From the NCBI RefSeq assembly GCF_029919115.1, contig NZ_CP123990.1:992001-1056000 (forward strand): a DNA stretch of 64,000 nucleotides, written 5' to 3'. Positions 1 through 64,000 of the stretch are shown here, piece after piece; position 1 is the first letter of the stretch, and each line of letters opens with the position of its first letter. The notes below the pieces were generated by a model. It did no database searches. It was not told the origin of the DNA and was given only the letters and a program-made list of their open reading frames with translations. The stretch comes from Variovorax paradoxus (lineage in GTDB: Bacteria > Pseudomonadota > Gammaproteobacteria > Burkholderiales > Burkholderiaceae_C). The position numbers were made by a program, and so were the translations under genes.

Positions 1-2
1 GA

Positions 3-932
3 ACCCAGCTCAAGGCTTGCGAATCGGGGCAGGGGCTGTCGGTGGTGAAGCACGTGAAGGTGTACCGCGACTTCGTCTTCGTGCGCCTCTCCGAGGCCGG
101 CCTCTCATTCGAAGATTACTTCGGCGAGGTGCTCGGCGCCATCGACAACATGGTCGACCGCTCGCCGGAAGGCAAGCTCACCGTCGGCGGCGGCGTGCTG
201 CGCAACATCGTCCATTGCAACTGGAAGATGTACCTCGAGAACATCAACGACACGGTGCATCCGATGTCCACGCACGAGTCGGCCACCAAGGCGGCCGAGG
301 CGCTGTGGGAAGGCCACGCGCCCACCGATCCCAAGCCCATGGCGATGGAGCAGATCCTCCCCTTCGGTTCGGGCTACGAATTCTTCGACAAGATGGGTGG
401 CCGCGTGTTCGCCAACGGGCACAGCGTGCTGGGAGTGAACTTCAGCATTCACTCCAACTACGCGCAGTTGCCTGAGTACGAAGCAGCGATGCAGGCCGCG
501 CACGGCGCCGAGCGCGCGGCCGACATCCTGCAGCGCTCGCCACAGAACTCGGTCCTGTATCCGAGCCTTTCGGTGAAGGGCTCTCCGCAAGCTATTCGTG
601 TGATCCGTCCGTTGGCCGCTGATCGCACGCTGATCGAAGCCTGGAGCTTCCGCGCAGCGGGCGCGCCGGCGCTGCTCTTCGAGCGGGCGATGAGCTACAA
701 CCGGCTCGTTTTCTCGCCGATGTCGGTGGTGGCGCACGACGACGTGCACCTGTTCGAAAGCATCCAGCAGGGGCTGCGCGCCGGCGGAAACGAGTGGGTG
801 AGCCTGCACCGCAACTTCGACGCGGCCGAGCTCGCGCAAGCCACCATCACCACCAACGGCACCAACGAGCTGCTCATGCGCAACCAGTTCCGCGCCTGGG
901 CGAAGGCGATGGCTTCGGAGGTGGCAGCATGA
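3..932 (+). CDS. Rieske non-heme iron ring-hydroxylating dioxygenase, alpha subunit (3' part)
   Basis: The reading frame is open from the left edge, so this is the last 309 residues of a longer protein; the N-terminal Rieske [2Fe-2S] domain lies mostly outside the window. What remains is the catalytic domain. The stretch NWKMYLENINDTVHPMSTHE (about residues 73-92 of the visible part) has the usual Asn, Asp and two-His spacing of the mononuclear iron site. The family adds O2 to an aromatic ring using electrons from a reductase/ferredoxin, not seen here. The stop overlaps the beta-subunit start (ATGA), so the two are translationally coupled. The substrate cannot be read from sequence; the neighbouring CoA ligase and thioesterase suggest an aromatic acid. 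Confidence 0.9.
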   Translation, partial: TQLKACESGQGLSVVKHVKVYRDFVFVRLSEAGLSFEDYFGEVLGAIDNMVDRSPEGKLTVGGGVLRNIVHCNWKMYLENINDTVHPMSTHESATKAAEALWEGHAPTDPKPMAMEQILPFGSGYEFFDKMGGRVFANGHSVLGVNFSIHSNYAQLPEYEAAMQAAHGAERAADILQRSPQNSVLYPSLSVKGSPQAIRVIRPLAADRTLIEAWSFRAAGAPALLFERAMSYNRLVFSPMSVVAHDDVHLFESIQQGLRAGGNEWVSLHRNFDAAELAQATITTNGTNELLMRNQFRAWAKAMASEVAA

Positions 933-1396
933 CCGGCGATCCGCGCGATTTTGTCGCCCATGAGGCCGCATTGCTCGACGAACGGCGCTTCGACGACTGG
1001 CTGGCGCTCTTTGCCGACGACGGCCACTACTGGGTTCCATTGCTTGGCGCCGCGCAGGCCGATCCGTTCTCCCACAACTCGCTGGCCTACGAAGACCGGC
1101 TGCTGCTGCAGCTGCGTGTGGACCGGCTGAAGAATCCGCGCGCCCATTCGCAGCACCCCGCAAGCCACAGCCAGCATGTGCTCCAGCCCTCGCGCATCGA
1201 GAGCGAGACCGGCGACGAGGTGCGTCTTCGCACGCCGTTCCTCTACGTCGAGGCGCGCGGCGAATCCCAGATCTTGCTGAGCGGCACGACCCGCCACCAC
1301 CTGGCGCGGACGCCCTCGGGCTGGCGCATCCGCGAGAAGCGCGTCGACCTGCTCAACGCTGCGCGCGCTCTGCCCGCCATTCAGTTGTTCATCTGA
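929..1396 (+). CDS. Ring-hydroxylating dioxygenase, beta subunit
   Basis: A 155-residue protein of the small SnoaL-like (cone-shaped) beta-subunit family that packs against the alpha subunits of Rieske dioxygenases, mainly as a structural partner. Family features are an early DFVAHEAALLDERRFDDWLALF helix region, a YWVP turn, and a C-terminal WRIREKRVDL strand followed by a hydrophobic tail. I chose the ATG at 929 because it overlaps the alpha stop by 4 bases; the same frame is open further upstream but there it lies inside the alpha gene. Length is normal for the family (about 150-190). Confidence 0.9.
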   Translation: MTGDPRDFVAHEAALLDERRFDDWLALFADDGHYWVPLLGAAQADPFSHNSLAYEDRLLLQLRVDRLKNPRAHSQHPASHSQHVLQPSRIESETGDEVRLRTPFLYVEARGESQILLSGTTRHHLARTPSGWRIREKRVDLLNAARALPAIQLFI

Positions 1397-1435
1397 GTTT
1401 CCGTTCCTTCCATTCTTTCTCACTGGAGCTACGAC

Positions 1436-2599
1436 ATGAAGAGCCTGATGCTGACCTTGACGCGCGGTGCCATCGCCGCGGCGCTGACTGCCTGCGGCGT
1501 TGCGAGCGCGCTTGCGGCCGACCTCAAGGTCGGCCTGAGCGTCTCGCTCTCGGGCCCCAACTCTTCGCTGGGCGTGCCGTATGCGAAGGGCATGCAGGCC
1601 GCGCTGGCCTACAAGCCCGAGATCAATGGCCGCAAGGTGCAGCTCATCGTGCTGGACGACGGCTCGGACCCGACGACCGCCGGGCGCAATGCGCGCAAGC
1701 TCGTCGAAGAAGAGAAGGTCGACGTGCTCATGGGCACGTCGGGCGTGCCGGCCGCCATCGCAATGGCTCAGGTGGGCCGCGATGCGAAGACGCCGATGAT
1801 CGGCCTCACGCCGATCCTGCTCGATCCGAGCGAGAACTCGTGGGTCATGACGGTCGCGCAGCCCACGCAGCTGATGATCGATGCGGTGGTCGAGCGCATG
1901 AAGCGCAACAACGTCAAGACGGTGGGCTACATCGGTTTTACCGACGCCTGGGGCGACCTGGTCTACAACGCGCTCATGAAGGCCGCGCCCGAAGCCGGCA
2001 TCAAGGTGGTGAGCAACGAACGCTACGCGCGCGCCGATGCCTCGGTGACCGGGCAGGTGCTGAAGATCGTCGCGCTGCGGCCCGATGCAGTGATGACCGG
2101 CGGCGCCGGCACGCCGGGCGCATTGCCGTTCCTTGCGCTGCAGGAGCGCGGCTACAAGGGCGGCGTGTACGGGCAGCACGGCCTCATCAACCCCGACTTC
2201 GTGCGCGTGGTCGGTGCCTCCGGACAGAACGCACTGATGCCCACCGGCCCGGTGATCGTCGCCGAGCAGTTGCCCGACAACTACCCCACCAAGAAGATCG
2301 CGACCGATTTCCGCGCGGTGTTCCAGAAGGTGAACAACGCGCCGACCAGCGATGCCTTCTCCGCCTATTCCTTCGACGGCTGGCTGGTGTTTGCAGATGC
2401 CGCCTCGCGGGCCATGAAAAAGGCCGAGCCGGGCACGGCGGAGTTTCGTGTCGCGCTGCGGGATGCCATCTTCAGCACCAAGGAAGTGGTGGGCACGCAC
2501 GGCGTGTACAGCTTCAAGCCCGGCAGCCTCTACGGTGTGGACGAGCGCGCCCGCGTGATCGTCAAGCTCGACAACGGCCAATGGAAGCTCGCCCCCTGA
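1436..2599 (+). CDS. Branched-chain amino acid-type ABC transporter, periplasmic substrate-binding protein (LivK-like)
   Basis: A 387-residue type I periplasmic binding protein (Peripla_BP_6). Residues 1-28 form a signal peptide ending near SALAA, and the mature part opens with the family pattern DLKVGLSVSLSGPNSSLG. It delivers a ligand to the membrane parts encoded just downstream. LivK relatives inside aromatic catabolic clusters usually bind aromatic acids rather than leucine, so the ligand is probably the substrate of the dioxygenase or CoA ligase (inference). It lies 39 bases after the beta subunit and probably shares its transcript. Confidence 0.88.
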   Translation: MKSLMLTLTRGAIAAALTACGVASALAADLKVGLSVSLSGPNSSLGVPYAKGMQAALAYKPEINGRKVQLIVLDDGSDPTTAGRNARKLVEEEKVDVLMGTSGVPAAIAMAQVGRDAKTPMIGLTPILLDPSENSWVMTVAQPTQLMIDAVVERMKRNNVKTVGYIGFTDAWGDLVYNALMKAAPEAGIKVVSNERYARADASVTGQVLKIVALRPDAVMTGGAGTPGALPFLALQERGYKGGVYGQHGLINPDFVRVVGASGQNALMPTGPVIVAEQLPDNYPTKKIATDFRAVFQKVNNAPTSDAFSAYSFDGWLVFADAASRAMKKAEPGTAEFRVALRDAIFSTKEVVGTHGVYSFKPGSLYGVDERARVIVKLDNGQWKLAP

Positions 2600-2668
2600 G
2601 CGGCCCGCTCTTTCGCAAACGACAAGAACGACGAACAAGAAGATGAAAGCAATGCCTGAGGTTTTCCT

Positions 2669-3724
2669 ATGACGTGGGACGTCGCGCTGATTCTCATCAC
2701 CGACGGCCTCGCCAACGGTGCCGTCTATCTGCTGGCCGGGCTCGGGCTGGTGCTGATCTTTTCCGTCACGCGGGTGGTGTTCGTGCCGTTCGGCGACATC
2801 GCAGCCTTTGCCGCACTGTCGCTCGCGGCTTTCGAAACCGGCCGTGTGCCGCCGACCATCGGCATGGTGGCCGTGCTCACGGCGCTGGCGCTGGCAACGG
2901 AAGTCGGAAGCCTGCTGCGGCGCGGCGAAGCCGCTCGCATTCCCAAGGCGGTGCTCATGTGGGGCGTGCTGCCCGCGATTCCGTGTGTGCTTGCCTGGCT
3001 TGCGGCGCGGCCCGGTGTGCCGGTGGCGGTGCATATCGCGGTGGCGGTGCTGCTGGTGGTGCCCATTGCACCGCTGCTCGCACGCGTGGTGTTCCAGCCG
3101 ATTGCCGATGCGTCGGTGCTGGTGCTGCTGATCGTTTCGCTGGCGCTGCACTTCCTGCTCTCGGGCCTGGGCTTGCTGTTCTTCGGCCCTGAAGGCTCGC
3201 GCACCACGCCGCTCACGAGTGCGGTGTTCACCCTGGGCGACGGGTTCACGGTCAGCGGCCAGGTGGTGCTGATGGTGGGCGCGGCCATTGTGCTGAGCGG
3301 GCTGTTCTTCCTGGTGTTCGAGCGCACTGTGGCCGGCAAGGCGCTGCGCGCCACGGCCGTGAACCGGGTGGGTGCGCGGCTGGTCGGCATCCGGCCGGTG
3401 CGCACGGCGCTGCTGGCCTACGGCTGTGCCTCGCTGCTGGCCGGTCTCATCGGTGTGCTGATCGCGCCGGTAACGACCATGTACTACGACTCGGGTTTCA
3501 TCATCGGCTTGAAAGCCTTCGTCGCCGCGATCATCGGCGGGCTCGTGAGCTACCCGATGACGGCCGTGGGCGCACTCGCGGTCGGCGTGGTGGAAAGCTT
3601 CGCATCGTTCTGGAGCGGTGCGCTGAAAGACGTGATCGTGTTCAGCCTGCTCATACCGGTGCTCATGCTGCGCTCCTTCATGGCCGCGCACTCCGAAGAG
3701 GAAGAAGACGAGGTGGACCAATGA
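2669..3724 (+). CDS. ABC transporter permease, LivH-like
   Basis: A 351-residue inner-membrane permease of the LivH/LivM family. It opens with GLANGAVYLLAGLGLVLIFSVTRVV, the characteristic first hydrophobic segments of LivH, and has about eight membrane segments, with an AVNRVGARLVGI cytoplasmic loop that contacts the ATPase. It is longer than E. coli LivH (about 308) because of an insertion near residues 70-130. The C-terminus is very acidic ([10 protein letters not shown]). The stop overlaps the next start (ATGATGA), so translation is coupled to the permease-ATPase fusion. Confidence 0.88.
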   Translation: MTWDVALILITDGLANGAVYLLAGLGLVLIFSVTRVVFVPFGDIAAFAALSLAAFETGRVPPTIGMVAVLTALALATEVGSLLRRGEAARIPKAVLMWGVLPAIPCVLAWLAARPGVPVAVHIAVAVLLVVPIAPLLARVVFQPIADASVLVLLIVSLALHFLLSGLGLLFFGPEGSRTTPLTSAVFTLGDGFTVSGQVVLMVGAAIVLSGLFFLVFERTVAGKALRATAVNRVGARLVGIRPVRTALLAYGCASLLAGLIGVLIAPVTTMYYDSGFIIGLKAFVAAIIGGLVSYPMTAVGALAVGVVESFASFWSGALKDVIVFSLLIPVLMLRSFMAAHSEEEEDEVDQ

Positions 3725-5511
3725 TGAACGGCAACCGCAAACGCATGGGCTGGATCGCCCTCGTGGTCGTCGTGCTGGCGCTGGTGCCGGCGGTGGCGGG
3801 CAGCTTCACGGTTTCGTTGCTCAACGACATCGGCATCGGCGCGCTGGTGGCGCTCGGGCTGGTGCTGCTCACCGGCGTGGGCGGCGCAACCTCTTTCGGT
3901 CAGGCGGCCTTCGTGGGCATTGCGGCCTATGCCACGGCGTGGCTCACGACCACGCAGGGCATGTCGCCATGGATCGGCCTCTTGTTCGCGCTGCTGCTCA
4001 CCGGACTCTCGGCGCTTGCCATCGGCATGCTCACGCTGCGGCTCGGCGGGCACTTCCTGCCGCTGAGCACCATCGCGTGGGGGTTGTCTATCGCAATGCT
4101 GTTCGGCAACGTCGATGCGCTCGGGCGCCACACAGGGCTGTCGAACATTCCGGCGCTGCAAGTCGCGCGCTGGTCGCTGGCCGATCCGCGGTCGATGTAC
4201 TACCTGATCTGGGTGGTGGTCGGGCTGGCGTGCCTGTTCAGCCACAACCTGCTGCAGTCGCGCCCCGGCCGTGCGATTCGCGGGCTGCGCGGCGGCGCCA
4301 CGCTGCTGGCGAGCGTGGGGGCCGATGCATACCGCGTGCGGCTCACGCTCTTTGTCACGGCCGCGCTCTTTGCGGGGCTGGCGGGTTGGCTCTATGCGCA
4401 CATGAACCGCTTCGTGAGCCCGTCGCCCTTCGACGTGCGCGCAAGCATCGAGTACCTGCTGATGGCGGTGGCCGGCGGGCTCGGGCAGCTGGCGGGCGCA
4501 TTGGTGGGAGCGGCCCTGGTGCTGGTGCTGAAGAACGGCCTGCAGGACGTGCTGCCCATGCTCACCCAGCGCGCCGGGCAACTGGAAGCCGTGGCTTTCG
4601 CAACGCTCTTCATCCTGCTGCTGCACTTTGCGCGCGGCGGTCTCATGGGCTTGCTGAGGCGCTGGACGCGCCGCAAGGGCGGCACCCAGGGTTCGTCGCG
4701 CTACGACGCGCCCACGGTCGATCCGCTTCCGCATCGCCAACTGCCCGCGCGCGGCACGCAGGTGCTGTCGGTGAAAGGTGCGGTCAAGCGCTTCGGCGGT
4801 CTGGTGGCGGTGAACGATGTGAGCTTCGAGGTGAACGCGGGAGAAATCATCGGCCTGATCGGACCCAACGGCGCGGGCAAGTCGACGATGTTCAACCTGC
4901 TGACCTGCACGCTGCCGATGAGCGCGGGCCAGGTGCGCTTTCTGGAGCATGACATCGCCGGCATGCCGCAGCGGCAGGTGGCGCGGCTGGGGCTGGCGCG
5001 TACCTTCCAGCACGTGAAGCTGCGGCCGCACATGAGCCTGCTCGACAACGTGGCGCTGGGCGCGCATTCGCGCACGCGCTCGGGTGTCTTGAAGGCCGGC
5101 CTGCGGCTGGACCGCACCGAGGAAAAGCAGATCCTGCAGGAGGCGCAGCGCCAGCTAGACCGCATCGGCCTGGGCGACCGCGCGCACGAGCTCGCAGGCA
5201 GCCTGCCGCTGGGCACGCAGCGCATTCTCGAAATTGCGCGCGCCCTGGCTGCAGACCCGGTGCTGCTGGTGCTCGACGAGCCCGCGGCCGGCCTGCGCCG
5301 CAAGGAAAAGATGGCGCTCGGCGACCTGCTGCGCAAGCTGCGCGAAGAGGGCGTGACCATCCTGATCGTCGAACACGACATGGACTTCGTGATGAAACTG
5401 GTGGACCGGCTGGTGGTGATGAACTTCGGCTCCAAGCTCGTGGAGGGCGTGCCGTCCGCGGTGCGCGCGGACGAGCGTGTGCAGGCGGCTTACCTGGGGA
5501 GCGTTGTATGA
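3721..5511 (+). CDS. Fused LivM-type permease and LivG-type ATPase
   Basis: 596 residues carrying two transporter subunits in one chain. Residues about 1-320 are a LivM permease (conserved [19 protein letters not shown] and [19 protein letters not shown] segments). After a polar linker (about 310-345), residues about 345-596 form a LivG ATPase with Walker [10 protein letters not shown] (about 380), the LivG-style signature region [15 protein letters not shown] (about 493), Walker [12 protein letters not shown] and the switch His in [14 protein letters not shown]. It pairs with the LivH permease upstream and the LivF ATPase downstream. Fusion of LivM and LivG is known in some proteobacterial transporters but is not the E. 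coli arrangement. Confidence 0.9.
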
Positions 5512-5539
5512 GCGCCGCACGGCCGCCCGAAGGCGCGGG

Positions 5540-5553
5540 CCCCCTTCAGGGGG
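5540..5553. repeat. Short inverted repeat between livMG and livF, possible dispersed element
   Basis: CCCCC-TTCA-GGGGG sits inside the 82-base spacer between the two transporter genes, in a context (GCCGCCCGAAGGCGCGGG before it, AAGCCTGGGGGTGACGAA after it) resembling short intergenic GC-rich repeats that I have seen in Comamonadaceae genomes. It could lower expression of the downstream gene or only be a sequence relic. Copy number was not tested. Confidence 0.4.
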
Positions 5554-5593
5554 TACGCGAAGTACATGCAGTGACAAGCCTGGGGGTGACGAA

Positions 5594-6325
5594 ATGAGCG
5601 CGATGCTGGAGATCGGCGACCTGCATGTGTCGTATGGGCAGGTCGAGGCGGTGCGCGGCGTGTCGCTCGACCTGCAGCCCGGGCAGATCATCTCGGTGAT
5701 CGGGCCCAACGGCGCGGGCAAGACCACGCTGCTGGCCGCCGCCATGGGCCTGCTGCCCTGCAAGGGCACGCTGCGCTTCGAGGGCGAAGACCTGCAAGGG
5801 CTCGATGTGGAGGCGCGCGTGGAGCGCGGACTGTGCCTGGTGCCCGAGAAGCGCGAGCTGTTCGGCGAGCTCACCGTGCTGGACAACCTGCAGCTCGGCG
5901 CCTATGCCAAGCGGCTGCGCGGCGATGCAATGAAGAAGCGGCTGCAATCGGTGTACGACCGCTTTCCGCGGCTCGCGGAGCGCCGCGCGCAGCGCGCCGA
6001 CACGCTCTCGGGCGGCGAACGCCAGATGCTGGCGGTGGGCCGCGCCCTGATGTCGGCGCCGCGCCTGCTGATGCTCGACGAGCCCAGCCTCGGCCTGGCA
6101 CCGCTCATCGTGCGGGACATTCTCACCATCGTGCGCAAGCTGCGCGAAGACGGCGTGTCGATCCTGCTGGTGGAGCAGAACGCGCGCGCGGCGCTCGAAA
6201 CCTCGGACCACGGCTACGTGCTCGAAACCGGCGAGATCGCGCTTTCAGGCGCTTCGGCCGAACTGGCGAGCGACCCGCGGGTGCAGGCCACCTATCTTGG
6301 CGGAGGCACGCACGATGACGAGTGA
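5594..6325 (+). CDS. ABC transporter ATPase, LivF-like
   Basis: A 243-residue ATPase, the second nucleotide-binding subunit of the importer. It has Walker [10 protein letters not shown] (about residue 38), the C-loop [15 protein letters not shown], Walker [14 protein letters not shown] and a switch region [10 protein letters not shown] typical of LivF. I start it at the ATG at 5594, giving [20 protein letters not shown], the usual LivF N-terminus; the frame is open further upstream but that part is unlike the family and contains the GC-rich repeat. It overlaps the start of the CoA ligase by 11 bases. Confidence 0.9.
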
Positions 6326-7913
6326 GCCGCGCGCGATGCCTCCGGCGCAGCGCACGCTGCCGGCCATGCTGCAGCGGCAGGCGGCGATGTTCGGTGCGCG
6401 CCCATTGCTGCGCATTGCGGGCTCTCGCTGGTCGCACGCCGATGCGGCAGAAGCAGCGGGCGCTCGCGCCGGCGCACTCGCGCAAGCGGGCATCGAGCGC
6501 GGAGACCGCGTGGCCGTGATGTGCGGCAACCGCATCGAGTTTCTTGAAACCTTTTTCGGTGCCGGTTGGATCGGTGCTTCGACGGTGCCGGTCAACACTG
6601 CCTCGATGGGGCCGCAGATCGAGTACTTCCTTTCACACAGCGAAGCGAAGCTGCTGGTCATCGAAGCCGGGTTTCTGAGCCGCCTGCAGGCGGCCGACCT
6701 CGGCCGAACGAAGCTCAAGGAAATCTGGATCGTCGGCGAGGCTGCTGAAGGCGATTCCGCCGCGTGGCTGGCACCGGCCAGCGTGCGCGTGCTGGCGTAT
6801 CCCTCCGGCGGCCCGGCTGCTGCGCCGGCCGACGTGCAGCCCGGCGATCCGCTCGCCATTCTGTATACCTCTGGCACCACGGGTCCCGCCAAGGGCGTGG
6901 TCTGCCCGCATGCGCAGTATTTCTGGTGGGGCGTGAACAGCGCCGAGGTACTCGGCGTGGCGGCGGACGACGTGTTGTGCACCACGCTGCCGCTCTTTCA
7001 CATCAACGCGCTCAACACCTTTGCGCAAGCCGCGCTCACGGGCTCCGAGGTCGTCTTTGAAACACGCTTCTCGGCCTCGGGCTTCTGGCCTTCGATGCAT
7101 GCGAACGGCGCCACCGTGGTCTACCTGCTGGGTGCCATGGTGCCGATACTGCTCGCGCAATCCGTGGGCGAGGGCGAGCGCAACCATCGCGTACGCATCG
7201 GCCTCGGCCCCGGCGTGCCCGACGCCGCGGGCAAGGCGTTTTTCGAGCGCACCGGCGTGCGCCTGCTCGAAGGCTATGGCTCCACCGAAACCAACTTTGC
7301 CATTGCCACCGCGCCTGATTCGCCACGCGGCGGCGTCATGGGGTGGCTGCGGCCCGGCTTCCAGGCGCGCGTTGCCGACGAAAGCGATGCGGAGCTGCCC
7401 GCCGGAGAGGCTGGCGAGTTGCTGCTGCGCGCGGACGAACCTCATGCCTTCGCAAGCGGCTACTTCAACATGCCAGAGAAGACGGTCGAGGCCTGGCGCA
7501 ATCTGTGGTTTCACACCGGCGACCGCGTGGTGCGCGATGCCGACGGAGCCTTCAGGTTTGTCGACCGCATCAAGGATGCGATTCGCAGGCGCGGCGAAAA
7601 CATTTCTTCGTTCGAAGTCGAGCAGGTGCTGTTGAGCCATCGCAGCGTTGCGTCTTGCGCGGTGTACCCGGTGCGTTCGGAACTGGCGGAAGACGAAGTC
7701 ATGGCCGCGCTGGTGCCGCGCGAGGGCGAGCGCATCGATCCGCTGGAACTGATGAGCTTCTGCGAGAGCCGCCTGCCGTATTTTGCGGTGCCTCGCTATG
7801 TCGATGTATTGCCCGACTTGCCGCGCACCGAGAACGGCAAGGTTCAGAAGTTCAAGCTGCGCGAGCGCGGTGTCGGCGCGCAGACCTGGGACCGTGCGCT
7901 GAACAAGCGATAA
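6315..7913 (+). CDS. AMP-forming acyl-CoA / aryl-CoA ligase
   Basis: A 532-residue adenylate-forming enzyme (ANL superfamily) that activates a carboxylic acid with ATP and couples it to CoA. Visible motifs are the phosphate loop [12 protein letters not shown] (about 190), EGYGSTETN (about 320), the [20 protein letters not shown] hinge (about 400), and the C-terminal catalytic lysine in [12 protein letters not shown] (about 510). It resembles CaiC-like and aryl-acid ligases. The start at 6315 follows a GGAGG at 6301; an earlier in-frame start would overlap livF more deeply. In this cluster it probably activates an aromatic acid or a ring-oxidised intermediate. Confidence 0.87.
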
Positions 7914-7924
7914 GCCACATTCGC

Positions 7925-7942
7925 TAGAATAGTTCAGAACTA
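7925..7942 (+). promoter_or_regulatory. Putative promoter -10 and palindromic operator for the SDR-MarR-thioesterase unit
   Basis: The hexamer TAGAAT (7925-7930) resembles a sigma-70 -10 box and runs straight into the 13-bp perfect palindrome TAGTTCAGAACTA (7930-7942), which ends 12 bases before the SDR start. A repressor on this site would block transcription start. The MarR gene is second in the unit, so negative autoregulation is the natural reading (inference). No strong -35 box is visible, which would suit a promoter that needs help or is weak. Confidence 0.55.
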
Positions 7943-7954
7943 AACATTTCAGGT

Positions 7955-8731
7955 ATGCATGCAAATCCATTGAGCGGCCGCCACGCCCTGGTGACTGGCG
8001 CCGCACGCGGCATCGGAGCCGAAATCGCCCGCACCCTTGCTGCTGAAGGCGCCACGCTGACCTTGCTTGGGCGCGACATCGATTCACTTCAACGCGTGGC
8101 GGTCTCGCTCCCAGGCCAGGGCCACGGGGTTGTGGCCGCCGACGTGGCCGATGCGCAAGCGGTGCAGGCCGCCTTCGCGCAGGCACGCGCCGGGCGAGGG
8201 CCCATCGCAATCCTGGTGAACAACGCCGGCGCCGCCGAAAGCGCGCCTTTTCTCAAGACCTCGGTCGAGCTGTGGCAGCGCATGCTGTCGGTCAACCTGA
8301 CGGGCAGCTTCTTGTGCGCGAAGGCGGCGCTGCCCGACATGCTCGAGGCGGGCTGGGGCCGCATCGTCAACATTGCCAGCACCGCTGGCCAGAAGGGCTA
8401 TGCCTACGTGGCCGCCTACACGGCAGCCAAGCATGGCGTCATCGGCCTCACGCGCTCGCTTGCGCTCGAAGTGGCCCGCAAGGGCGTGACGGTGAACGCG
8501 GTATGCCCCGGCTACACCGACACCGACATCCTGCGCGCGAGCGTTGCCAACGTGGTCGGCAAGACCGGCCGCAGCGAAGCCGATGCGCTGGCCGAGTTTT
8601 CCAACGTCAATCCGCAGCGGCGCATCGTGCAGCCCGCCGAAGTGGCCGATGCGGTGCGCTGGCTGTGCGGCGAAGGTGCGGCCTCCGTGACCGGGCAGTC
8701 GGTATCGGTTTCGGGCGGGGAGGTCATGTAA
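7955..8731 (+). CDS. Short-chain dehydrogenase/reductase (SDR)
   Basis: 258 residues with the classical SDR layout: NAD(P)-binding TGAARGIG (about 14), NNAG (about 88), catalytic Ser in NIASTAG and the YTAAK pair (about 153-157). The closest-looking relatives are FabG-like and 3-hydroxyacyl-CoA/diol dehydrogenases. In the pathway it could oxidise a cis-diol made by the dioxygenase or a hydroxyacyl-CoA; sequence does not decide. Its stop shares one base with the MarR start (TAATG), so SDR, MarR and thioesterase form one tight unit. Confidence 0.87.
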
Positions 8732-9258
8732 TGCGCAACGATGCCTCGCACGCCGCGCTCAGCGACGCCGAAGAACTCGGCCACGAGGCACGCGCTGGCC
8801 GTGAAGACCACGCCATGCTCAAGCTGTGGCTGCGCATGCTCGCAAGCACCACCCAGATCGAGGCCGAAATTCGGCGCCGGCTGCGCGAGCGCTTCGGCAT
8901 TTCGCTGGCACGCTTCGACTACATGGCGCAGCTCTATCGCTACGAAGAGGGCCTGAAGATGCGCGTGCTGTCGCGCTACCTGATGGTGACGGGCGGCAAC
9001 GTTACCGGGCTGACGGACGAGCTCGAGCGCGACGGCGTGGTGGCGCGCGCGCACAGCCCCGACGATCGCCGTTCGTGGATCGTGAGCCTCACGCCCAAGG
9101 GCCGCGCCAGCTTCGAGACCATGGCCAAGGAACACGAGCAATGGATTCTCGAAATGTTCTCGGGTCTCGACATGAAGACCGTGAAGCAGATGCATGCGCA
9201 ACTCGGGCAGCTTCGCGTGCACGTGATGCGCAGCGAGCCCTCGGGCGAGGAGGGCTGA
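8731..9258 (+). CDS. MarR-family transcriptional regulator
   Basis: A 175-residue winged-helix regulator. The DNA-binding part shows SLARFDYMAQLYRYEEGLKMRVLSRYL, then VTGGNVTGLTDELERDGVV and the wing motif SPDDRRSWIVSLTPKG, all standard for MarR. MarR proteins in aromatic-acid clusters are usually repressors released by the acid or its CoA thioester. The palindrome at 7930-7942 is the likely operator. It is co-transcribed with the SDR gene (one-base overlap) and the thioesterase (overlap at 9258). If the cluster degrades auxin, this would correspond to the MarR-type regulators described for Variovorax auxin catabolism (unverified). Confidence 0.9.
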   Translation: MRNDASHAALSDAEELGHEARAGREDHAMLKLWLRMLASTTQIEAEIRRRLRERFGISLARFDYMAQLYRYEEGLKMRVLSRYLMVTGGNVTGLTDELERDGVVARAHSPDDRRSWIVSLTPKGRASFETMAKEHEQWILEMFSGLDMKTVKQMHAQLGQLRVHVMRSEPSGEEG

Positions 9259-9713
9259 TGAGCGCAAGCGAGGCAAACGCGCCCAGCGCCGAGTTCCGCC
9301 GCGCGCGGATGATCCGCTTTTCCGACTGCGATCCCGCGGGCATCGTGTTCTACCCGCAGTATTTCGTCATGCTCAATGGGCTGGTGGAAGACTGGGTGAG
9401 CGAAGGCCTTGGCATCGACTACCACGCGCTCATTTCGGAGCGGCGCATCGGCTTGCCCACCGTGCGGCTCGAAGCCGACTTTCGCGCGGTGAGCCGTATG
9501 GGCGACCAGGTCGCGCTCGGCCTGTCGGTCGAGCGGCTGGGTTCACGCTCGATGTCGCTCGTCTTGCGCTGTTTCGAGCCGGCCGGCGGCGAACTGCGCA
9601 TGCAGGTGAAGCAGGTGCTGGTGACGACTTCGCTCGAGAGCCATCGCGCGGTGGAAATTCCGCAAGACTTGCGCGCGGCCATCCTGCGCATGTCGCCTTC
9701 TTCCGCCGCGTGA
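9258..9713 (+). CDS. 4-hydroxybenzoyl-CoA thioesterase-like hotdog thioesterase
   Basis: 151 residues of the 4HBT hotdog family. The motif FSDCDPAGIVFYPQYF (about residues 22-37) is nearly that of Pseudomonas 4-hydroxybenzoyl-CoA thioesterase and contains its catalytic Asp. It hydrolyses an aryl- or acyl-CoA to the free acid and CoA. Ligase, ring oxygenase and thioesterase in one cluster fit a route in which the ring is modified while held as a CoA thioester and then released, or a CoA-recycling side step. It is the last gene of the cluster; the next gene is convergent 9 bases away. Confidence 0.88.
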   Translation: MSASEANAPSAEFRRARMIRFSDCDPAGIVFYPQYFVMLNGLVEDWVSEGLGIDYHALISERRIGLPTVRLEADFRAVSRMGDQVALGLSVERLGSRSMSLVLRCFEPAGGELRMQVKQVLVTTSLESHRAVEIPQDLRAAILRMSPSSAA

Positions 9714-9722
9714 AGAAAAAGC

Positions 9723-10112
9723 TCAGGCCTGCGGCTCTTCGTCTGGCCCGCGTGCGCGCTGCTTGAGCCAGCCGCTAAGCTCTTTCTTTCCCTTCGCGTT
9801 GGCCTGGCGCCAAGCCTCCCGCGCGGCCGCAATGAAGCGCTCTTCAGCCGCGTCGGGCACTTCGGAGGCGCGGTCTTCTTCGTCGAGCCAGCCGGCTTCT
9901 ACCTCGCAATGCCGCTCGATCTGCCGCGCCAGGGTGTCGCCGATGGGCCGCGAGCTCTTGATCTGGCTCCACATGCTCGGGGAGATTTCGATCTTCCTGG
10001 CAAAGGCCTGGTCCAGTCCCTTGGCAGGCAGGCCGGCAGCAATGGCCCCTTCGAGAAAGCGGCGGTGCAGCGCAAGAACATTGCGGCGACGCGCGACGGT
10101 GAGATTGGGCAC
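9723..10112 (-). CDS. Small helix-turn-helix protein of unknown function
   Basis: 129 residues. The segment KIEISPSMWSQIKSSRPIGDTLARQIERHC looks like the recognition part of a phage-repressor-like helix-turn-helix, followed by an acidic stretch and a basic helical tail (EAWRQANAKGKKELSGWLKQ). It is probably a transcriptional regulator; its target is not evident. The start is a GTG at 10112 and has no clear ribosome binding site, so the N-terminus is uncertain. A perfect palindrome lies 56 bases upstream at 10168-10186 and may be its own operator. Confidence 0.65.
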   Translation of the reverse strand: MPNLTVARRRNVLALHRRFLEGAIAAGLPAKGLDQAFARKIEISPSMWSQIKSSRPIGDTLARQIERHCEVEAGWLDEEDRASEVPDAAEERFIAAAREAWRQANAKGKKELSGWLKQRARGPDEEPQA

Positions 10113-10167
10113 TTTTTGAAAACGACGACGAAGGGACGAGAAACGATTGTCCCGGTTGTCGATGGTG

Positions 10168-10186
10168 CCGTAAACACTATTTACGG
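10168..10186. promoter_or_regulatory. 19-bp palindrome upstream of the HTH gene
   Basis: CCGTAAACACTATTTACGG is a perfect 7-5-7 inverted repeat in the 114-base space between the HTH gene (start 10112, leftward) and the end of the small membrane protein gene. Size and symmetry match operators of dimeric helix-turn-helix regulators. Confidence 0.55.
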
Positions 10187-10226
10187 CCAGAAAGAGCAGC
10201 GAGCTGCAGTACCCGCAGCGGCAGGC

Positions 10227-10406
10227 TCAGCGGCTGAAGCCCCCGAAAACGCCGTAGGCGATGATCCCGGCGGTTGCAAGGCCGCCGACGATCAGGCAGA
10301 TCACCTTGGTGGTGCGGCCGCTGCGGCGGCTTGAACGGGCCCAGTGCTCCGGACCGATCAGGTCGATGGGAACAGTGGGTTTGCCTAAGTCTGACGCCTT
10401 TTCCAT
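10227..10406 (-). CDS. Small single-span membrane protein, 59 residues
   Basis: Not recognised. The protein has a polar N-terminus (MEKASDLGKPTVPIDLIGPE), a basic stretch with WARSSRRSGRTTK and one C-terminal hydrophobic span (VICLIVGGLATAGIIAYGVFGG), so it is likely a membrane-anchored peptide with the basic part in the cytoplasm. An intrinsic-terminator-like hairpin on the same strand lies about 35 bases upstream of the start, so any transcript from further upstream would have to read through it. Confidence 0.5.
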   Translation of the reverse strand: MEKASDLGKPTVPIDLIGPEHWARSSRRSGRTTKVICLIVGGLATAGIIAYGVFGGFSR

Positions 10407-10438
10407 GGCCGGAAATATAGCGTAGCCCGCGAGCCGGA

Positions 10439-10466
10439 ACAAAAAAATACCCGCCGAGGCGGGTGC
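10439..10466 (-). terminator. Intrinsic terminator, leftward, without an obvious gene before it
   Basis: Read on the minus strand, ACCCGCC-TC-GGCGGGT is followed by a run of seven T. It is a strong terminator by shape. No recognised leftward gene ends just before it; it may end an unannotated small transcript or attenuate the 59-residue gene downstream. Confidence 0.6.
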
Positions 10467-10600
10467 AACGAGCTTGAGCTTCGAGCTTATGGGCCCCCGT
10501 CGCCGGAGTTCTTGTTTTTCTTGCGATGCATGACAGCAAACCGCAAGATGCCATGCCAAACGCTCTGTCCGTGCGGGACAGGGTCGGTTGCTAGTGAAAT

Positions 10601-10615
10601 CACTTTAGAAAAGTG
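10601..10615. promoter_or_regulatory. Inverted repeat just upstream of the 132-residue hypothetical gene
   Basis: CACTTT-AGA-AAAGTG is a perfect 6-3-6 inverted repeat ending 15 bases before the ATG at 10630, and it is flanked on both sides by the direct repeat GTGAAAT. It may be an operator or a leader hairpin that hides the ribosome binding region. Confidence 0.4.
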
Positions 10616-10629
10616 TGAAATATTGCCGT

Positions 10630-11028
10630 ATGGACCAAGAAATCATCACCGAAGGCCTGAAGCGGGCGTTGGAAAGCTGGGTTCGCCACGCTTCCGCCGA
10701 ACAACTGTGGCGTGTGCTCCAGACCGGTGGCCTGAGCCCCTCCATCGCGGTGGACGGAGACGCCGTTCATGTCCGCGTCGACCTTGGCGGCCCGCTCAAC
10801 CCGCTGTCGGAGTTGGGCAGGACCGATGGGCGCCTGCCCATCACGGAGGCCTTTCTGGGCGAAAGCGCCATCTGGGGCAAGCCGCCTCCGCAGGGCGACG
10901 AAACGCGGGAGCAGTGGTTCCTGGCGAGTGAACTGGCCCAGGAGCATGCGCGGCAGTTCCTGCTTGCGGAAGTTGGCGAAAAGCGCGAGCTGTTGTCGCG
11001 CTTTGTCGAAGGCTGGATGGCGGGTTGA
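10630..11028 (+). CDS. Hypothetical protein, 132 residues
   Basis: Not recognised. It is a soluble, mixed-charge protein with no signal peptide or membrane segment. I use the ATG at 10630; a GTG at 10615 in the same frame overlaps the inverted repeat. The C-terminal half ([36 protein letters not shown]) is predicted helical. Coding bias fits a real gene: the third-position GC is high and it continues the local pattern. Confidence 0.6.
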
Positions 11029-11194
11029 TCGAAGGAGGGCGGACCTGCTGCCCTGGGGATTGCGCATGCGAAACCGGCGCGTCATGATCCGCACCCGATC
11101 CGATCACCAGGCGGCCTGGCGCGCGGCAGCCGATTCACCGGCTTGTCATGCGGCGCGCCTAAGTTCCTTTCGCACACCAACGAGGATATTCGCC

Positions 11195-12439
11195 ATGAAC
11201 AGCCTGAAGAAGATTTGCACGGCCCTGTTCGGCCTCGGCATGTTGTTTGTGGCCGCCGCGCCGGCTGCCGCGCACGAAGAACGCGCGCGCCGCCGTGCCG
11301 ACAACGCGCCGCTGGTCATCGGGCACCGGGGCGGGGCCAATGGCTACTTGCCTGAGCACACGCTGGAAGCCTATGCGCTGGGCATTTCGCTGGGTGCCGA
11401 CTACATCGAGCCCGATCTGGTCGCCACCAAGGACGGCCACCTGATCGCGCGGCATGAGCCCAACCTCATTGACACGACCAACGTCAAGGAACTGCCGCAG
11501 TTTGCGAATCGGCGGCGCACGGTCGTGCTCGACGGTGTTCCGACCGACGGCTTCTTTGCCAGCGATTTCACCTTGGCTGAAATCAGGCAATTGCGCGCCG
11601 TGCAGTCGTTTCCGGAACGCGACCAGTCCTTCAACGGCAGGTTCCAGATCCCGACGCTGGCCGAGGTGATCGAGCTGGCCAAGCGCAAGTCGCGCGAGGA
11701 AGGCCGGCGCATCGGCATCTATCCGGAGACGAAGCATCCTACCTATCACCAGGACATCGGGCTGCCGCTGGAAGACCGCCTGTTGGCCGTGCTGAGTGCC
11801 GCGGGCTGGAACCAGCGCAACGCGCCGGTGTTCATCCAGTCGTTCGAAACCGCCAATCTTCGCTATCTGCGCAGCAAGACGAGCGTGCGGCTGATCCAGC
11901 TTGTGGATGCGAACGACGTAAGGCCAGACGGCTCGCTCGACTTCAGCAAGCCCTACGACAAGCCTTACGACTGGGTCGTGTCGAACCGCGACGGCCAGTT
12001 CAAGGACTTGCTGACTCCGCGCGGCCTGCAAGAGGTGAGAGGGTATGCGGACGGCATCGGTCCGTGGAAGCCGTATCTGATTTCGAGCGCCTGCAAGTCG
12101 GTGCAGAACGGCGCGTGTGCCGACGTCACGGGCGACGGCCTGGTCGACGAGCGCGACCGTGTTCTGCTGCCGCCCTCCGACGTGATTGCCAATGCGCATC
12201 GGCTGGGATTGCTGGTCCATCCGTACACCTTCCGCAGCGAGCAGAAGCGGCTGACCGGCAGCTTCGGCGGCAATCCGGTCAACGAGTACCTCGCGTTCTA
12301 CGAGGCCGGCGTCGACGGCTTGTTCAGCGACTTTGCGGACACGGCAGTGGCCGCGCGCGCGATGTTCCTGCTCAAGCACGACCCCGACTATGCCGGCTGC
12401 CTCGTCAACTCACGCAAATGCGAGCGCAATAACGATTGA
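11195..12439 (+). CDS. glpQ: Secreted glycerophosphodiester phosphodiesterase (GlpQ type)
   Basis: 414 residues with a signal peptide (about 1-26, ending APAAAH). It hydrolyses glycerophosphodiesters to glycerol-3-phosphate and an alcohol in the periplasm, feeding phosphate and carbon supply. Family motifs are [19 protein letters not shown] (catalytic His), [23 protein letters not shown] (metal-binding Glu/Asp and second His) and [11 protein letters not shown]. Residues 310-321 read [12 protein letters not shown], a dockerin/EF-hand-like calcium loop inserted before the last part of the barrel. The start at 11195 is preceded by CGAGGA. No transporter gene is adjacent. Confidence 0.92.
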
Positions 12440-12462
12440 CGCAGCGGTGTTCCGCCAGCCGT

Positions 12463-12741
12463 TCACCAAGCCGATGCGCTGGCCACAGCAGAACCTGGCG
12501 CCTGCACGTTCTGGACGGAACCGGCGGGCGCCTTGCCGATGCTGGTCGCGAACCATCGAAAGGTGTTGACCAGGTGGTCGCCGCGCCCGGTCGTTCGCAC
12601 GAAGAGATAACCGGACGTCGCATTGCCCAACTCGTCCACCGGAATTCCAGCGGATCGAAGCGCTGCGATCTCTGCGTCGGCGCTCAGGTCGAGCGGCAGC
12701 TGCAATGTAATGGTCGCGTTATGAATGACTTGATTGAGCAT
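12463..12741 (-). CDS. Hypothetical protein, 92 residues
   Basis: Not recognised. A small soluble protein (MLNQVIHNATITLQLPLDLS start) with no signal peptide. It converges with glpQ across 23 bases and is divergent from the chemoreceptor gene across a 190-base region carrying a palindrome and a sigma-28 promoter. Start choice is the first ATG; the frame has normal codon bias but no family I know. Confidence 0.5.
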   Translation of the reverse strand: MLNQVIHNATITLQLPLDLSADAEIAALRSAGIPVDELGNATSGYLFVRTTGRGDHLVNTFRWFATSIGKAPAGSVQNVQAPGSAVASASAW

Positions 12742-12813
12742 TGCCTTGGCCTCCGATGAAAGCCGCCAGCATCCGCCTTGGGATGCTCATCCGTGCGCCG
12801 GTCCGCGGTAAGA

Positions 12814-12832
12814 AATGTGACTTTTTCACATT
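12814..12832. promoter_or_regulatory. 19-bp palindrome in the divergent region before the chemoreceptor gene
   Basis: AATGTGACTTTTTCACATT is a perfect 7-5-7 inverted repeat. It resembles a CRP/FNR-family half-site pair (TGTGA and TCACA), but the spacer is 5 rather than the usual 6. It lies 35 bases upstream of the sigma-28 promoter and 73 bases upstream of the leftward 92-residue gene, so it could serve either. Confidence 0.5.
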
Positions 12833-12866
12833 GATGGCAAAACTCGGAAAAGCAACTGCCGAGAAC

Positions 12867-12893
12867 TAAAGTTTCCGGTGCTGCTGCCGATAA
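12867..12893 (+). promoter_or_regulatory. Consensus sigma-28 (FliA) flagellar promoter for the chemoreceptor gene
   Basis: TAAAGTTT, 11 bases, then GCCGATAA: both boxes and the spacing match the enterobacterial FliA consensus exactly. It ends 38 bases before the receptor ATG, giving a leader of about 30 bases. This puts the chemoreceptor in the late flagellar regulon. Confidence 0.9.
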
Positions 12894-12931
12894 GCAGAGG
12901 TGTATTCATCTCCTGCTGTCTGCTGCCCTTC

Positions 12932-14452
12932 ATGAAGCTCCGAACCCGAATTCTCTTTTTGTGCGCCGCGGCGCTGCTCGGCATGGTCGTACTGGCCTCC
13001 GTCTCGCTGTCGACGCTTCGCCAATCGATGATGAAGGAGCGAACCTCGCAGCTCTCCACGCTGGTGGTGCTGGCGAATGCCTCGCTGGAACGCCTTCATG
13101 AGCAGGAAAAGTCGGGTGAACTCACGCGCGACCAGGCCCAGGCAGAGGCGAAGAAGCTCATCGGCAGCCTTCGCAAGGACGAGCTGTATTTCTTCGTGCG
13201 CGGCTACACGAATGACGTGAACTATGTGCACCCGAACCCCAAGCGCGTGGGCATCGTGGACGCCAAGGGCGGCAAGGAAGCCGGCGAGCGCTACCGCGCC
13301 GCGCTGGCGGGCCAGAAGGTTGCCACGCTCACGGCCTATGGCACCCGCCCGGGAGCCAAGGAAGAGGTGCAGAAGCTCTACGCCATCGTCAAGTTCGAGC
13401 CCTGGGACTGGATCGTGGGCTTTGGGGACTACATCGATGACATCGACACCGTGTTCTGGCGCAACACGGCCATCCTGCTGGCAATCGGCGGTGTGCTCAT
13501 GGTCGTTGTGGGCGGCATGGCCTGGGGCATGGCGCGCAACCTCTACCGCCAACTCGGCGGCGAGCCCAGCTACGCCTCCGAGGTGGTGCGCCAGATCGGC
13601 GCGGGCGACCTGGGCATCGAGGTGCAGCTGCGCCCGGGCGATACCGGCAGCCTGCTGCATGCAATGCACCAGATGCAGCGCAGCCTGGCTGGCACGGTGA
13701 CCGAGATTCGCGGTTCCACCGACACCATTGCCACGGCCAGCGGCCAGATCGCTTCAGGCAACCTCGACCTGTCCTCGCGCACCGAAGAACAGGCCAGCTC
13801 GCTGCAGCAGACCGCCGCGTCGATGGAAGAACTCACGTCCACCGTGAAGCAGAACGCCGACAACGCGCGCCAGGCCAACCAACTCGCCGTCACGGCCTCC
13901 GAGGTCGCGGTGCGCGGCGGCGACGTGGTCGGGCAGGTGGTCGACACCATGGGCTCGATCAATGCGTCGTCCAGGAAGATCGTCGACATCATCGGCGTGA
14001 TCGACGGCATTGCTTTCCAGACCAACATCCTTGCGCTGAACGCGGCCGTCGAAGCGGCGCGCGCCGGCGAGCAGGGCCGCGGATTTGCGGTGGTGGCGTC
14101 CGAAGTGCGCAATCTCGCGCAGCGTTCGGCCGGCGCGGCCAAGGAAATCAAGTCGCTGATCGACGACTCGGTCGACAAGGTGGGTACGGGCAGCGACCAG
14201 GTGGCCGAGGCGGGCAAGACGATGCAAGAGATCGTGGCCAGCGTGCGCCGCGTGACCGACATCATGGGCGAGATCATGGCTGCGAGCCAGGAGCAGACTT
14301 CGGGCATCGAGCAGGTCAACCAGGCCATCTCCCAGATGGACCAGGCCACGCAGCAGAACGCCGCGCTGGTGGAAGAGGCCGCGGCTGCGGCGGGCTCGCT
14401 GCAGGAGCAAGCCGATAGCCTGGTGCAGGCGGTGCGGGTGTTCAAGGTGTGA
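12932..14452 (+). CDS. Methyl-accepting chemotaxis protein with single Cache sensor domain
   Basis: 506 residues. A first membrane span (about 8-28), a periplasmic sCache domain (about 35-175, with [21 protein letters not shown] and the closing [16 protein letters not shown]), a second span (about 179-200), a HAMP-like linker and a long cytoplasmic signalling domain with the hairpin tip [37 protein letters not shown]. It detects an external small molecule (for sCache, often a carboxylate) and controls CheA. The ATG at 12932 puts the first span right at the N-terminus; an earlier in-frame start at 12878 would overlap the sigma-28 promoter. Confidence 0.93.
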
Positions 14453-14478
14453 GCGGGTCGCCGCTGTCCCGGAGGCAT

Positions 14479-14517
14479 AAAAAAACCTCCCTGCCTTTCG
14501 GCGGGAGGTTTTTTTAT
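14479..14517 (+). terminator. Intrinsic terminator after the chemoreceptor gene
   Basis: A hairpin of AAAAAACCTCCCTGCC with TTTC loop and GGCGGGAGGTTTTTTT, 27 bases after the stop. The T run is seven bases long, and the A run on the left arm makes it usable in both directions. Confidence 0.9.
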
Positions 14518-14555
14518 TTGCGGAACGCGCGCCGCAACTGCGGCACGGTACTCAC

Positions 14556-14584
14556 AAAAAAATAGCACGGGAACCGTGCTATTT
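14556..14584 (-). terminator. Intrinsic terminator of tRNA-Lys (leftward)
   Basis: On the minus strand AAATAGCACGG-TTC-CCGTGCTATTT is followed by a seven-T run. It starts 11 bases beyond the tRNA 3' end and ends that transcript. Confidence 0.85.
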
Positions 14585-14594
14585 CTGGTGTTGG

Positions 14595-14670
14595 TGGTGG
14601 GCCCTGAGTGACTCGAACACTCGACCTACGGATTAAGAGTCCGCTGCTCTACCAACTGAGCTAAGAGCCC
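14595..14670 (-). tRNA. tRNA-Lys (anticodon CTT)
   Basis: The minus strand folds as a 76-base tRNA with acceptor GGGCTCT pairing AGGGCCC, D-arm GCTCAGTTGGTAGAGC, anticodon stem GCGGA/TCCGT with loop CTCTTAA (anticodon CTT, reading AAG), and T-arm with loop TTCGAGT. The CCA end is encoded. It is transcribed leftward from a sigma-70-like promoter at 14708-14735. Confidence 0.95.
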
Positions 14671-14707
14671 TTGCTCAAAACGTTTTGCGTTTTTAGGCAA
14701 GACCGCA

Positions 14708-14735
14708 AGTATAGCGTAAAAATTCTGGCGTTCAA
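14708..14735 (-). promoter_or_regulatory. Sigma-70-like promoter of tRNA-Lys
   Basis: On the minus strand TTGAAC (14735-14730), 16 bases, TATACT (14713-14708). Transcription would start around 14700, about 30 bases before the mature tRNA. Confidence 0.7.
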
Positions 14736-14804
14736 CGATTTTGTACGGGGCGGCGGTACGATTCGCCATCATCGACGGGCCTGCCCTCAACCAAGGAGAT
14801 TTCC

Positions 14805-15515
14805 ATGATCGACACAATCACCGACATGCCCCATGTCGTGATCACCGGCGCCGCGGGTGCGCTGGGCCGGGCGGTGGCCCAGCACTTCATCGAGCAGGGC
14901 GCCCGCCTTGCGCTGATCGATCACCGCGCCGACCGTCTGGCCGAGGTTTTTCCGGGCCTGGACAATTCTCAGCACTTGCTGCTCGAAGGCGACGTGACCT
15001 CGCTACCCGACATGTCGAACCTGGCCACCCAGGCACTCAAGGCTTTCGGCCGCATCGATGCGCTGGTCCACATTGCGGGCGGCTTCGAGATGGGCGAGGC
15101 AACCCATGCGCTCTCACGCGCAAGCTGGGACCGGATGATGAATCTCAACGCCTGGTCTTTCGTTGCGGTCACGCAGGCGGTGTTGCCTTCGATGATCGAG
15201 CGCGGCTCGGGGCGCATCGTTGCCGTTACCGCCAAGGTGGCGGCGCGCGGCCTGCCTGCCATGGCCGCGTATATCGCGTCGAAAAGCGCACTGCAGCGCC
15301 TGGTGGAAGCCATGGCTGCAGAAGCCGCACCGCATGGCGTGTGCGTCAACAGCGTTGCGCCCAGCGTGCTCGACACGCCGGCCAACCGCCAGGCCATGCC
15401 CGATGCGAACCCCGCGGAATGGGTATCGACCTCGGTCGCTGCGCAGACCATCGCTTTCCTTGCATCGCCTGCCGCCGCTGCGCTCCACGGACAGCACCTC
15501 GCGCTCGACACCTGA
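14805..15515 (+). CDS. Short-chain dehydrogenase/reductase (SDR)
   Basis: 236 residues with TGAAGALG cofactor loop (about 15), HIAGG in place of the usual NNAG, and the YIASK Tyr-Lys pair (about 161-165). The Ser of the triad is less clear (VAVTAKVA has Thr/Lys where Ser is common), so catalysis should not be assumed. The start at 14805 follows an AAGGAG. It stands alone between tRNA-Lys and the pilus locus and has its own terminator. Function beyond an NAD(P)-dependent oxidoreductase cannot be assigned. Confidence 0.8.
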   Translation: MIDTITDMPHVVITGAAGALGRAVAQHFIEQGARLALIDHRADRLAEVFPGLDNSQHLLLEGDVTSLPDMSNLATQALKAFGRIDALVHIAGGFEMGEATHALSRASWDRMMNLNAWSFVAVTQAVLPSMIERGSGRIVAVTAKVAARGLPAMAAYIASKSALQRLVEAMAAEAAPHGVCVNSVAPSVLDTPANRQAMPDANPAEWVSTSVAAQTIAFLASPAAAALHGQHLALDT

Positions 15516-15542
15516 CGCGCTCCTCCTGAGCCGAGATTGAAC

Positions 15543-15573
15543 AAACGCCCTGGCGCAATGCCGGGGCGTTTTG
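15543..15573 (+). terminator. Intrinsic terminator after the SDR gene
   Basis: AAACGCCCTGG, a 7-base loop, CCGGGGCGTTTT: an 11-bp stem with one G-T pair, ending in four T then GC and more T. It lies 28 bases past the stop and separates the SDR gene from the pilus locus. Confidence 0.75.
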
Positions 15574-15783
15574 CTTTGCGCCGCCGCAAAGACAGCCGCC
15601 GAGCGAGGCAGGCGCTTTGTCATGGGTGCAGCGGGCGCGGGCGGGGCGATTGTCTCCCTCCAGAAGGGGCGCATCGCTCATGTGCGCAGACGCCGCAATT
15701 TCTACAGTGACTCCACGGCAAAACGCTCTGGCCCGCTCCGGGCCCCAAGCGGCGCCGGTTGGCTATCTCACTGGGGAACACAC

Positions 15784-15930
15784 ATGGAACCGCTCGAAAC
15801 GCTGCCGAGAACCTTCACGACCCTGCTGCGGGAAGACACAGGCATGTCGTTCATGGAGTTTGCGCTCATCGGCGCGCTGGTGCTGGTTGTGTGCCTGCTC
15901 CTGCTGCTTGCCGTGCGGCGCAGTGCCTGA
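15784..15930 (+). CDS. Small Flp-type pilin-like protein at the front of the tad locus
   Basis: 48 residues: a charged N-terminus (MEPLETLPRTFTTLLREDT) and a single hydrophobic segment starting G-MSFMEF-ALIGALVLVVCLLLLL. The Gly followed by Glu at +5 and an aromatic at +6 is the Flp processing pattern cut by CpaA/TadV. It almost lacks a C-terminal part after the hydrophobic helix (only RRSA), unlike the three Flp pilins downstream, so it may be a minor or assembly pilin. It lies 36 bases before the prepilin peptidase gene. Confidence 0.7.
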   Translation: MEPLETLPRTFTTLLREDTGMSFMEFALIGALVLVVCLLLLLAVRRSA

Positions 15931-15966
15931 AGTGCAACAGACCCTCTTCATTCGGAGCACAGACCC

Positions 15967-16551
15967 ATGACGGAATTCGAAGCCTTCCTCGATCTGCTGA
16001 CGCTGCTGGCATCGGACTTCCGCATGGGCGGGCTGTTTGTCCTGCTGGTGATGGCGGCGGTCAGCGACGTGCGCTTCTACCGCATTCCCAACTGGCTCAC
16101 CTTCGGCGGCATGGTCTTCGCACTCATCTACGGAACCATTGCGGCGCGCACGCCGCTGTCGGGTGCGCTGCATGCGCTGGGCGGATGGGGCACGGGCCTG
16201 GCGATCATGCTGCCGTTCTATGCGCTGGGAATCATGGGCGCGGGCGACGTCAAGCTGATGGCGATGGTCGGTGCCTTTCTTGGGCCGTACCAAACGCTGC
16301 AGGCCATTCTCTTCACATGCATTGCCGGCGGCGTCACTGCAATCCTCTTTGCCATTCACCTGCGCCGCCTCGGCCGGATGCTGGCCAACGTCAAGGCTAC
16401 CGCGCAAGGCATTGCGGTCTCGGGCATTGCAGGCGTGCGGCCGTCCGGAACGATCGAGGCGGGGCAGTCCATCGGAAAGCTGCCTTACGGCATCTGCATC
16501 TGCGCGGGGACGGTCGCACAAGTCCTCGCGCACCAACTGGGCTTCGTCTAG
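15967..16551 (+). CDS. cpaA: Prepilin peptidase CpaA/TadV
   Basis: A 194-residue membrane aspartic protease of the type IV prepilin peptidase family, short form lacking the methylase domain. The two catalytic aspartates are in SDVRFYRIPNW (about residue 35) and GAGDVKLMAM (about residue 92). It processes the Flp pilins and the TadE/TadG pseudopilins encoded here. It has an extra C-terminal soluble stretch of about 40 residues followed by a last hydrophobic segment. First of the core tad genes. Confidence 0.92.
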   Translation: MTEFEAFLDLLTLLASDFRMGGLFVLLVMAAVSDVRFYRIPNWLTFGGMVFALIYGTIAARTPLSGALHALGGWGTGLAIMLPFYALGIMGAGDVKLMAMVGAFLGPYQTLQAILFTCIAGGVTAILFAIHLRRLGRMLANVKATAQGIAVSGIAGVRPSGTIEAGQSIGKLPYGICICAGTVAQVLAHQLGFV

Positions 16552-16593
16552 CCCCTTCTTCTTCTTCACTCTTCATTCACGGCGGAGACTCGC

Positions 16594-17436
16594 ATGAAAA
16601 ACATCAAGGCGCTCGGGCTGCTTCTGCTGGCCCTCCTGACCGGCCTGGCGGCCGCGGTCTACGCAGCGGGCTGGGTTTCCCGACAGGGCGGAATCGCTTC
16701 CAACAAAGTGGTCGTCGCCGCCGTCGACATCGAACTGGGCAGCCGGGTCAACCCCCAGATGCTGTCGATGGTCGACTGGCCTAGCGGCTCGCTGCCGCCC
16801 GGATCGTTCACCGACGCCAAGGCGCTTGAAGATCGCGTGGTCAAGGTCGGCGTGCTGCGCGGCGAGGCTCTCCTGGAAGGCAAGCTCGCACCCGTCGGCA
16901 CCCAGGGCGGGCTCTCGGCGGTCATTGCCAGCGGCAAGCGCGCCATGACCGTGCGGGTCAACGACGTGGTCGGCGTGGCGGGTTTTGCGCTGCCCGGCAA
17001 CTACGTCGACGTGATGGTCAACGCGCAGCAGGACAAGAGCCGCGGAGAAGAGGGCCGCCAGATCAGCAAGACGGTGCTTGAAAAAGTGCTGGTGCTGGCC
17101 GTGGCGCAAGAGGCCAACCGCGACGACACCAAGCCCAAGGTCGTCAGCGCTGTCACGCTGGAGCTCTCGCTCGAAGACTCCGAAAAGCTCGACCTTGCCC
17201 GCAGCGTGGGAACCCTCTCGCTGGTGCTGCGCAACCAGATGGACAAGACCACGGTAGCCACCGCGGGCATCACCAAGGGCCAGCTGTTCGGCGAGAAGGA
17301 AATCCTGCCGATCGCCACCACCGTGGCGGAACGGCCGGCCCCGGTGCGAGTGCCGCGTTCCGCCCCTGTGGCGATGCGGCAATCCGAGTGCGTGGAAGTG
17401 ATCCAGCACGCAGCCCGCTCGCTCAACTGCTTCTGA
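16594..17436 (+). CDS. cpaB: Flp pilus assembly protein CpaB/RcpC
   Basis: 280 residues. An N-terminal membrane anchor (about 7-27) is followed by a SAF domain (VVVAAVDIELGSRVNPQML, about 39-58) and the RcpC region (KRAMTVRVNDVVGVAGFALPGNYVDVMV). It sits in the periplasm next to the secretin and is thought to help pilus passage through the outer membrane or cell wall. It lies 24 bases upstream of the secretin gene in the same operon. Confidence 0.92.
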   Translation: MKNIKALGLLLLALLTGLAAAVYAAGWVSRQGGIASNKVVVAAVDIELGSRVNPQMLSMVDWPSGSLPPGSFTDAKALEDRVVKVGVLRGEALLEGKLAPVGTQGGLSAVIASGKRAMTVRVNDVVGVAGFALPGNYVDVMVNAQQDKSRGEEGRQISKTVLEKVLVLAVAQEANRDDTKPKVVSAVTLELSLEDSEKLDLARSVGTLSLVLRNQMDKTTVATAGITKGQLFGEKEILPIATTVAERPAPVRVPRSAPVAMRQSECVEVIQHAARSLNCF

Positions 17437-17460
17437 TCACCCTGTCCGGAGGAACCACAA

Positions 17461-18972
17461 GTGCAATATCTCTCTTCTTCACCCGCCTGGCTGCTGGCGG
17501 CGCTCACGAGCCTGGCAATGCCCGGGTTTGCGGCGGAGCTCGCAGCCCCGGCTCCGACGCCTGTTGCGGCGACATCGGCGCCCGCGCCGGCCGCCGCACC
17601 CGCCATGCGCCGCTGCACGGCCATCATTCCGGACGACCAGCCCACCTACGCGGTGCTGGGCAAGTCGGTGGTCATTCCACTCAAGGCACGGGTGGCGCGC
17701 ATCGTGGTCAGCGGGCAGCCGCCGAACCGCGCACCGGCGGCGGCAGCCGCAGCTCCGGCAGGGCAGCCTGCACCGGCGGCGCCCACTGCCCAGAATGCAG
17801 GCGACGGCGTGGCCGATGTCGACGTGATGCTGCTGAGCCCCAACGATCTCTTCTTTCGCGGACGGCAGGCCGGCTCGATGAATGTGGTGCTGCAAAGCGC
17901 CGAAGGCACCTGCTACATCAAGGACGTCATTGTCACCATCGACCCGGGCGCACTTCAGTCGAAGCTGGCCGAGTTGATGCCCGAAGAGAACCGCATCCGC
18001 GTGCGCAGTGCAGAAAAATCGATCGTGCTCACCGGCGAGATCAGCGATGCCCTCAAGCTCGACGACGTGATGAGCCTGGCCATGGCCTACGGCGCCGACG
18101 GCAAGAAGGTCGTGAACCTGCTGCGCGTCACGGCGCCGCAGCAGGTCATGCTCGAAGTGAAGATTGCCGAGATCAGCAAGACGCTGCTCGACCGGCTGGG
18201 CGCACGCGTCGGCTTGAGCCGCACAGGCGGTGGCGGCCGCGACAGCTACTCGCTGATCTCCAGCTTCCTGAGCGGCGGCGGAGGCCTGATCGAGGCGCTG
18301 AGGATCGGCCGCACGTCCATCGGCATCGATGGCCAGAAGGACGATGGCCTGGTGCGCATCCTGGCGGAGCCCAACATCATGGCCATCAGCGGCCAGCAGG
18401 CGAGCTTCCTTTCGGGCGGAAAGATCTTCATTCCGGTTGCGCAGAGCGCTGCCGGCGGCGGCGGAACGAACATCACGCTGGAAGAAAAGGAGTTCGGCAT
18501 CGGGGTCAAGTTCACCCCCACCGTGCTCAACGGCGGCCGCGTCAATCTCAAGATGGTTTCCGAAGTGTCGGACCTGTCGCAGACCGGCTCGCCCTTCACC
18601 ACCGTGACCGGCGTCACCGCCGTGCTGCCTTCGCTGACGGTGCGCCGTGCCGACACCACCGTGCAGCTCAACGACGGGCAGAGCTTCGTCATCGCCGGGC
18701 TCATCAAGAGCAATGTCACCGAGTCGATCAAGCGCTACCCAGGGCTGGGCGAAGTGCCGGTGATGGGGGCGCTGTTCCGCAGCACCGAGTTCCAGAACGA
18801 CCAGACCGAACTGATGTTCGTGATCACGCCGCGCCTGGTGCGGCCGCTGGCCGAGGTGCCCCGCGTTCCGACCGACAACCACGTCGTTCCGAGCCGTGCG
18901 GAGGTGTACCTGAACGGCAGCCTCGAAAGCGCCACCCCGGCACCGGTTGCACCGGCCGGCAACACCCAATGA
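17461..18972 (+). CDS. cpaC: Outer-membrane secretin CpaC/RcpA
   Basis: 503 residues, GTG start preceded by GGAGG eight bases away. Signal peptide ends near FAAELA; the N-terminal part holds an unusual Ala/Pro-rich insertion (about 85-115) within the pilus-secretin N domain, then a BON/N-type periplasmic region (KLAELMPEENRIRVRSAEKSIVLTGE) and the C-terminal secretin barrel with LPSLTVRRADTTVQLNDGQSFVIAGL and VPVMGALFRS. It forms the ring through which the Flp pilus leaves the cell. The stop overlaps a possible upstream start of the lipoprotein gene (ATGA at 18969). Confidence 0.93.
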   Translation: MQYLSSSPAWLLAALTSLAMPGFAAELAAPAPTPVAATSAPAPAAAPAMRRCTAIIPDDQPTYAVLGKSVVIPLKARVARIVVSGQPPNRAPAAAAAAPAGQPAPAAPTAQNAGDGVADVDVMLLSPNDLFFRGRQAGSMNVVLQSAEGTCYIKDVIVTIDPGALQSKLAELMPEENRIRVRSAEKSIVLTGEISDALKLDDVMSLAMAYGADGKKVVNLLRVTAPQQVMLEVKIAEISKTLLDRLGARVGLSRTGGGGRDSYSLISSFLSGGGGLIEALRIGRTSIGIDGQKDDGLVRILAEPNIMAISGQQASFLSGGKIFIPVAQSAAGGGGTNITLEEKEFGIGVKFTPTVLNGGRVNLKMVSEVSDLSQTGSPFTTVTGVTAVLPSLTVRRADTTVQLNDGQSFVIAGLIKSNVTESIKRYPGLGEVPVMGALFRSTEFQNDQTELMFVITPRLVRPLAEVPRVPTDNHVVPSRAEVYLNGSLESATPAPVAPAGNTQ

Positions 18973-18992
18973 CCTCAGCCAGGAGCACCACC

Positions 18993-19274
18993 ATGTTCAT
19001 CAAGTCGACCACTCTCGCGCTCGCGCTGCTCCTGGGCGCCGGGTGCTCCCACGTCACGCCCAACTACGACGCGCGCTTTGGCGATGCGGTGCGCGATGCC
19101 AGGAAGAAGATGACCCTCAATCCCGATGCGGGCAAGGACGGGAATCCGATTGCCGGCATGGACGGCCGCTCGGCGGGCGAGTCGATGAAGCAGTACCACG
19201 ACTCCTACAAGACGCCGCCGCCGGCGGTGAATGTCATCAACATCGGCGGCGCCATTGGTGGCGGCGCCAAGTGA
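18993..19274 (+). CDS. Tad-locus lipoprotein (CpaD-like short form)
   Basis: 93 residues. A signal sequence ends in the lipobox LLLGAGC, so the protein is a lipoprotein, probably in the outer membrane. The mature part (FGDAVRDARKKMTLNPDAG, then MDGRSAGESMKQYHDSYKTPPP) fits the short CpaD-like lipoproteins found after the secretin in betaproteobacterial Flp operons. I use the ATG at 18993 because AGGAG lies nine bases upstream and it places the lipobox at a normal distance; an ATG at 18969 overlaps the secretin stop. It likely acts as pilotin or stabiliser of the secretin (inference). Confidence 0.8.
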   Translation: MFIKSTTLALALLLGAGCSHVTPNYDARFGDAVRDARKKMTLNPDAGKDGNPIAGMDGRSAGESMKQYHDSYKTPPPAVNVINIGGAIGGGAK

Positions 19275-19400
19275 CCCGGCTTGCATTACCAACCCCGTTC
19301 TGAAAGGAGCGCGCCACGAACTGCAACAACTCATTCTCCCAACCTGTTTAACGAACCAACGAAATCCATTCGTCTATTTGAATCTTTGAAGGAAAAACTC

Positions 19401-19610
19401 ATGAACAACGTCCTCCAGGCCATTGGCCAATACACCCGTAGCTTCCTGCGCGACGACGATGGCGCCCAAGTCATCGAGTACGCGCTGATCATCGCGGTCG
19501 TCTCGATCGCGCTGGTTGTTGCACTGAAGGGGCTTACCGCCAACGGCGGCGGCTTCTCGACCTTCATCGCAACTGTGACCAAGTGCCTCACGACAACCAC
19601 TTGCCCATAA
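19401..19610 (+). CDS. flp: Flp pilin 1
   Basis: 69 residues. A short leader ends DDDG, followed by AQVIEYALIIAVVSIALVVAL, the defining Flp motif (Gly, then Glu at +5 and Tyr at +6). The C-terminal tail has two cysteines (TKCLTTTTCP). It is a major-pilin candidate. A longer leader of 126 bases after the lipoprotein stop separates it from the upstream genes, consistent with its own promoter. Confidence 0.92.
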   Translation: MNNVLQAIGQYTRSFLRDDDGAQVIEYALIIAVVSIALVVALKGLTANGGGFSTFIATVTKCLTTTTCP

Positions 19611-19692
19611 GCAGCTCGAGGCGGAGCGGGCACAGCGTTGTCCGCTTCCGCTGTTCCCACCGTCCATTCAACACAGAAACGAGGTCATCACC

Positions 19693-19875
19693 ATGTTCAA
19701 GTCATTCCTGAAAGACGAGAGCGGCGCTCAAGTCATCGAGTACGCGCTGATCATCGCCGTCGTCTCGATCGCGCTGGTTGTTGCGCTGAAGGTGCTCACT
19801 GCCAACGGCGGCAGTTTTTCGACCTTCATCACAAACGTGGCCGACTGCCTCAAGGGAACCGGGCCCTGCGCATGA
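19693..19875 (+). CDS. flp: Flp pilin 2
   Basis: 60 residues, starting MFKSFLKDESGAQVIEYALI with the Flp cleavage site after ESG. The hydrophobic part is almost identical to pilin 1, and the tail again has two cysteines (ADCLKGTGPCA). It looks like a tandem duplicate of pilin 1 with a shortened leader. Confidence 0.92.
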   Translation: MFKSFLKDESGAQVIEYALIIAVVSIALVVALKVLTANGGSFSTFITNVADCLKGTGPCA

Positions 19876-19955
19876 ACGGACGGAGGGCGGGGGCGCTTTG
19901 TCCATCCGCCGCCCACCATCCGGTTGGCACTCAGTACAAAAGCGAGGTACTCATC

Positions 19956-20132
19956 ATGTTCAAGTCGTTCCTCCGGGATGAAAGCGGCGCCCAGGTGGTG
20001 GAGTACGCGCTGCTCATCGCGGTGATCTCGATCCTGCTGATCATCGCGCTGCAGCCACTGGCAACAGGCACCGGTTTCGGCGACCTCGTCGATCGCGTTT
20101 TCATCTGCTTCAGCGGCGCGGACTGCGACTGA
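19956..20132 (+). CDS. flp: Flp pilin 3
   Basis: 58 residues, MFKSFLRDESGAQVVEYALL, with the same leader as pilin 2 but a more diverged helix and tail (PLATGTGFGDLVDRVFICFSGADCD, two cysteines again). Third member of the tandem array; the divergence suggests a specialised or minor pilin. Confidence 0.92.
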   Translation: MFKSFLRDESGAQVVEYALLIAVISILLIIALQPLATGTGFGDLVDRVFICFSGADCD

Positions 20133-20178
20133 AGCGCCGGGCTTTTTCGAACCGCCACTACTGCACAGGAAGCCGATC

Positions 20179-21402
20179 ATGCAAGCCCACACTTCCGGCC
20201 GCCGCCAGGGCGGTGCGATGATCATCACCACTGCATTGGTCCTGCTGTTTCTCCTCGGATTCATGGGCATTGCGCTGGATTTCGGCCACCTGTTCGTCGT
20301 CAGGACAGAGTTGCAGACGGCCGTGGACAGCTGCGCCTTGGCCTCCGCACGCGAACTCGACAAGCAGGCCACGGCAATTGCACGTGCGCAGAGCGCCGGC
20401 CAGACCGCCGGCAATGCCAATCGGGTCAACATGCAATCGACCACCTGGAGCGGGCAGGGCCAGTTGATCGTCGCCGACATCACTTTTCGCGATGCTTCCT
20501 ATGCGCCTACGGTCGACCCCGCCGTAGCTGTTTATGCGCAGTGCGTGCACACGCAGCCCAACATCGTCATCTGGCTCATGAAGGCCATGGGCGCCTTCTC
20601 CGGCAATGCCGCCGCCTATCCTGCGACAGGCAGTGTCCTGGCCAGCGCAGTGGCCACACGCGCCAGTGCACAAACCACTTGCCCGATCCCCGTCGCACTC
20701 AAGCCGAAGGCGGGAGGCGTCGCGCCCAACTATGGGCTCAACGTCGGCGACTGGGTCAAGCTGATCCAGGCGCAGAACGCATCGGCCGGCGGCGAGATCG
20801 GCTGGGCCAATCTCGACGGCAGCAACAGCGCCTCGGAGACCGAATCCGAGCTGAACAATCACTGCGGAACGAAGGTGGGCGACACACTCGGTACCCCCGG
20901 TGTGCAAACCTCGGTCGTCGATGTCTGGAACCAACGCTTCGGCATCTACAAGAACACCGGCGATCCGAGCGTGCAGCGGCCCGACTACACGGGCTATGCC
21001 TATACCGCGCTCACCTGGCCCGCGCAGTCCAACGCCTTTGGCGACTTCGTGGCCAAGCGCGCGGCCTTCGCATCCTGTGCCGCCACCGGCAAGGTGAAGG
21101 ATTGCGAAGACCTCACTGGGCTTTCGCTCAACAGCTTCCAGAAGCTGGCTGCATCCGGCAACGTTGCCGGAGGCCACAAGCAGTATGGGCTGGACAGGCG
21201 CATCGTCACGGTGCCGGTAATCGACGGCGGCGGCCGCGTGATCGACTACGCCTGCATGCTGATGCTGCAGCCGCTGAGCATTCCCATGAGCGACACATGG
21301 CTGGAGTTCCGCGGCAACGCCGGCGCGGCCGGCAGCCCCTGCACAACGAGCGGGCTCGCCGGTGGCACGGCAGGGCCCCTGGTACCCGTTCTGGTGAGGT
21401 GA
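20179..21402 (+). CDS. tadG: TadG-like pseudopilin/pilus assembly protein
   Basis: 407 residues. A pseudopilin-type N-terminus (RRQGGAMIITTALVLLFLLGFMGIALDFGHLF) is followed by the TadG/TadE-like VVRTELQTAVDSCALASARELD segment and a long, cysteine-containing periplasmic domain of about 340 residues with no family I can name. Glu at +5 is absent from the hydrophobic N-terminus, as is usual in TadG. The stop shares a base with the next start (TGATG), so it is coupled to tadE. Confidence 0.85.
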   Translation: MQAHTSGRRQGGAMIITTALVLLFLLGFMGIALDFGHLFVVRTELQTAVDSCALASARELDKQATAIARAQSAGQTAGNANRVNMQSTTWSGQGQLIVADITFRDASYAPTVDPAVAVYAQCVHTQPNIVIWLMKAMGAFSGNAAAYPATGSVLASAVATRASAQTTCPIPVALKPKAGGVAPNYGLNVGDWVKLIQAQNASAGGEIGWANLDGSNSASETESELNNHCGTKVGDTLGTPGVQTSVVDVWNQRFGIYKNTGDPSVQRPDYTGYAYTALTWPAQSNAFGDFVAKRAAFASCAATGKVKDCEDLTGLSLNSFQKLAASGNVAGGHKQYGLDRRIVTVPVIDGGGRVIDYACMLMLQPLSIPMSDTWLEFRGNAGAAGSPCTTSGLAGGTAGPLVPVLVR

Positions 21403-21869
21403 TGCGAATGAAAAGAACTTCGAACCACAGTCAGCGCGGCGCCGCGCTGATCGAGTTGGCACTCATCACGCCGCTCCTGCTGCTGCTCACCTTCATCACG
21501 ACCGAGTTCGGCCGGGCAATGTACGAGTACAACCTGGTCGTCAAGTCGACACGCGACGCGGTTCGCTACCTGTCGGTCCAGACGCCGGGCACGCACATCA
21601 CCGAGGCGCGCAACCTGATGGTGTACGGCAACACTGCCGGCACCGGCACACCGCTTGCGCGCGGCCTCAGCCTTTCGAACGTGCCCGTGGGCACCTGCTG
21701 CACCTGGCAGCCAGCGGGCGCCAACCCGCTCATCACCACGGTGACTGTGCGCATCAGCAGCTACACCTTTCATTCGCTCTTTCCGTCGGTGTTGGGGGTG
21801 GTGTTTGCCGATGCGAACGGCAACATCGTCTTCAGCGACATCACCGCCACCATGAGGGCTCCATCATGA
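21402..21869 (+). CDS. tadE: TadE-family pseudopilin, first copy
   Basis: 155 residues with a pilin-like N-terminus: RG-AALIELALITPLLLLLTFI (Glu at +5) and the TadE pattern EFGRAMYEYNLVVKSTRDAVRYLS. TadE is processed by the prepilin peptidase and needed for pilus assembly. It overlaps both neighbours by one and four bases. Confidence 0.9.
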   Translation: MRMKRTSNHSQRGAALIELALITPLLLLLTFITTEFGRAMYEYNLVVKSTRDAVRYLSVQTPGTHITEARNLMVYGNTAGTGTPLARGLSLSNVPVGTCCTWQPAGANPLITTVTVRISSYTFHSLFPSVLGVVFADANGNIVFSDITATMRAPS

Positions 21870-22294
21870 GACACCGCACATCCGGGGCGACCACCGTGGA
21901 GTTTGCGCTGGGACTGCTCATATTTCTCATGCTGCTGCTGGGCATCGTGGACTTTTCGCGCATGCTGTTCACGTGGAGCATGGCCAGCGAGGCCACGCGT
22001 GCCGGCGCGCGCTACGCGGTGGTGTGCGACGACACCGCCCAGCAGGCGCTGGTGCTGGCCCGCATGCAGGCCTTGCTGCCGCAGATCACTGCGGTGAGCG
22101 TGGCCTGGACGCCCGCGAGCTGCACGGCCGCCACGTGTGAAGGCGTCACGGTGGGCATTACCGGGCTCAACTACCAATGGATCTCGCCCATCGTAGGAGC
22201 GACTGCGCCCCTGATTCCCATGCCGAGTTTTTCGACCTTCCTGCCGCGCGAAGTCATGCGCAAGGACCCCCACAGCCCGACCATCTGCTCGTAG
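21866..22294 (+). CDS. TadE/TadF-family pseudopilin, second copy
   Basis: 142 residues with SG-ATTVEFALGLLIFLMLLLG (Glu at +5) and DFSRMLFTWSMASEATRAGARYAVV, the TadE domain core. Position after tadE and before cpaE is that of tadF, but the sequence is TadE-type. The mature part contains four cysteines (CDD, CTAATC and a C-terminal ICS). Confidence 0.87.
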   Translation: MRHRTSGATTVEFALGLLIFLMLLLGIVDFSRMLFTWSMASEATRAGARYAVVCDDTAQQALVLARMQALLPQITAVSVAWTPASCTAATCEGVTVGITGLNYQWISPIVGATAPLIPMPSFSTFLPREVMRKDPHSPTICS

Positions 22295-22313
22295 TGACGA
22301 AACGGAACCCGCC

Positions 22314-23465
22314 ATGAAGATCTCCATCATCTCCCCCAACCCCGGCCATCTGCAGGACATGCGCAAGGTGCTCGAGGCCCGCTCACATGTGGTCTCGTCG
22401 TTCGAAGGCGGAAAGAGCCGGATGCAATGGGTGGTCGAGCGATCGGCGCCCGAGCTGCTGCTGGTGGACGGCATGTGCTGCGACCCCCAGGAGATTGCGA
22501 TGGTGGAGCAGCTCACGATGCGCCATCCCGCGATTGCGGTGGTGCTGCTGTGCGCCATGCAGACGCCCGAGTTCCTGATCCTTGCCATGCGCTCGGGGGT
22601 GCGCGAAGTGCTGCCTTCGCCGCCGGAGCCGGCGGCCCTCGAGGCGGCGGTGGAACGCATTGCGCTCAAGATGGCCGGCACGCAGGCGCGCGAGCCCGGC
22701 CAGGTGGTTGCCTTCATACCGTGCAAGGGCGGCAGCGGCGCCACCTTTCTTGCGACCAACATCGGGCATCAGCTCTCCATGCGCCGTTCGGTGCTGCTGA
22801 TCGACCTGAACCTGCAATTCGGCGATGCGCTGTCGTATGTGTGCGACCTGCGGCCTACCTCCACGGTGGCCGACGTGGCGCGGGACATCGGCCGGCTCGA
22901 TGCTTCATTGCTTGCTGCAAGCACGGTAAAGGTGGCACCGGGCTTCAGCATTCTTGCCGCTCCTGAAGACCTTTCGCGCGCCCTGGAAGTCAAGGCCGAG
23001 CACATCGATGCGATCCTGCAGGTGGCGGTGGCGCAATACGACTTCGTGCTGTTCGACCTGGGCCTGCGCATCGATCCGCTCGCCATCCGTGTGATGGACC
23101 GCGCGGACCGCATCTTTCCGGTGCTCCAGCCCAGCTTGCCCCACATCCGCAACGTGACGCGGCTCATGCAGATGTTCAAGTCGCTCGGCTACGCGGCCGG
23201 CAAGGTCGAGCTGCTGGTCAACCGCAGCGCCGGCGGCACGGAAATCGGCTTGTCCGACATGCGCCGTTCGCTCGGCGGTGCCACGCTGGTCAGCGTGCCC
23301 GACGGCGGCAAGGACGTGGATGCCTCGATCAACCGCGGCGTGCCGCTGGCGGAGATGGCGCGGGGCAGCGCACTCTGCAAGCGGCTGGTGGAAGTCGCCC
23401 ACACGCTCAGTCCACGCCAGAAGGAAGCACCTGGCTTCATCGGCCGGCTCTTCCGCCGAGCCTGA
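22314..23465 (+). CDS. cpaE: Pilus localisation ATPase-like protein CpaE/TadZ
   Basis: 383 residues: an N-terminal receiver-like domain (about 1-120, without a clear phospho-acceptor pattern beyond LLLVDG) and a C-terminal MinD/ParA-type domain with deviant Walker A CKGGSGATFLATNIG (about 140) and VLLIDLNLQFGDAL. It places the Tad machine at a cell site, often a pole. In ParA-type walkers the signature Lys is at KGG; here the usual GKT Lys is replaced (GAT), as is common for TadZ. Confidence 0.9.
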   Translation: MKISIISPNPGHLQDMRKVLEARSHVVSSFEGGKSRMQWVVERSAPELLLVDGMCCDPQEIAMVEQLTMRHPAIAVVLLCAMQTPEFLILAMRSGVREVLPSPPEPAALEAAVERIALKMAGTQAREPGQVVAFIPCKGGSGATFLATNIGHQLSMRRSVLLIDLNLQFGDALSYVCDLRPTSTVADVARDIGRLDASLLAASTVKVAPGFSILAAPEDLSRALEVKAEHIDAILQVAVAQYDFVLFDLGLRIDPLAIRVMDRADRIFPVLQPSLPHIRNVTRLMQMFKSLGYAAGKVELLVNRSAGGTEIGLSDMRRSLGGATLVSVPDGGKDVDASINRGVPLAEMARGSALCKRLVEVAHTLSPRQKEAPGFIGRLFRRA

Positions 23466-23519
23466 CCCCCGCACTGCGCCCTGACGAATCTTCTTTCTCC
23501 AACAGCAAGGCAGGTCCAC

Positions 23520-24893
23520 ATGTCATTCAGAGAACAGCTCAACGCGATCGAAGCCGAGCCGGTCGCGCGCCCCACGGCGCTTCCCGTGGCCGATGCAGCG
23601 CTTTCTTCCTTTGCCTCGGACGCCTACAAGCTCCTGAAAGAGCGCATGCACCTGAAGCTGCTGGACAGGTTTGACCTGGCGGTGCTCGAGACCCTGAAGC
23701 CCGAGGTGCTGCGCCAGGAAATCTCCACGATGGTCGCGCGGCTGCTGCAGGAAGAGCCCGAGGCGCTGAACGACATCGAGCGGCGCACGCTGATACGCGA
23801 CATCCAGCACGAGATGCTCGGCTTCGGCCCCATCGAGCTGTTGATGGCGGACCCTACGGTGTCGGACATCCTGGTCAACTCGCATGACCAGATCTATGTC
23901 GAGCGCAAGGGCCGGCTGGAGCTGACGGACGTGAGCTTCACCGACGAGAAGCATCTGCTGCGCATCATCGACAAGATCGTCTCGCTGGTGGGGCGGCGCA
24001 TCGACGAATCCAGCCCCATGGTCGATGCCCGGCTTCCGGACGGATCGCGCGTCAATGCGGTGGTGGCGCCGGTGGCGCTGGACGGCCCGATGATGTCGAT
24101 TCGGCGCTTCGCAAAGATTCCGCTGAAGATGGAAAACCTGGTGGAAGACCTCAAGACGCTCACGCCGCAAATGGGGCTGATGCTCGAAGGGCTGGCCAGC
24201 GCAAAGATCAACATGCTGATCTCCGGCGGCACCGGCGCCGGCAAGACGACGCTGCTTAACATTCTCTCGGGCTTCATTCCGGCCACCGAACGCATCATCA
24301 CCATCGAGGACGCGGCCGAGCTCCAGTTGCAGCAGCCGCACGTCGCCCGCATGGAGACCCGGCCGATGAACATCGAGGGCAAGGGCGAGATCACGCAGCG
24401 CGCGCTGGTGCGCAACGCGCTGCGCATGCGGCCCGACCGTATCGTGATCGGCGAAGTGCGCGGCGCAGAGGCCGTCGACATGCTGCAGGCCATGAACACA
24501 GGCCACGAGGGTTCGCTGACCACCATCCACGCCAACAGCCCGCGCGATGCGCTGGCACGGCTGGAGAACATGATCAGCATGGCCAACCTGAACCTTCCTC
24601 ATCACTCGGTGCGCCAGCAGATCGCATCGGCCATCACTGTCGTGATCCAGGTTCTTCGCATGGTGGACGGCCGGCGCAAGGTCACCAGCATCCAGGAGAT
24701 CACCGGCATGGAAGGCGAGGTGGTCACCATGCAAGAGATCTTCGCTTTCCGCCAGACGGGCATGGGACCCGACGGCCGGGTGCGCGGGTACTTCCACGCC
24801 ACGGGCGTCAGGCCGAAATTCGTCGAGCGCCTGCACTCCTTCGGCGTGGTGCTGCCCGACACCATGTTCGATCCCGACAAGCACTACGAATAA
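23520..24893 (+). CDS. cpaF: Pilus secretion ATPase CpaF/TadA
   Basis: 457 residues of the secretion ATPase family (VirB11/GspE type). It has Walker [14 protein letters not shown] (about 235), the Asp box region [11 protein letters not shown], Walker [17 protein letters not shown] and the His box [11 protein letters not shown]. It powers both extension and retraction in Tad systems, as no separate retraction ATPase is present. The ATG at 23520 is 54 bases after cpaE. Confidence 0.95.
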
Positions 24894-24903
24894 GGAGGCC
24901 GTC

Positions 24904-25896
24904 ATGTTCCAGAACCTTGTTGGCGACACGCTCATTACCCTGTCCGTGCTGGTCTTCGTGACGGTGCTGCTGGTGATCGAAGGGCTCTACATGCTCTGGC
25001 GCGCGTACCGCGGGCCCGAGGCGCAGAAAATCGGCAAGCGGCTGCAGGCGCTTTCGGCAGCCACCGACCGCATTGCGCAGGCGCGGCTTGTGAAGGACCG
25101 AGTGCTCAGCGAGGCGCCGTGGATGCAGCGCGTTCTGCTCAAGCTCCCGCGAGCCCACAGGCTGGACCGCTTCATTCTCCAGGCCGGGATGGAGTGGACG
25201 GTGTCCCACGTGCTGCTCGCATGCCTCGTGTCCGGCATGGTTGTTTTCATGGCGATGGTGTCGCTCGCAAACCAGCCCGCCTGGATTGCCCTGCTGGTGG
25301 GTGCTGTCGGTGCGGCCGTGCCGCTGCTCTATCTGAATTACCGGCGAAGCCGCCGCCTGGCGCACCTCGAGCGGCAATTGCCGGACGCGCTGGACCTGGT
25401 GACGCGCGCACTGCGCGCGGGCCATTCGTTCGCGAGCAGCGTGCAGATGATCGGCGAGGAAATGTCCGAGCCAATTGCGGGCGAGTTCCGCATGGTGGCC
25501 GACGAAGTCGGCTTCGGCGTCTCGCTGCAGCAGGCGCTCACCAACATGAGCGAACGCGTGCCGCTCACTGACCTGCGCTACTTCGTGGTGTCGGTGCTGA
25601 TCCAGCGCGACTCCGGCGGCAACCTGACCGAGGTGCTCGGAAACCTGAGCAGGCTCATTCGCGACCGGCTCAAGCTGCTGGCGCGGGTGCGGGTGCTGTC
25701 TGCGGAAGGGCGTCTCTCGGCCTGGATTCTCGGCCTCATGCCTCTTGCGCTGGTGGCGCTCCTGAATGCCTTCAATCCGGAGTTCATGTCGCCGCTGTGG
25801 ACCGATCCGATCGGCATCACGGCCCTCAAGTACATGCTGGCCCTGATGGTGGTTGGCGTGCTGATCCTGCGCAAGATCGTGAAGATCCGTGTCTGA
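24904..25896 (+). CDS. tadB: Tad inner-membrane platform protein TadB
   Basis: 330 residues with a membrane segment near the N-terminus, a central pair (about 99-145), the GspF/TadB cytoplasmic domain (LPDALDLVTRALRAGHSFASSVQMIGEEM) and C-terminal membrane segments. It forms the inner-membrane platform with TadC. It is 10 bases after cpaF. Confidence 0.93.
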   Translation: MFQNLVGDTLITLSVLVFVTVLLVIEGLYMLWRAYRGPEAQKIGKRLQALSAATDRIAQARLVKDRVLSEAPWMQRVLLKLPRAHRLDRFILQAGMEWTVSHVLLACLVSGMVVFMAMVSLANQPAWIALLVGAVGAAVPLLYLNYRRSRRLAHLERQLPDALDLVTRALRAGHSFASSVQMIGEEMSEPIAGEFRMVADEVGFGVSLQQALTNMSERVPLTDLRYFVVSVLIQRDSGGNLTEVLGNLSRLIRDRLKLLARVRVLSAEGRLSAWILGLMPLALVALLNAFNPEFMSPLWTDPIGITALKYMLALMVVGVLILRKIVKIRV

Positions 25897-25908
25897 AGGA
25901 GAAATGCC

Positions 25909-26817
25909 ATGCTGCTTCCCATCCTCGTCTTTGTTGCCGTGTCCCTCGCCGTTGGCGGATTCGCCGTCTGGGTGCTGCCCACGCGCACCGAACAGCGCCT
26001 TCGGGCGGTGGCTCCTTCATCGGGCAAATCGGCCTGGACCGAAACTGCCGTCAAGTTTGTCGGCCCCTTTGCCCAGTTGTCCTCACCCACGGGAGAAGGC
26101 GAAACATCGCCCCTGCGCTTGAAGTTCTTGAACGCGGGTATTCGCCACCCTGACGCGAGCCTCTTCTACTTTGGCTTGAAGACGCTGCTACCGCTTGGCT
26201 TTGCGGGCCTGGCCTTTGTGGCGGTACGCGCGGCAGGCGCGGACGACGGAGTCACCACTTTGTTGTGGCTGGCGGTGGTGGCATTGCTCGGCTGCTACCT
26301 GCCCAACATCGTGCTGCGCCTGATGGTCAGGGAGCGGCAGCGCGAGATCTTCGAGAACTTCCCCGACGCCGCCGACCTGATGCTGGTGTGCGTCGAAGCG
26401 GGCCTGGGGCTCGATGCCGCGCTGGTCAAGGTGACCGAGGAGATCCGCGTCAAGAGCGAGGCCCTGGCACAGGAGCTGCACTGGACCAATCTGGAGATGC
26501 GCGCGGGCGGCACGCGCGAGAAGTCGTTGCACAACCTGGCACTTCGCACCGGCGTGGAGGAAATCGGAACCTTCGCCACCATGCTGACCCAGGCCGACCG
26601 GTTTGGCACCAGCATTGGCGAATCTCTGCGCGTGTTTTCGGACGACCTGCGCCACAAGCGCCAGGTTCGCGCGGAAGAGCTTGCCGCGAAGGTTCCGACC
26701 AAGATGCTGCTGCCGCTGGTGCTGTGCATCTTTCCGTGCATCTCTGCGGTCATTCTCACGCCGGCCGCCATCCGGATGGTCCGCATCATCGGGCCGATGC
26801 TCGGTGGCGGCGGCTGA
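25909..26817 (+). CDS. tadC: Tad inner-membrane platform protein TadC
   Basis: 302 residues, GspF-type domain: FPDAADLMLVCVEAGLGLDAALVKV is the family core, with flanking membrane segments and a C-terminal AEELAAKVPTKMLLPLVLCIFPC stretch. It ends the tad operon, 15 bases before the convergent stop of the response regulator. It works with TadB in the assembly platform. Confidence 0.93.
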   Translation: MLLPILVFVAVSLAVGGFAVWVLPTRTEQRLRAVAPSSGKSAWTETAVKFVGPFAQLSSPTGEGETSPLRLKFLNAGIRHPDASLFYFGLKTLLPLGFAGLAFVAVRAAGADDGVTTLLWLAVVALLGCYLPNIVLRLMVRERQREIFENFPDAADLMLVCVEAGLGLDAALVKVTEEIRVKSEALAQELHWTNLEMRAGGTREKSLHNLALRTGVEEIGTFATMLTQADRFGTSIGESLRVFSDDLRHKRQVRAEELAAKVPTKMLLPLVLCIFPCISAVILTPAAIRMVRIIGPMLGGGG

Positions 26818-26832
26818 GCCCGGCAGTCGCGC

Positions 26833-27522
26833 TCAGTGGGGCGCGGTGTCGAGCTGGTGCTTGATCGCGTAGATATACAGCTCGAGCCGGTTCGCCACGC
26901 CCAGCTTCTGGTAGATCGACGTAAGGTGATTGCGGAACGTGTGCTCGGTAACGAAGAGGCGCGAGGCCAGCGTCTTGTTCGCTGCGCCGCTGCCCTGGAC
27001 CACCGCCTGGATGACCTGCCGCTCCTTTTGCGTGAGGCTGGCCAGCTTTGCAGCTTCAGGGTCGGCCTTCGCAGGCTTCTTTGGCGCGGTCAGCTCCGAG
27101 AAGACCCGGCTCATGGCCTGCGGGTCGACGCACAGCTCGCCCTTGTGCACGCGCTCTATCGCGTCGAGCACCTGCTCCGCGGAAGCATCCTTGTGCAACA
27201 CGCCCCTTGCGCCGCGCAGCACCGCCAGATCCAGCGTCTGCTGGCTGCGCTCGCCCGTGAGAATGAGCGCGCGCGACACGTCGTTCGACAGCAGCATCGG
27301 AAGAATGTCCAGGGCTGACCGGCCGGCCAGGTCCAGGTCGAGCACTATCACGTCGGGCGAGAGTTGCCCCGTTCGCTCCAGCGCGTCCTCGCAGCAGTTG
27401 GCCGTGGCAACGACCTTCATGCGCGGCTGCTCGCCGTCGATCAGTCTCGACAGGCCCCAGAGCATCGTCTGGTGGTCGTCCACAAGCATCACGCCGATGG
27501 GCTGGCTGGTGGTGGGTTGCAT
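26833..27522 (-). CDS. NarL/FixJ-type response regulator, probable tad-locus regulator
   Basis: 229 residues. The receiver domain starts VMLVDDHQTMLWG and its phospho-acceptor Asp is in VIVLDLDLAG (about 60), with the conserved Lys in VLHKDAS. A C-terminal LuxR-type helix-turn-helix shows LTQKERQVIQAVVQG and LFVTEHTFRNHLTSIYQKLGVANRLEL. The start at 27522 has GAGGAGGTG upstream. It follows the sensor kinase gene by 25 bases and converges on tadC, so control of pilus expression is plausible but not shown. Confidence 0.9.
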   Translation of the reverse strand: MQPTTSQPIGVMLVDDHQTMLWGLSRLIDGEQPRMKVVATANCCEDALERTGQLSPDVIVLDLDLAGRSALDILPMLLSNDVSRALILTGERSQQTLDLAVLRGARGVLHKDASAEQVLDAIERVHKGELCVDPQAMSRVFSELTAPKKPAKADPEAAKLASLTQKERQVIQAVVQGSGAANKTLASRLFVTEHTFRNHLTSIYQKLGVANRLELYIYAIKHQLDTAPH

Positions 27523-27547
27523 GGTTGCACCTCCTCTTTCTTCATCA

Positions 27548-29236
27548 TCAGATGGGTATTTCGACCAGAACTGCCGTGGCGCCGCCGGCGCCCTGGCTGA
27601 CTTGCGCCCGCCCGCCAAGGGCGGCCGCGCGTTCGCTGATGGAGCGGGGGCGGAAGTTTGCGAACTCCGTGCCGCAGCTCTCGTTTTCAATCCGGATGTG
27701 CAGCTTGCCGCCCACGCAGCCGATGCGGATGCAACCGCGATGCGCATGCGTGTGCTTGCAGATGTTGTTCAGCCCCTCGCGCACCAACTGGAGCACTTCG
27801 GCGGTCATCCGGTCGTCCAGGTGAACATCGCTTTCGAGCAGGATCGCGATGTCGATTCCGTAGAGTGTCTTGATGTGTGCCGCCTGCCGGTGCAGGTGCG
27901 GAAGGATGAACTCGCAGCGGGTGTCCGCGCCATGCTTTACAGCTCCCGCATAGCGGCGCAGGTCGGTCACCACGCTTTCGGCCATGCTGGCGAGCTTGTC
28001 CAGGTCGTCGATCAGCGGGTTGTCGGCAGTAGCCTTCTTGCGCAGGGCGCTCAGCCCCAGCTTGAGGCCGATGTAGGGCTGGATCGCCGTGTCGTGCAGG
28101 TCCAGCGAGATCTTCAGCCGTTCTTTCGAGGCGGCCTCCGAAGCCATGCGGTCCAGCACCTCGATGGTCTCGATGACGGGGAACACGTGCCCCATGATGT
28201 GCGCGAGAAACAGCGCGTCCGACTTGCGGAATTGCCCGTCGCGCGACGACACGAAGACCCGGCCTTCGCCCAACCGCATGGGCAGCGGCGCGCTCATGAA
28301 GGAGCGGGCCTCCAGCATTGCGGCAACGGCAGAGTTGCGGCGCGCGCCGTGTTCGTCCAGGGCAAACCAGCGGTGGTTGCGCGGGTCGCAGGCATGGCCG
28401 TCTGCCCGCAACCGGTTCAGGGGCCAGGGGCGGCGGTTGTTCAGCACGACGCGCTCGCCGGACAATGCCATGAGCGGCGAATCGGAGATGCGGCTGATCG
28501 TCTCGATGTCGACGGAGTCTGCCGGATCGCCTTCCTTGAGCGTGCGCATGACCCAGGCGCCGGTTTCCGAATTTCGCATCAGCAGGATGCAGTGGCTCGC
28601 CTTGAAGAAATCGAGCGTTCTTTCCATCGTGCTGGCAATCGTGCGGTTCACGCCGAACCGGGGGTTCGACAGCTGGCTCACCTGGCCGAGCAGGGAAAGG
28701 CGCCGCCGCAATTCGACCTTCGATCCGCCCCAGTGGCCGATCATGTGCCCAAGCGCCAGCAGGAACGTGGTGCGCATGAGCAGCTGGGGCGTGTAGGTGT
28801 CGGTGCCCGTGGCCAGCCCGCAGGCGGCAAACGACGCAACGGAAGCCATCGTGACCCTGGCGCCTTCTTCGTAGCCCCAGCGGAACGACGATGTGAGGAT
28901 GACGAAGAAGTAGAAAAGAAAGTAGAGACTCGGCAGGCCGCCCGTTACAAAGATAAGGAGCGTGAACCACAGCACGTCGAACCAGTGGATGGCCTTGCCG
29001 CGGAAATACCGTTGGCCCGTGCGCGTGCAGATGTACACACCGACGCTGTAGACCAGGTAGCCGGCAAATGCCAGCCACGTGATGTTGCCTATGTCTTCTT
29101 GCGCTTCGCCTGCGTCAACTGCAACCGCCAGCAGTGCAGAGATCGACAGCACCAGCCGCATTCTTGCAACCATGACCGCATCGGCGGTAAGGTTGAAGTC
29201 GGTCCCGCAGTCCGGGTCGAAGGAGGTGGCTGGCAC
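27548..29236 (-). CDS. Membrane sensor histidine kinase, HisKA_3 (NarX/DegS-like) type
   Basis: 562 residues, GTG start. About six membrane segments in residues 25-190, then a GAF-like region, and the kinase core with LKISLDLHDTAIQPYIGL (His in DLHD is the phosphorylation site) and an HATPase region ending in GGRAQVSQGAGGATAVLVEI. The GxG loop is normal but the N box reads REGLNNICKHTHA, with Asn present. In place of the extended ERxRIARELHD pattern it has SKERLKISLDLHD. It partners the response regulator downstream. Alternative starts exist at 29173 and 29161. Confidence 0.88.
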   Translation of the reverse strand: MPATSFDPDCGTDFNLTADAVMVARMRLVLSISALLAVAVDAGEAQEDIGNITWLAFAGYLVYSVGVYICTRTGQRYFRGKAIHWFDVLWFTLLIFVTGGLPSLYFLFYFFVILTSSFRWGYEEGARVTMASVASFAACGLATGTDTYTPQLLMRTTFLLALGHMIGHWGGSKVELRRRLSLLGQVSQLSNPRFGVNRTIASTMERTLDFFKASHCILLMRNSETGAWVMRTLKEGDPADSVDIETISRISDSPLMALSGERVVLNNRRPWPLNRLRADGHACDPRNHRWFALDEHGARRNSAVAAMLEARSFMSAPLPMRLGEGRVFVSSRDGQFRKSDALFLAHIMGHVFPVIETIEVLDRMASEAASKERLKISLDLHDTAIQPYIGLKLGLSALRKKATADNPLIDDLDKLASMAESVVTDLRRYAGAVKHGADTRCEFILPHLHRQAAHIKTLYGIDIAILLESDVHLDDRMTAEVLQLVREGLNNICKHTHAHRGCIRIGCVGGKLHIRIENESCGTEFANFRPRSISERAAALGGRAQVSQGAGGATAVLVEIPI

Positions 29237-29339
29237 GGCGTTGTTCCAGTACGTTGAGCAATGTCATGCTCCGCTGGTGAGTCCGGAGGCCCGCCAGCAT
29301 TGGCGCCCCGGAAGATTGAATGCTCGGTCTGCTCTGTTC

Positions 29340-29445
29340 ACGTTTGAAACCAAAGAACTAATGTGAAGATTTCACCTTACTACTTTGGTAGTCAAATGCA
29401 ATACTTTGTTTCTGGTGTTTCTTTGGTATTTTTGTTACCAAATGA
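29340..29445. other. AT-rich intergenic stretch with repeated TTTGGTA/TACCAAA motifs
   Basis: Between the sensor kinase (start 29236) and the tRNA terminator lies a stretch clearly poorer in GC than its neighbours. It carries ACCAAAG (29349-29355), CTTTGGTA (29383-29390), CTTTGGTA (29421-29428) and TACCAAA (29436-29442), the last two as TTTGGTA-N7-TACCAAA, and also GTGAA-GAT-TTCAC (29363-29375). Nothing here looks like a gene. It probably holds the kinase promoter and binding sites for a regulator. Confidence 0.55.
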
Positions 29446-29538
29446 AAACTTTCGGCCTCTTTTGTGTAACTGCAATTGAGGGGCCGAACGGAGCGGCGAA
29501 GCAGCGAAATGCGCGCGTTGCGGGCATCCCAGGCCAAG

Positions 29539-29573
29539 AAAAAAGGGACTCGGAAGAAATCCGAGTCCCTTTT
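29539..29573 (-). terminator. Intrinsic terminator of tRNA-Ala (leftward)
   Basis: On the minus strand AAAAGGGACTCGGA-TTTC-TTCCGAGTCCCTTTTTT: a strong hairpin with six T, starting 8 bases beyond the tRNA 3' end. Confidence 0.9.
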
Positions 29574-29580
29574 GTATGGG

Positions 29581-29656
<76 letters not shown>

Positions 29657-29760
29657 AACGCAGGCCGGATTTTAACCAGAACACCCCTGGTAGCGCATGC
29701 GCAAACGCGAAGATGCGCCAAGATGCGCGGTCTCCAAAAAAGAAGGAAAGCAGGAACCGC

Positions 29761-30627
29761 ATGGCCTCGTACGACCCCGCCTGGCTGGAAGGCATGTACA
29801 ACAATCTCGCGCGGGTAACAGACCATCCCGCGTACTTTGCGCGCTGGGCCAAGGATTCGGCAGCCGCGCGCGAAGCGCTTTCCGGCCGCATCGATGTGCC
29901 CTATGGCCCGGGTGTCAACGAAACGCTCGACATCTTTCCCGCACCGGTGCCCGGTGCGCCGGTGCTGGTGTTCATTCACGGCGGCTACTGGCGTGCAATG
30001 GACAAGCGCGACCATTCCTTCATTGCTCCTGCGTTCAACGACCGCGGCATGTGCGTGGTCATGCCCAATTACGCGTTGTGCCCCGGCACGGCCGAGCAGC
30101 CCGTGACGGTGCCGGGCATCCTCATGCAGATGGTGCGTGCGCTCGAGTGGACGTGGCGGAACGCCGCGAGCTTTGGCGCGGACCCCTCGCGCATCACCGT
30201 GGCCGGGCATTCGGCCGGCGGCCACATGGCGGCTGCGTTGCTTGCCTGCGCGTGGAAAGCCGTGTCGCCAGATCTCCCGGCGCAGCTGGTTCGCAACGCG
30301 CTGTCCATCTCCGGCCTGTACGACCTTCGGCCGCTGCAGCGCACGCCTTTTCTGGAGAACGTGCTCAAGCTCGATGATGCGGATGCACTGCGTGCCAGCC
30401 CGGCGCTGTGGCCGGCGCCGGCACGCGGCCAGCTGCACGCGGTGGTGGGAGGCGATGAGAGCGGGGAGTTCCTGCGGCACAACGCCTTGATTCGCGAGGC
30501 ATGGGGCCGTAACGCAGTGCCCGTGTGCGAATCGCTGCCGGGCCTGAACCACTTCAGCATCGTCGACGCGCTGGCCGATCCGGCCCACACCTTGCACCGC
30601 CACGCGGTGCAGCTCCTGGAGGCCTGA
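29761..30627 (+). CDS. Alpha/beta hydrolase, arylformamidase-like
   Basis: 288 residues. The oxyanion motif is HGGYWRAMDK (about 79), the nucleophile Ser is in AGHSAGGHMAA (about 155), and a C-terminal His sits in LPGLNHFSIVDAL. The HGGYWR sequence is typical of eukaryotic-type arylformamidases (kynurenine pathway) and related esterases in Burkholderiales. The start at 29761 gives MASYDPAWLEGMYNNLARV, matching the family opening. No kynureninase gene is nearby, so the physiological substrate remains open. Confidence 0.8.
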   Translation: MASYDPAWLEGMYNNLARVTDHPAYFARWAKDSAAAREALSGRIDVPYGPGVNETLDIFPAPVPGAPVLVFIHGGYWRAMDKRDHSFIAPAFNDRGMCVVMPNYALCPGTAEQPVTVPGILMQMVRALEWTWRNAASFGADPSRITVAGHSAGGHMAAALLACAWKAVSPDLPAQLVRNALSISGLYDLRPLQRTPFLENVLKLDDADALRASPALWPAPARGQLHAVVGGDESGEFLRHNALIREAWGRNAVPVCESLPGLNHFSIVDALADPAHTLHRHAVQLLEA

Positions 30628-30651
30628 TTTCGGGCCTCCGGAGGAGAGCGG

Positions 30652-31629
30652 TTACATCAGCAGGTGCTCGCCCGCGTTGTCGCCGCCCAGCGTCACGTAG
30701 TTGACCTTGCGGATGTCCATCAGCGTGCGGCCGCCCGCATAGCTGATGGAGCTCTGCACGTCCTGCTCCATCTCGACCAGCGTGTCGGCCAGCTTTCCCT
30801 TGATGGGCTCGAGGATGCGCTTGCCCTCGACGTGCTTGTATTCGCCCTTGTTGAAGTCGCTGGCCGAACCGTAATACTCCTTGAAGAGCACGCCGTCGAC
30901 TTCCACGGTCTTGCCCGGCGATTCTTCGTGGCCCGCGAACAGCGAGCCGATCATCACCATCGACGCGCCGAAGCGCACGCTCTTGGCAATGTCGCCGTGG
31001 TCGCGAATGCCGCCATCGGCAATGATCGGCTTGGTGGCCACGCGCGCACACCATTTGAGCGCGCTGAGCTGCCAGCCGCCGGTGCCGAAACCCGTCTTGA
31101 GCTTGGTGATGCAGACCTTGCCCGGGCCGATGCCCACCTTGGTGGCGTCGGTGCCCCAGTTCTCCAGGTCGATCACGGCCTCGGGCGTGCCCACGTTGCC
31201 CGCGATCACGAAGGAACCCGGCAGCTTCTGCTTGAGGTAGCCAATCATGTTCTTCACGCTGTCGGCGTGGCCGTGCGCAATGTCGATGGTGATGTATTCG
31301 GGCACAAGCCCTTGCGCCACCAATTGGTCGACCGTGTCGTAGTCGGGCTTCTTCACGCCCAGCGAGATGGAGGCGAACACGCCCTTGCCCTGCATTTCCT
31401 TGACGAACTTCACGTTGTCCAGGTCGAAGCGGTGCATCACGTAGAAGTAGCCGTTCTGTGCGAGCCAGAGGCAGATCGACTCGTCGACCACCGTCTTCAT
31501 GTTGGCCGGCACCACCGGCAGGCGGAAGCTGCGCGCGCCCAGCGTCACGCTGGTGTCGCACTCGGAACGGCTTTCCACGCGGCACTTGCGCGGGAGCAAA
31601 AGGATGTTGTCGTAATCGAAAATCTGCAT
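30652..31629 (-). CDS. guaC: GMP reductase
   Basis: 325 residues of the IMPDH/GMPR family, TIM-barrel only (no CBS domains), which fits the Firmicutes-type short GMP reductase (GuaC). The catalytic Cys loop is [15 protein letters not shown], and substrate-binding segments are [15 protein letters not shown] and [14 protein letters not shown]. It converts GMP to IMP with NADPH in purine salvage. It is divergent from the uvrD-like helicase with a 206-base gap, and converges on the hydrolase gene. Confidence 0.9.
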
Positions 31630-31801
31630 GACCAGGCTCCTGGAAAGGAATCGTTGAAACGAACGAATGAGCGCTTGGTCCGGCCGGTCTTTGGGGCGTC
31701 TTTCAGCAAAAGACGGGCACAAAAAACCGGACGCAAGAAACTTGGGCCCGGTGATTGATTTTACGCAGTCTTGCAAAGGCGGGTCTTCCGGTTCTTCATA
31801 T

Positions 31802-31829
31802 AACCCGCATACGGGTTGGTTTCTACAAT
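31802..31829 (+). promoter_or_regulatory. Promoter region of the UvrD-type helicase gene with inverted repeat
   Basis: An inverted repeat AACCCG-CATA-CGGGTT (31802-31817) is followed by a -10-like TACAAT (31824-31829) only six bases before the ATG at 31836. A transcript started there would have almost no leader. No good -35 is present at 17 bases, where the inverted repeat lies instead. Confidence 0.5.
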
Positions 31830-31835
31830 CGGCGG

Positions 31836-34241
31836 ATGTTGTTTAACGAACCTGCGGCTGATGCCAACCCCCTGGAACTGCCGTTGCTGCAGAACCTGAA
31901 CCCGGAGCAGCGCGCCGCGGTCACTCTTCCCGCGGGCAATGCCCTCATCCTGGCCGGCGCCGGCTCGGGCAAGACGCGGGTGCTGACCACCCGCATTGCC
32001 TGGCTGCTGCAAACCGGCCAGGTTTCCGCCGGCGGCATCCTGGCCGTGACCTTCACCAACAAGGCCGCCAAGGAAATGATGACGCGGCTGACAGCCATGC
32101 TGCCGGTCAATGTGCGGGGCATGTGGATCGGCACCTTCCACGGCCTGTGCAACCGCCTTTTGCGCGCGCACTGGAAGCTGGCCAACCTGCCTTCCACATT
32201 CCAGATCCTCGACACGCAAGACCAGCTTTCGGCCATCAAGCGATTGATGAAGCAGTTCAACGTGGACGACGAGCGTTTTCCGGCCAAGCAGACGCAGTGG
32301 TTCATTGCGGGCGCCAAGGAAGACGGGCTGCGCCCGCGCGACGTGGAGATCCGCAGCGACGACGACCGCAAGAAGGTCGAGCTGTACCAGCTCTACGAAG
32401 AACAGTGCCAGCGCGAAGGCGTGGTCGATTTCGGCGAGCTCATGCTGCGCAGCTACGAACTGCTGCGCGACAACGACCCGGTGCGCGAACACTACCAGCG
32501 GCGCTTTCGCCACATCCTGATCGACGAGTTCCAGGACACCAACCGGCTGCAGTACGCGTGGATCAAGATGCTTTCGGGCAACACGGTGGCGGGCCAGTTC
32601 ACGCCGGGCCAGAACAGCGTGATCGCGGTGGGCGACGACGACCAGAGCATCTACGCCTTTCGCGGTGCGCGTGTGGGCAACATGGCCGACTTTGTGCGCG
32701 AGTTCGATGTGCAGCACCAGATCAAGCTGGAGCAGAACTACCGCAGCTACAGCAACATTCTCGATTCGGCCAACGAGCTCATCAGCCACAACAAGAAGCG
32801 CCTGGGCAAGAACCTGCGCACCGACCAAGGCCCGGGCGAGCCGGTGCGCGTGTACGAGTCGCCCACTGACTTGGCCGAGGCGCAGTGGATGGTCGAGGAA
32901 ATGCGGCAGCTTGTGCGCGACGGCTTCGACCGCAAGGAAATGGCCGTGCTCTACCGCAGCAATGCGCAGAGCCGGGTGATCGAAACGGCGCTCTTCAATG
33001 CCTCGGTGCCGTACCGCGTGTACGGCGGCCTGCGCTTCTTCGAGCGCGCTGAAATCAAGCATGCGCTGGCGTATTTGCGCCTGCTCGAGAACAAGGACGA
33101 CGACACGAGTTTTCTGCGGGTGGTCAACTTTCCGCCGCGCGGCATCGGCGCGCGCACGCTCGAGCAACTGCAGGACGCAGCGCGCACCGCGGGGCGCTCG
33201 CTGCACGACGCGGTGCATGCCGTCGGCGGCAAGGCGGGCTCGAACCTGACGGCCTTCGTGGCCAAGATCGACGTGCTGCGCGAGCAGACGCAGGGCGTCA
33301 GCCTGCGCGAGATCATCGAGCTGGTGCTCGACCACAGCGGCCTTGTCGAACACTACAAGGCCGACCGCGAAGGCGCCGACCGCATCGAGAATCTGGAAGA
33401 ACTGGTGAACGCGGCCGAGAGCTTCGTCACGCAGGAAGGCTTCGGCCGCGACGCCGTGGCATTGCCGGTCGACGAACTGCGGCAGTCCCCCGCGAGCCAG
33501 GGCATCGACCTGACCCGCCCCGTGGTCGACGAGCCGCTGGCGCCCGACGCCGAAACCGGCGAAACGCTGAGCCCGCTGGCCGCGTTCCTCACGCATGCGG
33601 CGCTCGAATCGGGCGACAACCAGGCGCAGGCCGGGCAGGACGCCGTGCAGCTGATGACCGTTCACGCGGCCAAGGGGCTGGAGTTCGACTGCGTGTTCAT
33701 CACCGGCATGGAAGAGGGCCTTTTCCCGCACGAAAACTCGATGAGCGATTTCGAAAGCCTCGAGGAAGAGCGCCGCCTGATGTACGTGGCGATCACGCGG
33801 GCACGCAAGCGCCTGTACCTGAGCCATTCGCAAACCCGCATGCTGCACGGCCAGACGCGCTACAACGTGAAGAGCCGCTTCTTCGAAGAGTTGCCCGAAG
33901 GCGCGCTCAAGTGGCTCACGCCGAAGAACCAGGCGTTCACGCCGTCAGCCTTCGGCTACGGCGGCGGCTATGCGAGCACGCGCGGCGGTGGCGGCAGCTA
34001 CAGCAGCGGTAGCGGGTACGGCAGCAGCAAAGACACATTCGCGAGCCCCCCGGTGCCACCGCAGAAAACCGCGCCTTCGCACGGCCTGCGTTCGGGCATG
34101 CAGGTGTTCCACAACAAGTTCGGCGAAGGCACGGTGCTGTCGCTCGAAGGCACGGGCGACGATGCGCGCGCGCAGGTCAAGTTCAGCCGGCATGGCGTCA
34201 AGTGGCTTGCGCTGTCGGTCGCCAAGCTCACGCCCGTGTGA
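31836..34241 (+). CDS. uvrD: UvrD/Rep/PcrA-type superfamily 1 DNA helicase
   Basis: 801 residues with all SF1A motifs: Walker [10 protein letters not shown] (about 42), [17 protein letters not shown], Walker B DEFQDTN (about 230), [34 protein letters not shown] and [21 protein letters not shown] 3'-5' helicase for repair or fork restart. The C-terminal tail has a Gly/Ser-rich linker (about 707-733) and then a PcrA/UvrD-type Tudor-like domain ([21 protein letters not shown]). Rep, UvrD and PcrA cannot be split cleanly by eye; the tail favours UvrD/PcrA. Confidence 0.93.
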
Positions 34242-34249
34242 GCGCCACC

Positions 34250-34306
34250 AAGTTTGCTATTAAACAAATAGCTGGAGGCGCAATAGCCACGGGCGTTTCG
34301 GGCGGT
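34250..34306. repeat. Putative Comamonadaceae-type dispersed intergenic repeat
   Basis: The 121-base gap between the helicase and DUF2339 genes contains TTTGCTATTAAACAAATAGC (GCTATT and AATAGC arms), then AATAGCCACGGGCGTTT and a T-rich end. I associate sequences of this form with repeated intergenic elements of Acidovorax, Rhodoferax and Variovorax. The first part is a short hairpin. Copy number not tested here. Confidence 0.5.
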
Positions 34307-34362
34307 TTTTAAAGAAGCAATCGCCGTACACTCCATGCTCGCCAAAACAAGGGGAGCTGAGG

Positions 34363-37300
34363 ATGTGGTTCATTGGCATGATTGCCGGCCTTTTCATAGG
34401 GGCCATCGCAGAGTCGGTTCCGGCTGCGCTGATATTGGCGGTTGTCGGCGCATTTGCGCTGCCGAAAATCGTCGGCAAGAAGAGCGCGGCCGAACCTGAG
34501 CGTACCGAGGCCGAACGCGCGCAGCCCTCAGGCACCGCATCGCCCCCTGCCGCCGGCATATCGGCTGCGCCTGCGGGCGGCATGCTGAAGCTGCAGCAAC
34601 GCGTGGCCGAACTCGAACAGCGCGTGAGCATGCTCGAGCGGCGGCTCACGCAGGGCTCTGGCGAAGCGGCGCCTGCCGATGAGCAATCCAATTCGGCGGC
34701 AAGTGCCCCCGCGACGCTGGTCGCGCAGCCGGTTCCCCAGGTCATGCCGGCCACCCCGATCCCACCAGCCACGCCGAGCCCCCTCGCGCGGCCTGCGCAA
34801 GCGGCCGCAGCCGCAGCCGCCGCAGCGCGTGCCTCGATGCCGGCCCCGTCGCCCGCAGCCGCCGAATCAACTCCCGCACCGGCACCGGCCAAGCCACCGG
34901 TTGCCGTGCCAGCGCCCCGGCGCCTGCCTCCACCACCGCCCCCACCGGCAATCCCGCTGCGCGACCGCCTGCCCGCACCCATCGCCAACCTGATCTTCGG
35001 CGGCAACATGCTGGTGAAGCTCGGCGTGCTGATCCTGTTCCTGGGGCTCGCCTTCTTGCTTCGCTACACGGCCGAACGCGTGACGGTGCCTGTCGAGCTG
35101 CGGTACGCGGCCGTGGCGCTGGTGGGCGCGGGCCTGCTGGCCTTGGGCTGGTTCCTGCGCCGCAAGCGCGCCGGCTATGCGCTGATCCTGCAGGGTGCGG
35201 GCATCGGCGTTTTCTATCTCACCACGCTCGCGGCCATGAAGGTTCACGAGCTGCTGCCGCCGACGGCCGGCTTCGCCTTCCTGTTCGGCGTGGCGGTGCT
35301 CAGCGCGGTGCTCGCGGTGCTGCAGAACGCGCCGGTGCTGGCCATTGTTGCGGCGCTCGAGGGCTTTGCGGCGCCGGTGCTTGCCTCCACCGGACAGAAC
35401 CGGCCTGTGGGCCTCTTCACCTACCTGCTGGTGCTCGATGTCGGCATTGTGCTGATCGCCTGGTTCAAGGCCTGGCGGGTGCTCAACCTCATCGGCTTTG
35501 TCGGCACTTTCACGCTGGCCGCGGGCTGGGCGCACAAGTACTACACGGACGACCAGTACGGCATCGTGCAGCCGTTCCTGCTGGTCTTCTTCCTGATGTT
35601 CGTCGCGGTAGGCCTGCTGTTCGCGCGGCGCACGCTGTTCGACGCACCCGTGCAACCCGCAGAGCCGCTGGCCACGCGCGCGCTCGACACGCTGCGCCGC
35701 GCGGGCCGGGTCGACAGCTCGCTGGTGTTCGGCACGCCGATGGTCGCGTTCGGCATGCAGTACCTGCTCATGCAGCCGTGGGAATACGGCGCTGCTTTCT
35801 CGGCGATGGCGCTCGCGGCCTTCTACCTGGTGCTCGGCCGGCTTGTGTTTGCCACGCAGCCCAAGGGCCTGGCGCTGCTTGCGGAGGCCTACGCCATCGT
35901 GGGCGTGATCTTCGGCACGCTGGCCATTCCGCTCGGCCTCGAAGGCCGGTGGACGGGCGCGGCCTGGGCGGTCGAGGCGGCCGGCATGTACTGGCTGGGC
36001 GCGCGGCAAGGGCGTGTGTATGCCCGGGCCTTCTCGTTCGTGGTGTTCGCCGGCGCGGTGTGGAAGCTGCTCGAAGCCACGCAACTCGATGCGGCGCCGG
36101 GGCATCCGCTGCTGCAGGGCTCTGTCATCGGCCCGCTGCTGGTGGCGGTGAGCGCCTTTGCGATGTGGACCATTCACCGGCGCGCCAAGCTCGATGAAGG
36201 CAATGGCTGGGAAGCGCTGGTGGGTACCGCCTTGCCGTGGCTCGGCATGGGTGCGCTCACGCTGCTGCTTTGGCAATGGTTCACTCCGCCGTGGGCGGCT
36301 GCGGCAACGGCCGTGCTGGCTTCCATCGCCTTTGCGGCGGCGGTGCGTTTCATGCTCCGCCCGCTGGCCTTTGTGACCTACGGCATGCAGGCACTGGCAG
36401 TGGCAGGCTTCATCGCCACCCTGCATCGCGCGGCCGATGGACCCGGCAGCGCCCAGCAGGTGCTCGCAAGCGGCTGGCAGGGTGCCGTGGCGGCAAGCCT
36501 CATTGCGCTGAGCCTGCTCGGCAGCGCCGCGTGGTCGATGCTGCAGGCGCACCGCGCCGCGTTGGCACGCGGCATTCAGCCGGTGTGGTCGCTCGGCAAT
36601 GCCGTTGCGGCAATCGCCGGGGTGAGCTTGCTGCATCTGGCAATGCTGTTCCAGGTAAGCCTCGCGCAGGCCGCGCTGCTGTGGCCGCTTACGGCGACGG
36701 TGGTGCTCTGGGTGGCTCTGCGCATTGCGCACAAGCCGCTCGCGGCGCTGGCGGGCCTGCTGCAGGTCATCTCTGCGGTGCTCCACGTTTTCGACCAGGT
36801 CCTGATCTACCACGGCAATACGCCGCCATCGGCTTTTGCGCACCTGGGCTTCTGGACGCCGGTGGTGCTGGGCCTCGCCGCCCTGCTGGCCGGCGCATGG
36901 ATGAGCAGCGAGGCATGGCGGCGTGCGACCGAAGGCACCACAACCGCCAAGCGCACGCGCTGGATCAACGATTGGTGCGCCAATCCGGCCGTGCTGTGGG
37001 GCCCGGTGATCTGGGGCCTGGGCTGGTGGCTCTTCGGCTGGCTCGGCGAAACCGCCGAGGTGCTGCGCCGCAACGACATGGGCGCTTATCTGGCCACGGC
37101 TGCGCTCGCCATCGTGCTCGTCACCTCCGTTCTTTCGGCGGTGGTGTCGCATCGGCGCGGTTGGCCACAGCTTGGCCGTGCCACGCTGGCGACGCTGCCT
37201 GGCCTTGCGCTGATCGCCGCCTGGGGCGTTGCCTTGGCCGCACCGCGGGTCTACATGCCTTCGAGCGCCCTGGGCTGGGCGGCCTGGCCGCTGGCGCTGC

Positions 37301-38166
37301 TGTGGCACCTGCGGCTGCTGCACGCGCAAAAGCGCTGGCTTGCTCCGGCAGCGCTGGCGCCGTTCCACGTGGCGGGCTTCTGGTTCTTCTTGCTGCTTGC
37401 GGCGCGCGAGTGCCAATGGCAGCTCGGGCGCATCGGCGCCGAGTGGTCGAGCTGGCAGTTGCTTGGCTGGGCCATCGTGCCAGTGGTTGCGTTGTGGCTG
37501 CTGCGCTCGCGCGCCCTGTTGCAGCGGTGGCCGCTGGCCGAGTACCGCGCCGCGTACCTGGAATTTGCGGCAATGCCGGTGGCGGCCTACCTGCTCGCGT
37601 GGGTCTGGCTCACCAACGGAACGAGCCCGGGCAACGCTGCGCCGCTCCCCTATGTGCCGCTGCTGAACCCGCTCGAACTTGCGCAGTGGCTGGTGCTGTT
37701 TGCGCTGGTGCTCTGGTGGCGCGCCTTGCCCGTGGGGTCGTTCGCGCGCGTGCAGCCGATGGTGGCCAAGGGCGTGCTCGGCGTTACCGGGCTGGCACTG
37801 CTGACCGGTGCGGTGCTTCGCAGCTGCCATCACTATGCGGGCGTCGAATGGCGCTTCGATGCGCTCTATGGATCGTGGCTCACGCAGGCGGCGCTCTCGA
37901 TCACCTGGGCGATCTGCGGCGTGATTGCGATGGTGCTCGGCCACTCTCGCGGCGTGCGCACGCTCTGGGTCGGCGGCGCCGCGCTGCTGGGCGTTGTGGT
38001 GCTGAAATTGTTCTTCGTCGAACTGGCGGACAGGGGCGGTTTGTTCCGCATCGTGTCGTTCATTGCGGTGGGTGCATTGCTGCTGCTGGTAGGGTACTTT
38101 GCCCCCGTGCCGCCAAAGAAAACCGAAATGGAGAAAGATGTGTTGCCTGAAGGAGATGCAGCATGA
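34363..38166 (+). CDS. DUF2339 family large membrane protein
   Basis: 1267 residues. An N-terminal membrane span is followed by a coiled-coil (LKLQQRVAELEQRVSMLERRL, about 75-95), a long Pro/Ala-rich linker (about 110-205), and then a dense array of more than 25 membrane segments to the C-terminus. Function of DUF2339 is not established; pairing with DUF3999 suggests an envelope role. The stop overlaps the DUF3999 start (ATGA). The TM-rich part is typical in length for the family. Confidence 0.88.
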   Translation: MWFIGMIAGLFIGAIAESVPAALILAVVGAFALPKIVGKKSAAEPERTEAERAQPSGTASPPAAGISAAPAGGMLKLQQRVAELEQRVSMLERRLTQGSGEAAPADEQSNSAASAPATLVAQPVPQVMPATPIPPATPSPLARPAQAAAAAAAAARASMPAPSPAAAESTPAPAPAKPPVAVPAPRRLPPPPPPPAIPLRDRLPAPIANLIFGGNMLVKLGVLILFLGLAFLLRYTAERVTVPVELRYAAVALVGAGLLALGWFLRRKRAGYALILQGAGIGVFYLTTLAAMKVHELLPPTAGFAFLFGVAVLSAVLAVLQNAPVLAIVAALEGFAAPVLASTGQNRPVGLFTYLLVLDVGIVLIAWFKAWRVLNLIGFVGTFTLAAGWAHKYYTDDQYGIVQPFLLVFFLMFVAVGLLFARRTLFDAPVQPAEPLATRALDTLRRAGRVDSSLVFGTPMVAFGMQYLLMQPWEYGAAFSAMALAAFYLVLGRLVFATQPKGLALLAEAYAIVGVIFGTLAIPLGLEGRWTGAAWAVEAAGMYWLGARQGRVYARAFSFVVFAGAVWKLLEATQLDAAPGHPLLQGSVIGPLLVAVSAFAMWTIHRRAKLDEGNGWEALVGTALPWLGMGALTLLLWQWFTPPWAAAATAVLASIAFAAAVRFMLRPLAFVTYGMQALAVAGFIATLHRAADGPGSAQQVLASGWQGAVAASLIALSLLGSAAWSMLQAHRAALARGIQPVWSLGNAVAAIAGVSLLHLAMLFQVSLAQAALLWPLTATVVLWVALRIAHKPLAALAGLLQVISAVLHVFDQVLIYHGNTPPSAFAHLGFWTPVVLGLAALLAGAWMSSEAWRRATEGTTTAKRTRWINDWCANPAVLWGPVIWGLGWWLFGWLGETAEVLRRNDMGAYLATAALAIVLVTSVLSAVVSHRRGWPQLGRATLATLPGLALIAAWGVALAAPRVYMPSSALGWAAWPLALLWHLRLLHAQKRWLAPAALAPFHVAGFWFFLLLAARECQWQLGRIGAEWSSWQLLGWAIVPVVALWLLRSRALLQRWPLAEYRAAYLEFAAMPVAAYLLAWVWLTNGTSPGNAAPLPYVPLLNPLELAQWLVLFALVLWWRALPVGSFARVQPMVAKGVLGVTGLALLTGAVLRSCHHYAGVEWRFDALYGSWLTQAALSITWAICGVIAMVLGHSRGVRTLWVGGAALLGVVVLKLFFVELADRGGLFRIVSFIAVGALLLLVGYFAPVPPKKTEMEKDVLPEGDAA

Positions 38167-39698
38167 AGCCGGGTGCGAAGCCATCGCGCCATGTCGCGCA
38201 AATTGGTCTTGCCATGGTGCTGGCAACGGCCTGGTTCGGTGCTGCCCTCGCACAACCTGCCGCCACCGCGCCCATTGCCCTGCAAGGCAACGGGCCGTAC
38301 TACCGGCTCACGCTGCCGCTCGGCATTTATGCCCACGCCGCATACGGCGACCTGCGCGACCTGCGGGTGCGCAATTCAGCCGGCAGCGCGGTCCCTTATG
38401 CATGGCTGCGCAACGAGGCCGCTGAGCCGCGGCTTGCCTCTAAAGAGGTGCCGATCTTCGCGCTGCCAGCAAGTGCCGCGGGCTCGGCGGACGCTTCGGA
38501 CGATGCTGCGTTGAGCTTCAGGGTGCGTCCCGACGGGTCGCTGGCGCTTGCCCGCAAGCCGGCGCGCAAGCAAGCCGACACGGGCCAATGGCTCATCGAC
38601 GCAAGCCAGCTCAAGGGGAGCCTGCTGCAGGCGCGGTTCGAGATCGCGCCCGACGCACGCGGCCTGTTCGCATTCAGGCTCGAGGCCAGCGACGACCTGC
38701 GGCACTGGCGACCGATAGGAGGCGAAGAGCAACTGGTGCGGCTGGCTCATGGCGGCCAGACCATCGAGCGCCTGGCCGTCGAGCTGGACAACGTGCAGGC
38801 GCGTTTTCTGCGGCTGCGATGGAGCGACCCGAAGAACGGCGCGCCGTTGACCGGTGTAGCGATAGACAGTGTTCAAGAGGTCGAACCGGTTGCGCCGCTC
38901 GAGTGGTCGGCCGCGTCGAGGCCGGAGCGCTGCGGCGTCGACCATTGCGACTACGCGTTGCCGCGCGGCGTTCCGGTCGAAAGCCTGCGCATCGACCTGG
39001 CCGACGTCAACACGCTGGCGCAGGTCGGGATTTCGGGCTTGCTCGCAGCCATTCCGGCGCCTGCCGCCGAGCCGGCGCGCGTGCCCCGCAATCCGCTGTA
39101 TGCCTTGCGGCACCAGCAGCGCCGGCCGCCGTCGTCCTCTGCGGGCACGCCGGGTGAAGTGCCGCTGCTCGACACTGTCGTGTATCGCCTGTCGCAAGCA
39201 GGCGGCGAAGCGCGTTCGCCGGTGTTGGCGCTCGATGGCACGAGCTATTCGCACCTTCGGATTCGCACCTCCGGCCCGGTGAGCCTGCTCGGAGCGACAC
39301 CTCCGACGATTTCAGTCGCGGCCACGCCGCGCACGCTGGTGTTCCTTGCGCAAGGTGCCGCGCCGTTCTCGCTCGCGTGGCGCACGGCGCCAGAAAAGAA
39401 TGCGGCGGTGCAGGGCGGTGTGCCGGGCGCGGCGCTGGCGCTGGCTACGCTGGTGCCGGGCTACAACCCGAACAAGCCCGTGGCGGCCGACCAGGCCAGC
39501 GTCACGTTGCCGCCGCCGCCGGTCGCGGTGGTCGATGCCGTGGTCGCCGCGGCTGCGCAGTTGCCGGTGCCGACGCAGCCCGATCCCTCGCGCAAGTGGT
39601 GGCTGTGGGGAGCGCTGGGAGTCGGTTTTCTGCTGTTGGCCGCCATGGCATGGTCACTGTTCGCGAGCCTGCGCAAGGACAGGGCTGCAGCCGGTTGA
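38163..39698 (+). CDS. DUF3999 family envelope protein
   Basis: 511 residues with a signal peptide (about 1-31, ending LAQPA), a large periplasmic part and one C-terminal membrane span (WLWGALGVGFLLLAAMAWSLFASL) before a short basic tail. It belongs to DUF3999, which is nearly always encoded directly after DUF2339. Translation is coupled to the upstream gene by a 4-base overlap. No catalytic motif is visible; role unknown. Confidence 0.85.
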   Translation: MKPGAKPSRHVAQIGLAMVLATAWFGAALAQPAATAPIALQGNGPYYRLTLPLGIYAHAAYGDLRDLRVRNSAGSAVPYAWLRNEAAEPRLASKEVPIFALPASAAGSADASDDAALSFRVRPDGSLALARKPARKQADTGQWLIDASQLKGSLLQARFEIAPDARGLFAFRLEASDDLRHWRPIGGEEQLVRLAHGGQTIERLAVELDNVQARFLRLRWSDPKNGAPLTGVAIDSVQEVEPVAPLEWSAASRPERCGVDHCDYALPRGVPVESLRIDLADVNTLAQVGISGLLAAIPAPAAEPARVPRNPLYALRHQQRRPPSSSAGTPGEVPLLDTVVYRLSQAGGEARSPVLALDGTSYSHLRIRTSGPVSLLGATPPTISVAATPRTLVFLAQGAAPFSLAWRTAPEKNAAVQGGVPGAALALATLVPGYNPNKPVAADQASVTLPPPPVAVVDAVVAAAAQLPVPTQPDPSRKWWLWGALGVGFLLLAAMAWSLFASLRKDRAAAG

Positions 39699-39730
39699 CG
39701 GAAGCTCCGGCCTGTGGGCCGGCGATGGCC

Positions 39731-40552
39731 TCAGTTCGGGTCGAAGCTGTCGCGAAAGGTGAACCAGGTGGAGCTCATCGACATGGCTGCGAGCACCAGT
39801 GCCGAGCCCACGATCAATATGTTGCCCATGGCCGCGGCGGCGCCGCCTCCGCCAACGCCGATCAGCACCGTGGCAACCAGGCCCATGCCGATGCCCGCGA
39901 TCAGGAACACGCCAAGCCATGCCAGGCCGAACAGCGCGTAGGCGCCGAAGTTGCGAAACACCGCAACCACGCTGAAGAAGATGCTCTTCACGGGTTCCAC
40001 GCCATGCCAGTGCACGAGCGCCGGTGCATGCCACATGGCCAGCGAAAGCGGCAGGTTGAGGCACATCAGGAACATGCGCGCAACCTGGAAGTCGCTGCTC
40101 GCCATGATCTCGGGCGTCAGTGCCTCGTCGAGCAGATAGGCCTTTGCCAGTTGGCCGCCGTCGATGAACGAGGTCAGCAGCACGGCGAATACAAAGTACA
40201 CGGCGGAGATCACCCCCAGCTTGACCAGCGAGCGCCATTCGGTGCGCATGGCGGCAACCACCGCCACGAACATGGCGGAGCCCGTGGGGCGCTGCGCATG
40301 GCCGGCGGTGCCAATGCCCTCGGCGTTGTCGGTGTAGGCGACCGAGGTTGCCACCATCAGCCCGAGCGTCATGAAGGGCAGCAGCACCGGCGCCAGCACG
40401 CTGCCGAGCAGCGGCAGCAGCGACACCGTCGAGATCAGCGCCATCAGCAGGAAGAACAGCGAAATGAAGGCGAGCGGCTGTCGCCAGAAGGTCTTGAGTC
40501 CGAGGCGGACCCATGCAGCGCCGGTTCGCGCCGGCACGAGGTTGAGTTTCAT
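39731..40552 (-). CDS. BPSS1780-type integral membrane protein
   Basis: 273 residues, about six membrane segments, with the family pattern GAAWVRLGLKTFWRQPLAFISLFFLLMALISTVSLLP near the N-terminus. Members occur in Burkholderiales beside thrB and polA; function is not known. It is 9 bases downstream of thrB and probably shares its transcript. Confidence 0.8.
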   Translation of the reverse strand: MKLNLVPARTGAAWVRLGLKTFWRQPLAFISLFFLLMALISTVSLLPLLGSVLAPVLLPFMTLGLMVATSVAYTDNAEGIGTAGHAQRPTGSAMFVAVVAAMRTEWRSLVKLGVISAVYFVFAVLLTSFIDGGQLAKAYLLDEALTPEIMASSDFQVARMFLMCLNLPLSLAMWHAPALVHWHGVEPVKSIFFSVVAVFRNFGAYALFGLAWLGVFLIAGIGMGLVATVLIGVGGGGAAAAMGNILIVGSALVLAAMSMSSTWFTFRDSFDPN

Positions 40553-40561
40553 TTTGAAGTG

Positions 40562-41608
40562 TCAGGCAGCCAGCGGCTCGAGCGATTGCGCCATGGCATG
40601 CGGATGGGAGGCGCGCCCGCGCAGCACGCGCTCGAAGTGCGCCGGATCGTGCGGCTTCAGCATGCTGGCTTCGCGCGGGAGGTGAAAGTCCCAGAGCCGA
40701 GAAATCCAGAAGCGCAGTGCCGCGGCGCGCAGCATGGCGGGCAGCAGGGCGCGCTCGGACGCATTCAGCGGACGCACGGTTTCGTAGGCGGACAGCAGCG
40801 AGTCCGCGCGTTCGGCATGGTGCTCGCCGGTCGGCAAGTCGATGGCCCAGTCGTTCAGGCACACGGCCAGGTCGAACAGCCACGTGTCGGTGCCCGCAAA
40901 GTAGAAGTCGAACACGCCGGTCAGGCGCGGCGCCGAGCCGGCGTCTTCGCCGGTTGCGAACATCACGTTGTCGCGGAACATGTCCGCATGCACCGGGCCG
41001 CGCGGCAATGCGGCGTAGGCCGATGTTTCAGCCACATGGTTCTGGTAGGCCAGTTCGGCGCGCAGCAGCCCGGCTTGCGATTCGTCGATGTAGGGCAGCA
41101 CCACGGGAACGGTCTCGTTCCACCACGCAAGGCCGCGCAGGTTCGGCTGAATGCGCGGAAAGTCGCGCGCCGCCAGGTGCATGCGCGCCAGCATTTCGCC
41201 CAGCTGGGCGCAATGCGCAGTGCCCGGCGCCAGTTCGCTTCGGCCCGAGAGCCGTTGCACCAGCGCGGCCGGCTTGCCTGCTACCTTGAGCAGCAGTTCG
41301 CAAGGCGCATTCGCGGGAATCGTCAGCGCATGGCCCGACGGCGGCGCGACGGCCGGGTCGGCCACGGGCTCCGGCACCGGCAGGCCGCGGCCCGCCAGGT
41401 GCTTCATGAGACAAAGGTAGTAGGGGAGCTGCTCGGCGCTGAGGCGCTCGAACAGCGTCAACACGAACTCGCCGCTTTCGGTGGTGGCGAAGTAGTTGGT
41501 GTTCTCGATGCCGCCCTCGATGCCGCGCAGCTCGCGCAGGGGGCCCAGGCCCAGGCGCTGCACGAGCGCGTCTGCCTCGCCGAATTCGACTTCGGTAAAA
41601 ACTGCCAT
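40562..41608 (-). CDS. thrB: Homoserine kinase (APH-fold, ThrB of Pseudomonas/Burkholderia type)
   Basis: 348 residues of the aminoglycoside-phosphotransferase-like fold. Recognised pieces are LRGIEGGIENTNYFATTESGEFVLTLFE (ATP-binding front), HADMFRDNVMF (catalytic loop, Asp) and FDFYFAGTDTWLFDLAVCLNDW (metal-binding Asp). It phosphorylates homoserine in threonine synthesis. It lies downstream of the DUF2782 gene (43-base gap) and upstream of the BPSS1780 gene, an arrangement found across Burkholderiales. Confidence 0.92.
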   Translation of the reverse strand: MAVFTEVEFGEADALVQRLGLGPLRELRGIEGGIENTNYFATTESGEFVLTLFERLSAEQLPYYLCLMKHLAGRGLPVPEPVADPAVAPPSGHALTIPANAPCELLLKVAGKPAALVQRLSGRSELAPGTAHCAQLGEMLARMHLAARDFPRIQPNLRGLAWWNETVPVVLPYIDESQAGLLRAELAYQNHVAETSAYAALPRGPVHADMFRDNVMFATGEDAGSAPRLTGVFDFYFAGTDTWLFDLAVCLNDWAIDLPTGEHHAERADSLLSAYETVRPLNASERALLPAMLRAAALRFWISRLWDFHLPREASMLKPHDPAHFERVLRGRASHPHAMAQSLEPLAA

Positions 41609-41651
41609 GGCGGTGCTCAGCGTTGCGCTGACGATTGAACGCGCAGCACGG

Positions 41652-42014
41652 TCAGAACTTCATCACGTTCCAGACGCGCGGGCCGTTGCCGTTGGAGTCG
41701 GCCGAGCCCGGGCGCGCGCTGCCTGCGTCGTTGGGCAGCACTTCATAGCCGGGCACGTTGGCCTTGGGCTTCACATTGATGCTTTGCGTGCGGCCGCCGT
41801 AGCGGACCTCGTCGACCGAAGCGCCGCTGTCTTCGGTGTGGATGTGCTCGACCTTCTGGTTGCGTCGGCCGTCGGGTTGCTCCTGATTTTGTAGCGGCTC
41901 GGCCGGTGCAGGCACCCGGGCGGGTGCGGACTGCGCCTGAACGGCGGCAAAAGGAGCGGCAAAGGCCAGCGCCAGCAGAATGCGGCGGGCGACCAGGAGT
42001 GTGGGGCTAGGCAT
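41652..42014 (-). CDS. DUF2782 family periplasmic protein
   Basis: 120 residues with a signal peptide (about 1-28, ending VQAQS). The mature part carries the DUF2782 core VEHIHTEDSGASVDEVRYGGRTQSINVKPKANVPGYEVLP and a C-terminal RVWNVMKF. Role unknown. It is divergent from polA and precedes thrB. Start at 42014 chosen to fit the signal peptide; a frame extension upstream lacks family similarity. Confidence 0.85.
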   Translation of the reverse strand: MPSPTLLVARRILLALAFAAPFAAVQAQSAPARVPAPAEPLQNQEQPDGRRNQKVEHIHTEDSGASVDEVRYGGRTQSINVKPKANVPGYEVLPNDAGSARPGSADSNGNGPRVWNVMKF

Positions 42015-42111
42015 GCAAGGATTGTAGGCTTGGCGCCGCTTTCGAGGTGTCGGTCTGCGGCGCGCACCGCCGTGGTTCCGGGCGCCGCGCCGGGCACGGC
42101 AAAATGGCCTG

Positions 42112-44934
42112 ATGACCGACAAGAAAACGCTGCTGCTCGTCGATGGCTCGAGCTATCTTTACCGCGCCTTCCACGCCATGCCGGACCTGCGGGCCGTGCC
42201 CGGCGATCCGAAGAGCCCCGCCACCGGCGCCATCCGCGGAATGATCAACATGATGACGGCGCTGCGCCGCGAGGTTCGCGCCGACTATGCGGCCTGCATC
42301 TTCGACGCACCGGGCAAGACGTTTCGCGACGACCTGTATCCCGAATACAAGGCCAACCGCTCGCCGATGCCCGACGACCTGCGCAGCCAGATCGACCCCA
42401 TCCACCAGGTGGTGAAGCTCATGGGCTGGCCCGTGCTCTGCGTGCCCGACATCGAGGCCGACGACGTGATCGGCACGCTTGCCAAGACGGCCGCGGCGCA
42501 GGGCGTGGAAGTGATCGTGTCCAGCGGCGACAAGGACCTGAGCCAACTGGTGGACGAGCACATCACCATCATCGACACGATGAACGGCAAGAAGCGCGAC
42601 GTGGCGGGTGTCACGGCGGAATTCGGTGTGCCGCCCAACCTGATGATCGACTACCAGACGCTGGTGGGCGACGCGGTCGACAACGTGCCTGGTGTCGAGA
42701 AGGTCGGCCCCAAGACAGCCGCCAAATGGCTGCTCGAATACGGTTCGCTCGACGCGCTGATCGAACGCGCGGCGGAGGTGAAAGGCCAGGCCGGCGAGAA
42801 CCTCCGCAAGGCCTTGGACAAGCTGCCGCTGAGCCGCCAGTTGGTCACCATCCGCACCGATTGCGACCTGGCCGGGCACGTCACAGGCCTGCCTTCGCTC
42901 GAAGGCCTGCCCGTCGGCGCCCCGCAAACGACCGAGCTCAAGCCCTTCTACGAAAAGTTCGGCTTCAAGAGCCTGGTGAAGTCGCTCGAGGCCATGGAAG
43001 TGCCGCCCGAGCTGATCGAGGAAAACATCAAGAAGCAGCAGGCCCGCGGCGGCGCTGCGAGTGCCGACCAGGGCGGCCTGTTCGATGAATCATCCAACCT
43101 TGGCGCCATCGAGGCTGCATCGCCCGCGAGCAACCTGAAATACGAAACCATCACGACCTGGGAGCAGTTCGATAGCTGGCTCGCAAGGCTGGAGGCCGCC
43201 GATCTGGCCGCCATCGACACCGAGACCACGTCGCTCGACGAAATGGTTGCGCAGATCGTGGGCGTGAGCTTCAGCGTGGAGCCGGGCGAGGCCGCCTACG
43301 TGCCGCTGGCGCACAACTACGGCGATGCGCCCGCCCAACTGCCTATCGACGAAGTGCTCGCCAAGCTCAGGCCGTGGCTCGAAAACCCCCAGAAGAAAAA
43401 ACTCGGCCAGCACATCAAGTACGACCGCCACGTGTTTGCCAACCATGGCATCGAGGTGCAGGGCTATGCGCATGACACCATGCTGCAAAGCTATGTGCTC
43501 GAAGCGCACCGGCCACACGGGCTTGCGAGCCTGGCCGAGCGGCACCTGGGGCGCAGCGGCATTTCGTACGAAGACCTGTGCGGCAAGGGCGCGCACCAGA
43601 TTCCGTTCAGCCAGGTCGAGATTGCCAAGGCCGCCGAATATTCGTGCGAAGACAGCGACCAGACGCTCGATGTTCACCTGACGCTGTGGCCCCAGATCGA
43701 GCGCGACGAAAAGCTGCGCTTCATCTATCAGCTCGAAATGGATTCGAGCGAGGCGCTCTACCGCGTGGAGCGCAACGGCGTGCTGATCGATGCACCCACG
43801 CTCGCCGCGCAAAGCCATGAACTCGGCACGCGCATCATGGCGCTCGAGCAAGAGGCCTACGAGATTGCCGGGCAGCCTTTCAACCTGGGTTCGCCCAAGC
43901 AGATCGGCGAGATCTTCTTCACCAAGCTGGGCCTGCCGGTGGTCAAGAAAACGCCGAGCGGCGCACCCAGCACCGACGAAGAAGTGCTCGAGAAGCTGGC
44001 CGAGGACTATCCGCTGCCGGCCAAGATCCTGGAGCACCGCGGCCTGTCCAAGCTCAAGGGCACGTACACCGACAAGCTCGGCCAGCTGGCCAACCCGCGC
44101 ACCGGCCGCGTGCACACGCACTATGCGCAGGCAGTGGCGGTGACGGGGCGGCTCTCGAGCAACGATCCCAACCTGCAGAACATTCCGATCCGCACCCCCG
44201 AAGGTCGCCGTGTGCGCGAGGCCTTCATTGCGCCCGCCGGCAGCGTGATTGCAAGCGCCGACTACTCGCAGATCGAGCTGCGCATCATGGCGCACATCAG
44301 CGGCGACGAGTCTTTGCTGCGTGCGTTCCGCGAAGGCATCGACGTGCACCGCGCCACCGCGGCGGAGGTGTTCGGCTCCACGCCCGACCAGGTGTCGAGC
44401 GAGCAGCGCCGCTACGCCAAGGTGATCAACTTCGGTCTTATCTACGGCATGAGCAGCTTCGGGCTGGCACGCAACCTGGGCATCGAGACCAAGGCCGCGG
44501 CCTCCTACATCGAACGCTACTTCGCGCGCTATCCGGGCGTGAAGGCGTACATGGACGAGACCAAGGCGCTGGCCAAGGAAAAGGGCTACGTCGAGACCGT
44601 GTTCGGCCGGCGCCTGTACCTGCCGGAGATCAATTCGCCCAACGGCCCGCGACGCGGCGGCGCCGAGCGCGCGGCCATCAACGCGCCCATGCAGGGCACG
44701 GCGGCCGACTTGATCAAGCTCAGCATGATCAAGGTGCAGGACGTGCTCGACGCCGAGAAGCGCGCCACCCGGATGATCATGCAGGTGCACGACGAACTGG
44801 TGTTCGAAGTGCCCGAGGCGGAGGTCGAATGGGTGCGCACCGAAATCCCGCGCCTGATGGCCGGCGTGGCGGAGCTGAAGGTGCCGCTCTTAGCGGAGAT
44901 CGGCATCGGCCCCGACTGGGACAAGGCCCACTGA
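42112..44934 (+). CDS. polA: DNA polymerase I
   Basis: 940 residues with all three parts: the 5'-3' exonuclease (MTDKKTLLLVDGSSYLYRAFHA; SGDKDLSQLV; about 1-300), the proofreading 3'-5' exonuclease (IDTETTSL, HIKYDRHVF, SCEDSDQTLDV, so its metal ligands are present; about 340-520) and the polymerase (ASADYSQIELR, RRYAKVINFGLIYGMSSFG, MQVHDELVFEV; about 560-940). It fills gaps and removes RNA primers in repair and lagging-strand synthesis. Its last 45 bases overlap the convergent MFS gene. Confidence 0.97.
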   Translation: MTDKKTLLLVDGSSYLYRAFHAMPDLRAVPGDPKSPATGAIRGMINMMTALRREVRADYAACIFDAPGKTFRDDLYPEYKANRSPMPDDLRSQIDPIHQVVKLMGWPVLCVPDIEADDVIGTLAKTAAAQGVEVIVSSGDKDLSQLVDEHITIIDTMNGKKRDVAGVTAEFGVPPNLMIDYQTLVGDAVDNVPGVEKVGPKTAAKWLLEYGSLDALIERAAEVKGQAGENLRKALDKLPLSRQLVTIRTDCDLAGHVTGLPSLEGLPVGAPQTTELKPFYEKFGFKSLVKSLEAMEVPPELIEENIKKQQARGGAASADQGGLFDESSNLGAIEAASPASNLKYETITTWEQFDSWLARLEAADLAAIDTETTSLDEMVAQIVGVSFSVEPGEAAYVPLAHNYGDAPAQLPIDEVLAKLRPWLENPQKKKLGQHIKYDRHVFANHGIEVQGYAHDTMLQSYVLEAHRPHGLASLAERHLGRSGISYEDLCGKGAHQIPFSQVEIAKAAEYSCEDSDQTLDVHLTLWPQIERDEKLRFIYQLEMDSSEALYRVERNGVLIDAPTLAAQSHELGTRIMALEQEAYEIAGQPFNLGSPKQIGEIFFTKLGLPVVKKTPSGAPSTDEEVLEKLAEDYPLPAKILEHRGLSKLKGTYTDKLGQLANPRTGRVHTHYAQAVAVTGRLSSNDPNLQNIPIRTPEGRRVREAFIAPAGSVIASADYSQIELRIMAHISGDESLLRAFREGIDVHRATAAEVFGSTPDQVSSEQRRYAKVINFGLIYGMSSFGLARNLGIETKAAASYIERYFARYPGVKAYMDETKALAKEKGYVETVFGRRLYLPEINSPNGPRRGGAERAAINAPMQGTAADLIKLSMIKVQDVLDAEKRATRMIMQVHDELVFEVPEAEVEWVRTEIPRLMAGVAELKVPLLAEIGIGPDWDKAH

Positions 44935-46428
44935 GCGGCGGCCGCGCCTGAAGAAGGCGTGGCTCGCGAGCGCCAGCAGCCCCACGCCGATACCGGCATA
45001 GAGCATCACGTCGCCAAAGCCCTGGCGCAGGGCGGCCTGCGCGAGTGCGGAGCCGGCCACGCCTGGCAGGGTGTCCAGCTTGCCCGCCGCCACCGCCTGC
45101 GCCAATTGCAGCAGTTCTCCGGGCCCGGCGCGCAGGCCGGCGTCACCCAGGTGGCGCGCAATGCCGCTCACCAGCACGAATCCCATCAGCGCGATGTTCA
45201 AGGCGAGCGTGATCAGCCGCGCGCTGAAGTCGATGCCCGAGGCCATGCCCGCGCGCGCCGCCGACACCGCGCTGGTGCTCGTGTTGGTAACGGGCGAGTT
45301 CGTGAGGCCGAGGCCGATGCCCGCAACCAGGCAAGCGGCAATCACCACCGCGTCGCTGCCGCGCGCATTGCCCGCCGCCATGAGCAGGAAGGCCAGGGCT
45401 ATCAAGCCGAGGCCGCCCGGAATCACGCGCTCGGCGCCATGGCGCAGCGCCAGCCGCTCGGCCAGCGGCGGCACCAGCAGGGTGGGCAGGGTGTAGGCCA
45501 GCAGGGCCCAGCCCGCGTGCATCAGGTTGTGGCCGAGCGCCGACTGGAAGTAGATCGGCAGGTAGATCATGAACGGCCAGAAGCTGAAGTTCATGCCCAT
45601 CGAGCCCATCATCGCGCCGTTGAAGCGGTGGATGCGGAAGACCGAAAAATCGAACATGGGATGCGCGCTGCGCCGCTCGGCCGCAATGAACAACCCGAGG
45701 CTCACCAGCGCCAACGCCAGCAGGGCCAGCCCCGCCGCGTTTGCGAAACCCTGCACTGTGCCGAGCGTGATGAAGTAGACCAGCGCAAACACCGCAAGCG
45801 TGAGCGTGAGCATGCCCGCCACGTCGAGGCGGTGCGCGTCGGGGTCGCGCGACTCCTGCACGCTGGCGCGCACCAGGCCCAGCGTGAGCAGCGCCAGCGG
45901 CGCGTGCACCAGGAAGACCCAGCGCCAGTCGGCCAACGCCACGATGGCGGCGCCCACCAGTGGACCAAAGCCCAGCCCGATGCCCGCGACCACGCCCCAC
46001 ACTGCGAAGGCGCGCGATCGGGCCGCGGGTTCGCGGAACTGCTGCGACAGGATGGCGAACTGGCAGATCATCATGGCGCCTGCGCCCACGCCCTGCACGA
46101 AACGCGCGGCAATCAGGAGCGGCGCGCTCGACGCCCAGCCGCATGCCAGCGATGCCAGCCCGAACAGCCACAGGCTGGCCATCAGCACGCGGCGGCGGCC
46201 GTACCGGTCGGCCAGCGTGCCGGCCGCCATCAGCACCGAGGTGCAAGCCAGCGTGTAGGCGTTCATGATCCATTGCGCGTCCTGGAAGTCGGCATGCAGC
46301 ACGCGCTCGAGCTCCGGCAGGATCACCGCCACGCTCGAGATTTCGAGCCCGAACATGAGTGCAACAAGGCAAATGGCGGTGAGCGCGGCGGCAGCGCGGC
46401 GGGGGGTGGAAGTAGAGGACGGTGTCAT
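44890..46428 (-). CDS. MFS drug-exporter-like protein (DHA2, 14-span type)
   Basis: 512 residues with about 14 membrane segments. The motif-A region reads GTLADRYGRRRVLMASL and motif C AVWGVVAGIGLGFGPLVGAAI, as in EmrB/QacA-type proton-driven exporters; substrates of this group are mostly drugs or small hydrophobic compounds. It is divergent from a LysR gene with 83 bases between, so the LysR protein probably controls it. Its 3' end overlaps the 3' end of polA by 45 bases in opposite direction. Confidence 0.88.
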   Translation of the reverse strand: MTPSSTSTPRRAAAALTAICLVALMFGLEISSVAVILPELERVLHADFQDAQWIMNAYTLACTSVLMAAGTLADRYGRRRVLMASLWLFGLASLACGWASSAPLLIAARFVQGVGAGAMMICQFAILSQQFREPAARSRAFAVWGVVAGIGLGFGPLVGAAIVALADWRWVFLVHAPLALLTLGLVRASVQESRDPDAHRLDVAGMLTLTLAVFALVYFITLGTVQGFANAAGLALLALALVSLGLFIAAERRSAHPMFDFSVFRIHRFNGAMMGSMGMNFSFWPFMIYLPIYFQSALGHNLMHAGWALLAYTLPTLLVPPLAERLALRHGAERVIPGGLGLIALAFLLMAAGNARGSDAVVIAACLVAGIGLGLTNSPVTNTSTSAVSAARAGMASGIDFSARLITLALNIALMGFVLVSGIARHLGDAGLRAGPGELLQLAQAVAAGKLDTLPGVAGSALAQAALRQGFGDVMLYAGIGVGLLALASHAFFRRGRRSVGLVPVGADADLR

Positions 46429-46511
46429 GCCGCTATCTTGTCGGGAATCAACTTCTTCATTGAGGACATCGGTTCAGTAGATTCGGGAACCAGAAGGCAC
46501 AATCCCGAGCC

Positions 46512-47474
46512 ATGACCGATCGTTTCGATGGCATCCAGACTTTTCTCGAGGTAGTCGAAAGCGGCAGCCTCACGCTCGCGGCCGAGCGGCTGAACCTCAC
46601 CCGTTCGGCAGTGGGCAAGGCGCTTGCACGGCTGGAGGCGCGGCTCGGCGTGCGGCTGCTCCAGCGCACCACCCGCAGCCAGAGCCTGACCGAGGAAGGG
46701 CAGGCCTACTACGAGCACTGCCTGCGCGCGCAGGCGGAACTCGAGGCCGCGGAGTCGGGGCTCGAAAACGGCCGGCGCGAACCGCGCGGCCGCTTGCGTG
46801 CCAGCCTGCCGCTGGCCTTCGGCCATCACCATGCGGCGCCGGCGTTGCTGGGCCTCATCGAGCGCTATCCGCAACTGCAGGTGGACATCGCCATCAGCGA
46901 CCGCACGGTCGACCTGCTGCAGGAGGGCTACGATCTTGCGGTGCGCATCGGCGAGCTGCCCGACAGCGACCGGCTGTTGGCCCGCCGCCTCGGCGAGCAG
47001 ACCATGCTGCTCGCTGCCGCGCCGGCCTACCTCGCGCGCTTCGGGCGGCCGGCTGATGTGGCCGCGCTGGCGCAGCACCGGGGCATCGACTATTGCGGCC
47101 CCGGCCATTCGCAGCGATGGGAACTGCGCGATCCGCAAGGCCGCGCGCACACCGTGCATCTGCCCTGGCATGCGCGGCTGAACGACCTGCAGGCGGTGGC
47201 CGATGCAGCCATTGCGGGTGCCGGAGTGGCATGGCTGCCGAATTGGCTGCTGGCACGCTACGTGCAATCCGGACAGCTCGAGCCCGTGCTGGCCGACCAC
47301 CGCGCCGCGGCCATGCCCATTCATGTGCTGTGGCCGCGCTCGCGCCACATGCCCGCCAAGACGCGCTGCGCTGTCGATGCGCTGGTCGCCGCAATGCCGG
47401 CCTGCATGGAAGAATGCCGAACCCGCCCGGTACCCGCCGCGCGGACCAGAAAAACACAAGGAAGCCGTTCATGA
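46512..47474 (+). CDS. LysR-family regulator, divergent from the MFS exporter
   Basis: 320 residues. N-terminal helix-turn-helix FDGIQTFLEVVESGSLTLAAERLNLTRSAVGKALARLEARLG, then an effector-binding domain. It likely regulates the divergent exporter and possibly itself from the 83-base intergenic region. Its stop overlaps the start of the M20 peptidase gene (ATGA), so the two are transcribed together. Confidence 0.9.
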   Translation: MTDRFDGIQTFLEVVESGSLTLAAERLNLTRSAVGKALARLEARLGVRLLQRTTRSQSLTEEGQAYYEHCLRAQAELEAAESGLENGRREPRGRLRASLPLAFGHHHAAPALLGLIERYPQLQVDIAISDRTVDLLQEGYDLAVRIGELPDSDRLLARRLGEQTMLLAAAPAYLARFGRPADVAALAQHRGIDYCGPGHSQRWELRDPQGRAHTVHLPWHARLNDLQAVADAAIAGAGVAWLPNWLLARYVQSGQLEPVLADHRAAAMPIHVLWPRSRHMPAKTRCAVDALVAAMPACMEECRTRPVPAARTRKTQGSRS

Positions 47475-48766
47475 CCCTGTTCCCCGTTCGTTCCTGGTGC
47501 CGCGCAGGCGGCGCACTCCTGATCGCCGCAGCCTGCCAGGCCGCGCTGGCCGCACCCGATGCGCGCATCGCCTCGCTGGCGGCCGAGCAGAAGCAGCCGC
47601 TGCTCGATTCGCTGTCGCAGCTCGTCGGCATCGAGTCCGGCAGCCGCGACCTGGAGGGCCTCGAGAAGATCTCCGACCTCATCGCCGGCAAGCTCAAGGC
47701 GCTGGGCGGCGAGGTCGAGTTCATCGACCCCAGTGCCGAGGCCTACCGCATGGAAGACACGCCCGAAAAAATAGGCCGCGTCGTACGCGCGACCTTCAAG
47801 GGCACGGGCAAGAAGAAGATCATGCTCATTGCGCACATGGACACGGTCTACGCCGTGGGCATGCTCAACAAGCAGCCGTTCCGCGTCGAAGGCGACAAGG
47901 CCTACGGCCTCGGCATTGCAGATGACAAGCAGGGCGTGGCGGTCATCATCCACACGGTGGCCATGCTGCAGGCGCTCAAGTTCAAGGATTACGGCACGCT
48001 CACCGTGCTGATCAACGGCGACGAGGAAATCAGCTCGCCCGGTTCGCGCGCGCTCATCACGCGGCTTGGCGGTGAGCACGATGCGGTGCTGTCGTTCGAG
48101 GGCGCCTCGGTCAAGGAAGACAAGCTTTCGCTTGCCACCGCGGGCATTGCCTCGGTCACGCTCAATGTCACGGGCAAGGCATCGCATGCGGGCTCTGCGC
48201 CCGAGCAGGGCGTGAACGCGCTCTACGAGCTCTCGCACCAGGTGCTGCAGATGCGTGACCTGTCGGACCCTGCAACGGGCCTCAAGATGAACTGGACCAT
48301 TTCGAAATCAGGCAGCAACCGCAACGTGATTCCGGCCAGTGCCACCGCCAGCGCCGATGTGCGCGTGCTGAAGGTGAGCGACTACGACCGCATCGAGCAG
48401 CAGGTGCAGGAGCGCGTGAAGAAGCAACTGATTCCCGAGGCCAAGGTCGAGCTGAAGTTCGAGCGCCGCCGTCCGCCGCTCGAAGCCACCGACGCCTCGC
48501 GCGCGCTGGCCGCGCACGCGCAGCGCATCTACAAGGACGAAGTGGGCAAGCCGCTGGGCGCCGACGACAAGGCTGCCGGCGGCGGTACCGATGCGGCGTT
48601 TGCCGCCCTCAAGACCAAGGCGCCGGTGGTCGAGCGCTTCGGCCTGCAGGGTTTTGGCGCGCACTCGGCCGATGCCGAATACGTGCTGGTGGATTCCATC
48701 GAGCCGCGGCTCTATCTTGCGACCCGCATGGTGATGGACCTTTCGCGCAACAAAGTCGGCAACTGA
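47471..48766 (+). CDS. Secreted M20 carboxypeptidase, glucarpidase (CPG2)-like, copy 1
   Basis: 431 residues with a signal peptide (about 1-28). Zinc-ligand motifs of the carboxypeptidase G2 family are present: HMDTVY, GIADDKQG, NGDEEISS and the C-terminal GFGAHSADAEYV. Such enzymes release C-terminal glutamate from folates and other N-acyl glutamates outside the cytoplasm. Glucarpidase itself comes from a Variovorax-related strain (family knowledge). It is coupled to the LysR gene by ATGA and is followed 5 bases later by another LysR gene. A paralogue is at 58905. Confidence 0.88.
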   Translation: MTLFPVRSWCRAGGALLIAAACQAALAAPDARIASLAAEQKQPLLDSLSQLVGIESGSRDLEGLEKISDLIAGKLKALGGEVEFIDPSAEAYRMEDTPEKIGRVVRATFKGTGKKKIMLIAHMDTVYAVGMLNKQPFRVEGDKAYGLGIADDKQGVAVIIHTVAMLQALKFKDYGTLTVLINGDEEISSPGSRALITRLGGEHDAVLSFEGASVKEDKLSLATAGIASVTLNVTGKASHAGSAPEQGVNALYELSHQVLQMRDLSDPATGLKMNWTISKSGSNRNVIPASATASADVRVLKVSDYDRIEQQVQERVKKQLIPEAKVELKFERRRPPLEATDASRALAAHAQRIYKDEVGKPLGADDKAAGGGTDAAFAALKTKAPVVERFGLQGFGAHSADAEYVLVDSIEPRLYLATRMVMDLSRNKVGN

Positions 48767-48771
48767 GTTCC

Positions 48772-49674
48772 ATGCGGCTGCGTCACATCGAGGTTTTCAA
48801 CGCCATCATGCTCACGGGCAGCGTGAGCGCGGCGGCGCGGCTCATCAACATCACGCAGCCGGCGGTAAGCCGCACGCTGCAGCATGCCGAGCTGCAACTG
48901 GGCTTTCCGCTGTTCCAGCGCGCCAAGGGCCGGCTGACGCCGACCACCGAGGCGCTCACGCTGTATCCGCACATCGAGCGGCTTTTCGCGCAGCTCGACG
49001 AGGTGCAGCGCCTCGCAGCCAACCTGCGCGCGGGCAGCGACACGGGCGAGCTGCGCATCCTGAGCGTGCTGGCACTGAGCTACGAGGTGCTGCCGCGCGC
49101 GCTCAAGGCGTTTCGCGAAAAGCATCCGGGCTATTCGATCACCGTCGAATCGCTGCATTCGCCGCAGATCATGTCGGCGCTGCTGCTGCAAGAGGCCGAC
49201 GTGGGCTTTGTCTTCAGCCCCGCGGTGCATCCCTCGCTTACGCAAGAAACGCTCGCCGACACGCGCATGGTGTGCATTGCGCCGAAGGGCATGCTCCCGC
49301 GTGCGCTGGTGCGCAACGGTTCGGTGGCGCTGCACGATCTGGTCGATCGGCCAGTCATCGGGCTCGACAGCCGCGACCCGGTGGGCACCAGCTTGAGCCA
49401 GGCCTGCCGACAGGCGGGCGTGGGTTTTCAGCAGGCGGTGGTCACGGTGCAGACCTACCACGCAGCGTTGTCGATGGCCCACCATGGGCTGGGTGTGGCG
49501 CTGGTCGATGCCTGCACGGCTCGCTCCGCCGACAGTACCAAGGTCGAGGTGCTGGCACTGGAGCCGCACATTCCGGTGCCGGTGCGCGCGTTGCGCTTTG
49601 CGGGACGGCCCGATTCGGTAGCGGTTCGCGGCATTACGCGCTGCATGCGCGAGGCCATCGAGCAGGCCGCCTGA
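48772..49674 (+). CDS. LysR-family regulator beside the D-amino acid genes
   Basis: 300 residues. HTH: RLRHIEVFNAIMLTGSVSAAARLINITQPAVSRTLQHAELQLG. The group resembles regulators of amino acid and opine catabolism (NocR-like). It starts 5 bases after the M20 gene and converges on dadA. The inverted repeat at 51058-51072, between dadA and the binding-protein gene, is a likely target (inference). Confidence 0.88.
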   Translation: MRLRHIEVFNAIMLTGSVSAAARLINITQPAVSRTLQHAELQLGFPLFQRAKGRLTPTTEALTLYPHIERLFAQLDEVQRLAANLRAGSDTGELRILSVLALSYEVLPRALKAFREKHPGYSITVESLHSPQIMSALLLQEADVGFVFSPAVHPSLTQETLADTRMVCIAPKGMLPRALVRNGSVALHDLVDRPVIGLDSRDPVGTSLSQACRQAGVGFQQAVVTVQTYHAALSMAHHGLGVALVDACTARSADSTKVEVLALEPHIPVPVRALRFAGRPDSVAVRGITRCMREAIEQAA

Positions 49675-49698
49675 GGCCCGCCTGCCGTCCGCGAAGTT

Positions 49699-50925
49699 TC
49701 AAGCCAATGCCGCCGCGGGCTCCAGCGCTTCGGCAATCCGCCGTGCGGAGCCGAAGGCCAGCGTGAAGCCCAGCGCGCCGTGCCCGGTGTTGAACAGCAT
49801 GTTCGACGGCGCGCTCGCGAGCCGTCCGATGATCGGCAGCCCCTTGGGCGTGGCGGGCCGCATGCCGGTCCACGGATGCAGTTCTTCCAGCCGGCTGGCA
49901 TGCGGGAACACCGCACGCGTCGCGGCTGCCAGCGTCTCGATGCGTGTGGCCGGAATGCTCGCGTCGTGCCCCACGAGTTCGGCCATGCCCGCCACCCGCA
50001 GGCGCGATCCGATGCGCGCGAACACCACCTTGCGTGCGCTGTCGGTCACGTTCACCCTGGGCGCGGCGCCGGGCGCAGGATCGACCTCGACCGTGATGCT
50101 GTAGCCCTTGAGCGGGTACACCGGAAGGTAGGCGCCAAGCGCACGCCCGAGCTTGTGCGAGGCCGAGCCCAGGGCCATCACGAAGGCGTCTGCCTCGATG
50201 TCGCCTTCGCTCGATTTCACCGCGGCCACCCGCGCGCCGTCGCGCGCAAAGCCGTGCACGTCGGTGCCGAGCAGAAAGCGCACACCGCGCGCGCGCAGCG
50301 CACCCATGAGTTCGGCGCATACCTTGAGGCAGTCGGCTGCGCATTCGCTTGGCGTGTAGACCGCCCCCGCAATCTGGCTGCGGTAGCTTTCGAGCGCGGG
50401 CTCGATTGCCACGCACTCGTGCGGCGCGACCATGCGCTGCTTGCTGCCCATGGTGCGTTGCAGCTCTAGCTGGGCCCGCGCGCTTTCGAGCGACGATGCG
50501 TTGCTGTAGAGCACCAGCTTGCCGGTCGCGGAAAAGTCGCAATCGGGCGACAGTTCGGCCCGCATGGTTTCGAACTCGGCGCGGCTCGATGCGGCAAGCG
50601 CCAGCAGCTGCGAGGTGGTGTCGCGCGAGGTCTCGGCATTGCAGGCTGCAAGAAATTCCAGCCCCCAGCGCCACTGCAAGGGGTCGAGCTGGGGCCGCAG
50701 CTTGAGCGGCGAGCTTGGCGAAAGCAGCAGCTTGGGCAATTGCCGCCAGATCGACGCGTCTGCCAGCGGCTGCACATACGAATAACTGAGTTGGGCGCCA
50801 TTGCCGCCGCTCGCGCCGGCCCCAGGCGTCGCGCGGTCGATCACCGTAACCTGATGGCCCCGGCGTTCGAGCTGCCAGGCGGTCGCCAGGCCCACGATGC
50901 CGGCGCCGAGCACACACACATGCAT
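49699..50925 (-). CDS. dadA: D-amino acid dehydrogenase, DadA-like FAD flavoprotein
   Basis: 408 residues. FAD-binding GAGIVGLATAWQLERRGHQVTVID at the N-terminus; DadA-type features are SGGNGAQLSYSYVQPLADAS, YPLKGYSITVEVD and a C-terminal WTGMRPATPKGLPIIG and NTGHGALGFTLAFGSA. Oxidises D-amino acids to oxo acids and ammonia, passing electrons to the respiratory chain. The start at 50925 follows a purine-rich stretch. It is divergent from the amino acid-binding-protein gene. Confidence 0.9.
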   Translation of the reverse strand: MHVCVLGAGIVGLATAWQLERRGHQVTVIDRATPGAGASGGNGAQLSYSYVQPLADASIWRQLPKLLLSPSSPLKLRPQLDPLQWRWGLEFLAACNAETSRDTTSQLLALAASSRAEFETMRAELSPDCDFSATGKLVLYSNASSLESARAQLELQRTMGSKQRMVAPHECVAIEPALESYRSQIAGAVYTPSECAADCLKVCAELMGALRARGVRFLLGTDVHGFARDGARVAAVKSSEGDIEADAFVMALGSASHKLGRALGAYLPVYPLKGYSITVEVDPAPGAAPRVNVTDSARKVVFARIGSRLRVAGMAELVGHDASIPATRIETLAAATRAVFPHASRLEELHPWTGMRPATPKGLPIIGRLASAPSNMLFNTGHGALGFTLAFGSARRIAEALEPAAALA

Positions 50926-51057
50926 GGAGGCAACTTTCGGAAGAAGGACATTGAGAGAGGGTGCGGTGAATGTAGGGGCGCGCGCGAATGCCCGGAAATG
51001 CCAAAAGCGCGGTGGCCCATAGCCAAACCGCATGGCCGCATTGCAGAGGGCGAGGCC

Positions 51058-51072
51058 ATAACCTTTGGGTAT
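51058..51072. promoter_or_regulatory. LysR-type inverted repeat between dadA and the binding-protein gene
   Basis: ATAACC-TTT-GGGTAT, a nearly perfect inverted repeat 15 bp long, lies in the 231-base gap between the divergent genes at 50925 and 51157. The form matches T-N11-A type LysR boxes. One LysR regulator is encoded next to dadA. Confidence 0.55.
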
Positions 51073-51156
51073 GACCTAGGGTTCATTTGGAATTGTCGCG
51101 ATGTGTCACTCCTTCTTACACTGGCCGCTCTGTTCAACCAACTGAAGAAGGCTCGC

Positions 51157-52044
51157 ATGAAACTCTCCGCATTGATGGCCGCTGCTGCCGTGGTGCTGCT
51201 TACCGCCACCGGCGTCCAGGCCGCCGACACGCTGGCCAAGATCGCCGAGTCCGGCAAGATCACTCTCGCCTACCGCGAGTCGTCGGTGCCCTTCAGCTAC
51301 CTGGACGGCCCCAACAAGCCGATCGGGTTCTCGGTCGAACTCTCCAACGCCGTGGTCGAGGCGGTGAAGAAAAAGCTCAACAAGCCCAACCTGCAGGTGC
51401 AGTTGATGCCGGTGACATCGCAGAACCGCATTCCGCTGATTACCAACGGCACGGTCGACCTGGAGTGCGGCTCCACCACCAACAACACCGCGCGCGGCAA
51501 GGACGTGGCCTTTGCCGTCAACCACTTCTACACGGGCACGCGCCTGTTGACCAAGAAGTCTTCCAAGATCAAGGACTACGCGGACCTGGCCAAGAAGACG
51601 GTGGCCAGCACCACCGGCACCACCAATGCGCTGGTCATGCGCAAGTACAACACCGAGAAGAATCTCGACATGGACATCGTGCTCGGCAAGGACCACGCCG
51701 ACGCCTTCCTGCTTGTGGAGAGCGACCGCGCCGTGGCATTTGCCATGGACGACATCCTGCTGTTCGGCCTGATTGCCAACGCCAAGAACCCGGCCGACTA
51801 CGAGGTGGTGGGCGAGGCGCTGCAGGTCGAGCCCTATGCCTGCATGCTGCCAAAGGACGACCCGGCCTTCAAGAAGCTGGTGGACGACACCTTCACCGGC
51901 CTGATGAAGAGCGGTGAGTTCGAAAAGCTCTACACCAAGTGGTTCATGTCGCCGATCCCGCCGAAGAACGTGCCGCTGAATTTGCCCATGAGCCAGCAGC
52001 TCAAGGACAACATCAAGGCCCCTTCAGACAAGCCGGCGACCTGA
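51157..52044 (+). CDS. Periplasmic amino acid-binding protein (GltI-like, SBP_bac_3)
   Basis: 295 residues with a signal peptide (about 1-22). TLAKIAESGKITLAYRESSVPFSYLD, IGFSVELSNAV and LECGSTTNNTARGKDVAFAV match glutamate/aspartate binding proteins. It would capture acidic amino acids in the periplasm, but no permease or ATPase gene follows: the next gene is a racemase. It therefore either uses a transporter encoded elsewhere or acts as a sensor component. Confidence 0.9.
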   Translation: MKLSALMAAAAVVLLTATGVQAADTLAKIAESGKITLAYRESSVPFSYLDGPNKPIGFSVELSNAVVEAVKKKLNKPNLQVQLMPVTSQNRIPLITNGTVDLECGSTTNNTARGKDVAFAVNHFYTGTRLLTKKSSKIKDYADLAKKTVASTTGTTNALVMRKYNTEKNLDMDIVLGKDHADAFLLVESDRAVAFAMDDILLFGLIANAKNPADYEVVGEALQVEPYACMLPKDDPAFKKLVDDTFTGLMKSGEFEKLYTKWFMSPIPPKNVPLNLPMSQQLKDNIKAPSDKPAT

Positions 52045-52062
52045 TCCACGGAACTGCGCGCA

Positions 52063-52800
52063 ATGGCTTCAACCAACGTAGTCGGCATTCTGGGCGGCAT
52101 GGGCCCTGCCGCGGGGGCGGACTTCGTCCGTCTCTTCGTGCAGGCGTGCGCCCAGCAGATGCAGGCACGCGGGGAGCCGGTGCGTGACCAGTCTTTTCCG
52201 GAGCACTGGCTGGCGCAGGTGCCGGTGCCAGACCGCACCCATGCGCTGGGTTCGGCGGACAACGGTGCGCACCAGCCGCTGGAGCCGATGCTGCAGGCAC
52301 TGGGACGGCTGGCTGCGCTGGGCAGCCAGGCCGTGGCCATTGCCTGCAACACCGCGCATGCCTGGCATGCCCGGCTGCAGGAACGCTTTCCCCAGGTGGA
52401 ACTGCTGCACATGGCGCGCGAGGTGGCGCAGCATCTTGCCGCGCAAGGGGCGGGCAATGTGGCGCTGATGGCCACCGAGGGCACCTACCGCGTGCGTCTG
52501 TACGAGCAGGCGCTGGCCGAGGCGGGGCTCGATTGCCTTGTGCCGCTGCAGGAGGAACGCCGCACCATCACGCGCGGCATCTTCGACGGCGTGAAGGCCG
52601 GAAACATGCGGCTTGCCGAAGAATGTTTTTCGCAGGTGGCGCTGCGGCTCGCGGAACGCCACGGGCCGGTCACCATCATCATGGGCTGCACCGAGGTGCC
52701 GCTCGGACTGCAGGGCTCGGCCGCGGTTGCCGGGCTGGACCTGGTCGATCCGGCGCAGGTGCTGGCCGCCGCATTGGCCCGCCGCGCTTATCGCGACTGA
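52063..52800 (+). CDS. Aspartate/glutamate racemase family protein
   Basis: 245 residues. GILGGMGPAAGADF is the family opening, and the two cysteines used as acid/base pair in cofactor-independent racemases are in ACNTAHAW (about 95) and IMGCTEVPL (about 205). It would interconvert D- and L-aspartate or glutamate. It lies 18 bases after the binding-protein gene; with dadA nearby it suggests use of D- or L-acidic amino acids. Some family members racemise other substrates such as hydantoins, so the exact substrate is not fixed. Confidence 0.85.
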   Translation: MASTNVVGILGGMGPAAGADFVRLFVQACAQQMQARGEPVRDQSFPEHWLAQVPVPDRTHALGSADNGAHQPLEPMLQALGRLAALGSQAVAIACNTAHAWHARLQERFPQVELLHMAREVAQHLAAQGAGNVALMATEGTYRVRLYEQALAEAGLDCLVPLQEERRTITRGIFDGVKAGNMRLAEECFSQVALRLAERHGPVTIIMGCTEVPLGLQGSAAVAGLDLVDPAQVLAAALARRAYRD

Positions 52801-52942
52801 AGACTTTAGGTCACAAGCAACCCTGTTGGCATACAGCCGGTCGAATACGGGCTGGGCTGAATTCGCCTACATTGCGGCGTGCGTTTTCACGCATCCCCTT
52901 TTCACGTCCTTTCAGTCCGACGATTCCACTGGAGCCCTTCCC

Positions 52943-53842
52943 ATGTCCCTTCGCGATGACAGCCGTTCCGACTTCGATTCGCTTCGCCCCGGCGAGAGCA
53001 CAGAGCAGGGCGCCACGCGCCGCACCGCACTCAAGGCCGCCATCGGCGTGGGCTATGCGGCCGCCGTGATGCCGGTCATGGCACAGACCGCCATCAGCAC
53101 TTCGGCCGAAGGCCTGAAGGCCGGGCCCATCAAGTACACCGTCAACGGCTTCGAGGTGCCCGCCTATGCGGCGGCGCCGGCCGGCAAGACGGGCCTGCCG
53201 GTCATCCTGGTGATCCAGGAGATCTTCGGCGTGCATGAATACATTGCCGATACCTGCCGCCGCTTTGCGCAACTCGGCTACCTGGCCATTGCCCCCGAGC
53301 TTTATGCGCGGCAGGGCGATCCGCGCGGCTACACCGACATTCCCAAGCTGCAGGCCGACATCGTGAGCAAGGTGCCCGATGCGCAGGTCATGGCCGACCT
53401 GGACGGCGCGCTTGCGTATGCCGGGGCCAACGGCGGCAATGTTGCCAAGGCCGGCATTACCGGCTTCTGCTGGGGCGGCCGTATCGTGTGGCTCTATGCC
53501 GCCACCGGCAAGGTCAAGGCCGGCGTCGCATGGTACGGCCGGCTGGTCGGCCAGCCGGGCGAACTCACGCCCCGGCATCCCATCGACATTGCGGCCAACC
53601 TCCAGGCGCCCGTGCTCGGTTTGTACGGCGGAAAAGACCAGGGCATCCCGCTTGACACGGTTGATAAGATGAAAGCAGCGTTGGCAAATGGGACTCCGGC
53701 TGCCAAGGCTTCGAGCTTCGTCGTGTATCCCGAAGCAGGCCACGCGTTCCATGCCGACTACCGCCCCAGCTACGTGAAAAGCGCGGCCGAGGACGGATGG
53801 CAGCGAGCCACGGCCTGGTTCAAAGCCAATGGCGTCGTCTGA
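52943..53842 (+). CDS. Dienelactone hydrolase-family protein with Tat-type leader
   Basis: 299 residues. The leader has TRRTALKAAIGVGYAAAVMPVMAQ, fitting Tat export (about residues 28-52). The hydrolase part has QEIFGVHEY (catalytic-network Glu), GITGFCWGGRIVW (Cys nucleophile, about 176) and EAGHAFHADY (His). Exported DLH-family enzymes are usually esterases or lactonases rather than carboxymethylenebutenolidases, so the label is cautious. A terminator follows directly. Confidence 0.85.
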   Translation: MSLRDDSRSDFDSLRPGESTEQGATRRTALKAAIGVGYAAAVMPVMAQTAISTSAEGLKAGPIKYTVNGFEVPAYAAAPAGKTGLPVILVIQEIFGVHEYIADTCRRFAQLGYLAIAPELYARQGDPRGYTDIPKLQADIVSKVPDAQVMADLDGALAYAGANGGNVAKAGITGFCWGGRIVWLYAATGKVKAGVAWYGRLVGQPGELTPRHPIDIAANLQAPVLGLYGGKDQGIPLDTVDKMKAALANGTPAAKASSFVVYPEAGHAFHADYRPSYVKSAAEDGWQRATAWFKANGVV

Positions 53843-53868
53843 CGACGGCCTGTAGCCACTCACCGCCG

Positions 53869-53898
53869 AAGGCCGTCCACGTGACGGCCTTTCTCTTT
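53869..53898 (+). terminator. Intrinsic terminator after the dienelactone hydrolase gene
   Basis: AAGGCCGTC-CACGT-GACGGCCTT, a perfect 9-bp stem with a 5-base loop, followed by TCTCTTTG. It starts 27 bases past the stop. Confidence 0.8.
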
Positions 53899-53947
53899 GT
53901 ATGAACGTTGTCGGGCATCGATGCCCACCGAAATTGCGCAAGCAGCT

Positions 53948-54919
53948 ATGAATTTGATAGTGATCATTGCGGCGACCCTGGTTGCCGGCATCGGAAGCGT
54001 ATGGCTCGCGGCCCTGCTCTTGCGCGTGGGCGTGCGCAGCGGATCGGGCGGGGTGAATTCGCAGCACTTGTTGAGCCTGGCTGCGGGGGCGCTGCTTGCC
54101 ACTGCCTTCATGCATCTGCTGCCCGAAGCCTTCGAAAGCCGCATCGAACCGGCGCTGCTCTTCGGCGTGCTGCTGTTCGGCCTGGTGTTCTTCTTTTTGC
54201 TCGATAAAGCCGAGCTCTGGCACCACGGGCACGAGCATCACCACGGTAGCCCGGCGCCGGGGCCGGTCGCCGCAGGGCACAAGGCGGACCACGCGCACGA
54301 TCATGCCCATGGCCACGCCCACAACCATGGCCACGGCGACCACGGCCACTCGCACAGCCGCGCGCCTCACGGGCGCGGCGGCTGGGCCGTGCTCACCGGC
54401 GACAGCGTGCACTGCTTCGGCGACGGCATCCTGATTGCATCCGCCTTCATCGCGGACATGCGCCTTGGCTTGGTAGCCGCCATTGCGGTGCTCGCGCACG
54501 AAGTTCCGCATCACATCGGAGACCTCGTGGTGCTGCGCCAGAGTTCGGCCAACCAGCGGGCGGCGCTGGTCAAGGTGTCGCTCGCCGGCACCATGACCAT
54601 GCTCGGCGGCATCGTCGGATGGTGGCTCGTCGACCAGCTGCACGGATGGTTGCCGTACTTCCTGGTGCTGGCCAGCAGCAGCTTTGTCTATGTGGCACTG
54701 GCCGACCTGATTCCACAACTGCAGAAGCGCTTGCCCGCGCGGCAGACCGCGGCGCAGATCGCCTGGCTTGTGGTGGGCATTGCGCTCGTCACGCTTGTGA
54801 GCCGGCTTGCACACGGCGAGCACGATCATGGCCACTCGGATCACGGCCACTCGGAACACGGCCACGCCGATCACGGCCATGCGCACGAAGGCGAAGCGGC
54901 CCCGGCGCACAAGGACTGA
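53948..54919 (+). CDS. ZIP-family metal cation transporter
   Basis: 323 residues with about eight membrane segments. A long His/Asp-rich cytoplasmic loop (about 98-140) and a His-rich C-terminus (GEHDHGHSDHGHSEHGHADH) would bind zinc or related cations. The ZIP core has VHCFGDGILIASAF and the metal motif LAHEVPHHIGDLVVL in segments 4-5. The ATG at 53948 sits inside a small inverted repeat; ATG 53921 in frame is a possible alternative. Likely imports Zn2+ or another divalent ion. Confidence 0.9.
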   Translation: MNLIVIIAATLVAGIGSVWLAALLLRVGVRSGSGGVNSQHLLSLAAGALLATAFMHLLPEAFESRIEPALLFGVLLFGLVFFFLLDKAELWHHGHEHHHGSPAPGPVAAGHKADHAHDHAHGHAHNHGHGDHGHSHSRAPHGRGGWAVLTGDSVHCFGDGILIASAFIADMRLGLVAAIAVLAHEVPHHIGDLVVLRQSSANQRAALVKVSLAGTMTMLGGIVGWWLVDQLHGWLPYFLVLASSSFVYVALADLIPQLQKRLPARQTAAQIAWLVVGIALVTLVSRLAHGEHDHGHSDHGHSEHGHADHGHAHEGEAAPAHKD

Positions 54920-55049
54920 GTTGCGCGAGGGCGATGGATACGTTCCGAAACCGACGCTGTTCCGGGGAATTGACGCACGGCACCCGAAAGAGGTGCAACA
55001 TCGGGGGTCTGACGAATGTTTCGCCTATCTCATCGCCGAGGAACCGATC

Positions 55050-55262
55050 ATGAACAACGTCGACGCCAAGAAGCGCCCCGCACCGCCATCGCCCGAAGAT
55101 GACGACGACGATTCGCCCGTCGACGACTTCGAAGAATCGGAATCCGAAGCCGACGACGACCTGTCGGGGACCGGCATCGACCTGACGGACGCCAGCGAGC
55201 TCGATGCCGACAACGTGCCCGCAGACGAAGAGTTTGCGCGGGTGATGAACGCGCCCGACTAG
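55050..55262 (+). CDS. Short acidic protein, 70 residues
   Basis: Not recognised. The protein is extremely acidic: long Asp/Glu runs (EDDDDDSPVDDFEESESEADDD, described here only by composition) follow a short basic start MNNVDAKKRPAP. No hydrophobic segment or cysteine. Such proteins are often disordered and interact with basic partners. The start has no convincing ribosome binding site. A 130-base gap with no clear gene lies upstream. Confidence 0.55.
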   Translation: MNNVDAKKRPAPPSPEDDDDDSPVDDFEESESEADDDLSGTGIDLTDASELDADNVPADEEFARVMNAPD

Positions 55263-55315
55263 GCCGCTTTGAACCAGCTCTCTCCAGCCATCCAGCCTTT
55301 CGCTACCCGGCTATT

Positions 55316-56467
55316 TCAGTTGACGCGCAAGCGCTGCGGCCCGAGCATTTCGGCCGTGAGCCCAAAGCTCGCAATGCGCTGCGGCACCGGCAATCCGCGT
55401 GCGAGTGCCGCACAGGCCTCGCCCATGGCCGGCGAAGTCTGGATGCCGTAACCCCCTTGCGCTGCCAGCCAGAAGAAGCCGGGCGCCTGGGGCTCGAAGC
55501 CGCCCACCAGGTCGCCATCGGCCACGAAGGAGCGCAGGCCGGCCCATGTGCGGGTGGGGCGGCGAATGGTGAGCGTGGTGGCTTCCTCGATGCGGTGGAT
55601 GGCAAAGGCGACGTCCAGTTCTTCGGGCTGCACGTCCTGCGGCTCGACCGGATCGGCGTTGGCCGGCGAGCCGAGCAGCATGCCGGCGTCGGGCTTGATG
55701 TACCAGCCCTCATCCGCGCTGAACACCATGGGCCAGTGGGCGACGTTGCAGCCTTCGGGCGGTGCGAAGATGAACGCCGAGCGCCGGCGCGGCTCGATGC
55801 CGATGGGCCGCACGTCCGCCAGTTGCGCAATGGTGTCGACCCACGCGCCCGCCGCATTGATGACCACCGGCGCTTCGTAGACCACGTCGCCCGCCGTCAC
55901 GCGCCAGTGGTCGCCCACTCGTTCGAGCGCCGTCACGCCGGCGTCGCACACCAGCTTGCCGCCGGCCTGCCGCATGCCGCGCAGGTAGCCCTGGTGAATG
56001 GCGTGCACGTCCATGTCGGAAGCATCGGGCTCATAGACGCCGCCTGCCACTTGTTCGGGCCGCAGCGCCGGCACCATCTCGATGGCTTCTTCGCTGCTGA
56101 GGCGCTTTGCGCCTGTGTTCATCGCGCGCAGCACTTCCCAGTGGGCCTCGAGTTCGGCCACGTGCTCTGCGTCGGCCACCATCAAGGCACCGCGTGGCGT
56201 GAGCAGCGGATGCTCGGCAAAACCTTCGGGCGGATGTTCGAGAAACGCACGGCTTGCCATGGTGAGCGCGCGGACCTGCGCCGTGCCGTAGCTTTCCATG
56301 AAGAGCGCGGCCGAGCGGCCGGTGGAGTGATAGCCGGGCTGGGCTTCGCGCTCGAGCAGGATCACGCGGGCATGCGGCGCAAGCCAGTAAGCCACCGAGG
56401 CGCCGGCAATGCCGCCGCCAATCACGAGATAGTCGGCCGCAACGGGCGCTGGTGTGTTCGAAGTCAT
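55316..56467 (-). CDS. FAD-dependent oxidoreductase (DAO family), PuuB/glycine-oxidase-like
   Basis: 383 residues. FAD fold VIGGGIAGASVAYWLAPHARVILLE at the N-terminus, then the typical YHSTGRSAALFMESYG, and INAAGAWVDTIAQLADV and FFWLAAQGGYGIQTSPAMGEACA near the C-terminus. This subgroup oxidises small amino compounds. It is divergent from an XRE-cupin regulator gene, with palindromic operators between, and the one closest lies 19 bases before its start, so control by that regulator is likely. Confidence 0.87.
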   Translation of the reverse strand: MTSNTPAPVAADYLVIGGGIAGASVAYWLAPHARVILLEREAQPGYHSTGRSAALFMESYGTAQVRALTMASRAFLEHPPEGFAEHPLLTPRGALMVADAEHVAELEAHWEVLRAMNTGAKRLSSEEAIEMVPALRPEQVAGGVYEPDASDMDVHAIHQGYLRGMRQAGGKLVCDAGVTALERVGDHWRVTAGDVVYEAPVVINAAGAWVDTIAQLADVRPIGIEPRRRSAFIFAPPEGCNVAHWPMVFSADEGWYIKPDAGMLLGSPANADPVEPQDVQPEELDVAFAIHRIEEATTLTIRRPTRTWAGLRSFVADGDLVGGFEPQAPGFFWLAAQGGYGIQTSPAMGEACAALARGLPVPQRIASFGLTAEMLGPQRLRVN

Positions 56468-56485
56468 GGCTGAAAGTGTAGGTAG

Positions 56486-56585
56486 AAATTTGCGTATACG
56501 CAAATTTATTCGGGCGGGCCAATTCAGTAGCAACGTGCACCGTGCCGGTGGAATTTGCGTCCACGCAATTTGCGAATACGCAATT
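56486..56585. promoter_or_regulatory. Array of palindromic operators between the FAD oxidase and the XRE-cupin gene
   Basis: Site 1 (56486-56507): AAATTTGCGTA followed at once by its exact complement TACGCAAATTT, a perfect 22-bp palindrome 18 bases before the oxidase ATG. Site 2 (56552-56570): AATTTGCGTCCACGCAATT. Site 3 (56567-56585): AATTTGCGAATACGCAATT. All share ATTTGCG-N4-CGCAA(A)T. Sites 2 and 3 overlap by four bases and lie 99-84 bases before the regulator start. Confidence 0.8.
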
Positions 56586-56668
56586 CACGAAACCGAAAGC
56601 GAGAGCCTGGGCCGGGAATCGGACATTGCACTGGCAGAATCGTGCTGCACTACAAGAGAGAGCCAAGC

Positions 56669-57382
56669 GTGAATCCACACACGGGCACCAAGCCGGGGAC
56701 CAAGCCCAGGGGCGAGCAGCAGCCCACGCTCGACCGCACCACCTTCGGCAATCGGCTGCGCACCGCACGCAAGCGTTTCGGCTGGACGCTGGCACAACTG
56801 GCCGAGCGTTCGGGCGTGTCGATCACCACCATTTCGCGCGCGGAACGCGGGCAACTCGCGCTCGGGTACGAAAACTTCACCGCGCTCGGCCGCGCGCTCG
56901 AAATGGACATGAACGCGATGTTCGCGGGTGCCGGCATCAAGCCAGCGCAACTCGATGGACCGGTGGTCACGCGCGCGGGCAAGGGCGTGGTGTATCGCGG
57001 CCTTTCAATCGCCTACGAGTTCCTGGGCACCACGGCCGCGGGCAAGCAGATGAGCCCGATCGTCGGCACCGTGCACGCACGGCGCATCCATGGCCCCGAA
57101 GACTTCGTGAGGCACGCGGGAGAAGAGTTCGCCTATGTGCTTTCGGGAGAAATCGAAGTGCACTTCGACAACGGCAAGGTCGTGCGCCTTGCACGCGGCG
57201 ACTCGCTGTACTTCGACAGCCGCATCGGCCACGCCTATGTGAGCGTGAGCCGCCAGCTCGCAAGGATCGTGGGCATGACCACGGCGGAAAGCGGGCACAT
57301 GAAGTCGGCGCGCGAGGCGTCGGAGCCGAAGCCGGTGCGCAAGGCCGCGGCAAAGAAGCTCCGCGGCAGCAGGAAGGAATGA
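56669..57382 (+). CDS. XRE-family regulator with C-terminal cupin domain
   Basis: 237 residues, GTG start with AGAGAG upstream. HTH_3 domain FGNRLRTARKRFGWTLAQLAERSGVSITTISRAERGQLALGYENFTALGRALEMD (about 29-85), then a cupin_2 barrel (HAGEEFAYVLSGEIEVHFDNGKVVRLARGDSLYFDSRIGHAY) and a basic tail rich in Lys/Arg (about 212-237). The group includes PuuR-like repressors of amine and amino acid catabolism. Operators in the divergent promoter region fit self-control and control of the oxidase. It may bind the substrate through the cupin. Confidence 0.88.
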   Translation: MNPHTGTKPGTKPRGEQQPTLDRTTFGNRLRTARKRFGWTLAQLAERSGVSITTISRAERGQLALGYENFTALGRALEMDMNAMFAGAGIKPAQLDGPVVTRAGKGVVYRGLSIAYEFLGTTAAGKQMSPIVGTVHARRIHGPEDFVRHAGEEFAYVLSGEIEVHFDNGKVVRLARGDSLYFDSRIGHAYVSVSRQLARIVGMTTAESGHMKSAREASEPKPVRKAAAKKLRGSRKE

Positions 57383-57403
57383 AAGAACGCCTCTTGCAGG
57401 GTG

Positions 57404-57433
57404 TTGACTGCGGCGCGGCGCCAACGCTATAGT
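57404..57433 (+). promoter_or_regulatory. Sigma-70-like promoter before the MFS gene
   Basis: TTGACT (57404-57409), 18 bases, TATAGT (57428-57433). Transcription would begin about 105 bases before the MFS start at 57547. Confidence 0.65.
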
Positions 57434-57546
57434 CGCGGCCGCAGTCGCTCCCATGGCACTGCCGTAAGCGTTACCGTCATCCAACGCGTCCTTTGTCGAG
57501 AGGATCCCAGCAGGGAGTATCTCGATCCATAAAGACGCGCCTTGGC

Positions 57547-58749
57547 ATGACATCACTTTTCTCATCCGCTTCCGTTCGCCCGCTCGAGACCCCTTCTGCT
57601 TTCAAGGGGCTCGCCCCGGTGGTACTGGCGGTCTTCCTCGGATTCCTTGCAATCAGCGTTCCCCTGGCCGCGCTCGCCCTCGAGGTGCGCGACCACCTGG
57701 GATTCGGCGCGGCCACCGTGGGCTGGGCCATCGGCCTCCAGTCGCTCGCCACCTTGCTGACCCGGCACCAGGCCGGAACGCTCTGCGACCAGCGCGGGCC
57801 GCGCGCCGCCGTGATTCTGGGCCTTCCCCTGGCCGCCTGTTCGGGGCTGGCCTATGGCCTGTCGAGCGCCTTGCCCATCGACCCTCTGGGGAAGCTTGCC
57901 GTCCTGCTGTTGGGGCGGCTGGTGGCGGGGCTTGGCGAAAGCCTGTTTCTCACCGGCTTGATGAGCTGGGGCATTGCGCGCGTGGGCGCCGCTCGCACCG
58001 GCAAAGTCATGTCGTGGACGGGCATCGCTATCTACGCTGCGCTCGGGCTCGGCGCGCCGCTCGGGCTGGCCGTGCAGGCGTCGTACGGCTTCGGCGGCGT
58101 GGGCGTGGTTGCGCTGCTGGCGCCGATGTTGGCCTGGATCATCGCAGTGCGCCTTCCGGCCGTGGCCGCGGCGGGCGGACAACGCGTGCCCTTCCATCGC
58201 GTGCTTGGACTGATCTGGCGGCCGGGCCTCGTGCTCGCACTGGCGACGGTGCCCTATGCCGCGATGGCAGCCTTCCTGACGCTCGACTACGCCGCCCATG
58301 GCTGGCCGAATGCCGGCACGGCGCTGCTCGGCTTCGGTGCCGCCTATGTCTTCGTGCGGCTGGTCGGCTCGGGCCTGCCGGACCGCTTCGGCGCGACGCG
58401 CGTGGCCGTGGGGTCATTGATTTTCGAGACCGTCGGGCAGGTGCTCGTCTGGCGGGCCTCCACGCCCGCAATGGCGGTGGGGGGAGCAACGCTGACTGGG
58501 CTGGGCTTTTCGCTCGTGTTTCCGGCAATGGGTGTGTTGGCGACCCGGTCGGTGCCGCCACAGCAGCGCGGCCGCGCGGTAGGCAACTTCATCGCGTTTG
58601 CGGACATCGCAATGGGAGTGACAGGGCCCGCAGTCGGCCTTGCGACGCAGTGGTTCGGCATCACGGCGGCGTTTCTCGTGGGGGCCGGCGCAACCTGTGC
58701 CGCCCTGTGCCTGCTGCCTGTCCTGCGGCTCGGCCGCGGCAGCGATTGA
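57547..58749 (+). CDS. MFS transporter, YfcJ/YhhS-like
   Basis: 400 residues with about 12 membrane segments. It begins with GLAPVVLAVFLGFLAISVPLAALALEVRDHLGFG and has the family-typical TRHQAGTLCDQRGPRAAVILG loop (motif A variant) and GLGESLFLTGLMSWGIARVG. Closest-looking group is the YfcJ/YhhS family of exporters with unknown substrates. It is 165 bases after the XRE-cupin gene with its own promoter. Confidence 0.85.
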   Translation: MTSLFSSASVRPLETPSAFKGLAPVVLAVFLGFLAISVPLAALALEVRDHLGFGAATVGWAIGLQSLATLLTRHQAGTLCDQRGPRAAVILGLPLAACSGLAYGLSSALPIDPLGKLAVLLLGRLVAGLGESLFLTGLMSWGIARVGAARTGKVMSWTGIAIYAALGLGAPLGLAVQASYGFGGVGVVALLAPMLAWIIAVRLPAVAAAGGQRVPFHRVLGLIWRPGLVLALATVPYAAMAAFLTLDYAAHGWPNAGTALLGFGAAYVFVRLVGSGLPDRFGATRVAVGSLIFETVGQVLVWRASTPAMAVGGATLTGLGFSLVFPAMGVLATRSVPPQQRGRAVGNFIAFADIAMGVTGPAVGLATQWFGITAAFLVGAGATCAALCLLPVLRLGRGSD

Positions 58750-58904
58750 CGCTGCGAACCCTGTTGCACACGGCCAACCATATGCGCGGTCCGGCGCCTG
58801 CCGGCCATTCCGCCCGCGCCACGGCACTGTCGCCAATTTGCAGCGCGGCGGGCTTCGGCTCGATATGCTGGCGCCCGCCATCCACTCCAACAAAGAGAAC
58901 CTTC

Positions 58905-60176
58905 ATGACAGTTCGCTCTTCGTCTTTCTTTGCCCTGCGCGCCATTGCACTGGCCTCGAGCCTCGTGCTCGGCGCGGTTGCCGCGGTGCATGCCGCGCCC
59001 GATGCAAAGCTGCTTGCCGCCGCCGAAAAGGCCCAGCCAGCGGTGATCGACAACCTCAAGGAAATGGTGCTGATCGAATCGGGCAGCCTCAATGTCGATG
59101 GCCTGCTCAAGATGGCCGACGTGGTGGAGGGGCGCCTGAAGGCTGCCGGCTTCAAGACCGAGCGGCGCAAGGCCGCAGCCGGAGCGGGCGCCGATCTCGT
59201 CATCGGCACCATCAAGGGAACCGGCAAGCGCAAGATCATGCTGCAGGGCCACATGGACACGGTGTACGCCGCCGGCATCCTGAACAGCCAGCCCTACAAG
59301 GTGGACGGCAATCGGATCTACGGCCCAGGCATTGCGGACGACAAGGGCGGGCTGGCGGTCATGCTGGCGTCGCTGAAAATCCTCGCCGATGCGGGCTGGC
59401 GCGACTACGACACGCTCACGGTACTCATGAACCCCGACGAGGAAGTGGGCTCGGTGGGCTCCGGTGAAATCATCGCGGCCATGGCCGACCAGCACGACAC
59501 GGTGCTGTCGTTCGAGCCCACCGCGGCCAAGTCGGTGGCCAAGGGCGAATCGCTGCTGCTGGGCGCTGCCGGCATCGCGCAGGCCACGCTCGAAGTGAAG
59601 GGCCGTGCGTCGCACGCGGGTGCCGCACCCGAGCTGGGGCGCAACGCGCTGTACGAGCTGTCGTACCAGCTGCTGCAGACCCGGGACGTGGCCAAGGACA
59701 TTCCCGGCGTGGCGCTCAACTGGACCGTGGCGCGTGCCACCGGCCCGATCAACCAGATCACCGAGAAGGCGCAGGCGCTCGGCGACATCCGCATCACGCA
59801 GCCCGGCGCCGAGAAGAAGCTCGAGGCCGCCCTGCAGGCGAAGCTCGCGAGCGGAAAGCTTGTGCCCGACACCGAGACCACGCTCAAGGTGGAAGTGGGT
59901 CGCCCGGCTTTCGTCGCGGGCGAGAAGGGCCGGGCGCTGGCCGAGAAGGCCCAGGCCATCTACAAGGAAATCGACCGCGAGCTCGCGCTCACGCCAATGA
60001 CCGGCGGCGGCACCGATGCAGGCTATGCGGGCCGCTCCGGCAAGGCCACCGTGGTCGAGAGCTTCGGCTTGGCGGGCTTCGGCTATCACGCGCGCGACGA
60101 ATACATCGAGGTCGACTCGATCGTGCCGCGCCTCTATCTCGTTACCCGGCTGCTGACCGAAATCGGCAAGCAGTAG
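58905..60176 (+). CDS. Secreted M20 carboxypeptidase, glucarpidase (CPG2)-like, copy 2
   Basis: 423 residues with a signal peptide (about 1-30). It follows carboxypeptidase G2 closely: AQPAVIDNLKEMVLIESGS, HMDTVYAAGIL, YGPGIADDKGG, NPDEEVGSVGS, MTGGGTDAGYA, FGLAGFGYHARDEYIEVDSI. All zinc ligands are present. Releases glutamate from folate-type or other N-acylglutamate compounds outside the cytoplasm. It is a diverged paralogue of the enzyme at 47471, 11 kb away, and lies 155 bases after an MFS gene. Confidence 0.9.
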   Translation: MTVRSSSFFALRAIALASSLVLGAVAAVHAAPDAKLLAAAEKAQPAVIDNLKEMVLIESGSLNVDGLLKMADVVEGRLKAAGFKTERRKAAAGAGADLVIGTIKGTGKRKIMLQGHMDTVYAAGILNSQPYKVDGNRIYGPGIADDKGGLAVMLASLKILADAGWRDYDTLTVLMNPDEEVGSVGSGEIIAAMADQHDTVLSFEPTAAKSVAKGESLLLGAAGIAQATLEVKGRASHAGAAPELGRNALYELSYQLLQTRDVAKDIPGVALNWTVARATGPINQITEKAQALGDIRITQPGAEKKLEAALQAKLASGKLVPDTETTLKVEVGRPAFVAGEKGRALAEKAQAIYKEIDRELALTPMTGGGTDAGYAGRSGKATVVESFGLAGFGYHARDEYIEVDSIVPRLYLVTRLLTEIGKQ

Positions 60177-60245
60177 CGGCATGCCGCTTGCGCCGCCGAC
60201 GACCACGCCCGCGCGCATCGTCGATGCGGCGGTCTGTGCCGGTAT

Positions 60246-60893
60246 TTACTTGGCGCCGCCCGCGTACTTGGTGACGCTCGTCGCGTTCACGTGATAGCCG
60301 CTCACGCCCATCATCGAGTCGTTGCGCATCGTCTGCAGCTTGCCGGTCACCCACACGGTGTCCATGGCGCGGAACTTGGCGCCCTTTGACGCCACCACGT
60401 GCAGGATCTGGTTGGCCGGCGGCGGCGGCGTGTGGATGCAGGCGCCGAAGTAGGGCACGAGCAGGAACTCGGTCACTTCGCCCTTGGCTTCTTCAAGCGG
60501 CACGATGAAGCCGGGAATCTTGATTTCGGCGCCGTTCATCGCGGGGTTGGTCGGTGCGTTGTTCGACACCTCCTGCATCTTCATGAGCAGCTCGTTGGCG
60601 CGCGGATCGCCGTCGTTCAGCGAGCTCAGGTCCATGCCCTTGAATTCCTTGGCCGGGTCCCAGTCCTTGGGCACCAGTTCTTCCCAGGTGATCTGCCGCG
60701 GCTGGCCCGGGGCGCCCTTGGCCGCGGCAGCTGGTGCGGCCGGTGCCGCCTTGCCGCCGAGCGGATTCGATGCGGTCGTGTCCTTGGGCGCGGGTTCGGC
60801 GGCCCATGTGGCGGCTGCGAGGCCGGCGCCGGCGAGCAGCATCGAAAGCCGGGTGAAAGCCCGGAACGTGGAGGTCTTCTTTGCGGTGCGCAT
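60246..60893 (-). CDS. DUF3299 family periplasmic protein
   Basis: 215 residues with an N-terminal signal or anchor segment (about 13-30) and a Pro/Ala/Lys-rich linker. The DUF3299 core is PGFIVPLEEAKGEVTEFLLVPYFGACIHTPPPPANQ, and the C-terminus has VWVTGKLQTMRNDSMMGVSGYHVNA. The family appears in operons with the ABC and DUF2796 genes upstream. Cys and His positions in ACIHTPPPP could bind metal. It is the last gene of the leftward operon. Confidence 0.85.
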   Translation of the reverse strand: MRTAKKTSTFRAFTRLSMLLAGAGLAAATWAAEPAPKDTTASNPLGGKAAPAAPAAAAKGAPGQPRQITWEELVPKDWDPAKEFKGMDLSSLNDGDPRANELLMKMQEVSNNAPTNPAMNGAEIKIPGFIVPLEEAKGEVTEFLLVPYFGACIHTPPPPANQILHVVASKGAKFRAMDTVWVTGKLQTMRNDSMMGVSGYHVNATSVTKYAGGAK

Positions 60894-60897
60894 GGTT

Positions 60898-62160
60898 TCA
60901 AATCCTGGGTGAGAGACCGTCGGCCAACGAGAGCCGGTAGGCACGGATGCCGGGCAGCAGGCTTGCGAGCCAGCCGGCAACCAGCAGGCTCGCCATCAGC
61001 AGCCATTCGTTCAGTGTAGGTTCTGAAAGGCTCAGTGTCAGTCCGAACTGCGACTGCAGCCATGGCGCGAGCAGGGCAATGCCAAGCACCGCCATGACCA
61101 GGCCGAAGGCGACGCCCAGCACGGTCACCATGGCGCCCTCGAGCGCGAGCAGCGCCAGCACATGGCGCAGGCCGGCGCCCACGGCGCGCAGCACGGCGAG
61201 TTCGCGGCGGCGCTCGTTCAGCCCCGCCATCACGACCGAGATAAGCCCCGCAAGGCTCACCAGCGCGACCAGCGCCGACATCAGCAGCAGCGCGTTCTCG
61301 CCGATGCCGATCACGCTCCACAGTTCGTCGAGCGCCACGCCGGGGAGAATGGCCATCAGCGGCTCGCCGGCGTAGGTGGAAATCCAGCGCTGCACGCCGA
61401 ACACGGCCGAGCGGTTCTTCAGGCCGACAAGGGCGGCCGTCACGTTCTTTGGCGTGAGGTCGAACTTGCGCACCTGCTCGGCTGGAATCTTCACGCCGGG
61501 CATGGGTGCACCGCCCACCCATTCAAGATGAATGGCTTCCATCGCCTCGAGCCCGATGTGCACTGTGCGGTCGACCGGCGTGCCGGTGCGCGCGAGCACG
61601 CCGACCACGGTAAAGGGCTTGTCGGCGTGCTCCGATGCATTGAGTTCGCCGCTGCCATGGGCAAGGGTGATCTTCTGGCCGACGTGGTAGCCGAGCTTGT
61701 CGGCCACTTCGGCGCCCACCACCGCGTCGAACAGTGCGCTGAAGGGCTTGCCTTCGCGCACCTGCAGCGGCTGGCGGTTGCCGTAGCGGAACCGGGTGAA
61801 GTATTCGGGAGAAGTGGCCAGCACCGCGAAGCCCCGGTGCGAATCGCCCAGCGAAAGCGGCACCACCCAGTCGACGCCCTGGTGCGCGGCCAGGGCCTGC
61901 ACGCTCTTCCAGGAAATGTTGTTGGTGGCGGCGCCGATGCGGAACACCGAATACAGCAGCAACTGCGTGGAGCCCGTGCGCGCACCCACGATCAGGTCGG
62001 TGCCGGAAACGGACGACGCAAAGTTCTCGCGCAGTTCGGTGCGAATGCGCTCCACGCCCAGCAGCAGGAAAGTCGACAGCGCAATAGAGAACACAGTGAG
62101 CGCGAGCGTGAAACGGCGGTTCCATGCACTGCGCCAGGCAATGGAAAAAAGAGCGCTCAT
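60898..62160 (-). CDS. ABC transporter permease (FtsX/MacB/LolCE-like)
   Basis: 420 residues. N-terminal membrane span (RRFTLALTVFSIALSTFLLLG), a periplasmic MacB_PCD-like domain (about 50-250) and three C-terminal spans (about 290-400: IGENALLLMSALVALVSLAGLISVVMAGLNERRRELAVLRAVGA). This topology belongs to type VII ABC systems that move lipoproteins or envelope molecules mechanically. It pairs with the ATPase at 62171 and lies 4 bases before the DUF3299 gene. Confidence 0.88.
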   Translation of the reverse strand: MSALFSIAWRSAWNRRFTLALTVFSIALSTFLLLGVERIRTELRENFASSVSGTDLIVGARTGSTQLLLYSVFRIGAATNNISWKSVQALAAHQGVDWVVPLSLGDSHRGFAVLATSPEYFTRFRYGNRQPLQVREGKPFSALFDAVVGAEVADKLGYHVGQKITLAHGSGELNASEHADKPFTVVGVLARTGTPVDRTVHIGLEAMEAIHLEWVGGAPMPGVKIPAEQVRKFDLTPKNVTAALVGLKNRSAVFGVQRWISTYAGEPLMAILPGVALDELWSVIGIGENALLLMSALVALVSLAGLISVVMAGLNERRRELAVLRAVGAGLRHVLALLALEGAMVTVLGVAFGLVMAVLGIALLAPWLQSQFGLTLSLSEPTLNEWLLMASLLVAGWLASLLPGIRAYRLSLADGLSPRI

Positions 62161-62170
62161 GGGTGGGCCT

Positions 62171-62926
62171 TCATGCGTCCGCCGCCATTGCCGCGGTCGC
62201 TGCGCGATTGATGTCGGGCAGCAGCACGTGGCGGGCAAAGCGCTGCGCAATGCGCTGGTCGTGGCTCACGAACACCAGGGCGCTCTGGTGGGTTGCACAG
62301 GCCGTGAGCAACACGTCCAGAAAGGCCTCGCGCCGGTCTTCGTCGAGCGCGGAGGTGGGCTCGTCGGCAATCACCACCTCGGGCTGGCCGATGAGTGCAC
62401 GTGCCGCTGCCACCCGCTGCTGCTGGCCGACCGAAAGCTGCATGGCCTGGCGCTTCCACAGGTTGCGGTCGAGGCCCATCTGGTCGAGCAGGTGCTCGGC
62501 CTCGTCACGTGAGCCGCGCGAGCTGCCGCTGCGCGCGGCCTGCGCTTCGCGCCGCTGCGAGAAGCGGCAGGGCAGCAGCACGTTGTCGAGCACGCTCAGG
62601 TACGGCAGCAGGTTGAACTGCTGAAAGATATAGCCCACGTGCGCAACGCGGCAGCGGTCGCGCGCGGCGCCGGAGAGCTGCGACCAGTCGTGCCCCAGCA
62701 GCGTCACGCGGCCTTCATCGGCCACCAGCACGCCCGCCAGCAAAGACAGCAGGGTGCTCTTGCCGCAGCCGCTCGGGCCGTGCAGGAACACCAGCTCGCC
62801 GGCAGTGATGCGAAAAGCCTCTATATCGATGCAGGGCGTTTTCATGCCCGGCCATGCAAAGCGCAGCGCTTCGGCAGCCAGCACCACGCGCAGCGGCGCC
62901 GACTCGGCCTGGGGGGCGGTGCCCAC
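62171..62926 (-). CDS. ABC transporter ATPase, LolD/MacB-like
   Basis: 251 residues. Walker A GPSGCGKSTLLSLLAG (about 43), Q-loop IFQQFNLLPYLSVLDN, C-loop LSVGQQQRVAAARAL, Walker B VVIADEPTSALD. It uses a GTG start at 62926, five bases after the stop of the ZrgA-type gene; the coding start could also be the later ATG giving MKTPCIDIE. The signature LSVGQ rather than LSGGQ is found in this LolD-like group. It drives the permease at 60898. Confidence 0.87.
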   Translation of the reverse strand: MGTAPQAESAPLRVVLAAEALRFAWPGMKTPCIDIEAFRITAGELVFLHGPSGCGKSTLLSLLAGVLVADEGRVTLLGHDWSQLSGAARDRCRVAHVGYIFQQFNLLPYLSVLDNVLLPCRFSQRREAQAARSGSSRGSRDEAEHLLDQMGLDRNLWKRQAMQLSVGQQQRVAAARALIGQPEVVIADEPTSALDEDRREAFLDVLLTACATHQSALVFVSHDQRIAQRFARHVLLPDINRAATAAMAADA

Positions 62927-62930
62927 AGTT

Positions 62931-63515
62931 CTACTTGCCCCAGCCAAGGCGCACGGGCTGGCCGGCCTGGGCGCCGGCCGGGCGCTTGAGCTGGCGCTTG
63001 AACTGCCCCTGCGCCGAAGCAATCTGCGAATCGATCTGGCGCGTGCCCTTGAAGGCATTGAACAGGTTCACGTCAATGAACTTTGCCGCGGCCGCATTGG
63101 TGCAGTTGAAGGAAAAGGTGGCGTCCAGGTCTGCATGGCCGGGGGGCTCGTTCGGGTCGGGGTTGCCGAGGCCCAACGCGCTGGAGCGCAGGTCGACCGG
63201 GCCGAGCTTGCAGTTGGCGGCCGGGTCGATGGCAAAGAGCTTGTCGGCCGCGCGCAGCTGGGCAATGGCTTCTTCGGCGGTTTTCTTCTCGGCATCGGTC
63301 TTGGGCGCGCGCTCGAAGCCCACGATGTTGTCGAGCGGCGACTCCATGTCGATCACCACCGTGGGGCCGTCGATGGCCACGTCGAGCTTCATCTGCCCGT
63401 GCACATGCGCATGCTGCTGCTGGGCCTGCGCGGAAACAAAGGGGGCTGCGAACAGTGCTGCAGCAGCGAATGCGAGTCCGGATGAAATGCGTCGTCGAAG
63501 TCGGATGTGCTTCAT
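62931..63515 (-). CDS. DUF2796 (ZrgA-type) periplasmic zinc-associated protein
   Basis: 194 residues with a signal peptide (about 1-30, ending SAQAQ). The mature N-terminus has QQQHAHVHGQMKLDVAIDG, a His-rich metal-binding beginning typical of DUF2796. Members have been described as zinc-uptake proteins (ZrgA of Vibrio cholerae); that role is from family knowledge. It is transcribed with a rhodanese gene (ATGA overlap) and the ATPase-permease pair, which could form its transport partner. Confidence 0.85.
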   Translation of the reverse strand: MKHIRLRRRISSGLAFAAAALFAAPFVSAQAQQQHAHVHGQMKLDVAIDGPTVVIDMESPLDNIVGFERAPKTDAEKKTAEEAIAQLRAADKLFAIDPAANCKLGPVDLRSSALGLGNPDPNEPPGHADLDATFSFNCTNAAAAKFIDVNLFNAFKGTRQIDSQIASAQGQFKRQLKRPAGAQAGQPVRLGWGK

Positions 63516-64000
63516 GGTTCAGCGCCTTGCCGGGTCGGCAGCCCCGGCGTGTTGCTCCATTCGCTCCAGCTGCCGGCATAGAGCGCGGTCGTCCCAAGCC
63601 CTGCGATCTGCATTGCAAGCAGGTTGGGCACAGCGCTCACGCCGCTGCCGCATTGGTGGACAACCGTCGCCGGATCGCGTCCCGCAAGCAGTGCTTCGAA
63701 CTCGGCACGCAATTGCGAGGCCGGCTTGAATTTGCCGTCGGGGCCGAGGTTTTCGGCGAAGGGCCGGTTCAGGGCCCCGGGGATGTGACCCGCGATCGGG
63801 TCCAGAGGTTCCACCTCTCCGCGATAACGCGCGGCAGCCCGCGCGTCGATCAGCTGCTGGTCAGGTTGGCCGAGCCGGCCCACCACAGTGTCGGTGGTCA
63901 CAAGCTTTGCAAGCGGCTCCCCCGGCACGAAGTTCGACTGGAAGTGCGCGGGCTCTTCGCGGTCGGTGACTTTGCCGCCCGCGGCCTGCCAGGCTTGCAG
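63512..64000 (-). CDS. sseA: Rhodanese / 3-mercaptopyruvate sulfurtransferase-like (3' part)
   Basis: Open to the right edge; the last 162 residues are visible. The second rhodanese domain contains the active loop VVHQCGSGVSAVPNLLAM with catalytic Cys, in the CGSGVTA form of 3-mercaptopyruvate sulfurtransferases (SseA), and the conserved GHIPGALNRPFAENL before it. Transfers sulfur from 3-mercaptopyruvate to a thiophilic acceptor. It overlaps the ZrgA-type gene by four bases (ATGA), so the leftward operon probably starts outside the window. Confidence 0.88.
   Translation of the reverse strand: MQAWQAAGGKVTDREEPAHFQSNFVPGEPLAKLVTTDTVVGRLGQPDQQLIDARAAARYRGEVEPLDPIAGHIPGALNRPFAENLGPDGKFKPASQLRAEFEALLAGRDPATVVHQCGSGVSAVPNLLAMQIAGLGTTALYAGSWSEWSNTPGLPTRQGAEP

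Follow-up and report, generated by a model that had tools for sequence, protein, structure and literature searches.

A paralogous Rieske oxygenase in the distal half of an iad locus from Variovorax and its possible role in a second entry to auxin degradation

Genes of the block and the locus around it

The window analysed here, a stretch of 64,000 nucleotides from Variovorax paradoxus (contig NZ_CP123990.1), opens with ten genes at positions 3-9713, all on the + strand and with short gaps or overlaps between them (Table 1). The first gene, denoted D2, crosses the window edge and starts at G000:C1:991613, 388 bases to the left of window position 1. An earlier note on this DNA had described a tight block with Rieske alpha and beta subunits, a Liv-type importer, a ligase, an SDR, a MarR regulator and a thioesterase, which is confirmed by Pfam matches and conserved gene order. 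No reductase gene was found in the window block. Scans of L007:3000-17200 returned 0 promoter-like sites (1.2 expected) and 17 terminator-like sites (8.6 expected). The single-frame fusion of LivM and LivG was at least 95% covered in 76 of 78 matches (80 loci, the best 80 of 284).

Table 1 Genes of the block and of the adjoining iad locus. Positions are those of the window unless prefixed by G000:C1.
Feature	Position	Strand or place	Remarks
D2, Rieske oxygenase alpha	3..932	+	PF00355/PF00848; IadD paralogue; 439 aa
E2, Rieske oxygenase beta	929..1396	+	PF00866; IadE paralogue; 155 aa
Solute-binding protein (SBP), third of the iad locus	1436..2599	+	PF13458; 66.7% to own IadK2
LivH-type permease	2669..3724	+	PF02653
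LivM permease-LivG ATPase fusion	3721..5511	+	PF02653 + PF00005, single frame; 596 aa
LivF-type ATPase	5594..6325	+	PF00005; top NCBIfam model LivF, under cut-off
lig2, AMP-forming acyl-CoA ligase	6315..7913	+	PF00501; NF004808, 848.8 bits (cut-off 722)
Short-chain dehydrogenase (SDR)	7955..8731	+	PF00106
MarR regulator, putatively IadR2-like	8728..9258	+	PF12802/PF01047
4HBT-type acyl-CoA thioesterase	9258..9713	+	PF13279 (4HBT_2)
iadC-D-E	G000:C1:980749-983559	left of window	Reductase and Rieske pair; present, as in an iad-like locus
iadF-G-H-I-J		left of window, in order	Ligase (iadF, assigned by sequence and place), thiolase-like, ChsH2/SDR fusion, cyclase-type hydrolase, SDR; present, as in an iad-like locus
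iadR, IAA-sensing MarR	G000:C1:976387-976863	-	All seven IAA contacts present, as in an iad-like locus

The block is the distal half of the known Variovorax iad (auxin degradation) locus; iadR, iadA-J, K2 and K3 of the published locus adjoin the window on its left, the 3' end of iadD lying 8.9 kb away. The earlier note was thus right at the level of the locus, and the reductase and further iad genes that it proposed to look for on the left are present as iadC and as iadR, A, B, D-J, K2 and K3. Compared to the iad locus of V. paradoxus CL14 (HS33), which is of the same genus, IadR has 3 differences over 158 aligned residues (7KKI) and keeps the contacts Y15, A18, S28, H32, W45, R46 and V65, and IadD matches 9O71/7YLS at about 1000 bits. 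The order of iadR, iadA-J, K2 and K3 agrees with that implied by the CL14 text, and no locus-level difference was seen in this comparison with the published text.

The MarR regulator of the window does not lend the support to the iad assignment that the earlier note drew from it. Among solved structures it matches 3BOQ best (86 bits) and IadR at only 43 bits, and at 29.2% identity to the IadR of the same genome it has none of the seven IAA contacts in the pairwise alignment, which rules out that it is IadR. Its position and the missing contacts suggest an IadR2-like protein, IadR2 (Variovorax MarR_50) being likewise described, in the text available, as a second MarR of the iad locus without IAA contacts. 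Its homologues adjoin iad genes in other families (L098-L100, L107, L112, L114). The SDR, this MarR and the thioesterase are also found together in an iad locus without D2, and they probably form a separate accessory unit.

D2E2 in comparison to IadDE

The best solved match of D2 is IadD (9O71/7YLS, 618/606 bits), with the runner-up at 149 bits. The comparison with iad proteins proposed in the earlier note therefore pointed to IadD and not to a benzoate, anthranilate or salicylate enzyme. However, D2 is not iadD itself, which is excluded by the separate iadD of this genome, by identities of 55.8% between D2 and IadD (48.7% between E2 and IadE), and by its place in the tree. In an alignment of 178 sequences (86 D and 92 D2, own two included, 16 fragments shorter than 380 aa dropped), each was labelled D or D2 by the higher bit score to the D or D2 of this genome. 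The tree was calculated from 67 of these, 28 of them D2, and the D2 sequences form a sister clade separate from IadD on a branch with support 100/100. With the best 4 candidates scored per genome, D2-type genes were also present in further families of the order, which rules out a recent duplication within Variovorax only. Both the paralogy of alpha and beta to IadDE and the absence of the IadR contacts mean that the alpha, beta and MarR genes of the window are not the iad genes that the earlier note had in mind, although the locus is.

Compared to IadDE (PDB 7YLS, 8H2T, 9O71), D2E2 belongs to the same family and all published iron and metal ligands are kept in D2, as are 7 of the 9 residues of the IAA pocket. 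The two changes are L211I and H311Q; at position 311 all 86 D sequences have His, whereas all 92 D2 sequences have Gln. In total, 19 columns have no residue common to both clades, and all of them lie at 198-421, in the catalytic part, with 0 in the Rieske domain. This is as expected for a changed substrate and an unchanged electron donor. Values of omega between 0.03 and 0.17 in 6 comparisons indicate purifying selection. The genome encodes a third Rieske alpha, 43% identical to D, which keeps both H311 and L211, so that Q311 looks derived. Since N210, R329 and Y362 are also present in this third protein, most of the pocket conservation is non-specific; F251 and K322 are common to D and D2 and lost in it.

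Conservation of the block and of its neighbours

Separate searches for D2 and IadD in 101 Variovorax genomes found D2 in 90, D in 89 and both in 88. Our named loci are the best 80 of 284, 68 of them with full 10-kb flanks. Among these 68, the run of genes alpha-beta-SBP-livH-livMG-livF-ligase is reproduced exactly in 62 and is thus no chance juxtaposition, iadG-H-I-J are in the same locus in all 68, iadD is in 65, and a K3-type gene is immediately 5' of D2 in 64, as IadK3 is here. The three 3' genes are more loosely kept at an identity of at least 55% (SDR 57/68, MarR 55/68, thioesterase 48/68) and stand all in order in 41/68, where some flanks may end before these genes are reached.

A D2-type oxygenase adjoins iadF-G-H-I without D in L088 and L095, and the same arrangement is found in L103 and L104, extra loci of two Variovorax. 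In the five loci with D2 and no D (these four and L109) no iadJ was found; L089 was left out of this count since D lies about 24 kb off on the same contig. For loci with D only, from which L090, L110 and L125 were left out for having D2 in the same genome or stretch, iadJ was matched in 16 of 22, in two of them at only 46-50%, and was unmatched in L091, L092, L097, L111, L112 and L113, with the stretches of L111-L113 possibly stopping short of its place. The case for iadJ loss as a clean marker of D2 is weakened by the absence of iadJ from the D-type genomes G384, G129 and G354 and by G996, where iadI and iadJ adjoin D2 (L124) and D-E-F-G-H are about 100 kb off (L125). Thus iadJ is not cleanly tied to D. 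The iadG/H-like neighbours of the D2-type gene in L109 are weak (34-37%) and that of L089 has no further iad match, so D2-type enzymes may serve another pathway.

A ligase of the lig2 type occupies the place of iadF in 7 of 45 loci, a set made up of the 38 loci L088-L125 and 7 from the 80 named loci. The best solved match of the window SBP is IadK2, the IAA-binding protein (7YLT, 542 bits), of which it keeps F168, W172, R199, F308 and Y311. However, S104 and N126 of IadK2 are V104 and P126 in the window SBP, as in IadK3, and exchanging IadK2 residues for those of IadK3 impaired IAA binding (PMC10374108).

A candidate second front end and its alternatives

In the published route of the proximal half, IadC-IadDE oxidise IAA, IadJ dehydrogenates the product, IadF adds CoA, and IadG-H-I trim the CoA product to anthranilate. 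In a mutant deleted for the locus, iadC-K2 alone was enough to bring back conversion to anthranilate (PMC12633357), and D2E2, which it lacks, is thus dispensable for IAA itself. A deletion of the window alpha should therefore spare growth on IAA, and the growth test on IAA suggested in the earlier note would mislead, iadDE being intact.

On balance we lean towards the reading that D2E2 and lig2 form a second front end, feeding the common iad pathway and acting on a close relative of IAA that is most likely 2-oxindole-3-acetic acid (oxIAA). The Liv-type importer would probably be shared by three solute-binding proteins. D2E2, most likely with electrons from IadC, would oxygenate a compound that retains the acetate side chain; with oxIAA, hydroxylation at C3 would give dioxindole-3-acetic acid. 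The second IadF-like ligase, lig2, would act in this entry and the product would be delivered to the shared IadG-H-I steps. A substrate of this class is favoured by the pocket, in which F251 and K322 are those of D and Q311 looks derived. The joint occurrence of D and D2 in Variovorax genomes and the lig2 type in the iadF place of other loci also speak for this reading. The shared back end is suggested by the D2-type oxygenases beside iadF-G-H-I without D (L088, L095, L103, L104) and by the lack of iadJ in the five loci with D2 and no D, although iadJ does not track D cleanly. For oxIAA the argument is that IadK3, encoded directly 5' of D2, binds it weakly and bound none of the other tested auxins, including 4-Cl-IAA, IPA, IBA, NAA and 2,4-D (PMC10374108). 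The weakness of this binding and the K3-type gene preceding D2 in 64 rather than all 68 loci count against oxIAA. The literature is in conflict, as oxIAA is reported as a product of IadCDE in vitro in PMC10374108, whereas PMC12633357 states that it is not such a product and that the locus-deletion mutant does not deplete it; neither, in the text available, reports its consumption through D2E2. No function of D2E2 was found in the open-access texts searched. A more far-reaching version, which we offer only tentatively, would make D2E2, as an oxIAA 3-hydroxylase, the founder of a second functional class among the IadD-type Rieske oxygenases. The Variovorax iad locus would then be an auxin sink with two entries, each with its own binding protein, oxygenase and CoA ligase, that converge on dioxindole-3-acetyl-CoA.

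The same pocket argument would also suit another auxin or indole acid (such as 4-Cl-IAA, 5-hydroxy-IAA, indole-3-propionate or indole-3-butyrate), with D2E2 still a second iad front end. IBA and IPA are not turned over by IadCDE, which leaves room for a partner enzyme, and the window SBP is outside the two SBPs tested in that study; however, IadK3 bound no auxin analogue tested there and 4-Cl-IAA and 5-HIAA are already IadCDE substrates (PMC10374108), and we regard this alternative as rather unlikely. A redundant role of D2E2 in the oxygenation of IAA, exerted under other conditions, would fit a nearly identical pocket and joint conservation with IadDE. This is improbable, as loss of iadDE alone was enough to stop IAA degradation (PMC9613470) in V. 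paradoxus CL14, which presumably carries D2E2 as do 88 of the 89 Variovorax genomes with D, and H311Q together with 18 more clade-separating columns argues for a different task. An ordinary ring-hydroxylating system for benzoate, anthranilate or salicylate, without a link to auxin, which the enzyme classes and the nearest NCBIfam models would allow, can be dismissed as scarcely credible, because D2 scores far below the cut-offs of the BenA, AntA-type, AndAc and HcaE models (HcaE 169.9/830, BenA 165.8/781, AntA-type large subunit 151.1/672), IadD is by far its nearest solved relative, and iad genes accompany it in the full-flank loci.

The protection of roots against auxin overload by Variovorax is explained by the iad locus, and the published enzyme work consulted here covers iadC-K3, its proximal half. 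That the distal half is conserved almost as well and has an oxygenase of its own suggests that a second compound of the auxin family is eaten. Surveys can mistake D2E2 for IadDE, since both subunits pass the step of more than 40% identity in PMC11630574; at its stricter step of more than 50% for both subunits D2 passes and this E2 fails. If the compound is oxIAA, the bacteria would recycle what the plant forms by oxidising auxin, and the weak binding of oxIAA by IadK3 would be explained. A two-entry sink would mean that both IAA and the plant's main IAA breakdown product are imported and consumed, and that some bacteria, such as those with L088 and L095, have the oxIAA entry alone.

The iad locus at the window edge

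All ten genes of the earlier note were found on the + strand at window positions 3-9713: D2 and E2 (Rieske alpha and beta subunits), a solute-binding protein (SBP), livH, livMG, livF, an acyl-CoA ligase (lig2), a short-chain dehydrogenase (SDR), a MarR regulator and a thioesterase. The genome is a single contig of 5.81 Mb, of which the window spans C1:992001-1056000. As judged from sequence, the genes to the left and the window block are together the published Variovorax auxin (IAA) degradation locus, iad, severed by the window edge. The guess of an iad-type locus was thus correct, and the search for a reductase and more iad genes left of the window yielded iadC and others.

Features left of the window and in it (genome G000; start codons of the iad genes were chosen in the present analysis)
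Feature	Position	Strand	Remark
iadR	G000:C1:976387-976863	-	left of window
iadA	G000:C1:977023-979215		left of window
iadB	G000:C1:979205-980728		left of window
iadC	G000:C1:980749-981741		left of window
iadD	G000:C1:981758-983071		left of window
iadE	G000:C1:983071-983559		left of window
iadF	G000:C1:983567-985213		left of window
iadG	G000:C1:985210-986382		left of window
iadH	G000:C1:986379-987632		left of window
iadI	G000:C1:987649-988461		left of window
iadJ	G000:C1:988458-989183		left of window
IadK2-type SBP	G000:C1:989230-990396		left of window
IadK3-type SBP	G000:C1:990446-991591		window block follows from 991613
D2 (Rieske alpha)	start G000:C1:991613	+	starts 388 bases left of window, cut by its edge
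livMG	window 3721-5511	+	LivM permease and LivG ATPase, one 596-aa protein

The IadR encoded here aligns over its full length with that of reference strain CL14 (7KKI; 326 bits, 3 differences in 158) and retains all seven IAA contacts published in PMC9613470. IadD matches 9O71 and 7YLS at about 1000 bits and IadK2 matches 7YLT at 769 bits. Position 125 of IadK2 is Thr in PMC10374108 and Ala here. IadH is a ChsH2-type zinc ribbon/OB-fold fused to a short-chain dehydrogenase, an architecture in keeping with a role in CoA-ester chemistry alongside the thiolase-like IadG. The LivM-LivG fusion is at least 95% covered in 76 of 78 matches among 80 related loci (best of 284).

The window MarR, which the earlier note had read as iad-type control, has 29% identity to the genome's own IadR, which lies outside the window, and keeps none of its seven IAA contacts. 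By its position and its missing contacts it fits the published description of IadR2 (MarR_50 in Variovorax), the second MarR of iad loci, which does not bind IAA (PMC9613470, sections 7 and 10). Its homologues (40-41%) adjoin iad genes in another family (L098-L100).

Relationship of D2 to IadD

Among the loci listed, the closest named relatives of D2 are in Variovorax strains IB41 and DXTD-1 (98%), on which basis G000 is assigned to that genus. The nearest solved protein is indeed IadD (618 bits; runner-up 149 bits), but at 55.8% identity to the genome's own IadD the alpha subunit of the earlier note belongs to a sister group and is not IadD. Maximum likelihood placed 67 sequences in a tree, rooted at its midpoint and with five rows on long branches, that splits into 39 IadD-type (D) and 28 D2 rows with support 100/100. 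The D2 clade extends past Variovorax into other families of the order, and the split is therefore old. The parts of the literature examined assign no function to D2E2.

Measured against the metal ligands and IAA pocket of IadD (PMC10374108, section 8), D2 retains ligands C85, H87, C106, H109, H216, H221 and D377 and pocket residues N210, F251, K322, R329 and Y362. D has L/Q at position 211 where D2 has I/V, and position 311 is H in 86/86 D and Q in 92/92 D2; in IadD the His311 side chain shifts, making space for IAA (PMC10374108). A third Rieske alpha of the genome (L126, G000:C1:2255000-2260000) is 43% identical to IadD, with BenA as closest NCBIfam model, under cut-off. It has L211, H311, N251 and H322 and shares N210, R329 and Y362 with D and D2, and HcaE has H aligned with 311 and L with 322. 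Since both carry H311, Q311 of D2 looks derived, and within this small comparison F251 and K322 together appear to mark the D/D2 pair.

No residue is common to the two clades in 19 of 437 columns, all at 198-421 and so outside the Rieske domain (44-160), and the window block has no reductase gene. This pattern is consistent with a switch of substrate while the electron donor stayed the same. D2 is under purifying selection (omega 0.03-0.17 in six comparisons).

Distribution and modules

Among 101 Variovorax genomes (D2 at best E <=2.1e-226, D at E <=1e-220), D2 was found in 90, D in 89, both in 88 and neither in 10. Only G066 has D without D2; D2 without D occurs in G075 (58% complete) and G083, where iadD is broken. 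In this single-contig genome (L105, G083:C1:7036400-7050000) iadD is in two pieces in different frames and D2 is intact. At E <=1e-120, G000 counted each time, IadD-type matches occur in 34 of 349 genomes sampled from the family, 10 of 349 from the order and 7 of 398 from the phylum.

Full flanks were available for 68 of 80 named loci (best 80 of 284). All 68 have iadG-H-I-J and 65 have iadD; the exact order D2-E2-SBP-livH-livMG-livF-ligase is kept in 62, with a K3-type SBP gene immediately 5' of D2 in 64. Many Variovorax loci (including L014, L016, L018, L025 and L028) have an extra SDR gene (36-41% to the window SDR) between ligase and SDR, which G000 lacks.

Many iad loci (e.g. L107, L114-L120) have no D2 within the stretch fetched, which makes D2 an addition to the iad core. 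In L107 the SDR-MarR-thioesterase trio directly follows the core, with D2 and Liv genes absent from its 19.9 kb; the trio can thus move independently. A lig2-type ligase takes the place of iadF, with no iadF-type ligase there, in 7 of 45 loci (L069, L108, L114, L117, L119, L120 and L123). These ligases are 57-60% identical to lig2 and 34-38% to IadF, which makes lig2 probably the equivalent of IadF.

A candidate substrate for D2E2

Deletion of iadDE alone abolishes IAA degradation in CL14 (PMC9613470, section 6). If CL14 carries D2E2, as almost every Variovorax does, that pair therefore does not perform the task of IadDE. Moreover, iadC-K2 alone restores conversion of IAA to anthranilate in a CL14 locus deletion (PMC12633357, section 5), so D2E2 is dispensable for IAA. 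The first candidate substrate is 2-oxindole-3-acetic acid (oxIAA). IadK3, whose gene directly precedes D2 in G000, associates weakly with oxIAA and bound none of the auxins tested (PMC10374108). The papers disagree on the origin of oxIAA: it is the IadCDE product in vitro in PMC10374108, whereas in PMC12633357 that product is a different C10H9NO3 compound and oxIAA is a minor peak, undepleted in the locus deletion. Neither paper, in the parts available, reports oxIAA consumption through D2E2.

In L088 (G275) and L095 (G280) a D2-type oxygenase adjoins iadF-G-H-I, and neither genome gave a further IadD-type match (E <=1e-120, four candidates scored per genome). Two extra Variovorax loci, L103 (G055:C6) and L104 (G025:C2), resemble them, in genomes that also carry a full iad locus; each combines a D2-type oxygenase with iadF-G-H-I, in which iadI occurs twice, and with iadA-B, and gave no iadJ match. 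iadJ was not found in the five loci with D2 and without D (these four and L109), nor genome-wide (E <=1e-50) in G275, G280 and G1132. According to PMC12633357 (section 6), IadJ carries out the dehydrogenation step after IadCDE as IAA is turned into dioxindole-3-acetic acid. Were D2E2 to hydroxylate oxIAA at C3, it would give dioxindole-3-acetic acid directly, and IadJ would be unneeded. However, the D-type genomes G384, G129 and G354 likewise lack IadJ, and in the split iad locus of G996:C7 iadJ stands next to D2 (L124: D2, transporter, ligase, iadI, iadJ), about 100 kb from iadA-B-D-E-F-G-H (L125). The missing iadJ is therefore only suggestive of C3-hydroxylation. In L109 (G1132:C4:340000-359900) the D2-type oxygenase stands beside a reductase that has diverged from IadC (35%), a ligase of lig2 type (50%) and a DLH/SnoaL protein; the iadG/H-like matches there are weak only, and the locus possibly belongs to another pathway.

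At positions 104/126/172 the three SBPs differ: S or A/N/W in 72/74 K2, V/P/L in 72/73 K3, and V or A/P/W in 77/77 window SBPs. Given these three pocket signatures, a single importer seems to serve several ligands. D2E2 and lig2 together would double the two front reactions, oxygenation and CoA activation, the remaining pathway being common, a reading with which the rescue by iadC-K2 alone agrees. If oxIAA lies off the main route, as in PMC12633357, such a side entry would be useful.
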